Origin: an uncultured Oscillospiraceae bacterium
GTDB taxonomy: Bacteria; Bacillota; Clostridia; Oscillospirales; Oscillospiraceae
NCBI GenBank assembly: GCA_934572465.1
Contig: CAKTLG010000022.1
Span: 1 to 32,669 of the forward strand
Direction of reading: 5' to 3'
DNA: 32,669 nucleotides
Shown here: in pieces, positions 1 through 32,669 of the stretch
Numbering within the stretch: position 1 is the first letter of the stretch
Layout of the letters: each line of letters begins with the position of its first letter
Notes under the pieces: generated by a model
The model's database searches: none
What the model saw: only the letters and a program-made list of their open reading frames with translations
What the model was told of the DNA's origin: nothing
Program-made: the position numbers and the translations under genes

Positions 1-1307
1 ACGTATTCCGCCTGGATCTGGTCGATGCCGAAGCCGATCATCAGGTTCGGCACGACGTCGGCCTCCTTTTCCGTCTCGCGGATGATCTGGATGGCCTTGT
101 CGATGTCAAGCAGGATGCGCTTGAGGCCCTTGAGCAGATGCAGCTTGTCCTGCCGCTTTTTGAGCACGAAGTACACGCGGCGCCTGACGCTCTCGGTCCT
201 CCATGCGCACCACTCGTCCAAAAGCTCGCGCACGCCCATCACGCGCGGCATACCGGCGATGAGCACGTTGAAATTGCACGACGCCGTGTCCTGAAGCGTC
301 GTGGCCTTGAAAAGCTTCTGCATGAGCTTGTCGGGATCGGTGCCGCGCTTGAGGTCGATCGTCAGCTTAAGGCCCGAGAGGTCGGTCTCGTCGCGCATGT
401 CGGAGATCTCCTTCACCTTGCCGGCCTTGATGAGCTCGGCGACCTTGTCCATAATGGCCTCGGTCGTGGTGGTATAGGGGATCTCGTAGATCTCGATGAG
501 GTTGTCCTTTTTGTCGTAGCGCCAGCGGGCGCGCACCTTTACGCCGCCGCGTCCGGTATTGTAAATATCTTCAATGGCGCGCGCGTCGTACAGCACCTCG
601 CCGCCGGTGGGGAAATCGGGCGCGAGCAGCGTTTCGCTGATGCGCGCCTCGGGATTTTTGAGAAACGCGATCGTCGTGTCGCACACCTCGCCCAGATTGA
701 AGCCGCACAACTGGCTCGCCATGCCGACGGCGATGCCCTGATTGGCCGAGACCAGGATATTGGGAAAGGTCGTCGGCAGCAGCGCCGGCTCTTTCATCGA
801 GTTATCATAGTTGTCGACAAAATCGACGGTATCGGAATCGATATCGCGGAAAAGCTCGGCGCAGATGGGCGCGAGCTTGGCTTCCGTATAGCGGCTGGCC
901 GCCCACGCCATATCGCGCGAATAGACCTTGCCGAAGTTGCCCTTCGAGTCGACGAACGGGTGCAGCAGCGCGCCGTAGCCTTTGGAAAGGCGCACCATCG
1001 TGTCATAGATGGCGGCGTCGCCGTGGGGGTTGAGGCGCATCGTCTGGCCGACGATGTTCGCGCTCTTCGTGCGCGCGCCGGTCAGCAGCCCCATCTTGTA
1101 CATCGTGTACAGAAGCTTTCTGTGCGAGGGCTTGAAGCCGTCGATTTCCGGAATGGCGCGCGAAACGATGACGGACATCGCGTAGGGCATGTAGTTTGCC
1201 TCCAGCGTGTCCGTGATATGCTGCTCCACCACGTCCGCGTGCAGGCCCATGACGTTCGGGTCTGCGGCGCGGTGGGCCTGTCTGGGTGCCTTGTCGCTTT
1301 TTTTCAT
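1..1307 (-). CDS. parC: DNA topoisomerase IV / gyrase subunit A (ParC/GyrA family), C-terminus outside window
   Basis: Type IIA topoisomerase A subunit, which breaks and rejoins DNA through an active-site tyrosine. The visible 435 residues read leftward off the window. The N-terminal breakage-reunion domain is clear: PHGDAAIYD (residues 94-102) matches the quinolone-determining region, and AASRYTEAKL holds the catalytic Arg139-Tyr140 pair. The ATG at 1307 follows an AGAGG site. Two points are odd. The residue equivalent to E. coli GyrA Ser83 is Ala98, and no parE-like gene lies directly upstream, where a divergent csoR begins. GyrA and ParC cannot be separated without the missing C-terminal beta-pinwheel. 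I lean to ParC or a divergent clostridial paralogue because the sequence after the active site departs from typical GyrA. Confidence 0.9.
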   Translation of the reverse strand, partial: MKKSDKAPRQAHRAADPNVMGLHADVVEQHITDTLEANYMPYAMSVIVSRAIPEIDGFKPSHRKLLYTMYKMGLLTGARTKSANIVGQTMRLNPHGDAAIYDTMVRLSKGYGALLHPFVDSKGNFGKVYSRDMAWAASRYTEAKLAPICAELFRDIDSDTVDFVDNYDNSMKEPALLPTTFPNILVSANQGIAVGMASQLCGFNLGEVCDTTIAFLKNPEARISETLLAPDFPTGGEVLYDARAIEDIYNTGRGGVKVRARWRYDKKDNLIEIYEIPYTTTTEAIMDKVAELIKAGKVKEISDMRDETDLSGLKLTIDLKRGTDPDKLMQKLFKATTLQDTASCNFNVLIAGMPRVMGVRELLDEWCAWRTESVRRRVYFVLKKRQDKLHLLKGLKRILLDIDKAIQIIRETEKEADVVPNLMIGFGIDQIQAEY

Positions 1308-1325
1308 GCGTGTAACCTCTGCTCT

Positions 1326-1350
1326 CCGGCATTCTCGCTTCAAATGCCGG
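1326..1350 (-). promoter_or_regulatory. Leader hairpin just upstream of the topoisomerase ribosome binding site
   Basis: Perfect 8-bp inverted repeat (CCGGCATT / AATGCCGG) with a 9-nt loop, between the predicted promoter and the AGAGG site of the leftward topoisomerase gene. It has no T-tract, so it is more likely an mRNA 5' structure than a terminator. Its function is unknown. Confidence 0.45.
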
Positions 1351-1368
1351 TCATACTTTTTCAAATAT

Positions 1369-1397
1369 ATTCTACCACATTTCCCCCCGCCGCGCAA
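1369..1397 (-). promoter_or_regulatory. Promoter for the leftward topoisomerase gene
   Basis: On the minus strand, TTGCGC (1392-1397) and TAGAAT (1369-1374) are separated by 17 bp, with a TGTGG run just before the -10. This is a sigma-70/sigma-A type match placed about 62 bp upstream of the start codon. Confidence 0.6.
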
Positions 1398-1413
1398 GAC
1401 CGCGCCGCGCGTC

Positions 1414-1443
1414 TTGACAAGACGGGTGCAAAAAGCGTACAAT
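1414..1443 (+). promoter_or_regulatory. csoR promoter
   Basis: TTGACA (1414-1419) and TACAAT (1438-1443) with an 18-bp spacer, 31 bp upstream of the csoR start. The operator at 1448-1463 lies over the expected transcription start, which fits autorepression. Confidence 0.8.
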
Positions 1444-1447
1444 AGGA

Positions 1448-1463
1448 ATACCCCAACGGGTAT
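1448..1463 (+). promoter_or_regulatory. CsoR operator 1
   Basis: Perfect inverted repeat ATACCC-CAAC-GGGTAT. It resembles the ATACCC...GGGGTAT sites recognised by CsoR-family copper repressors such as that of B. subtilis copZA. It lies immediately downstream of the csoR -10 and runs up to the GGAGG ribosome binding site at 1464-1468, so binding would block initiation. Confidence 0.75.
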
Positions 1464-1474
1464 GGAGGTGCCTT

Positions 1475-1750
1475 ATGAGACAGTGCATGGACGCGGAGAA
1501 CCTGCATCGCAGGCTGAAAAAGATCATCGGGCAGGTACAGGCCATCGACCGCATGGTGGACGAGGATGTGCCCTGCGAGGATGTGCTCGCGCAGATCAAC
1601 GCGGCCAAGTCCGCGCTGCACGGCTGCGGCAAGGTGGTGCTCGAGGGCCACATCCGGCATTGCGTGCGCGACGGCATCGAGCACGGCGACGCAGACAAGA
1701 CGATCGAGAGCTTTACCAAGGCGGTCGAGCGCTTTTCCAACATGGGCTGA
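1475..1750 (+). CDS. csoR: CsoR/FrmR-family metal-sensing transcriptional repressor
   Basis: A 91-residue all-helical DUF156 protein. Family members bind operator DNA as tetramers and release it on binding Cu(I) or another inducer. The Cu(I)-type ligand triad is visible as Cys34, His59 and Cys63 (contexts VPCED and EGHIRHC), which favours a copper sensor over the formaldehyde-type FrmR branch. The ATG follows GGAGG at 1464-1468. A strong promoter and a matching operator lie just upstream, and two related operators flank the next promoter. CsoR therefore probably controls both itself and the downstream P-type ATPase. The metal is inferred from the triad and is not proven. Confidence 0.9.
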   Translation: MRQCMDAENLHRRLKKIIGQVQAIDRMVDEDVPCEDVLAQINAAKSALHGCGKVVLEGHIRHCVRDGIEHGDADKTIESFTKAVERFSNMG

Positions 1751-1822
1751 GCGCAGAGGGCGCTCCCCTTTCGCGCGCCCTTCTTGCGGCGCTTTTTCAG
1801 CAAACGCATACAAGGGACAGGG

Positions 1823-1850
1823 AGCGGCCTTGCGCCGCTTCTTTCTTTTT
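1823..1850 (+). terminator. Rho-independent terminator after csoR
   Basis: AGCGGC / GCCGCT stem (6 bp, 5-nt loop) followed by TCTTTCTTTTT. It separates csoR from the independently promoted ATPase gene. Confidence 0.6.
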
Positions 1851-1856
1851 GTCCTC

Positions 1857-1907
1857 TTGACAACCTATACCCCCATATGTATAATAAGCCCATACCCCTA
1901 CCAGTAT
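1857..1907 (+). promoter_or_regulatory. Consensus promoter of the P-type ATPase with two CsoR-like operators
   Basis: TTGACA (1857-1862) and TATAAT (1880-1885) with a 17-bp spacer, a full consensus match. Two copies of the csoR operator pattern are present. ATACCC-CCAT-ATGTAT (1867-1882) sits in the spacer and runs into the -10. ATACCC-CTAC-CAGTAT (1892-1907) covers the start site. Left half-sites are identical to that of the csoR operator, and right half-sites are degenerate. This implies tight metal-relieved repression of an intrinsically strong promoter. Confidence 0.8.
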
Positions 1908-1925
1908 AGAAAGGAGCTTCTTCCC

Positions 1926-3791
1926 GTGAAACAGACAATGGAAAAGCTGGAGCATTTTTTGTCGCTTGGCGGCACGAAAAAGGACGTCGCGCTGCTCGCG
2001 CTCTCAGGGATCGCGCTGCTCGTCAGCATTTTTGATCTCGTCCCCCTGCCGTTCGACGCGGCGTGGGTTGCGATCGTTCTGTGCGGCGTCCCCATTATTT
2101 TAGAGGCTGTCATCGGACTCGTCACGGCGTTCGACATCAAGGCCGACGTGCTCGTGTCGATGGCGCTGATCGCCTCGGTCTGCATCGGCGAGGTCGCCTT
2201 TATCATGCAGCTCGGCGCGCTGCTCGAGGAGCTGACGGTCGCCCGCGCCCGCGCGGGCATTGAAAAGCTCGTCCGCCTGACGCCGCAGGCCGCGCGCGTG
2301 CTGCGAGACGGCGGAGAAACGGTCGTTCCCGCGGAGGCTGTCGAGGCGGGCGCACTGCTGCGCGTGCTGCCCGGCGAGACCATCCCCGTCGACGGCGTGA
2401 TCGTCGCGGGACAGACCTCGGTCGATCAGGCGGTGATGACGGGCGAATCGCTGCCCGTCGACAAGACCGTTGGCGACGAGGTCGCCTCCGGCACGGTCAA
2501 CCGCTTCGGCGCGTTCGATATGCGGGCAACGAAGGTCGGCGAGGACAGCTCCATCCAGCGCATGATCCGCCTCGTGCAGTCCGCCGACGCGGGCAAAGCC
2601 AGGATCGTCGGCCTTGCCGACCGCTGGGCGACATGGATCGTCGTCATCGCGCTCACCGCCGCGGCGCTGACGTGGCTCATCACCGGCGAGATCATCCGCG
2701 CTGTGACGATCCTCGTCGTGTTCTGCCCCTGCGCGCTCGTGCTGGCCACACCGACCGCCATCATGGCCGCCATCGGCAACGCGACGAAGCACGGCTTCCT
2801 TGTGCGCGAGGGCGACGCGCTCGAGCGCCTCGCCGCCGTGACGCGCATCACCTTCGACAAGACCGGCACGCTGACCTATGGCCGTCCCGTGCCCGTGCGC
2901 ACCGTGAGCGTCTCCGACACGCTGGATGCGTCCGCGCTCGCGCGCCTGATCGCCGACGCCGAGCAGCTTTCCGAGCACCCACTCGGCAAAGCCGTGGTCG
3001 CCCGCTATCAGGAGGAAAACGCCGCGCCCCTCCCGCCTGCCAAAGACTTCGCCATGCTCCCCGGACGCGGTGTCTCCGCCGCCGTCGAGGGCAGGGCGGT
3101 GCTCGCGGGCAACCGCGCGCTGCTCGAGGAGCACGGCTGCGCCATACCGGATGCCGCGCTCGCGCAGGCGGATGGGCAGCTCGCGCAGGGCTGCACGGTC
3201 ATCTACGCGGCGGTGGACGGCGCGTTCGCAGGCTTCATCGCCCTGTCCGACACCGTGCGCGAGGAAAGCGCAGGCATGATCTCGCAGCTCGCGTCCCTTC
3301 AGGTGCGGCCCGTGCTGCTCACGGGCGACCATCCGAACGCCGCCGCGGCCATCGCCCGCCAGCTCGGCGTCGACGAGGTCCGCGCCCCCTGTCTGCCGGA
3401 GGATAAGCTGCAATACATCCGCGCCTGCCAGAACGCGGGCGAAAAGGTCTGCATGATCGGCGACGGCGTGAACGACGCGCCCGCGCTCAAGGCCGCGGAC
3501 GTCGGCATCGCCATGGGCGGCGTCGGCAGCGACATTGCCGTGGACGCCGCGGATATCGCCCTTGTCGACGACGAGGTGAAGGAGCTGCCGCACCTCATCG
3601 CGCTCTCCAAGCGCATGATGACCACCATCAAATGCAACATGGCGTTTTCCATGACGCTCAATTTCATCGCCATCGCGCTCGCCATCATCGGCACGCTCGA
3701 TCCCGTCGTCGGCGCGCTGGTGCACAATGCGGGCAGCGTGCTCGTCATCACAAATTCAGCGCTGCTGTTAAATTGGAGGAAAAAATCATGA
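1926..3791 (+). CDS. Heavy-metal translocating P1B-type ATPase without N-terminal metal-binding domain
   Basis: A 621-residue efflux pump of the cytoplasmic membrane. Landmarks in order are TGES (172-175) in the actuator domain, CPCALVLATPTA with the metal-site CPC at 267-269, the phosphorylated DKTGT (311-315), SEHPLGKA, and GDGVNDAP in the C-terminal part of the ATP-binding region. The usual N-terminal HMA (CxxC) domain is absent. The last membrane segment carries HNAGSVLVITNS instead of the MxxSS of copper pumps, so metal specificity is uncertain despite the CsoR context. The GTG start at 1926 is chosen because AAGGAG (1911-1916) is well spaced; ATG 1938 is an alternative. The stop overlaps the next start (ATGA). 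Confidence 0.92.
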   Translation: MKQTMEKLEHFLSLGGTKKDVALLALSGIALLVSIFDLVPLPFDAAWVAIVLCGVPIILEAVIGLVTAFDIKADVLVSMALIASVCIGEVAFIMQLGALLEELTVARARAGIEKLVRLTPQAARVLRDGGETVVPAEAVEAGALLRVLPGETIPVDGVIVAGQTSVDQAVMTGESLPVDKTVGDEVASGTVNRFGAFDMRATKVGEDSSIQRMIRLVQSADAGKARIVGLADRWATWIVVIALTAAALTWLITGEIIRAVTILVVFCPCALVLATPTAIMAAIGNATKHGFLVREGDALERLAAVTRITFDKTGTLTYGRPVPVRTVSVSDTLDASALARLIADAEQLSEHPLGKAVVARYQEENAAPLPPAKDFAMLPGRGVSAAVEGRAVLAGNRALLEEHGCAIPDAALAQADGQLAQGCTVIYAAVDGAFAGFIALSDTVREESAGMISQLASLQVRPVLLTGDHPNAAAAIARQLGVDEVRAPCLPEDKLQYIRACQNAGEKVCMIGDGVNDAPALKAADVGIAMGGVGSDIAVDAADIALVDDEVKELPHLIALSKRMMTTIKCNMAFSMTLNFIAIALAIIGTLDPVVGALVHNAGSVLVITNSALLLNWRKKS

Positions 3792-3955
3792 CCACCAAGA
3801 TCATCGCGCTCGTCATCGGCCTGCTCATTCTGTGCGCGGGGCTCTACTACCTCAGATCCGAGGGGAAGGACCCCGAATCGCGCAAAATCTACACGACCAC
3901 AAGCATCATCGGCGGCGCGATCGCCGCTGTCGCCGCGCTGCTGCTTTTCCTGTGA
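3788..3955 (+). CDS. 55-residue two-helix membrane protein coupled to the metal ATPase
   Basis: A small protein starting inside the ATPase stop codon (ATGA overlap), with its own GGAGG at 3775-3779, so it is probably translated with the pump. Two hydrophobic helices (about residues 4-22 and 37-54) are joined by a charged, basic-acidic linker (LRSEGKDPESRK). There are no Cys, His or Met clusters for metal binding apart from one Cys in helix 1. I do not recognise the family. The position suggests a regulatory or stabilising subunit of the ATPase, but this is inference. Confidence 0.75.
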   Translation: MTTKIIALVIGLLILCAGLYYLRSEGKDPESRKIYTTTSIIGGAIAAVAALLLFL

Positions 3956-3962
3956 GCGCAGA

Positions 3963-4005
3963 AAACGCGGCCGCTGCCTTTCGGACAGCGGCCGCGTTTC
4001 TTTTT
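3963..4005. terminator. Bidirectional terminator between the metal operon and the ECF locus
   Basis: Perfect 14-bp stem (3963-3976 with 3986-3999) and 9-nt loop. It is followed by TTTCTTTTT on the plus strand and TTTTCTG on the minus strand. It can end both the rightward metal operon and the leftward ECF operon. Confidence 0.85.
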
Positions 4006-4520
4006 CATCGGTTTTCCGCGTGAAGGCGCTCCATGAGCTTCCGCAGCGGCGGCAGCAGCACAAAGGCGAGCACCGCGTTTGATACGCAGTGGATCACATC
4101 GTACGGGATGCCGGAGATCCACCACGAAACCGCCATCCGCCACCCGCCGATAAAGAAATAGGGGATGGCGCACAGCGCGCCGAAGCACAGCCCGTGCAGC
4201 CCCGCGATGGCGGCCCAGAGCGCGCGGCTCGTCTCCTTTCGGAACGGCAGCGCGGCGAGCACCGCGAGGGGCCAGACATAGAGGTACATCAGGTTCCAAA
4301 TGCCCGCACCATAGAGCGCGATCTCCAGCAGCGCGAAGCCGAAGGCGGGATAGAGCGCCTTCGCGCCGTATAGGATCGTCGCCAGCAGCAAAAGCAGCGT
4401 CACCGGATGCACGTTCGGGATGACGCGCAGGCTCTCCTTTCCCGCGACCATCAGCGCGCAGATCAGCGACAGCTCCGCGATCTCGCGCGCGGTCAGGCGG
4501 GCGGCTTTACCAGCCGACAT
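4005..4520 (-). CDS. ECF transporter substrate-binding (S) component, likely corrinoid
   Basis: A 171-residue very hydrophobic protein with about five or six membrane helices. An N-terminal RLTAREIAELSLICALMVAGKE segment and PNVHPVTLLLLL are typical of ECF S components. S components bind a vitamin and dock onto a shared EcfA-EcfA'-EcfT module, which is not encoded here. Its start overlaps the end of the DUF4430 gene by 14 bp, which implies translational coupling; its own ribosome binding site is weak. Because the pair lies behind a cobalamin riboswitch, the substrate is probably cobalamin or a precursor. That assignment comes from context and not from binding residues. Confidence 0.82.
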   Translation of the reverse strand: MSAGKAARLTAREIAELSLICALMVAGKESLRVIPNVHPVTLLLLLATILYGAKALYPAFGFALLEIALYGAGIWNLMYLYVWPLAVLAALPFRKETSRALWAAIAGLHGLCFGALCAIPYFFIGGWRMAVSWWISGIPYDVIHCVSNAVLAFVLLPPLRKLMERLHAENR

Positions 4521-4905
4521 TCAGCACGAAATCGTACACATCGCCGTCCGCGACGGGCTGGCTGTCCACGCCGAGCTCGGCGAACGCGCCGTTGACGCTG
4601 TAGCCCCACCACTCCTGCTGGCTCTCGTCGGCGGTCTCGCCGTCAACGGTCAGCACGTAGAGGCCGTACTCGCTCTCGGTACCCTCAATGAGATCCTCCT
4701 GCTCGAGCGCGCCGCGCAGATACTCCGCGTCGGTGACGATGGTGTAGGACGTGTCGTCGCCGTTCAGGTGATCGATGTTGACGGTGATCTCCTTGCCGCC
4801 CTGCTGGGGCGCGGGCTTGGTGACCTGCCAGACGATAAGGGCCGCGACCGCCAGCACAAGGACGATCACGAGGGCGATGACGCCCTTGTTGGTTTTCTTC
4901 TGCAT
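4507..4905 (-). CDS. DUF4430 domain protein, membrane-anchored, likely extracellular corrinoid-capture partner
   Basis: 132 residues: a short basic N-terminus, one membrane helix at about residues 9-27, then an extracellular domain ending in DVYDFVLNVGW. QQEWWGYSVNG and the DG-x-YDF ending are typical of DUF4430, a fold shared with the C-terminal domain of transcobalamin/intrinsic factor. No lipobox cysteine follows the helix, so it is probably a signal-anchored protein and not a lipoprotein. AAGGAG precedes the ATG at 4905. The gene is first in a two-gene operon with the ECF S component, about 125 bp after a cobalamin riboswitch, so a role in delivering a corrinoid to the S component is inferred. 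Confidence 0.82.
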   Translation of the reverse strand: MQKKTNKGVIALVIVLVLAVAALIVWQVTKPAPQQGGKEITVNIDHLNGDDTSYTIVTDAEYLRGALEQEDLIEGTESEYGLYVLTVDGETADESQQEWWGYSVNGAFAELGVDSQPVADGDVYDFVLNVGW

Positions 4906-4935
4906 AAAAAATCTCTCCTTCTTTTGTTCCGGTCA

Positions 4936-5030
4936 GCCGTACAAAGAAAGAAGAGACCGGCAGGCCGGAGAAACTCCGCCCTGCTGGGGAGTGTACTTTT
5001 TAGCCGAAGGTCCGCGGCGCTTTGTACGGC
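4936..5030 (-). promoter_or_regulatory. Candidate expression platform of the cobalamin riboswitch
   Basis: On the minus strand, a 23-nt hairpin (4961-4983; CGGAG/CTCCG plus CAGG/CCTG around a G-G mismatch) is followed by a pyrimidine-rich, U-containing run, as in a weak terminator. Around it an 11-bp perfect inverted repeat pairs CTTTGTACGGC (5020-5030) with its complement at 4936-4946. The first arm directly abuts the aptamer, so ligand binding could change its availability. The exact switching mechanism is not resolvable by eye. Confidence 0.5.
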
Positions 5031-5192
5031 ACTCGAGGCAGGTCTTCCGGCTCAGGCGTCCCCGTCCGTTTTCGCCTTCCCGGACTGCTCCAGTGGCATC
5101 ATGAAAACGGGCTCTTCCATTACGGCGGCGGCTCCGCTGGGGATTTGCACCCCGCTTCCCTGTTCGGCCGCCTTCCGGCGGCACCTCAAGTC
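5031..5192 (-). ncRNA. Cobalamin riboswitch
   Basis: Read on the minus strand, conserved aptamer blocks appear in order: GAGGTGCC, then AACAGGGAA, GGTGCAAATCCCC-GCGGAGCC, GTAATGG, a GCCACTGG block, GGGAAGGCG, and the closing GAGCCGGAAGACCTGCCT. These are the recognisable cores of the adenosylcobalamin-class aptamer, including the B12-box-like segment. It precedes the DUF4430 and ECF S-component genes and should lower their expression when corrinoid is abundant. Boundaries are approximate to a few nucleotides. Confidence 0.92.
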
Positions 5193-5269
5193 CTTATTGA
5201 ATTGTGCTGCGACAGGATATCACAAAACCCCCGCGCCGTCAAGCGGCGCAGGGGCGGAGTGAAAGCGCG

Positions 5270-5710
5270 CTATTTCCTCCAGTGCTCCAGATACGGCACC
5301 ACAGCCTCCATGTGCGCGCGCACCTGCTCGGCGGGCCACTGCTCGCTCGCCATGTGCGCCACGCAGAAGTCGATCAGCTGCTCCTTGCTGGAATACTTGA
5401 ACTCGCCGTCCGTATAGCACCACTTGCAGTACTGCTCGTTAAACGAGCCGTCCGGCTCACGGCTGAGCGTCGCATCCTCCAGCGGCATCCCGCAGCACTG
5501 GCAGATCAGCTGCCGCGGCGTCCCCAGCAGCGTGTTGATCGAAACGTCAAAAAGCCGCGACAGCAGCTTCAGCGTTTCCACATTGGGCGTCGTTTCGCCG
5601 GTCTCCCAGCGCGACACCGCCTGTCTCGTCACAAAGAGCTTTTCCGCAAGCTCGTCCTGCGAAAGCCCCCTCTGCGTTCTCAATGAAAGTAAAATATCCT
5701 TTGTTTCCAT
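5270..5710 (-). CDS. XRE-family transcriptional regulator with C-terminal zinc ribbon
   Basis: 146 residues. An N-terminal helix-turn-helix (LSQDELAEKLFVTRQAVSRWETG, about residues 16-38 overall) is followed by CQCCGMPLED...CKWCYTDGEF, a C-x2-C / C-x2-C putative zinc-ribbon domain, and an acidic-aromatic tail. ATG at 5710 is preceded by AAGGAGG; longer in-frame upstream sequence lacks a ribosome binding site. It stands alone between the cobalamin locus and the divergent isc operon, sharing a roughly 195-bp intergenic region with the latter. Its regulon is unknown; neighbouring control is possible but not shown. Confidence 0.85.
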   Translation of the reverse strand: METKDILLSLRTQRGLSQDELAEKLFVTRQAVSRWETGETTPNVETLKLLSRLFDVSINTLLGTPRQLICQCCGMPLEDATLSREPDGSFNEQYCKWCYTDGEFKYSSKEQLIDFCVAHMASEQWPAEQVRAHMEAVVPYLEHWRK

Positions 5711-5822
5711 ATAAGCTCGCCTCCTTGACAGCACTTTACCATAAGCGCTGTCCAAGCGCAAGCAACGCGCTGTTGCCCCTCGTGCGTTCAAAAATGATAA
5801 AGCCCTCATTTTCAAAAACCTA

Positions 5823-5851
5823 TTGACAAAGTAGGATTAAATGTGTATCAT
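5823..5851 (+). promoter_or_regulatory. Promoter of the iscS-iscU-mnmA operon
   Basis: TTGACA (5823-5828) and TATCAT (5846-5851) with a 17-bp spacer, about 55 bp upstream of iscS. No IscR gene or convincing IscR site is seen nearby. Confidence 0.72.
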
Positions 5852-5905
5852 ATAAACATACTTTAAAGATAGGTTTTGATTCCCGATACAAAGGAGCGAT
5901 ACGAT

Positions 5906-7096
5906 ATGACCACTGTTTACGCAGACAACGCCGCCACCACGCAGATGAGCCGCGCCGCCATCGACGCGATGCTGCCCTGTATGGAGACCGTTTACGGCAA
6001 TCCCTCGAGCCTGCACTCCCTCGGCCAGCAGGCAAACGAAGCATTGCAGGATGCGCGCGAGCGCATTGCCAAATGCCTCAACGCCTCCCCGCGTGAGATC
6101 TACTTCACCTCCGGCGGCAGCGAGGCCGACAATCAGGCCATCATCTCCGCCGCGCGCCTCGGCGAGCGCAAGGGCAAAAAGCACATCATCTCCACCGCGT
6201 TCGAGCACCATGCCGTGCTGCACACGCTCAAAAAGCTCGAAAAGGAGGGCTTCGAGGTCGAGCTTCTGCCCGTCGGCCCCATCGGCACCGTGACGGCGCA
6301 GCAGGTGAAGGACGCCATCCGCGAGGACACCTGCCTGGTCACCATCATGTACGCCAACAATGAGATCGGCTCCATCCTGCCGATCGCTGAGATCGGTCAG
6401 GTCTGCCATGATGCGGGCGTTCTCTTCCACACCGACGCCGTGCAGGCGGCGGGCCACGTCCACATCGACGTGAAGGCGCAGCACATCGATATGCTGTCCC
6501 TCTCCGCGCACAAGTTCCACGGCCCGAAGGGCATCGGCGTGCTGTACGCGCGTCAGGGCATCTTCCTCACGAACATCATTGAGGGCGGCGCACAGGAGCG
6601 CGGCAAGCGCGCCGGCACGGAAAACCTCCCCGCCATCATGGGCATGGCCGCGGCGCTTGAAGACGCCTGCGCCCACATCGACGAGAACGCCAAAAAGGTC
6701 AGCGCTCTGCGCGACCGGCTGATCGAGGGACTTTCCAGGATCCCGCACAGCGCGCTTAACGGCGATCCCGTGAACCGCCTGCCCGGCAACGTGAGCTTCT
6801 GCTTTGAGGGCATCGAGGGCGAGAGCCTGCTGCTGCTCCTTGACGCAAAGGGCATCTGCGCCTCGTCCGGCAGTGCGTGTACGTCCGGCTCGCTCGACCC
6901 CAGCCACGTGCTGCTGGCCATCGGCCGCGTACACGACGTGGCGCACGGCTCGCTGCGCCTGAGTCTCTGCGAGTGGAACACCGACGAGGACGTCGACCGC
7001 ATTCTCGAAGCCGTGCCCGAGGTCGTGCAGTACCTGCGCGATATGTCCCCGATGTGGAAGGACCTCATCAGCGGCAGAAAACAGTTCATTTTATAA
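5906..7096 (+). CDS. iscS: Cysteine desulfurase (IscS/NifS family)
   Basis: A 396-residue PLP enzyme converting cysteine to alanine and passing persulfide sulfur to acceptors. Visible landmarks are the N-terminal [15 protein letters not shown] with the PLP-stacking His101, [21 protein letters not shown] with the PLP-binding Lys203, and SGSACTSGS with catalytic Cys325 on the mobile loop. AAAGGAG precedes ATG 5906; an in-frame ATG at 5876 is rejected because it lacks a site and extends the conserved N-terminus. It is first in an operon with iscU (26-bp gap) and mnmA, so it probably supplies sulfur to both Fe-S scaffold and tRNA thiolation. Confidence 0.96.
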
Positions 7097-7122
7097 GAAA
7101 GCGCATCAAGGAGGAACGAAAG

Positions 7123-7557
7123 ATGGCTCTTTATACGGAAACCGTAATGGATCACTTCATGCACCCGCGCAATGTCGGCGAGATCGAGAATGCGGACGGC
7201 GTCGGTCAGGTCGGCAACGCCAAGTGCGGCGATATCATGAAAATGTACCTCAAGATCAACGGCGATAAGATCGACGACGTGAAGTTTGAGACCTTCGGCT
7301 GCGGCAGCGCGATCGCCTCGAGCTCCATCGCCACCGAGATGATCAAGGGCAAGACGATCGACGAAGCGCTCAAGATCACAAATAAGGACGTGGTCGACGC
7401 GCTCGGCGGCCTGCCCGCCTACAAGCTGCACTGCAGCGTGCTTGCCGAGGAGGCGTTCAAGTCCGCCATCAAGGACTATTACGACAGAAACGGCATCGCC
7501 TACGACCACAAGGAGTTCCCCGACTGCGAGGAATGCGAAGCGTGCCGGATGGTCTGA
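7123..7557 (+). CDS. iscU: Fe-S cluster assembly scaffold IscU/NifU-N
   Basis: A 144-residue scaffold on which [2Fe-2S] clusters are built from IscS-derived sulfur. The ligand cysteines are Cys35 (NAKCGD, with the conserved Asp37), Cys60 (FGCGSA) and Cys104 (KLHCSV). AAGGAGG precedes the ATG. The C-terminus carries an extra CEECEAC cluster (about residues 135-141), beyond the core ligands. The stop overlaps the mnmA start (TGATG), indicating translational coupling of cluster assembly with tRNA thiolation. Confidence 0.95.
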   Translation: MALYTETVMDHFMHPRNVGEIENADGVGQVGNAKCGDIMKMYLKINGDKIDDVKFETFGCGSAIASSSIATEMIKGKTIDEALKITNKDVVDALGGLPAYKLHCSVLAEEAFKSAIKDYYDRNGIAYDHKEFPDCEECEACRMV

Positions 7558-8621
7558 TGGATAAGGTGCTCATTGCCATGAGCGGCGGCGTTGATTCCAG
7601 CGTCGCCGCTTTTCTGATGAAAGAGCAGGGCTGCGCCTGCATCGGCGCGACGATGAAGCTTTTCCACAACGAGGACATCGGCGTAAAAAGCACGAAGACC
7701 TGCTGCTCGCTCGAGGATGTGGAGGACGCGCGCTCGGTCGCGTTCCATCTCGGCATCCCCTACTATGTCTTCAACTTCTCCGACGATTTCAAGGGGCAGG
7801 TCATCGACCGCTTCATCGCCGCCTACGAGCGCGGCGCAACGCCGAATCCCTGTATCGACTGCAACCGCTATCTGAAGTTCGCGCGGCTCTATGAGCGCGC
7901 CCGCATTTTGGGCTGCGACGCCATCGTCACGGGCCACTACGCGCGCATCGAACGGGAAAATGAACGGTGGCTGCTCAAGAAGGCGCTTGACGAGAGCAAG
8001 GACCAGAGCTACGTGCTCTATTCGCTCACGCAGGAGCAGCTTGCGCACACGCGCTTCCCGCTCGGCGCGCTGCACAAGAGCGAGACGCGCCGCATCGCCG
8101 AGGAGCAGGGCTTCTACAACGCCGATAAGCCCGACAGTCAGGACATCTGCTTCGTCCCCGACGGCGACTACGCGCGCTTCATCGCGCGCCGCACGGGGCA
8201 CGACTGCCCCGCGGGCGACTTCGTCGACGAGGATGGCCATGTGCTCGGCCGGCACAGGGGCATCGTGCACTACACCGTTGGCCAGCGCAAGGGGCTTGGC
8301 ATCGCGGCGGACGCGCCGCTGTACGTCAAGCGCATCGACGCGCGGGAAAACCGCGTGGTGCTGAGCGGGAACGACGCGCTCTTTTCCCGCGAGCTGACGG
8401 CGGGCGATTTCAACTGGATCGCCTACGATACGCCGCCGCGCGAGCTGCGCGCATCGGCGCGCGTGCGCTACCACCAGCGCGAGCAGGCCGCGGCGGTCAC
8501 GGTGCTGCCCGACGGGCGCGTACATCTCGTCTTCGACGAGCCGCAGCGCGCCGTCACGCCGGGTCAGGCCGTCGTGCTCTACGATGGCGGCACGGTGCTC
8601 GGCGGCGGCACGATCGAATGA
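7557..8621 (+). CDS. mnmA: tRNA-specific 2-thiouridylase MnmA
   Basis: A 354-residue ATP-dependent enzyme that adds sulfur to U34 of tRNA Lys, Glu and Gln. The PP-loop SGGVDSS is at residues 9-15. Catalytic Cys99 lies in TPNPCIDCN and the persulfide Cys198 in SQDICFVPDGDY. ATG 7557 overlaps the iscU stop; the longer upstream frame is only the iscU reading-frame shadow. Direct linkage to iscS suggests this IscS is its sulfur donor, as in organisms without a Tus relay. Confidence 0.96.
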   Translation: MDKVLIAMSGGVDSSVAAFLMKEQGCACIGATMKLFHNEDIGVKSTKTCCSLEDVEDARSVAFHLGIPYYVFNFSDDFKGQVIDRFIAAYERGATPNPCIDCNRYLKFARLYERARILGCDAIVTGHYARIERENERWLLKKALDESKDQSYVLYSLTQEQLAHTRFPLGALHKSETRRIAEEQGFYNADKPDSQDICFVPDGDYARFIARRTGHDCPAGDFVDEDGHVLGRHRGIVHYTVGQRKGLGIAADAPLYVKRIDARENRVVLSGNDALFSRELTAGDFNWIAYDTPPRELRASARVRYHQREQAAAVTVLPDGRVHLVFDEPQRAVTPGQAVVLYDGGTVLGGGTIE

Positions 8622-8630
8622 GCGCAAAAA

Positions 8631-8669
8631 ACCGGAGAGACGCAGCGCGTCTCTCCGGTCTTCTTTTTT
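8631..8669 (+). terminator. Terminator of the isc operon
   Basis: Perfect 13-bp stem (8631-8643 with 8647-8659), AGC loop, then CTTCTTTTTT. Confidence 0.9.
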
Positions 8670-8674
8670 GCTTT

Positions 8675-9676
8675 TCACTGATAGTCGCACACGAGGAACA
8701 GCGGCTTGATGACCACGACCTCGTCGTACTCCTCCTGCTCGACCTGCACGTCGGCATTGAGCGCCTTCAGATCGTTTTTCAGCACGTCCAGCGCCTCGCT
8801 CACGCTCTGCGCGCGGCCCTCGCGCAGAATGCGGATCATGCGCGTGAGCACGATCGGGTGCGCGTAGCGCCCGGGCAGCGGGAAATTCTCGGGCAGAACG
8901 TTCTCCATGCCCTCGCGCGCCTGCGTCCATGCGCGTTCAATGGCGGCGCGGTTGTTTTTCGCCGTCGGCAGCACGTTCGCGCCCGAGAAGAAGAACACCG
9001 CCGCAAAGCCGAACAGCGCGAAATACACGCCGAACTCCCCGCCGGCGCGCCATGTGACAATGCCGTACACCAGCGCCGCCGCGCCCGCCAGCACGATCGC
9101 CAGCGCGACCCAGCGGTAGGCGGGATTCGTATACTGGTTGACGCGCTTGGCCTTCGCGCTCGCGGCAAGCCGCGCCGTCATCTCCGGATAGCGGGAGAGG
9201 AACTCCTGCGCGCGCTCAAGCTCCTCGCGCGCGCTCTGGGCCTGCGGCGTCAGCTCCTTAAGATAGCGCTTTTCCTCGCGCTCGCGGCGCTCGCGCAGCC
9301 GGCGCTCGCCCTCTTTGCTCAGGCGCGGGATCTCCGGATGCGTCTTTTCCAGATACGCCAGCAGCAGGTCGACGTCCTCCTCGCGTTTGAAGGTACACTG
9401 CTTCTGCTCGCCCCCGTCGTATTCCACAACGAGATAGGGGATCGAGCCGAACACGCCCTTGCCCGTAAAGCCGCCCTTGCTCATCGCCACGCGCTTGAAC
9501 ACGCGCCGCACGGAGCCGAGCGCAACATAATAGCGCCGGTCGATGAAAAGGCTGTTCAGGTACAGCGCCCGCTCCCCCACGCCGCAGGGGCCGAAGCGCT
9601 TGCAGGATCGTTTGTCCTCCGCCAGAGTCTCCGGCGCGAGGGTCTCGCCGCCAAGGCGTGCCGGTGCAAGGATCAT
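8675..9676 (-). CDS. Membrane protein of unknown function with central coiled coil
   Basis: 333 residues. A soluble N-terminal part (about 1-115) includes SIPYLVVEYDGGEQKQCTFKREEDVD, resembling a PH-like or beta-rich sensor segment, though I cannot assign it. A charged Arg/Glu-rich helix follows (about 118-160), likely a coiled coil, then two membrane helices (about 188-208 and 213-234), then a cytoplasmic C-terminal helical domain. GGAGG precedes the ATG at 9676. It lies 71 bp downstream of the cstA stop in the same direction, with a terminator between them. I do not recognise the family. Confidence 0.75.
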   Translation of the reverse strand: MILAPARLGGETLAPETLAEDKRSCKRFGPCGVGERALYLNSLFIDRRYYVALGSVRRVFKRVAMSKGGFTGKGVFGSIPYLVVEYDGGEQKQCTFKREEDVDLLLAYLEKTHPEIPRLSKEGERRLRERREREEKRYLKELTPQAQSAREELERAQEFLSRYPEMTARLAASAKAKRVNQYTNPAYRWVALAIVLAGAAALVYGIVTWRAGGEFGVYFALFGFAAVFFFSGANVLPTAKNNRAAIERAWTQAREGMENVLPENFPLPGRYAHPIVLTRMIRILREGRAQSVSEALDVLKNDLKALNADVQVEQEEYDEVVVIKPLFLVCDYQ

Positions 9677-9699
9677 AAAGCGTACCTCCAAAGAAAAAG

Positions 9700-9736
9700 A
9701 GTAGGAAAAGCGGTGGGAGGATGCTCCCACCGCTTT
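9700..9736 (-). terminator. Terminator of cstA
   Basis: Perfect 13-bp stem (9707-9719 with 9724-9736) and 4-nt loop. On the minus strand it is followed by TTCC and a T-rich run. It lies just after the cstA stop. Confidence 0.75.
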
Positions 9737-9747
9737 ACGGACTGAGT

Positions 9748-11268
9748 TTACTTGTGCAGCGTCTCGTAGTGGGGCTGGGTGTGGCGCTTCTTGATGGTGT
9801 ACAGGAAGATGCCGAGGAACAGCGCCGCAGCGATGATACCGACAGGATAGGCGACGGCGGTGTTGTAGACCACAGCGCCCTCAGCGGTCTTGGTGTTGAG
9901 GAACTGGCCGAGGCACTCGTTGCCCAGCAGGAAGTAGGTGATGGAGACCGCGCTCATGAACGTTGCGGGAACGGCGGTGATCCAGTAGTTCTTCTTGTCG
10001 TAGAAGAGGTACATGGAGGCGGCCCACAGAACGATCATGGCAAGCGTCTGGTTGGTCCAGCTGAAGTAACGCCAGATAACGGTGTAGTCGATCTTGCCGA
10101 GCGCATTGCCGATGCCGAGGAACGCGCCGACGCCGAGCACGGGAACGCAGAGGATCAGACGGTTCTTCCAGCTCTTCTGGTCAAGCTTGAACCAGTCGGC
10201 CAGCACCAGACGGGCGGAACGGAACGCGGTATCGCCGGAGGTGATGGGGCAGGCGATGACGCCGAGCATGGCGAGCGCCGTACCGATGCCGCCCATCGTC
10301 TTGAGGCAGACGTCATAGATGGCGGCGGACTGGCCGTTGGCAAGCGCCGCGGCAAGGCCGGTGTTCAGGCCGCCGGTGACCTCATACAGCGAGCAGCCGG
10401 CAGCGGCCCAAATCAGGGCGATGATGCCCTCGGAGACCATCGCGCCGTAGAAGACGAAGTGGCCCTGCTTCTCGCTCTTCATGCAGCGCGCCATCAGCGG
10501 GCTCTGGGTAGCGTGGAAGCCGGAGATCGCGCCGCAGGCGACGGTGATGAACATGAAGCTCCAGACCGGCGTGCCGGAAGGATGCATGGAGCCGAAGTTG
10601 TTCCAGATCTCGGGGATGGTGTAGTCGGGATTGACGAAGATGCCGACGGCAACGCCGAGCGCCATGATGATCAGGCAGATGCCGAACAGCGGATAGATCT
10701 TGCCGATGATCTTATCGATGGAGATAAAGGTCGCGATGAAGTAGTAAGCGAGCACGATGATCAGCCAGAACAGCGTCGTGGTGACGGGGCCGCTGTGGCC
10801 GCCCTCCTGGAAGAGCTTGACGATCAGGCCCGCGGGGCCGACGGCGAACACGGTGCCGACCATGACAAGCAGCACCACGCTGAACACGCGCATGACGTTC
10901 TTCATCGCGCCGCCGAGGTAGATGCCCGCGATCTCGGAGATGGAAGCGCCGTTGTTGCGCTCGCTCATCATGCCGGAGAAATAGTCATGGACAGCACCGG
11001 CGAAGATGGTGCCAAAGGTGATCCACAGGAACACGATGGGGCCCCACAGAGCGCCCTGCAGGGCGCCGAAGATCGGGCCGAGGCCCGCAATGTTCAGAAG
11101 CTGGATCATAAACAGCTTCCACTGCGGCAGGACAACATAGTCCACACCGTCGTTGATCTTAACAGCCGGGGTTTCACGGTCGTCCGGGCCGAAGGTTTTT
11201 TCCACGACCTTGCCGTAAACAAAGTAGCCGCCGATCAGCAGTGCAAGACAGATCAAGAAGCTAAGCAT
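9748..11268 (-). CDS. cstA: CstA-family carbon starvation transporter
   Basis: A 506-residue polytopic membrane protein, the short form of the family (E. coli CstA and BtsT are about 700). The conserved N-terminal core is visible: GPDDRETPA, NIAGLGPIFGALQGALWGP and GAVHDYFSGMMSERNNGASISEI. Family members import peptides or pyruvate during nutrient limitation; the substrate here cannot be told. ATG 11268 follows GGGAGGAG. It is monocistronic, with a terminator after it and a further hairpin separating it from thrH upstream. Confidence 0.93.
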   Translation of the reverse strand: MLSFLICLALLIGGYFVYGKVVEKTFGPDDRETPAVKINDGVDYVVLPQWKLFMIQLLNIAGLGPIFGALQGALWGPIVFLWITFGTIFAGAVHDYFSGMMSERNNGASISEIAGIYLGGAMKNVMRVFSVVLLVMVGTVFAVGPAGLIVKLFQEGGHSGPVTTTLFWLIIVLAYYFIATFISIDKIIGKIYPLFGICLIIMALGVAVGIFVNPDYTIPEIWNNFGSMHPSGTPVWSFMFITVACGAISGFHATQSPLMARCMKSEKQGHFVFYGAMVSEGIIALIWAAAGCSLYEVTGGLNTGLAAALANGQSAAIYDVCLKTMGGIGTALAMLGVIACPITSGDTAFRSARLVLADWFKLDQKSWKNRLILCVPVLGVGAFLGIGNALGKIDYTVIWRYFSWTNQTLAMIVLWAASMYLFYDKKNYWITAVPATFMSAVSITYFLLGNECLGQFLNTKTAEGAVVYNTAVAYPVGIIAAALFLGIFLYTIKKRHTQPHYETLHK

Positions 11269-11353
11269 AGTTTCTCCTCCCAATTATTCACAATGGTTGG
11301 TTTTTCTACGCAGAGCGCCCGTTCCGGACCGTGCGCCCTACTTTTCGCCCATT

Positions 11354-11381
11354 ATCATAATTTTTTGGCAGGAAAAATCAA
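11354..11381 (-). promoter_or_regulatory. Candidate cstA promoter
   Basis: On the minus strand, TTGATT (11376-11381) and TATGAT (11354-11359) with a 16-bp spacer, about 85 bp upstream of cstA. It is the best match in a 260-bp intergenic region but is not strong. The remaining sequence is A/T-rich with no clear gene. Confidence 0.4.
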
Positions 11382-11477
11382 TCGGCAAATTGGCCGAAAA
11401 TGCGGGAAATAATTCACCATTTTCTACAATTCTGCCCATACGTTCCATACAACCCGCACATTTGCAGCCCTTTTTGT

Positions 11478-11508
11478 GCGCGAAAGGCGCGCAGTTTTGC
11501 TGCGCGCC
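11478..11508 (-). terminator. Possible terminator after thrC-thrH
   Basis: GGCGCGCAG / CTGCGCGCC perfect 9-bp stem with a 5-nt loop (11486-11508). The minus-strand tail is short (TTTCG), so termination may be weak. Confidence 0.5.
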
Positions 11509-11531
11509 CTTCAAAATGACGGAAAATTTTC

Positions 11532-12146
11532 TCAGCGCGACTGTCCGCGCACCACGCACAAGATGGCCTCCAGCAGCTCGTCATAGCGCTCATAGGCGGG
11601 GAGCTGCGGATAGTCTCTTTTGATCTGCTCCGTCGTGCGGAACAGGAAGCCCGCCTTCGACGCCTCGATCATCTCAAGGTCGTTGTAGCTGTCGCCCGCG
11701 GCGATGGTCTCAAAGCCGATGGACTGAAGGCCGCGCACGGTGGTGAGCTTGGAGTGCTCGCAGCGCATTCTGACGCCGCTGATGAAGCCGTCCCCATCGA
11801 TCTCAAGCGAGTTGCAGAAGATGGCCGGCCATCCCAGCTTTTTCATCAGGGGCTGGGCAAACTCCTCAAAGGTATCGCTCAGGATAATGGCCTGCGTCTC
11901 GCTGCGGAGCCGGTCAAGGAACTCCTTCGCCCCCGGCAGCGGGTCGATGCGGCTGATGGTCTCCTGGATCTCCCTGAGTCCGAGCCCATGCTCGCGCAGC
12001 ACGCCCATGCGCCATTTCATCAGCTTGTCGTAGTCCGGCTCGTCGCGCGTGGTGCGCGTCAGCTCGGGGATACCGCTCTCGCGGGCGAATTCGATCCAGA
12101 TTTCGGGGACGAGCACGCCCTCCATATCAAGGCAGACAATATACAT
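11532..12146 (-). CDS. thrH: ThrH: phosphoserine phosphatase / homoserine phosphotransferase (HAD family)
   Basis: 204 residues. HAD motifs: nucleophile segment CLDMEGVLVPEIW, ILSDTFEEFAQPLM, and AAGDSYNDLEMI near the C-terminus. The GVLVPEIWI and TRDEPDYDKLMKWR signatures match Pseudomonas ThrH, which can transfer phosphate from phosphoserine to homoserine and so provide homoserine phosphate. ATG 12146 is chosen because GAGGAGG lies directly upstream; a start at 12161 would place that site inside the protein. It begins 11 bp after thrC. With no thrB in this cluster, it probably fills the homoserine kinase step. Confidence 0.9.
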   Translation of the reverse strand: MYIVCLDMEGVLVPEIWIEFARESGIPELTRTTRDEPDYDKLMKWRMGVLREHGLGLREIQETISRIDPLPGAKEFLDRLRSETQAIILSDTFEEFAQPLMKKLGWPAIFCNSLEIDGDGFISGVRMRCEHSKLTTVRGLQSIGFETIAAGDSYNDLEMIEASKAGFLFRTTEQIKRDYPQLPAYERYDELLEAILCVVRGQSR

Positions 12147-12157
12147 CTTCTTCCTCC

Positions 12158-13645
12158 TCACCAGTTCTTCCGCGCGGCATGGTCGAGCACATAGGACAGC
12201 ATCTCCTCCTGGTCGATCACGTCGCGGTGGCGCACCGCGCGCTCGCGCAGCCCCGCCAGATTTTTCGGCACCGGCACGCCGGTGACATCGTGGAGCCGCT
12301 CCATCACGGCGAACTCGCCGCCCTCGGCCTTTTCGCCGATGCCGTCAAGCACGGCGGCGGGGAACTTATAGGGAGACGCCGTGGACAGCACGACGACCGC
12401 GTTGTGGTCGGGGTTCGCTTTCTTATACTGCTGTGCCACGTCCCATGCGACCGCCGTGTGCGTGTCGCAGAGGTAGTGATGCTCGCGCCAGACGCTGCCG
12501 ATGGCGGCCTTTGCGCCCTCGTCGCCGCAGCAGCCCGCCCAGAACAGCTCGTGCAGCTTTTCAAGCATCTCCGCCGGCACCTCGTAGGCGCCCTCCTCGC
12601 CGAGCCGCTTCATCAGGCCCGCAACGAGCGCATCGTCGCCGGAGAGGAGATACAGCAGCCGCTCCAGATTGCTCGAAACAAGAATGTCCATCGAGGGCGA
12701 GACGGTCTTATAGAACGGGCGGCGGCGGTCATAGCGCCCCGTGCGCAGGAAGTCGGTCAGCACGTTGTTGGCGTTGGACGCGCACACGAGCCTGCCGACG
12801 GGCAGGCCCATCTCCTTTGCGAAGTAGCCCGCGAGAATATCGCCGAAGTTGCCGGTCGGCACAACGTAGTCGACCTTATCCCCCGCGTGGATGCGCCCCG
12901 CACCGACGAGATCGGCGTAAGCCCTGTAATAGTACATCACCTGCGGGGCGAGCCTGCCGATGTTGATGGAATTGGCCGAGGACAGGCGCACGCCCCTGCC
13001 CGCAAGCAGCCCTTCCTGCCCGACGGCGGAGAATATCTTCTTCACGCCCGTCTGCGCGTCGTCAAAGTTGCCGCGCACCGCGCACACGCAGACGTTGCCG
13101 CCCTCCTGTGTGGTCATCTGCGCCTGCTGCACGGCGCTCACGCCGCCATGGGGATAGAAGACGATGATCTTCGTGCCCGGCACATCCCGAAAGCCCTCCA
13201 TCGCAGCCTTGCCGGTGTCGCCGGACGTGGCGGTCAGAATGAGGATCTCGTCGTCCACGCCGCACTTCTCCTTTGCCGCCGTCATCAGCCGCGGCAGCAT
13301 CGAGAGCGCCACGTCCTTAAAAGCGCTCGTCGGCCCGCGGAACAGCTCGAGCACGTTGTCCTCGCCGACGGGGACGGTCGGCGTAAGGTCGACGGTCTCG
13401 AACTTGTCGCCGTAGCCCTCGCACACGAGCTTCGCCATCTCCTCCTCGGAAAAGTCCGGCAGGAGCTTCGAGAGAATGATCGTGGACATCGACAGCGTGT
13501 CCAGTCCCAGCACGGAGGTATAGTCGAACCTCACCTCGTCGAACGACGGCATCGTGTAAAGCCCGCCGTCGGGCGCAAGCCCATCCAGAATGGCCTGCGC
13601 GCTGCCGGCCTTCAGCTCCTTATTGCGGGTGCTCTGATACTGCAT
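12158..13645 (-). CDS. thrC: Threonine synthase
   Basis: A 495-residue PLP enzyme that converts O-phosphohomoserine to threonine. MQYQSTRNKE and APDGGLY begin the protein. GPTSAFKD carries the PLP lysine (Lys110), followed by LTATSGDTGKAA, the phosphate-binding loop region, and VPTGNFGDILAGY. The length and N-terminal domain fit the longer bacterial/yeast-type ThrC. AGGAGG precedes the ATG. First gene of the leftward thrC-thrH operon, divergent from hom. Confidence 0.96.
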   Translation of the reverse strand: MQYQSTRNKELKAGSAQAILDGLAPDGGLYTMPSFDEVRFDYTSVLGLDTLSMSTIILSKLLPDFSEEEMAKLVCEGYGDKFETVDLTPTVPVGEDNVLELFRGPTSAFKDVALSMLPRLMTAAKEKCGVDDEILILTATSGDTGKAAMEGFRDVPGTKIIVFYPHGGVSAVQQAQMTTQEGGNVCVCAVRGNFDDAQTGVKKIFSAVGQEGLLAGRGVRLSSANSINIGRLAPQVMYYYRAYADLVGAGRIHAGDKVDYVVPTGNFGDILAGYFAKEMGLPVGRLVCASNANNVLTDFLRTGRYDRRRPFYKTVSPSMDILVSSNLERLLYLLSGDDALVAGLMKRLGEEGAYEVPAEMLEKLHELFWAGCCGDEGAKAAIGSVWREHHYLCDTHTAVAWDVAQQYKKANPDHNAVVVLSTASPYKFPAAVLDGIGEKAEGGEFAVMERLHDVTGVPVPKNLAGLRERAVRHRDVIDQEEMLSYVLDHAARKNW

Positions 13646-13692
13646 AAGACTTCCTCCTCATATCGCATGGGAAAAGTTTTTTCATTTCCCTA

Positions 13693-13740
13693 TTGTTTTT
13701 TCACAAACGCTATGTTATATTGTTCCCATCAAAAAGTCAA
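13693..13740. promoter_or_regulatory. Overlapping bidirectional promoter for thrC (minus) and hom (plus)
   Basis: Plus strand: TTGTTT (13693-13698), 17 bp, TATATT (13716-13721). Minus strand: TTGACT (13735-13740), 17 bp, TAACAT (13712-13717). The two -10 elements share two base pairs, so polymerase could not occupy both at once. The hom transcript would have a leader of about 100 nt containing a 7-bp pair (CAAGTGT at 13738-13744, ACACTTG at 13788-13794). Confidence 0.7.
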
Positions 13741-13828
13741 GTGTTTTTATCACAAGGACATTTCGGTCAAATCGCACAAAATCGTCCACACTTGGCGGAG
13801 CATCCCGAACAGGAAGGAATGGTTTTCC

Positions 13829-14935
13829 ATGAACATTGCGCTGCTGGGCTTCGGCACGGTCGGCTCCCACTTTTATCAGCTATGCGCGGATCGGACCGAT
13901 CTGCACGTTTCCGCGGTGCTCTCGCGCCGCCCGCGCCCCGCGCTCACCTGCGCCGTGACCGCCGACTATGACGAGCTCGTGCGCGATCCCTCTATTGATA
14001 TCGTAGTAGAGGTCATGGGCGGCGTTGAGCCGGCGTACAGCTACCTCTGCGCGGCCATGCGCGCGGGCAAGCACGTCGTCACCGCGAACAAGCAGCTCAT
14101 GTGCGCGCATTTCGATGAGCTGACGGCGCTTGCCGGAGAATGCGGCGTCGCGCTGCGCTGCACCGCCGCCGCGGGCGGCGGCATCCCGTGGCTCACGTCG
14201 CTCTCCCGCGCGGCGCAGCTTGACGAGATCACCGCCGTCGAGGGCATCCTCAACGGCACGACGAACTACATGCTCTCGGCCATGACCGACTCCGGCGCGG
14301 ATTACGCCGCCGCGCTCGCGCAGGCGCAGGCGCTCGGCTACGCCGAGGCGGACCCCACCGCCGACGTTGAGGGGCTGGACGCGCGGCGCAAGCTCGTCCT
14401 CTCCGCCGACCTTGCCTTCGGCGTGAACGTTAAGGAAGAGGACATCCCCTGCGCCGGCATCTCGTCCGTCACAGCGGCGGACATCGCCAGGGCAAAGGCC
14501 GAGGGCCTTACCTATAAACTCATCGCCCGCGCGGAAAAAACCGGCGGCGCCGTCGCCGCCTTCGTCTGCCCGACGCTTTTTTCCGCCGCCGCGCCCGAGG
14601 CGCACACCGGCGGCACCGGCAACCTCGTCTCGCTGTATGCCGCCCGCTTTGGCAAGCAGAGCTTTTCCGGCGCGGGCGCGGGCGGCTGGCCGACCGGCTC
14701 GAACGTCCTGCGCGACTGTCTCGACATTGCCGCCGGCTGCCGTGGCTTCTACGCCGACGCCTTCGCCCCCAGCCCCGTGGAGCTCTCCGGCGCGCGGGGC
14801 AGGTGGCTTTTCCGCAGCGCGGGCGAATACTTTACCCGCGAATGCAGCGCCCGCGAGGCGTTCGACGCCTACGAAGCTTATCGAAGGAATGACCCACACG
14901 CGCTCATTGCGCGCTATGCAGCCGAGGAGGAATAA
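13829..14935 (+). CDS. hom: Homoserine dehydrogenase lacking the C-terminal ACT domain
   Basis: A 368-residue enzyme reducing aspartate semialdehyde to homoserine. The nucleotide-binding GFGTVGSH (7-14), then ANKQLM, NGTTNYML and DPTADVEGLDARRKLV with the catalytic Asp/Lys region are visible. The usual ACT domain of about 430-residue enzymes is absent, so threonine inhibition through that domain is not expected. ATG 13829 follows AGGAAGGAA; the upstream open frame is the antisense shadow of thrC. It is followed after 3 bp by lysC and then asd. Confidence 0.95.
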   Translation: MNIALLGFGTVGSHFYQLCADRTDLHVSAVLSRRPRPALTCAVTADYDELVRDPSIDIVVEVMGGVEPAYSYLCAAMRAGKHVVTANKQLMCAHFDELTALAGECGVALRCTAAAGGGIPWLTSLSRAAQLDEITAVEGILNGTTNYMLSAMTDSGADYAAALAQAQALGYAEADPTADVEGLDARRKLVLSADLAFGVNVKEEDIPCAGISSVTAADIARAKAEGLTYKLIARAEKTGGAVAAFVCPTLFSAAAPEAHTGGTGNLVSLYAARFGKQSFSGAGAGGWPTGSNVLRDCLDIAAGCRGFYADAFAPSPVELSGARGRWLFRSAGEYFTRECSAREAFDAYEAYRRNDPHALIARYAAEEE

Positions 14936-14938
14936 CCC

Positions 14939-16264
14939 ATGCTCAAGGTACTCAAATTCGGCGGCTCTTCGCTTGCCGACGCACACCAGTTCGCCAAGGT
15001 CAAGTCCATCGTGGACTCCGACCCCGCCCGCCGCGTCGTGATCGTCTCCGCGCCCGGCAAGCGCTTTTCCGGCGACCACAAGATCACCGATCTTCTCTAT
15101 CTCTGCGCCGCGCACATCAAATACGGCGTGACCTGCGAGGACATCTTCGCCATGATCCGCGGCCGCTATGACGAGATCATCGCCGAATGCGGCCTGAAGA
15201 CCGACCTCAGCGCCGACTTCGACGCGCTGTGGGACAAGATGCAGAGCGGCATCAGCAAGGACGAGCTCGCCTCCCGCGGCGAATACTTCTCCGCGCGGCT
15301 CATGGCCGAGTACCTCGGCTACGACTTTCTCGACGCGGCGCTGTGGGTCAAATTCAAATTTGACGGCAGCGTCGACCGCGACGCGACCTATGAAGCGCTC
15401 CGCCGCGCGGCGGACGGCAGGCGCGTCGTCATCCCCGGCTTCTACGGCGTGATGCCGGACGGCCACATCAAGACCTTTTCCCGCGGCGGCAGCGACATCA
15501 CCGGCGCGCTCGCCGCGGCGGCGCTCGGCGCGGACGTATACGAGAACTGGACGGACGTTTCCGGCATCCTGATGGCCGACCCGCGCATCGTCGACGATCC
15601 CGAGCCGATCCGCCGCGTGACCTACAGCGAGCTGCGCGAGCTGAGCTACATCGGCGCGCAGGTGCTGCACGAGGGCACGATCTTCCCCGTGCGCGATAAG
15701 AACATCCCGCTCAACATCCGCAACACCAACGCCCCCGACCATCCCGGCACGATGATCCTCGAGTCCATCGGCGACGAGCAGGAGGAGGGCGGCTTCATCA
15801 CCGGCATCGCCGGCAAAAAGGGCTTTTCCGTCATCACCATCGCCAAGACCGGCATGTCGAGCGAGCCGGGCACGCTTCTGAAGATCCTCGACGTGCTCGC
15901 GCGCCACGAGGTCAACGTGGAGTACATCCCCTCGGGCATCGACATCGTCTCCCTCGTCGTCTCGTCCGACAAGGTCTCGCGCTCGCTCTATGAAATGCTG
16001 GGCGAGCTGCAAAAAGAGGTGCAGCCGAATAAGATAACGGTAACGGAGCACATCGCCATCGTCGCCGCCGTCGGCCGGAAGATGGCCTACCGCCCGGGCG
16101 TATCGGGCAAGATCTTCGCCAAGCTCGGCGAAAACGGCGTCAACATCCGCATGATCACGCAGGGCCCCGAGGAGCTGAACATCATCGTGGGTGTGGAGGA
16201 AAAGGATTTCGAACAGGCCATTCGTGTGCTGTATAACAGCTTTGTAAAGGAGAATGTGGTATGA
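14939..16264 (+). CDS. lysC: Aspartokinase (monofunctional)
   Basis: A 441-residue kinase phosphorylating aspartate, first step of the lysine/threonine/methionine pathway. It begins with the nucleotide-site KFGGSSLAD and contains TFSRGGSDITGALAAA. Two C-terminal ACT-type regions (about residues 290-440) hold ITIAKTGMSSEPGTLLKIL and RPGVSGKIFAKLGENGVNI, so feedback control probably acts here. GAGGAGG precedes ATG 14939. The stop overlaps the asd start (ATGA). Confidence 0.96.
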   Translation: MLKVLKFGGSSLADAHQFAKVKSIVDSDPARRVVIVSAPGKRFSGDHKITDLLYLCAAHIKYGVTCEDIFAMIRGRYDEIIAECGLKTDLSADFDALWDKMQSGISKDELASRGEYFSARLMAEYLGYDFLDAALWVKFKFDGSVDRDATYEALRRAADGRRVVIPGFYGVMPDGHIKTFSRGGSDITGALAAAALGADVYENWTDVSGILMADPRIVDDPEPIRRVTYSELRELSYIGAQVLHEGTIFPVRDKNIPLNIRNTNAPDHPGTMILESIGDEQEEGGFITGIAGKKGFSVITIAKTGMSSEPGTLLKILDVLARHEVNVEYIPSGIDIVSLVVSSDKVSRSLYEMLGELQKEVQPNKITVTEHIAIVAAVGRKMAYRPGVSGKIFAKLGENGVNIRMITQGPEELNIIVGVEEKDFEQAIRVLYNSFVKENVV

Positions 16265-17265
16265 AAAAGCAGGTCAACGTCGGTATTCTCGGCGCCACGG
16301 GCGCCGTCGGTCAGGAAATGATCAAAATTCTCGCCGAGCGCGATTTCCCCGTCGCGTCGCTGCGGCCCATCGCCAGCGCAAGGAGCGCGGGCAGCAAAAT
16401 TCAGTTCCGCGGTCAGGAATGCACCATCGTCGAAGCGTCTGACGACGCGTTCGAGGAGCTCGACATCGTCCTCGGCGCAGCCGAGAACGACATCGCCGAG
16501 CGCTTCGCCCCCGCGATCGTCAAATCGGGCGCGGTGTTCGTCGACAATTCGAGCGCCTTCCGTCTCGACCCCAACGTCCCCCTCGTCATCCCCGAGATCA
16601 ACCCCGAGGACGTGAAGTGGCACAAGGGCATCATCTCGAACCCCAACTGCACCACCATCGTCACACTCGTCGCCATCAACGCGCTGGCCAAGGAAAGCCC
16701 CATCGAAACGATCATCGCCTCGTCCTATCAGGCCGTCAGCGGCGCGGGCAAGGGCGGCATCGACGAGCTTGAGAGCGAGGTCAGGGCGCTGGCCGAGGGC
16801 GGCCGCGTCGAGCCCAAGGTCTTCCAGTATCAGATCGCCTACAACATCATCCCCCAGATCGGCGGCGAGGCCTTCGAGGGCTACACCAGCGAGGAGATGA
16901 AGATGCAGAACGAGGGCCGCAAGATCCTCCACCTGCCCGAGATGAAGGTCAGCTGCACCTGCGCGCGCGTGCCGGTCGTGCGCAGCCACAGCGTATCCGT
17001 CGTGCTGCGCACGAAGGAGAAGATCAGCGTCGCGCGCGCCAAGGAGCTCATTGCAAACGCCCCCGGCTGCAAGCTTGTCGACGACCTCAGAAACAAGCTC
17101 TACCCCATGCCGCTCGACACCTCCGATCAGGACATCGTCTATGTCGGCCGCATCCGCGAGGATCTGACCGACGAGCGCGGGCTGAACCTCTGGTGCTGCG
17201 GCGATCAGGTCCGCAAGGGCGCGGCGACCAACACCATCCAGATCGCGGAGCTGCTGCTGAAATAA
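16261..17265 (+). CDS. asd: Aspartate-semialdehyde dehydrogenase
   Basis: A 334-residue NADPH-dependent enzyme giving aspartate semialdehyde. GILGATGAVGQEM binds the cofactor; catalytic Cys130 lies in SNPNCTTI, and RVPVVRSHS supplies the conserved histidine. It is translationally coupled to lysC by an ATGA overlap. With hom, lysC and asd in one operon, all steps from aspartate to homoserine are co-transcribed. Confidence 0.97.
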   Translation: MKKQVNVGILGATGAVGQEMIKILAERDFPVASLRPIASARSAGSKIQFRGQECTIVEASDDAFEELDIVLGAAENDIAERFAPAIVKSGAVFVDNSSAFRLDPNVPLVIPEINPEDVKWHKGIISNPNCTTIVTLVAINALAKESPIETIIASSYQAVSGAGKGGIDELESEVRALAEGGRVEPKVFQYQIAYNIIPQIGGEAFEGYTSEEMKMQNEGRKILHLPEMKVSCTCARVPVVRSHSVSVVLRTKEKISVARAKELIANAPGCKLVDDLRNKLYPMPLDTSDQDIVYVGRIREDLTDERGLNLWCCGDQVRKGAATNTIQIAELLLK

Positions 17266-17299
17266 GCTTCCGCGCTTCGCCGCATTTCCCACTGACAAG

Positions 17300-17356
17300 T
17301 CCCTCATTTCGTGCGATACTGCATGGCAGAAAGCCGCGAAATGAGGGATTTTTCTC
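17300..17356 (+). terminator. Terminator of hom-lysC-asd
   Basis: Perfect 12-bp arms TCCCTCATTTCG (17300-17311) and CGAAATGAGGGA (17337-17348), 25-nt loop, then TTTTTCTC. The loop is unusually large for a simple terminator. Confidence 0.75.
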
Positions 17357-17369
17357 ACGCTCTGCAAGA

Positions 17370-17554
17370 TCCTTCCGATCGACGGGCAAAAGTGCGTCGG
17401 CCGACGCGCCGGAGCCGGCCATGGAAAAGGCCCTTCGGCAGAGCGGGACGCTCCCGCTCCGGCAGGTCGTGCCCCTTTCGGCGGACGGAGGGATCCTTAT
17501 ATAGCGCCGCGCGGCGGTATGAACGGGGCGGGAAGCCGTTCGGCTTCCCGCCCC
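17370..17554 (+). other. Structured GC-rich intergenic segment, possible small RNA
   Basis: A roughly 370-bp gap with no supportable gene. GATCCTTCCG (near 17370) can pair with CGGAGGGATC (near 17486) through ten positions with one G-U, closing a domain. That domain holds GCGTCGG/CCGACGC, GAGCGGGA/TCCCGCTC and GGCC/GGCC hairpins. It is followed by a perfect 13-bp stem (17525-17537 with 17542-17554) and a short T-poor tail. The nested architecture could be an RNA gene or only a degenerate repeat. I did not recognise a known RNA family. Confidence 0.4.
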
Positions 17555-17628
17555 TTGTCTATTCTGCCAATAAAACACAGCCGCCTGTTGTGCATTTCCC
17601 CATTCTTTCCAAAAAGTGCAACTTTCAT

Positions 17629-17697
17629 TTGACAAATCCGCGCGGCATTGCTATCCTGTGTTTATAATCGGAAACGTTACCGGTAAGGTTTCCGATT
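17629..17697 (+). promoter_or_regulatory. lacI-type regulator promoter and 32-bp palindromic operator
   Basis: TTGACA (17629-17634) and TATCCT (17652-17657), 17-bp spacer. Just downstream, 17666-17697 is a 32-bp near-perfect palindrome with one mismatched pair, centred on TTACCGGTAA and flanked by TCGGAAAC / GTTTCCGA arms. The even-spaced CG centre is typical of LacI-family operators, and its position over the start site suggests autoregulation. Confidence 0.7.
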
Positions 17698-17727
17698 TTA
17701 CCGTACAGCAGAGGGAGGCGCGTCCGC

Positions 17728-18744
17728 TTGACCATCAAGGATATTGCCCGTCTTTCGGGCGTAAGCGTCAGCACCGTCTCCCGCGTGCTCAACGACCGGC
17801 CCGACGTCAGCGAGGACTGCCGCGAGCGCGTGCGCACGGTCATCGAAACGCACAAGTACGTCCCCAACAACAGCGCGCGCGATCTGGTCAAGGTCCGCTC
17901 CGACGCGATCGGCCTTGTGGTGCGCGGCGTGCAGAACCCCTTTTATACCGACATTATCCACGCCATCGAACGCAAGCTCGACGCGGCGGGCTACACCATG
18001 GTCATGCGCCAGATCGCGTCCTGCGACGACGAGCTCAAGTGCGGCGCCGTGATGGAGCGGGAAAAGCGTCTGCGCGGCATCGTGTTTCTCGGCGGCCGCA
18101 GCGACTACACCCCCGGCGAGGTCGCGCTTCTGAACGTCCCGTTCGTCTGCTGCACCTACACCAACTCCTACGGCACGCTGCGCCAGACGGAATACTCCTC
18201 CGTCTCCATCGCGGACGAGCAGGAGGCCTACCGCGCGGTGATGGAGCTGCACAAAAACGGCCACAGCCGCATCGCGGCGCTCACCGCCGACCCTGACGAC
18301 AGCTCCATTTCCCAGCTGCGCTACCTCGGCTACCTCCGCGCACTGCACGAGCTGGGCCTCAAGCCCCGCGAGGGCGACCTCATCTGCGCGGCGGACTTCA
18401 CCATCGCCACCGCCTACGACGCCATGCGCGAGCGGCTGCGCTCCCCCGCCGATTTTACAGCCGTTTTCGCCATTGCGGACGATATGGCCATCGGCGCGAT
18501 GCGCGCGCTGCGCGAGAGCGGGCGCTCCATTCCCGAGGACTGCTCCGTCATCGCCATCGACGGCATCAACGTCTCCGAGTACATCCACCCCATGCTCACC
18601 ACGCTCTGCCAGCCGATGGCCGCCATGGGCGATACGAGCGTGGAGATCCTGCTCGACATGATCGAGGGGCGCGGCGGCAACCGCCACGTCACCCTGCCGA
18701 CCACCCTGCGCGCGGGCCAGTCCGTGCGCGACCTGACAAAATGA
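17728..18744 (+). CDS. LacI-family transcriptional regulator of the sugar operon
   Basis: 338 residues. The N-terminal LacI helix-turn-helix and hinge are plain: TIKDIARLSGVSVSTVSRVL, then a YVPNNSARDL hinge region. A periplasmic-binding-protein-like effector domain follows (AIGLVVRGVQNPFYTDIIHAIE to the C-terminus). The start is TTG at 17728, preceded by GGGAGG. It precedes a carbohydrate ABC transporter in the same direction, so an oligosaccharide effector is likely, though its identity is unknown. Confidence 0.93.
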   Translation: MTIKDIARLSGVSVSTVSRVLNDRPDVSEDCRERVRTVIETHKYVPNNSARDLVKVRSDAIGLVVRGVQNPFYTDIIHAIERKLDAAGYTMVMRQIASCDDELKCGAVMEREKRLRGIVFLGGRSDYTPGEVALLNVPFVCCTYTNSYGTLRQTEYSSVSIADEQEAYRAVMELHKNGHSRIAALTADPDDSSISQLRYLGYLRALHELGLKPREGDLICAADFTIATAYDAMRERLRSPADFTAVFAIADDMAIGAMRALRESGRSIPEDCSVIAIDGINVSEYIHPMLTTLCQPMAAMGDTSVEILLDMIEGRGGNRHVTLPTTLRAGQSVRDLTK

Positions 18745-18770
18745 TTTTCCCGCGGTCAACGCGTGAAAAT
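18744..18770 (+). promoter_or_regulatory. 27-bp inverted repeat between the regulator and the binding-protein gene
   Basis: ATTTTC-CGCG arms repeated inverted around a 5-nt centre, one mismatched pair, beginning at the last base of the regulator stop codon. No T-tract follows. It may be a second regulator site or an mRNA hairpin protecting the binding-protein message; the sequence differs from the 17666-17697 palindrome. Confidence 0.5.
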
Positions 18771-18796
18771 AAATTTGAAAAGGAGTTAATGACATC

Positions 18797-20134
18797 ATGA
18801 AAAAGTATCTTGCACTGATCCTTGCCCTTGTCATGGCGCTCTCCCTCGTTGCCTGCGGCAACAAGACGGACGACACGCAGGGCAGCAATGACGGCGATAC
18901 CACTACCCCCGCCGCCACCGGCCGCGTTTACTGGCTGAACTTCAAGCCCGAGGCTGACGCGACGCTCCAGAAGGTCGCCACCATGTACACCGAGAAGACC
19001 GGCGTGCCCGTCACCGTTCTGACCGCCGCCTCCGGCACCTACAACGAGACCCTGACCGCCGAGATGGACAAGGCCGAGGCCCCGACGATGTTCGTCGTCG
19101 GCAACCAGGCCGCCGTCGGCACCTGGGGCGACTACTGCTACGACCTGACCGGCACCGACATCGCCAATGAGCTCAGCACCGACGCCTACAACCTCTATGA
19201 CGACAACGGCAAGCTCTGCTCCATCGGCTACTGCTACGAGTGCTACGGCATCATCGTCAACGAGGACCTGCTCGAGAAGGCCGGCTACACCCTCGCCGAC
19301 ATCACCAACTTCGACTCTCTCAAGAAGGTCGCTGAGGACATCCACTCCCGCGCGAGCGAGCTCGGCTTCGACGCCTTCACCTCCTCCTCCATGAGCGACG
19401 ACTCCAGCTGGCGCTTCACCGGCCACCTCGCCAACCTCGAGTACTACTATGAGTCCGTGGACGATCCCGACGCCTGGAAGGTCTGCCCCCCGAGCATCAA
19501 GGGCACCTACATGCAGAACTTCAAGAACCTGTGGGATCTGTACATCAACAACAGCGCTGTCGCTCCCTCCGATCTGGCTGCCGGCGGCTATGACGCCGAG
19601 GCTGAGTTCGGCAAAGAGCAGGCTGTGTTCTATCAGAACGGCTCCTGGGAGTGGGCCGCTCTGACCGGCACCGCCGATGGCCAGTACGGTCTTGACAACC
19701 TCTCCATGATCCCGTTCTACTGCGGTGTCGACGGCGAGGAGAACGCGGGCCTGAACTGCGGCACTGAGAACTGCTGGGCCGTCAACGCCAAGGCCTCCGA
19801 GGAAGACATCCAGGCTACGCTCGAATTCATGAAGTGGATGGTCACCGACGCTGAGGTCTCCCGTATGCTGGTCGACGAGTTTGCCGCCATGCCGTACAAG
19901 AACGCCGCCGAGTCCACCAACGGCTTCCTGGCCGACGCCAACGAGTATGCCATGAACGGCAACTACGTCATGCCTTGGGTCACCAACTTCCAGCCGAACG
20001 TTGACGCTTACCGCGCCGCGCTCGTCTCCGCGATGAACCAGTATGACGCCGACCAGACCGACGCCAACTGGGAGCTGGTCAAGACCGCGTTCGTCGACGG
20101 CTGGGCCACCCAGTACGCTGCCGCCAACGGCTAA
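18797..20134 (+). CDS. ABC transporter sugar-binding lipoprotein (family 1, CUT1 type)
   Basis: 445 residues. A signal peptide ends in the lipobox LVAC with Cys20 as the lipid-attached residue, followed by a Gly/Asn/Asp/Thr-rich linker. The mature domain has the MalE-like extracellular solute-binding fold (ATMYTEKTGVPVTV, YGIIVNEDLLEKAGY, FYQNGSWEW). It captures carbohydrate outside the membrane for the two permeases downstream. AAGGAG lies 12 bp upstream of ATG 18797. Hairpins after the gene probably raise its expression over the permeases. Malto-oligosaccharide is suggested by the neighbouring glucanotransferase. Confidence 0.93.
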   Translation: MKKYLALILALVMALSLVACGNKTDDTQGSNDGDTTTPAATGRVYWLNFKPEADATLQKVATMYTEKTGVPVTVLTAASGTYNETLTAEMDKAEAPTMFVVGNQAAVGTWGDYCYDLTGTDIANELSTDAYNLYDDNGKLCSIGYCYECYGIIVNEDLLEKAGYTLADITNFDSLKKVAEDIHSRASELGFDAFTSSSMSDDSSWRFTGHLANLEYYYESVDDPDAWKVCPPSIKGTYMQNFKNLWDLYINNSAVAPSDLAAGGYDAEAEFGKEQAVFYQNGSWEWAALTGTADGQYGLDNLSMIPFYCGVDGEENAGLNCGTENCWAVNAKASEEDIQATLEFMKWMVTDAEVSRMLVDEFAAMPYKNAAESTNGFLADANEYAMNGNYVMPWVTNFQPNVDAYRAALVSAMNQYDADQTDANWELVKTAFVDGWATQYAAANG

Positions 20135-20168
20135 GACCGTTTGACCGCAGGACTGCACAACAAAACGG

Positions 20169-20237
20169 AGGGGCGGGCGATTTCGCCCGCCCCTCTCTGC
20201 ATTTCACGGCTGTGCGCCGCATGAGGCCGCAGCCGTG
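20169..20237 (+). terminator. Intercistronic attenuator/stabilising hairpins after the binding-protein gene
   Basis: A perfect 11-bp stem (20169-20179 with 20184-20194) followed by CTCTGC, then a second hairpin with 8-bp arms CACGGCTG (20205-20212) and CAGCCGTG (20230-20237). The T-tract is poor, so partial termination or 3'-end protection is likelier than full termination, fitting the excess of binding protein over permease seen in such operons. Confidence 0.65.
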
Positions 20238-20277
20238 CCGATAGAAAAATATGACTTTTGGTTGGGAGTTGATCGAA

Positions 20278-21192
20278 TTGAAACACAAACGCGGCGGCGC
20301 GGCAGTCAACAGCACGACGATCCGCAGATCGACCAGACGCTGGTTCCCGCTTTTCATGGGGCCGATGGTCTGCGCGTTCATCATCGGCTTTGTCTACCCG
20401 TTCTTTAAGGGCATCTATCTCTCCTTCTGCAAGTTCAAGGTCACGAGCGACGCGACGTTCATCGGCCTTGAAAACTATCGCCGCGCGTTTCAGGACGCGA
20501 GCTTTGTCCACTCGTTCTGGTTCACGGCGCTCTTTGCCGTCGTGTCGCTCGTGCTGATCAACGTGCTGGCCTTCGCCGTTGCCTATGCGCTCACGCAGGG
20601 CATCAAGGGCAGCAACCTCTACCGCACGGTGTTCTTCATGCCCAACCTCATCGGCGGCATCGTGCTGGGCTACATCTGGTCGATGATCTTCGACGGCATC
20701 CTCTCGCGCTACGGCACGTCGATCCTGCTCAACTCGAAGTACGGCTTCTGGGGGCTCATCATCCTCATGTGCTGGCAGCAGATCGGCTATATGATGATCA
20801 TTTACATCGCCGGCCTTCAGGCCGTGCCCGAGGACATGCTCGAGGCCGCGAAGATCGACGGCGCGAGCCGCTGGCAGACGCTCTGGAAGGTCACGATCCC
20901 GAACGTCATGCCGTCGATCACGATCTGCACCTTCCTCTCGCTCACCAACGGCTTCAAGCTCTTCGATCAGAACCTCGCCCTCACGGGTGGCCAGCCCTAT
21001 ACCATCCTGCCCAACGGCAGCTCCATCAAGGAGACCGAGATGCTGGCGCTGAACATCCTGAACACCTTCTACGGTCAGAATGCCAACTCGCGCGGCACCG
21101 CGCAGGCCAAGGCCGTGCTGTTCTTCATTCTGGTCGCGTCCATCGGTCTGCTCCAGCTCAACTCCAGCCGCAAAAAGGAGGTGCAGCAGTAA
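20278..21192 (+). CDS. Sugar ABC transporter permease 1 (MalF-type)
   Basis: 304 residues with about six membrane helices and the cytoplasmic EAA loop EAAKIDGASRWQTLWKVTIP, which contacts the ATPase. The TTG at 20278 is chosen because GGGAGTTGATC just upstream matches the extended anti-Shine-Dalgarno, whereas ATG 20251 has none. First of a pair of CUT1 permeases; its stop overlaps the next start. Confidence 0.92.
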   Translation: MKHKRGGAAVNSTTIRRSTRRWFPLFMGPMVCAFIIGFVYPFFKGIYLSFCKFKVTSDATFIGLENYRRAFQDASFVHSFWFTALFAVVSLVLINVLAFAVAYALTQGIKGSNLYRTVFFMPNLIGGIVLGYIWSMIFDGILSRYGTSILLNSKYGFWGLIILMCWQQIGYMMIIYIAGLQAVPEDMLEAAKIDGASRWQTLWKVTIPNVMPSITICTFLSLTNGFKLFDQNLALTGGQPYTILPNGSSIKETEMLALNILNTFYGQNANSRGTAQAKAVLFFILVASIGLLQLNSSRKKEVQQ

Positions 21193-22049
21193 TGAACAAG
21201 CAGTCCCTCTCCGCCGAAAAGCGGCGCAAAATGATCCTGTCCATCGTGCTGGCCGTCATCTGCATCATCTATGTGCTGCCCGTGCTCACGGTGGTCATCA
21301 ACTCCTTCAAGCTCAACACCTTTGTCAAGACCGACACCTTCGCCCTCCCGAACGAGGAGAGCTTTGCCGGCTGGTCGAACTTCGTCAAGGGCATGACCTT
21401 CGGCAACTATCCGTTCTGGAAGTCCGCGGCCTACAGCCTGTTCATCACCGTCGCGTCCACGGCGCTCATCCTGCTGTGCACGTCGATGGCCGCGTGGTAC
21501 ATCGCGCGCGTGGACAGCCGCTTCTGCCGCATCGTATACTATTTCTGCGTCTTCTCGATGGTCGTGCCGTTCCAGATGGTCATGTTCACCCTCTCCAAGA
21601 CGGCTGACACGCTCAAGCTCAACACGCCATGGACCATCCCCATCGTCTACCTCGGCTTCGGCGCGGGTCTCGCCATCTTCATGTTCGTCGGCTTTGTCAA
21701 GTCGATCCCGCTGGAGATCGAGGAGGCCGCCGCCATCGACGGCTGCGGCCCGCTGCGCACCTATTTTTCCGTGGTGCTGCCGATGCTCAGACCCACGATG
21801 ATCTCCGTCGGCATTCTTGAGATCATGTGGGTGTGGAACGACTATCTGCTCCCCTACCTCGTGCTCGACCGCACGAAATACTGGACCATCCCCATCCACA
21901 TTCAGTACCTCAAGGGAAGCTACGGCACGGTCGACCTCGGCGCGACGATGGCGCTGATCCTGCTGAGCATCATCCCCGTCATCGTGTTCTATCTGTTCTG
22001 CCAGAAGTATATCATCAAGGGCGTCGCCGCAGGCGCCGTAAAGGGCTAA
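21192..22049 (+). CDS. Sugar ABC transporter permease 2 (MalG-type)
   Basis: 285 residues with about six membrane helices. The EAA loop reads EAAAIDGCGPLRTYFSVVLP. ATG 21192 shares a base with the preceding stop and follows AAGGAGG inside the upstream gene. No ATPase gene accompanies the two permeases, so a shared MsmX/MsmK-type ATPase elsewhere is implied. Confidence 0.93.
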   Translation: MNKQSLSAEKRRKMILSIVLAVICIIYVLPVLTVVINSFKLNTFVKTDTFALPNEESFAGWSNFVKGMTFGNYPFWKSAAYSLFITVASTALILLCTSMAAWYIARVDSRFCRIVYYFCVFSMVVPFQMVMFTLSKTADTLKLNTPWTIPIVYLGFGAGLAIFMFVGFVKSIPLEIEEAAAIDGCGPLRTYFSVVLPMLRPTMISVGILEIMWVWNDYLLPYLVLDRTKYWTIPIHIQYLKGSYGTVDLGATMALILLSIIPVIVFYLFCQKYIIKGVAAGAVKG

Positions 22050-22089
22050 GCCTTATCATCCCGAGTTATCCAAGAAAGAAGTGATCCCA

Positions 22090-23577
22090 TTGATCGAACG
22101 TTCCTCCGGCATCCTGATGCCGATCTCGTCTCTGCCCTCGCCGCACGGCATCGGCACGCTGGGCAAGGCCGCGTATGAGTTTGCCGATTTTCTCGCCGCC
22201 GCCGGACAAAAGTACTGGCAGCTCCTGCCCCTCGGCCCCACGAGCTACGGCGACTCGCCGTATCAGAGCTTTTCCTCGTTCGCGGGCAACCCGTATTTCA
22301 TCGACCTCGACCTGCTCGTCAAGGACAAGCTCCTGACGCGCGCAGAGATCAACGCCTGCGATTGGGGCGTAGACCCCCGCTGCGTCGACTACGGCAAAAT
22401 ATACGAGAGCCGCTTTGCGCTGCTCGCAAAGGCGAAGCAGCGCGGCTATGAGCGCGACCGCGAGGCCGTCGCAGCCTTTGAGCAGGAGAACGCGCGCTGG
22501 CTGCCGAATTATACGCTTTTCATGGCGCTCAAGCGTCACTTCGGCATGAAGTCGTGGACGGAGTGGGAGGATGAGGACATCCGCTGCCGCAGGAGCGAGG
22601 CCGTCATCGAGCGCTATCGCGCCGAGCTGCATGAGGATGTGGAGCTGTTCACCTATATCCAGTTCCTTTTCTTCCGCCAGTGGGCGGCGCTCAAGGAATA
22701 CATCCACTCCCTCGGCATCCGCATCATCGGCGATCTGCCGATCTACGTCGCGCTGGACTCCGCCGACGTGTGGGCCGAGCCCGAGATGTTCCAGATGGGC
22801 AGGGACAACATTCCCGTCGAGGTCTCCGGCGTCCCGCCCGACTGCTTCAGCGCGGACGGCCAGCTCTGGGGCAACCCGCTCTACGATTACGAGGCCATGG
22901 CAAAGGACGGCTACGGCTGGTGGATCCGCCGCGTGGGCGGCGCGCAGCAGCTTTACGATGTCATCCGCATCGACCATTTCCGCGGCTTTGAGAGCTACTG
23001 GTCGGTGCCCTACGGCGAAACGACCGCGAAAAACGGCCGCTGGGTCAAGGGCCCCGGTATGTCGCTCGTCGGCGTACTGACCGGCTGGTTCCGCGATCTC
23101 GACTTCATCGCCGAGGATCTCGGCTATCCCTCGCCGGAGGTCGTGCAGCTGCTGAGCGATTCCGGCCTCCCCGGTATGAAGGTGCTGGAATTTGCGTTCG
23201 ACTCCCGCGACCCGAGCAGCTATCTGCCGCACAGCTGCGGCTTCAACAGCATCTGCTACACCGGCACGCACGACAACGCGCCCCTTGCCCTCTGGCGCAC
23301 GGAGGCCGACAAGGCGGACATCGCGTTTGCAAAGAAGTACCTCGGCCTGAGCGACGAGGAGGGCTTCAACGCCGGCATCATCCGCGGCGGCATGAGCTGC
23401 CAGAGCCGTCTTTTCGTCGCGCAGATGCAGGACTGGCTGGAGCTTGGCAAGGGCTGCCGCATGAACACCCCCGGCACGACCGGCGGCAACTGGCAGTGGC
23501 GTATGCTGCCCGGCGAAGCGAGCAAAAAGCTTGCCCGCCGCATCCATGAGACGACCCGCATCTACGGCCGTCTGTGA
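22090..23577 (+). CDS. malQ: 4-alpha-glucanotransferase (GH77, amylomaltase)
   Basis: A 495-residue cytoplasmic enzyme that disproportionates malto-oligosaccharides, lengthening and shortening glucan chains. Signatures: ERSSGILMPISSLPSPHGIG, YWQLLPLGPTSYGDSPYQS, nucleophile Asp295 in IRIDHFRGF, acid/base Glu342 in IAEDLGY, and GTHDN. The start is taken as TTG 22090 because AAGAAGTGATC before it matches the extended ribosome binding site; GTG 22081 lies inside that site. Its place after the sugar permeases suggests the operon imports and processes maltodextrin. Confidence 0.95.
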   Translation: MIERSSGILMPISSLPSPHGIGTLGKAAYEFADFLAAAGQKYWQLLPLGPTSYGDSPYQSFSSFAGNPYFIDLDLLVKDKLLTRAEINACDWGVDPRCVDYGKIYESRFALLAKAKQRGYERDREAVAAFEQENARWLPNYTLFMALKRHFGMKSWTEWEDEDIRCRRSEAVIERYRAELHEDVELFTYIQFLFFRQWAALKEYIHSLGIRIIGDLPIYVALDSADVWAEPEMFQMGRDNIPVEVSGVPPDCFSADGQLWGNPLYDYEAMAKDGYGWWIRRVGGAQQLYDVIRIDHFRGFESYWSVPYGETTAKNGRWVKGPGMSLVGVLTGWFRDLDFIAEDLGYPSPEVVQLLSDSGLPGMKVLEFAFDSRDPSSYLPHSCGFNSICYTGTHDNAPLALWRTEADKADIAFAKKYLGLSDEEGFNAGIIRGGMSCQSRLFVAQMQDWLELGKGCRMNTPGTTGGNWQWRMLPGEASKKLARRIHETTRIYGRL

Positions 23578-23602
23578 TCCCCTCCTTTCTTTTCCTCAAC
23601 AG

Positions 23603-23639
23603 AAAACCGCCGGTTTGGAGCTTCCAAACCGGCGGTTTT
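23603..23639. terminator. Bidirectional terminator after malQ
   Basis: Perfect 17-bp stem (23603-23619 with 23623-23639) with A/T ends (AAAA...TTTT). It serves malQ on the plus strand and the radical SAM gene on the minus strand. Confidence 0.9.
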
Positions 23640-23685
23640 GGTAATATTTTGTCGAAATATAACGTTCTGTATTCGCGCTTTCCGC

Positions 23686-24573
23686 TCAGAAGTCGACCGT
23701 GCCCTCCAGCACGCGCAGATCGTATGGCTCGTAAACGACGGCGCGGTACTTGTCCACATCGAGCTTCACGCCCGTCCAGTCGGAGTGGATCTCGCCGGTC
23801 TGCTTGATGAGGATATCATAGAGGATGTCGTAGGTCACCCCGTTCTCGTCCGTCTCCACGATGGTGGAATACGGCAGCGTCTTGTGGTAGGTCATGTGCA
23901 GGCCCTTGTAGTCGAAGTGGTAGCCGTTGCGCATCCGGCAGCCGTCGAGGCCCTTGTAGGTAAAGCGCGCCTTGAGATCGGCAAGGATCTTATCGTCCCG
24001 CTCGTCGTAAAGGTTTTCCGGCGTCGTCTCGGTGTAGTCGTAGCGGAACTGCACGGGGATGCCGTATTTGCGCCAGCGCTCGGCATAATCCTCCAGCTCT
24101 CCGGCGGGATAGTCCTGATACAGCACGCAGTTCACGCGCTTGGGCGTTGCGATGCGGGCGACGACCTCGTCGGGCGATTCCTCCACATATTTCGTCAGGT
24201 GGCGGGAGATGTTGATACAGGTGATCTTGCCGCGGTTGCGCTCGGTAAAGGCGATCATCTCGTCCGCGCTGCACCCGGGCTGCACGGGGAAGGTCGTGTT
24301 GATGTAGATCTTGTGCGTCGCGGGGATCGCGTCGAGCATCCGCTGCAAAGCCTTGAGATTCGCAAACGGCTCGCCGCCGGTAAAAACAAAGTCGCAGCGC
24401 GGCGTGATGGCGTCCATCACGGCGATGCTCTTCAAAATGGCCTCCACGCTGAAGCCCTCAGCATGGGCATATTCCTGCTTGTTCACGCAGAAGGGGCAGT
24501 GGTTGCGGCAGTCATACGGCACAAATACCGTAACGGTCGCGCCGCCCTCGCGCGTCTTATAGGGGTGACTCAT
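23686..24573 (-). CDS. Radical SAM protein, standalone
   Basis: 295 residues. Cys22, Cys26 and Cys29 (DCRNHCPFC) form the CxxxCxxC [4Fe-4S] site, and FTGGEPF is the SAM-binding GGE motif. There is no C-terminal SPASM-type cysteine cluster, and no peptide precursor gene is adjacent. ATG 24573 follows GGACGG; the TTG 24 bp upstream is less likely because the promoter -10 is near. A pyruvate formate-lyase-activating-like fold is possible, but the substrate cannot be inferred. Confidence 0.85.
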   Translation of the reverse strand: MSHPYKTREGGATVTVFVPYDCRNHCPFCVNKQEYAHAEGFSVEAILKSIAVMDAITPRCDFVFTGGEPFANLKALQRMLDAIPATHKIYINTTFPVQPGCSADEMIAFTERNRGKITCINISRHLTKYVEESPDEVVARIATPKRVNCVLYQDYPAGELEDYAERWRKYGIPVQFRYDYTETTPENLYDERDDKILADLKARFTYKGLDGCRMRNGYHFDYKGLHMTYHKTLPYSTIVETDENGVTYDILYDILIKQTGEIHSDWTGVKLDVDKYRAVVYEPYDLRVLEGTVDF

Positions 24574-24609
24574 TGGTTTCCGTCCGTCCTCTGTCAAAAA
24601 ATCATAAAT

Positions 24610-24638
24610 ATTTTACTCTCAAATGCCGCGAAATGCAA
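24610..24638 (-). promoter_or_regulatory. Promoter of the radical SAM gene
   Basis: On the minus strand, TTGCAT (24633-24638) and TAAAAT (24610-24615), 17-bp spacer, about 40 bp before the start codon. Confidence 0.65.
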
Positions 24639-24674
24639 GCGATACGCCGCAAAAACTTCCGGTTTTCCGCGCTC

Positions 24675-25217
24675 CTACGCCTTTTCCGCCTCCAGCAGCG
24701 ACCGCACATAGGCAAAGGCCGCCTCCTCGCCCTGCTCCTTGAGCACCAGCAGCATTTTGCCGATCAGCTCGCCCGTCTCGGGATGGATGAGGATATGTCC
24801 GCGGGAGCGCTCGTAGTAATCGTAGGGCGCGGCGTCGGTGTACTGATCGCCCTGATAGGTCCGGCACGCGGCGATGCGGTCGCAGAACATCTCAGCCACA
24901 TACCTGAGCGGCATTTTGCACCCGCCCATGTAGACCCTGCCATCCTCGCCGATGCAGTAATCGATCCAGTATTCAAAGTGGTGGCGGTTGCGCCCCTTGT
25001 GGTGGAGCCACGCAAGGCTCACGCCGTTCTCGCGCCGCTCGGCGTCGTTCGGGCTGCGGTAGCCCTGATAATATTTCACGCCGCGCCAGAATTCCCGCGG
25101 GCTGTACTTGCTCAGGTCATGCGTCAGCCCCTGCCAGTACAATCCCAGACGGAAGCAGTATTTCCGCACAAGGCGGCGATGATGCGTGATCGTTTTGAAA
25201 TGCGCCCAGACGCGCAT
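24675..25217 (-). CDS. DUF5662 family protein
   Basis: 180 residues. The family signature is clear: FKTITHHRRLVRKYCFRLGLYWQGLTHDLSKYSP, then WLHHKGRNRHHFEYWIDY. His33-Asp34, His72-His73 and His79-His80 could form an HD-like metal site, but no activity is established. GGAAGGAGG precedes ATG 25217. It may be part of the last chromosomal unit before the mobile region. Confidence 0.85.
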   Translation of the reverse strand: MRVWAHFKTITHHRRLVRKYCFRLGLYWQGLTHDLSKYSPREFWRGVKYYQGYRSPNDAERRENGVSLAWLHHKGRNRHHFEYWIDYCIGEDGRVYMGGCKMPLRYVAEMFCDRIAACRTYQGDQYTDAAPYDYYERSRGHILIHPETGELIGKMLLVLKEQGEEAAFAYVRSLLEAEKA

Positions 25218-25406
25218 GGCGCCGCCTCCTTCCGCAAATACTGGGCCGCCCGCAGGCGGCCGCGCAGATCCTCCGCACCCCGTCCGGCGCGCAAAGGGAT
25301 AATATTGAAATTTTATATCAAACCGCGCAAAAAAGCAACCACGTATTTTCCTGAGAAAACTGCGCAAAATGAGCGCAAGGGCGGCAAGACCCCTGCCCTT
25401 TTGTCT

Positions 25407-25507
25407 CCGCCGCGCGGCGTCCCGCCCGTTCTGGACGCCGCGCGGCGGGAGCGTGCTTTGCCGCCTTTGACGAAACAAAGAGGCGCGGCCTGTTGGCCGC
25501 GCCTCTT
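25407..25507. terminator. Two large hairpins at the edge of the mobile region
   Basis: In the roughly 320-bp gap between DUF5662 and the serine recombinase. The first is a 16-bp perfect stem (25407-25422 with 25433-25448) and 10-nt loop. The second is a 13-bp perfect stem (25478 or 25479-25490 with 25495-25507). The second has a minus-strand TTTGTTTCG tail and is the likely terminator of the recombinase gene. The first has no T-tract. Confidence 0.75.
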
Positions 25508-25537
25508 CTTCGCGCATTGGGAAGATCCGTTCTTTTC

Positions 25538-27205
25538 TTACAGGCTCTTCTCGTAGCTCTCGATCATCTTCTTGAATGTGTGACCCGTACGACTTCTGAG
25601 ATTTTGGAGGACTTTTTCGGTTGTTTTCCCCGTAAAGATCTTGATTTGCAGGGACATTGTGCCGTCCGCATCGGGCGTGACAAAGATTTTGTCGATATAC
25701 TTCTCAACAAATTCCTTGTCGATCAGTCCCTTGACCGCATCCCGCTCCGCGTTTTTCAGGACCCTTCGGATGGTCTCGATCTGCTTTTTGTAGTCAGATG
25801 CGGAGTCACGCTGCTGGGTCAGCTCCATCAGCTCCTGCTGTGCCTCATCCAGTTCCTTGGCGCACTGCCTGTTCATGGAGAGGAAGTCTTTGTCCGACAG
25901 TTCGCCGAGGGCGTTATAGGTCAGCAGCTTCTGCTTTTTCTTTTCGATGGTCGTAATTTTCTGCTCCAGAGCTGTGATCTGCCGCCCCAGATCGCCGTCC
26001 CGGTCCAGGGATTTGTACATTTCCATGTACTCGTCCACCATGGCTTCGGCATCGTCCTCCGTCTCCCGGAAAACCTCCAGCAAAAGCGGCTTTAATTCTT
26101 CCTCGTAGATGGGAAAAGAGGCGCAGGCGCCCGCCCCGCTTTTGATTTTATTGCTGCATACCCACTTGCTGTTTTTGTTCCCCTGCTTGTCCTTGGATTC
26201 CCGGCGGTAATAAGCCGCGCCGCAGTCCGTACAAAACAGCTTGCCCGTCAAAAGGTTGGCGTGGTTGCAGATACCTTGACGTCCCTTCACGTCCTCGCTG
26301 CGCTTGCGCAGCACCTCGTTGGCCTTGTCCCACAGCGCCTCGGATACGATGGCGGGGACAATCTCGCCCGTTTCATCCTTGAACATGACCCACTCCTCCG
26401 GGGGCAAGAATTTCTGCTTCTTGGTGAACAGGTCAATGACCTTGACCTTGTTCCCCACATAGTACCCCTTATACTTGGGATTTGAAATCATACCGGACAT
26501 GGTGGTGTGGGCGATCTTTTTGCCGTTGTGGTTGCGGTAACCCCGTTTCCAAAACAGATTTTCGATCTGCTTCATGCTGGGCTGACCCGTGGCGTACAAC
26601 TCAAACAGTTCCCGCACCATGGGAGCCTCATCCTCGTCGATCACCAGCCGCCCGTTGTCCTTTCGGTAGCCGAAGATACGGCTGTTGCCCAGTACCACAC
26701 TGTTTTTGATGGCCTGCTGGTGTCCGAACTTCACACGGCTGGACAGTTTGCGCAGTTCGTCCTGGGCGATGCCGGACATGATGGTCAGGCGCAGCTCGCT
26801 GTCCTCGTCCAATGTGTTGATGTTATCATTCTGGAAGAACACCCCGACCCCGGCGTTCAGCAGTTCGCGGGTGTACTGGATGGAGTCCAGGGTGTTACGG
26901 GCGAAACGGGTGATCTCCTTGGTGATGATGAGGTCAAAGAGGCCGGCGCGGCCATCTTCTACCATGCGGTGGAAGTTTTCACGCTTTTTGGTGGTGGCGG
27001 CAGACAAGCCCTCGTCAATGTAGCCCTCCACATAGGTCCAGTTGGTATTTTTTCGGATCAGGTTTTCGTAGTATTGAATTTGGTTGCCCAGAGAATTGAG
27101 CTGTTCGTCGCTCTCGCTGGATACACGAGCGTAAAAGGTCACTCGCATAGGAATATCGTAGATAGTTTTCGTTTTCAGCATCTGCCGAATAGTGTGGATA
27201 TCCAT
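25538..27205 (-). CDS. Large serine recombinase
   Basis: 555 residues. The catalytic domain opens with VTFYARVSSESDEQ (Ser29 catalytic), followed by EGYIDEGLSA and ITRFARN. The recombinase domain continues to about 300. A zinc beta-ribbon follows (Cys325, Cys328, Cys350, Cys361), then a long coiled coil (about 405-490). Such enzymes integrate and excise elements between att sites. ATG 27205 follows GAGGG; the upstream in-frame residues overlap the promoter. It lies at the element edge, where integrases are usually found. Confidence 0.95.
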   Translation of the reverse strand: MDIHTIRQMLKTKTIYDIPMRVTFYARVSSESDEQLNSLGNQIQYYENLIRKNTNWTYVEGYIDEGLSAATTKKRENFHRMVEDGRAGLFDLIITKEITRFARNTLDSIQYTRELLNAGVGVFFQNDNINTLDEDSELRLTIMSGIAQDELRKLSSRVKFGHQQAIKNSVVLGNSRIFGYRKDNGRLVIDEDEAPMVRELFELYATGQPSMKQIENLFWKRGYRNHNGKKIAHTTMSGMISNPKYKGYYVGNKVKVIDLFTKKQKFLPPEEWVMFKDETGEIVPAIVSEALWDKANEVLRKRSEDVKGRQGICNHANLLTGKLFCTDCGAAYYRRESKDKQGNKNSKWVCSNKIKSGAGACASFPIYEEELKPLLLEVFRETEDDAEAMVDEYMEMYKSLDRDGDLGRQITALEQKITTIEKKKQKLLTYNALGELSDKDFLSMNRQCAKELDEAQQELMELTQQRDSASDYKKQIETIRRVLKNAERDAVKGLIDKEFVEKYIDKIFVTPDADGTMSLQIKIFTGKTTEKVLQNLRSRTGHTFKKMIESYEKSL

Positions 27206-27242
27206 AAGTACGCCCTCTCGTAAAGTTCGTTTTATCATGTTC

Positions 27243-27271
27243 ATTATAGCATTGTTGCAATAGCAAATCAA
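27243..27271 (-). promoter_or_regulatory. Promoter of the large serine recombinase
   Basis: Minus strand: TTGATT (27266-27271), 17 bp, TATAAT (27243-27248), about 38 bp before the start. Confidence 0.75.
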
Positions 27272-27290
27272 GCCTGTGCAAATATTTACA

Positions 27291-27318
27291 AAAATAGCGC
27301 AGTTCACCCGAACTGCGC
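27291..27318 (-). terminator. Terminator after the SHOCT-like gene
   Basis: Perfect 9-bp stem GCGCAGTTC / GAACTGCGC (27297-27318), with a TATTTTTG tail on the minus strand. Confidence 0.75.
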
Positions 27319-27356
27319 CGAATTCTTCTCCCTCGTCTTGCGCTCTTTCTGATGAT

Positions 27357-27512
27357 TTACGCCTTTTGCGAAACCGGATACTTCGTCCAAATCAGGTGGT
27401 TCATCTTCCGGTATTCATCCATGGTGATCACTCCCTGATCACGCAGAGTGCGGTTGAAATAACTGAGCCAAAGATAATGCTGCATGTTGCGCTCCGGAGT
27501 TTTCTGATCCAA
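27357..27512 (-). CDS. SHOCT-like small protein
   Basis: 51 residues. YFNRTLRDQGVITMDEYRKMN matches the SHOCT-type oligomerisation helix pair (..L.DQGIIT..EY). A TTG start at 27512 is preferred because GGGGGTGAT lies upstream with good spacing; an in-frame ATG 27 bp upstream has no site. Small proteins of this kind are common beside clostridial recombinases, but a role is not known. Confidence 0.65.
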   Translation of the reverse strand: MDQKTPERNMQHYLWLSYFNRTLRDQGVITMDEYRKMNHLIWTKYPVSQKA

Positions 27513-27589
27513 GATGAAATCACCCCCAATACATTCCATATTTTTTCCAGAAAGAGGGCGTTTATTCTCCTTGACTAAGTTGTTCCTGC

Positions 27590-27627
27590 AAACAAAAAGG
27601 CATCAGGAAATTGTCTCCTGATGCCTT
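27590..27627 (-). terminator. Terminator after the tyrosine recombinase
   Basis: Perfect 12-bp stem (27597-27608 with 27616-27627), minus-strand tail TTTTTGTTTG. The rest of the 360-bp gap around it (27513-27874) holds A/T-rich sequence with no gene I can support. Confidence 0.8.
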
Positions 27628-27874
27628 CGCGTGATGTATGCAGTTTTGCTTGGTATGTATATAAAAAGTATGTGAGAATCGCAGAAAAATCCGCAATACT
27701 CCTGTTTGATACAAAAAGAACGGAAACATAGCCGCTAAGCGGCAAAGGAAGAAACTGATTGCCTGATCGGCAGTAAAAAGAAACTGTTTACACATTTAGT
27801 GTAATGAATCGTGAGACTGAAGTCAAGGAAAAGTTTTTCGACTTTATTTGACCATGCTGCAATTGTTTTTAACG

Positions 27875-28831
27875 TTAGACCGCCAGAATGTAGTTGCAGA
27901 CCGTGACGTCCAGACGCCAATGGGACAGATGGAATACACTCACGGCCATCAGAGCCAGTCGGTTGTACGCGACGGGCAGGTTGTGTTCCAGAGCAAGCTT
28001 GCGGTTGAGCCCGCGCAGATAGTATATCCCATCTATCTGATCGTGATGCAGCTCCCTGCCGTTGTCCTTGAAGCGCACTTCCAGCTCGCGGATCAACTGT
28101 TCCCGAAACGCCGGGTCACGGATGGCGTCCAGATAATACAGATAGGCCCGCTTGGCCTGGCAGGCGCGCAGATAGTGCAGATCGATCTTGTTTTCCATTT
28201 CTTCCCGCGTAAAGAGATACTCATCGGCATCCTTTTCCTCAAAATAGGAACGGACGAAAGCAATGTCAGATGGGAGGATCCGCTGATACTGAATCTTCCC
28301 CCCTTTTCCTTTGACCCAAATGCACAGGTGACCGGATTTGTCTTTCACCAAATCACCGCCGCTGAGCTTCTGGTACTCTCGGCGGCGGAGTCCTACGCGC
28401 GACGCAAAGTCGTACAACCGAGGGGACGCCTCTCGCCGGGTATCCTTGCGGCTATCCGACGCCTTGGTCCCGCGGCTGCGGGTGTTTTGTGCCGTGTGTC
28501 TGACAGGCTTTTGGATCGTATCCATAGCAACATTCCAAACCCGGCAGACCCCCGCCAGATAGGTGTGGATCGTATCGGCGGAATAACCTTTCTCGATCAG
28601 AAAATCGGCATAATCCTGTATGTGCGGCTTGCAGTCATCAAAGTGCCGGCATTTATAATTTTCTTTGCACCAAAGTCCAAATTTGATGGCATGGTTCTTA
28701 TATTGCCGTTCGCTTTTTTTCGTGATCCTGACAACTTCTACGGGATTGCCGCTTTCGTCCTTTCCCGGAGACTTCAGATGTTTTGCTTCATTGTATGCGT
28801 GGGTGGATATTTCACATATCAGGCTTGCCAT
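27875..28831 (-). CDS. Atypical tyrosine recombinase
   Basis: 318 residues. The N-terminal SAM-like arm (about 35-105) includes KKSERQYKNHAIKFGLWCKEN and the catalytic domain follows. Candidate residues: Arg in SRVGLRRREYQKLS (about 149), Lys in WVKGKGGKIQ (about 177), His219-x2-Arg222 (LHYLRA), His304 in HLSHWRLDVT, and Tyr314 (CNYIL). About 80 residues separate HxxR from the last box, where canonical enzymes have about 25, so it carries an insertion. AGAAAGGA precedes the ATG. The 5' region is extremely hairpin-rich. Confidence 0.85.
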   Translation of the reverse strand: MASLICEISTHAYNEAKHLKSPGKDESGNPVEVVRITKKSERQYKNHAIKFGLWCKENYKCRHFDDCKPHIQDYADFLIEKGYSADTIHTYLAGVCRVWNVAMDTIQKPVRHTAQNTRSRGTKASDSRKDTRREASPRLYDFASRVGLRRREYQKLSGGDLVKDKSGHLCIWVKGKGGKIQYQRILPSDIAFVRSYFEEKDADEYLFTREEMENKIDLHYLRACQAKRAYLYYLDAIRDPAFREQLIRELEVRFKDNGRELHHDQIDGIYYLRGLNRKLALEHNLPVAYNRLALMAVSVFHLSHWRLDVTVCNYILAV

Positions 28832-28862
28832 GTAGTTCAGTCCTTTCTAATGATGAGATGCC

Positions 28863-29460
28863 TGTTTGTCATTGGCAAACAAGCCCAGCCTTGCGGCTTG
28901 TTAAATGCGTTACATATTTTTTTGTCATCGGGAAGAGTACGGCTCAAATTTGGATGAACCAAACTCTTTCCGAAGGGGAATATAGAAACCCAAGTATAAG
29001 CGGCTAACCAGACCACTTATACCCCTTAGCTGGTTATTTCCCCGCTCCCGCGGCAAATAACCAGCTGCAGATACCCGACATCCAAAGCAGGTCCCAATGA
29101 CGGGAGGCGTCCGGAATATGCGGTTCCAGAGTCTGAAAGCGGGTATCTGTTGGAAATGCGATATACTATTCTCCTGTCGATATCGCGGGACAAGGCTACC
29201 TTAACAGACGGATAAGCGTAGCAAACCGGTCGCAAGCGACATAATCCCAACAAGCCTTGTGGGCCTGCGCGGCGCGGGTGGCTGGCCCCGCCGCTGAGCG
29301 TTGTGTTCTCCTGACAATCACCCAAACAGGGAGTGTTTCGTCTCTTTACCCGTACTGACCCGCAGCCACGCGAATCAGGCACCATCACACGGGGTGCAGC
29401 GTGACACACTAAGCAGTGCCGAGCTTTTACAGCGTGACATGGGTTACAGCTGATTCCATG
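28863..29460 (-). ncRNA. Hairpin-dense, apparently noncoding region upstream of the tyrosine recombinase
   Basis: About 600 bp without a convincing gene. Inverted repeats, left to right: TGTTTG/CAAACA (from 28863), AACAAGCC/GGCTTGTT (28878-28902), a nested pair near 28925-28972, GTATAAGTGG/CCGCTTATAC (28994-29022), a 12-bp perfect stem with inner CCGC/GCGG (29028-29066), a 10-bp long-range stem (29068-29077 with 29140-29149), GCGATAT/ATATCGC (29158-29186), GCTAC..GTAGC with inner CTTA/TAAG (29195-29222), GTCG/CGAC, GCGGCGCGGG/CCCGCCGC and CATGG/CCATG. One stem pairs by G-U only on the minus strand, suggesting leftward transcription with the recombinase. RNA identity is unknown. Confidence 0.6.
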
Positions 29461-29480
29461 TCGATTTAAGAGAGATGCGA

Positions 29481-29524
29481 TATATATATAAAAAATCGAC
29501 AGGGGGCAATAGGCCTCCTGTCGA
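29481..29524 (-). promoter_or_regulatory. Hairpin and promoter-like sequence at the head of the structured region
   Basis: On the minus strand TCGACAGG/CCTGTCGA form an 8-bp stem followed by TTTTTTATATATA. This reads either as a terminator of upstream leftward transcription or, with TTGCCC (29504-29509) and TATATA (29481-29486) spaced 17 bp, as a promoter starting the structured RNA. The two readings cannot be separated by eye. A further GCCCGC-ATGA-GCGGGC hairpin lies at 29541-29556. Confidence 0.45.
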
Positions 29525-29574
29525 TGAATTTTCTGTGTTCGCCCGCATGAGCGGGCACATTGTAATTCTCTTTG

Positions 29575-29745
29575 ATGATCATTGTTCTGAGTCCAAATGA
29601 ATCAGAATTAAACTCTATGGATAATAAAAAAGTCGAAGCAACTATGAATAGACATAGTACACCTCGACGCAAACAAAAAAGAAAAGAAACAAATCGGCAA
29701 AAACTGCGATTGATTGAAACAGAGTGGGATAGCTTAAATCCCTGA
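29575..29745 (+). CDS. Possible small basic protein
   Basis: 56 codons from ATG 29575, or 42 from ATG 29617. The middle is strongly basic (TPRRKQKRKETNRQK) and the end acidic (ETEWDSLNP). No clear ribosome binding site precedes either start. It may be coding or a fortuitous frame in A-rich DNA. It is not similar to anything I recognise. Confidence 0.3.
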   Translation: MIIVLSPNESELNSMDNKKVEATMNRHSTPRRKQKRKETNRQKLRLIETEWDSLNP

Positions 29746-29769
29746 AAGATACAGTATGGCTATATTATA

Positions 29770-30252
29770 GCATCGATATCGTCGAGATGCAAGGCCCTTT
29801 TTCAAAATTACTGTGCCGAAAAATATTTGGACAAGGCCATTGAACACCAGTTTGAGATCATCCCAATCTCCTTGACTCCAATTCCCAGTATCGGCAAGGT
29901 CTACTCCGCCGGTATCATCGCCGAAATCGGCAACATCCATCGCTTTGACCCTCATGCCTCCGTCGCCAAATATGCCGGCCTTGTCTGGACACAGCACCAG
30001 TCCGGAGACTTCGAGGCTGAACATTCCAGAATGATTAAATCCGGCAACCGCTATCTCCGCTACTATCTGCTGGAAGCCGCCAACTCCGTGAGAAGATGCG
30101 ACTCCGAGTTCAGGCGCTACTATGACCTCAAGTTCCATGAGGTCAGCAAGTACCGGCACAAACGCGCACTCGCTTTAACTGCCAGAAACCTGGTTAGGTT
30201 GGTCTTTCGGCTGCTGAAGGACAACCGCCTGTATATCCCGCCGGATGGCTGA
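29770..30252 (+). pseudogene. IS110-family transposase, 5'-truncated
   Basis: Only the C-terminal third (about 150 residues) remains. IPSIGKVYSAGIIAEIGNIHRF and GNRYLRYYLLEAANSVR are the hallmark Transposase_20 segments. The N-terminal DEDD (RuvC-like) domain is missing, and upstream codons turn into unrelated sequence, so it cannot be active alone. The following 220 bp up to the resolvase show no gene, but may contain the element's 3' end. Confidence 0.88.
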
Positions 30253-30419
30253 GCACACCGCTTGCCGATCGGGTGTCCAAGCCCTGTTTCAAAAAATAGC
30301 AGGAGCGGGGCTTAGTTTGGTGTTGCCTTTCTTGCCGCCCGCATAGTGCATTTACCCTGCTTTTCTTCAAAATCTTTCTGCATCTCCTGCTTGACTTCAT
30401 ACCATTGGACTTTACATAA

Positions 30420-31082
<663 letters not shown>

Positions 31083-31159
31083 CGCCGTCAAAAAGTGCGG
31101 TTTTTGTGATGAATACACACCAACGGCATACCTGCCTGTTGTTTATCTATTGGAAGTGT

Positions 31160-31363
31160 TTATTTTCCCCGCTTGTCACGCTCCATGGTCTCAGCAATGG
31201 CGCGCTTTGCAAAGGCGGCGCCGCTCTCGCCCATTGACTCAGCGTGGCGCTTTATTTCCTCATAGTAATCCGGCTCAAGCCGAATCCGCATTTCAGCAAA
31301 TTTGGAAAGGTATTTGGCGTTGGCCTTTTTTCGAGCTTCAGACAGCGGCTTCTTGTCCGGCAT
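31160..31363 (-). CDS. Ribbon-helix-helix-like DNA-binding protein
   Basis: 67 residues. A basic N-terminus (KKPLSEARKKANAKY) is followed by AEMRIRLEPDYYEEIKRHAESMGESGAAFAKRAIAETM, a beta-strand/helix/helix pattern of MetJ/Arc-type repressors. ATG 31363 is used; the ribosome binding site is weak. It is divergent from the promoter at 31409-31437, whose spacer holds a palindrome it could bind. Family assignment is by pattern. Confidence 0.75.
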   Translation of the reverse strand: MPDKKPLSEARKKANAKYLSKFAEMRIRLEPDYYEEIKRHAESMGESGAAFAKRAIAETMERDKRGK

Positions 31364-31408
31364 CTCTTTTGCACCGACCTTTCCAATCAAAATTTGCCGA
31401 GAACACGC

Positions 31409-31437
31409 TTGACACATGGGAACATGTGCGGTATACT
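31409..31437 (+). promoter_or_regulatory. Promoter with embedded palindromic operator
   Basis: TTGACA (31409-31414), 17 bp, TATACT (31432-31437). CACATG-GGAA-CATGTG, a perfect 16-bp palindrome (31413-31428), begins at the end of the -35 and lies within the spacer, so a bound protein would exclude polymerase. Candidate binder is the adjacent RHH-like protein. Confidence 0.75.
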
Positions 31438-31453
31438 ATACTCAAGTTAAAAA

Positions 31454-31657
31454 GTAGCAGCACGTAAGAGTTGCGACCTCCCACGTGCCTGCACAGGTGA
31501 TTAGGGCACCGGCACAGTAGTAAAACTACGCTACGGGAGTATTATATCCATTTCCGATCCATTGCGCAAGTCCCCATTTTGGGAGTGGTGGTAGAATGAG
31601 ACCTCCTTATGAATGTAGTGAAGCGCTATGCGGGTACCGACCTGCATGGCGCTTTTT
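31454..31657 (+). promoter_or_regulatory. Structured leader with terminator before the MazF-like gene
   Basis: About 270 nt of untranslated sequence. GTAGC (31454-31458) and GCTAC (31530-31534) could close a domain containing a GCACGT/ACGTGC and GTAGT/ACTAC hairpin. A 14-bp stem with two G-U pairs (31622-31635 with 31640-31653) and T-tract follows. The terminator stands between promoter and gene, which implies attenuation, although no ligand or protein target is evident. Confidence 0.6.
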
Positions 31658-31710
31658 GACTGCATTTTATGCGGCAAGGCGGCCTCCTGAGCCGCCGGAA
31701 AGGAAACTAT

Positions 31711-32085
31711 ATGGATAAGAAGATCGCTATTCACACGATGGAGCTTTGGCTCGCAAATCTGCCGGTCACACCCGGCCATGTCCAGCACGGCACCCATCCC
31801 GTCGTTATCGTGTCCAACGACGTGGCAAACAACTTCAGCCCCATCGTCACGGCCGTACCGCTGACGAGCAACCACAAGGCAGCAACCCTGCCGACGCACG
31901 TCTGCCTGCGCGGCTATGGCCTTGCGGCCACCAGCATCGCTAAGTGCGAGCAGGTCATGGCGCTGGACAAGTCGTGCCTCATTCGCCGTCTGGGCGAGGT
32001 CTCCGATTGGTATGACCGCCTCGCCATCCAGCACGCGCTGGCCGAGCAGCTCGGCATCGAGCTGCAGGTCAACCTCGCGGCGTAA
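31711..32085 (+). CDS. MazF/PemK-like protein with catalytic arginine replaced
   Basis: 124 residues. ELWLANLPVTPGHVQHGTHPVVIVSND, TAVPLTSNHK and LPTHVCL follow the MazF mRNA-interferase pattern. The arginine of the G-x-RP motif, required for cleavage, is His29 here, while the Thr of PLTS is kept (Thr52). No antitoxin gene lies upstream. So it may be an inactive or regulatory homologue. AAAGGAAA precedes ATG 31711. It is followed by a RecD-like helicase 15 bp on, in one operon. Confidence 0.85.
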   Translation: MDKKIAIHTMELWLANLPVTPGHVQHGTHPVVIVSNDVANNFSPIVTAVPLTSNHKAATLPTHVCLRGYGLAATSIAKCEQVMALDKSCLIRRLGEVSDWYDRLAIQHALAEQLGIELQVNLAA

Positions 32086-32100
32086 GGGGGGTGAGACAAT

Positions 32101-32669
32101 ATGGCGAAGACCTTTACGAACGACGAAAAGAGGGAAATCGAGGAAAAGGCGAAGTACATCCTCACTGCCATGGATGACATCGGCAAGAACGGGGACGCCT
32201 ACTGCACCGATGAGCAGCTGTTCCGCGCCAGCAAAGCGGTGAGGCCAAGCCTCACCGGACAGCGGTATCGCACCGATAAAGCCCTTCTGCTGCAAGCCGG
32301 TTTCCTCCATCAGGAGGGGTATCATCTGTATGCCAAACGGACGTGGGACTATGAGGTGACTGCGGCGGAGCGGCTCGCTGACATCCTTAAAGCCCCGGCT
32401 TTGCCGGTCATGGAGATCCCGAGGGAGCTCCGCGCCGGTGACATTCTCCTCAGCGAGCAGCAGCGCGAGGCGATCGAGCTGGCGCTGAACAGCCGCCTCT
32501 CCGTCATCCTCGGCGGCGCGGGCTGCGGCAAGACCACGCTCATTGAAGCCATCGTGCATTGCTTCAGAGAGCGCAATGACGCTTTTGTGCCGTATGTGGT
32601 CACCGCCCCGACCGGAAAGGCTGCGCGCAACCTCACCGAGCGCACCGGGATCGAGGCGCGCACGGTCCA
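32101..32669 (+). CDS. RecD-like/AAA_30 DNA helicase, 3' end outside window
   Basis: 189 residues visible. An N-terminal region of unknown fold (1-115) is followed by SEQQREAIELAL, the Walker A GGAGCGKTT (138-146) and APTGKAARNLTERTG, matching RecD/TraA superfamily 1 helicases. GGGGGGTGAG precedes the ATG. Later motifs are not visible. It is probably an element-encoded helicase acting in transfer or replication. Confidence 0.88.
   Translation, partial: MAKTFTNDEKREIEEKAKYILTAMDDIGKNGDAYCTDEQLFRASKAVRPSLTGQRYRTDKALLLQAGFLHQEGYHLYAKRTWDYEVTAAERLADILKAPALPVMEIPRELRAGDILLSEQQREAIELALNSRLSVILGGAGCGKTTLIEAIVHCFRERNDAFVPYVVTAPTGKAARNLTERTGIEARTV

Follow-up and report, generated by a model that had tools for sequence, protein, structure and literature searches.

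What is the long, hairpin-rich stretch that lies directly before an atypical tyrosine recombinase (YR) gene in this DNA, and does it belong to that gene? The window (the whole stretch analysed, 32,669 nt) carries both on its minus strand. An earlier, sequence-only reading had marked 28840-29524 as a series of inverted repeats, and had offered three functions for it: an RNA that guides or regulates the recombinase, an attenuated leader, or a cluster of recombination sites. Our analysis points to an RNA. With a probability of about 0.48, we favour the view that a predicted RNA and the YR act as a ribonucleoprotein recombination module in mobile elements that also carry an integrase. The interval first proposed is too small: since conservation in a related locus (L001) reaches 29740 and promoter-like hexamers reach 29792, the unit spans roughly 28832-29792. 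The 5′ end of the predicted RNA was placed from the promoter-like sequence. The features are as follows.

29764..29792, minus strand: promoter-like hexamers TTGCAT-17-TATAAT, seen by eye in the window/L001 alignment
28832..29757, minus strand: conserved structured noncoding region, predicted RNA of ∼0.9 kb (conservation, no coding signature, compensatory changes)
29726..29742, minus strand: hairpin at the predicted 5′ end, GGGAT..ATCCC, listed by the motif scan
29626..29668, minus strand: terminator-like hairpin 1, then TTTTTT; seen by eye, kept in L001, not in the scan list
29490..29525, minus strand: terminator-like hairpin 2, ATCGACAGGAGG..CCCCTGTCGAT and a T run; seen by eye
29190..29310, minus strand: highly conserved core of the 5′ part (alignments); locus L009 retains the sequence from about here downstream
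29068..29149, minus strand: long-range stem CAGATACCCG/CGGGTATCTG around two hairpins
29028..29066, minus strand: hairpin H1, AGCTGGTTATTT..AAATAACCAGCT, the family landmark
28992..29024, minus strand: hairpin H2, GTATAAGTGG/CCGCTTATAC, G-U compatible on the minus strand only
28878..28905, minus strand: TTTAAC, then hairpin H4, its end 47 nt from the start codon
27875..28831, minus strand: YR, 318 aa, with an insertion between the HxxR and H/W motifs; R149, K176, H219, R222, H304 and Y314 kept
25538..27307, minus strand: large serine recombinase (Resolvase, Recombinase and Zn ribbon domains), downstream of the YR on the same strand

The window and L001 match from 29740 through the end of the YR gene at 80%, and their similarity stops at the YR stop codon. 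Identity per aligned position is 80.4%, equal for the noncoding part and the gene. A conserved unit of ∼0.9 kb lies directly upstream of the YR on the same strand, longer than the ∼600 bp first described. To L009 the window is 88% alike from about 29309 downstream, with a different 5′ part. The possibility of a hidden gene was rejected on comparison with L001. In the longest open reading frame of the region (29409-29026), substitutions fall evenly on the three codon positions (27, 29 and 28), compared to 44, 38 and 106 in the YR gene; no gap out of 14 has a length divisible by three; and the predicted protein aligns to L001 in two different frames. The earlier judgment that the region holds no convincing gene is borne out by these data.

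The YR itself belongs to a sizeable family. Its relatives number 1104 proteins at E ≤ 0.001, and 29 of 120 listed relatives were aligned with it (A1, 30 sequences, well conserved) and used to fetch 59 genome loci and one viral locus. After removal of redundancy, these loci hold 64 family genes with 270 codons or more, 63 of which were aligned after one (L053) was dropped for Ns. The six residues R149, K176, H219, R222, H304 and Y314, to which the catalytic roles of the R-K-HxxR-H/W-Y set are assigned, are all present in 61 of the 63 proteins; the exceptions are L018 (C149) and L078 (N219). From R222 to H304 the spacing is 46-112 residues (median 90, 63 proteins), and the corresponding interval in ordinary YRs is about 22 residues, so that the insertion noted earlier is genuine. 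Matches to Pfam, NCBIfam and PHROGs are weak or below cut-off, with no curated model above cut-off for the family in these three collections, and PADLOC has no model for it beyond one weak match (14.5 bits, L014 YR). An AF2 model of the protein (pLDDT 87, pTM 0.63) has the core-binding and catalytic domain fold of the tyrosine recombinase superfamily; the nearest structures are Cre and an integron integrase (2a3v among the nearest), at a low TM-score of ∼0.3 over the whole protein. We therefore class the protein as a tyrosine recombinase, and found no curated model that covers its family.

The individual helices described earlier are present in the window: a 12-bp perfect stem within 29028-29042/29052-29066, a 10-bp long-range pair (29068-29077/29140-29149), a 9-bp pair (29173-29181/29495-29503) and the GTATAAGTGG/CCGCTTATAC stem (28994-29003/29013-29022 on the plus strand), whose single mismatch is a G-U pair on the minus strand only. 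In L001, H2 reads GTATAGGTGG. Terminator-like hairpin 2, whose stem the scan lists on the plus strand only, changes from CGACAGG/CCTGTCG to CGTCAGG/CCTGACG in L001, and one hairpin inside the 29068..29149 stem covaries, by eye, from TCCC/GGGA to TTCC/GGAA. At the position of the 5′-end hairpin, L001 carries a different stem (by eye, alignment). The promoter-like arrangement recurs in L001 as TTGCAT-17-TATACT; it is absent from the motif scan list (first hexamer, 3 of 6) and is weak alone. TTTAAC occurs within 200 nt of the start codon in 20 of the 64 family genes, the window included.

To ask whether the region folds, and on which strand, we compared it with shuffled sequences and with its relatives. 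On either strand, 28832-29530 folds more stably than all 20 of its dinucleotide-shuffled versions (z = -4.46 minus, -5.35 plus), and folding energy in the window alone therefore does not choose a strand. Sequence comparison does separate the two, with one-sided changes favouring the YR-sense strand. Across five alignments, one-sided, pair-keeping changes of the G-U type are seen at 96 of 631 pairs for the sense strand versus 47 of 564 for the antisense strand. Pairs with compensatory changes (47 sense, 43 antisense) and broken cells (86 and 93) are also on record for both strands. RNAalifold consensus energy favours the sense strand in five of five alignments, and the RNAalifold covariation term is more favourable for the antisense strand in four of five. 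One caveat here is that the structures were predicted on the same five alignments, some of which hold 2 to 4 sequences.

The folding signal extends to the family. In the 350 nt before the start codon, median z is -4.51 for the sense strand and -3.53 for the antisense strand, compared to -0.80 inside the genes (63 genes; L022, with too little upstream sequence, was dropped). Values below -2 were obtained for 49 of 63 upstream stretches on the sense strand and 46 of 63 on the antisense strand, versus 8 of 63 for the stretch inside the genes; 14 of the 63 genes lie above -2 upstream. Compensatory changes were found in helices among homologues; a lack of covarying pairs, which the sequence-only reading had named as a refutation, did not turn up. 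In the 3′ part of the RNA (the 3′ module) of a group of loci around L014, 21 of 82 pairs change on both sides versus 5.5 in shuffles and 0 to 4 when partners are slid by 1-3 columns, in an alignment (A4) of eight chosen sequences from which the structure was itself derived.

The landmark of the family is hairpin H1, GGUUAUU...AAUAACC with a covarying outer stem, which lies upstream on the YR strand in 46 of the 64 family genes. A pattern (GGTTA/TAACC with at least seven inner pairs) finds it in 42, and a covariance model (R1, E ≤ 0.01) adds four (L020, L028, L039, L053). Neither method finds it in 18 of the 64 genes, two of which (L012, L022) have <1300 nt upstream. Among 26 of the 42 pattern-found sequences, which were aligned, 48 cells change on both sides versus 18.9 in shuffles. 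Pairing at the seven innermost positions was a condition for choosing the sequences; the other seven pairs (six outer, one inner) are each double-changed in at least two of the 26, and the outer pairs are unpaired in 6-10 of the 26, partly from a bulge missing in some. Among relatives without H1 are L037, L040 and L108, and in the first two the 350 nt upstream show no folding signal either.

Does H1 occur where the YR does not? In 16 genomes chosen for holding the YR, R1 gives 22 strong places (E ≤ 0.01, antisense duplicates dropped) in 14 genomes, and 20 of these lie at a YR or a fragment of one. The other two are a decayed copy that keeps 26 nt of the YR gene (L142) and a contig end (L138). 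Among 400 genomes of one family (that of G001), 11 have the YR (E ≤ 1e-15) and six have H1 (E ≤ 0.001), all six within the 11; at this threshold H1 is absent from the remaining 389. Among 250 genomes of a second family (that of G404), seven have the YR (E ≤ 1e-30), eight have H1 and five have both. Two of the H1 matches, in G587 and G468 (L172, L173), were set aside as chance, lying inside one kind of protein gene. The remaining match (L171) is a 3′ module with compensatory changes at 1469-1740 and no YR within 1.5 kb; the next long reading frame there encodes a calcineurin-like phosphoesterase. H1 gave no match in G406, which carries two YRs, and weak matches only in G414. Stricter R1 filters were applied to sets above 40 genomes, so weak copies may be missed, and R1 was itself built on several of the sequences that it matched. 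What counts in these figures is the near absence of H1 elsewhere.

Comparison within one genus, that of G404, suggests that the predicted RNA consists of two modules with different histories. Loci with YRs of two clades (45-47% identity) share ∼510-560 nt of 5′ RNA at 85-92%; beyond a single point, TTCTCAC|GGAC (near 4588-4596 in L014), their 3′ modules and YRs differ. The breakpoint at L014:4588-4596 is reused in relatives, one 5′ module occurring with different YR clades. L014 and L024 are alike downstream of the breakpoint (67%) and not upstream, and L024 and L106 are 90% alike upstream over about 495 nt, with YR genes only 66% alike over about 470 nt. The 3′ module thus goes with its YR clade, and the 5′ module is exchanged between clades. 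The exchange could be homologous recombination as well as YR action. In L161, a 5′ module without a YR stops exactly at the breakpoint, where the locus ends (presumably a contig end).

Taken together, the compensatory changes, the sense-strand G-U bias, the co-occurrence with the YR and the lack of an Rfam match support the view that the predicted RNA belongs to the YR. Against it stand the 18 genes without H1 and the 14 above -2 upstream, the RNAalifold covariation term, the equally good folding of the plus strand in the window, the unpaired outer pairs of H1, the 3′ module of L171, and L020, where H1 directly precedes another small reading frame. The support is for an RNA that belongs to the recombinase and does not choose between guidance and a leader; of the three functions first offered, the recombination site cluster is disfavoured, because the distance between the GGTTA and TAACC arms varies from 14 to 65 nt and the 16 YR-bearing genomes show no H1 arrays. 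A double-stranded recombination core was rejected on the same distances (14 nt in L034, 65 nt in L054), whereas the spacer of a YR core is constant, at about 6-8 bp. Integron-like arrays were likewise rejected, with 20 of the 22 strong H1 places at a YR or fragment and two decayed or at a contig end.

A cis-acting leader is the main rival. On this view the YR mRNA would begin with a long leader that carries two terminators near its start and is structured in its 3′ part. The leader would regulate expression of the YR, perhaps along with that of the downstream integrase, for example by binding the YR protein itself. We rate this as possible, though doubtful. The region lies on the same strand directly upstream of the YR. 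Two terminator-like hairpins stand, by eye, between the promoter-like sequence and the rest, early in the region, and make an attenuated leader possible. In many loci (26 examined), the structured part stops some tens of nucleotides short of the start codon, and a ribosome-binding site follows the last hairpin. However, no terminator or sequestered ribosome-binding site is seen by eye near the YR start in the folds and alignments of the window, and usual leaders are far shorter than 0.9 kb with many conserved parts. Intervening reading frames bear on both sides. The order RNA, small same-strand frame, YR in L011, L018 and L043 suits a leader (the small frames of L018 and L011 have no family match above cut-off). 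Frames between RNA and YR in some loci count against an attenuated one, those on the opposite strand in particular: in L004, H1 and the YR are separated by such a frame of 253 aa (methyltransferase-like, below cut-off), and in L020 the distance from H1 to the YR is 2.6 kb, with a small frame immediately after H1 and an opposite-strand frame further on. L021 has a promoter-like sequence between the RNA and the YR. These arrangements favour an RNA with its own identity, and are still compatible with a leader.

A rather unlikely alternative is that YR and RNA form a self-moving element, a unit of 1.2-1.9 kb for which the serine recombinase neighbourhood is incidental. Similarity ends at the YR stop codon in both window/L001 and L014/L016, decayed copies and several copies per genome occur, and a breakpoint is shared at the left edge of the 3′ module. 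But no demonstrable empty site was seen in the G404 genus, in searches with the serine-recombinase flank and the 5′ module, and the right junction of L019 is a rearrangement (a fusion to the 3′ half of another YR) rather than a clean insertion. A large serine recombinase lies within 3 kb downstream on the same strand in 19 of 60 loci and on the opposite strand in none (tblastn, eight queries from these loci, E ≤ 1e-8; six loci have <3 kb downstream and some are not independent). A further reading, which we consider improbable, is that the region works as single-stranded DNA, its helices forming an attC-like site that the YR recognises during conjugative transfer. One-sided changes are compatible with this, as G-T pairs weakly in DNA; yet there are about one H1 per YR and no arrays in the 16 genomes, the terminator-like T runs and promoter-like sequence indicate RNA, and the entire 0.9 kb is structured, which exceeds the need of one site. 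Finally, the region could be a known intron, ribozyme or regulatory RNA missed by eye. Its size and branching resemble introns or ornate RNAs, but at gathering thresholds no Rfam family matches the region, whether in the window or in the loci of 16 relatives; the families that do match lie elsewhere in these loci, and a permissive-filter search of 28700-29850 returned four matches only, far below thresholds. Such an identity is very improbable, and the Rfam check proposed with the first description gave no known intron or regulatory RNA.

How, then, would an RNA partner work? The region would be transcribed on the YR strand from the promoter-like sequence near 29757. The 3′ third (H0-H1-H2-TTTAAC-H4), inherited with the YR clade, would bind the YR, and the bound RNA would license or direct strand exchange. 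The 5′ part, exchanged between YR clades, would be the variable, context-specific part. In a bolder form of the idea, which we think unlikely, these YRs would represent a new class of RNA-guided DNA recombination. The 3′ domain of the large partner RNA would bind the protein, an exchangeable 5′ domain would select the partner DNA, and Clostridial integrative elements would carry the whole as a second recombination system beside their serine integrase. Nucleases and IS110-type recombinases are known to work with RNA partners; for tyrosine recombinases we found no report of a tied structured RNA in a search covering mostly open-access literature. Should the RNA prove to direct the enzyme, a widely used class of site-specific recombinases would become programmable. 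Should it prove a leader instead, the 0.9-kb RNA with its family-wide hairpin would still define a new RNA family, with a function open to immediate testing.

Several known systems offer points of comparison. As in IS110/IS1111, a long noncoding RNA-like region here stands beside, and is tied to, a recombinase gene, but that gene encodes a tyrosine recombinase, the region is ∼0.9 kb, and another integrase often lies beside it; the likeness is one of layout and does not imply membership. The YR has no IS110 domains (Pfam, E ≤ 0.1), the window's Transposase_20 match being a separate fragment at 29827-30252 on the other strand. In IscB systems, a structured omega RNA (HEARO) lies immediately upstream of the partner protein's gene. 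The present region shares that position, but its partner is a recombinase rather than a nuclease, and it has no Rfam match at threshold. Integrons share a YR with an inserted segment, a conserved hairpin with a variable tip, and 2a3v among the nearest structures, but here there are no hairpin arrays and the long structured region is on the sense strand of the gene. The integron integrase model TIGR02249 gives no match to the window YR at E ≤ 1, and scores 20 bits for L105 and 18.8 bits for L046, against a cut-off of 265. GOLLD, ROOL and OLE are RNAs of large size. The predicted RNA resembles them in size and multi-branched folding, but has no Rfam match and is tied to one protein family. The regulators MrpR, YopR and SroF are of the same fold class as the window YR; they are not known to have recombination activity, whereas the family YRs keep their catalytic residues in 61 of 63 genes. 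Among published accounts, PMC11208158 describes the IS110 bridge RNA and PMC12286853 the multi-branched folding of the large ornate RNAs (GOLLD, ROOL, OLE). PMC8040213 mentions 28 candidate RNAs near integrase, sortase or phage domains, passages of PMC10910872 had no bearing on the question, and the main text of PMC6429828 does not contain the terms integrase, recombinase or transposase.

The wider surroundings of these loci vary. Upstream serine recombinases occur on the same strand in L003 and L060 and, 950 nt away on the opposite strand, in L039 and L053. Those downstream come from several subfamilies (with SpoVT_C, with DUF4368, or with neither), and another YR lies within 3 kb downstream in six loci on the same strand and three on the opposite strand. 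Plasmid and phage collections gave no DNA match; for viral contigs, a first scan confirmed none and a second gave L060. In L014 (5838-6060) and L015 (2222-2400), the gap between the YR and the serine recombinase looks structured and conserved by eye, with ACTGAGGATACGGG..CCCGT..CTCAG. The gene before the RNA in L016 (211-4026) encodes a large surface-type protein with Listeria-Bacteroides repeats, Big_3, cohesin and dockerin domains, and reading frames that look similar by eye stand at the end of the left flank in L105, L119, L122 and L142. In the window, the fragment at 29827-30252 (plus strand) is the C-terminal part of an IS110-family transposase; it adjoins the promoter-like end on the opposite strand and lies outside the window/L001 similarity. 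Beyond it, 30480-32667 (plus strand) holds a small serine recombinase, a PemK/MazF-like protein and the start of another long reading frame with a GGAGCGKTT-type motif, and looks like the rest of a mobile element. A cobalamin riboswitch (106.5 bits) is found at 5020-5203 of the window, on the minus strand.
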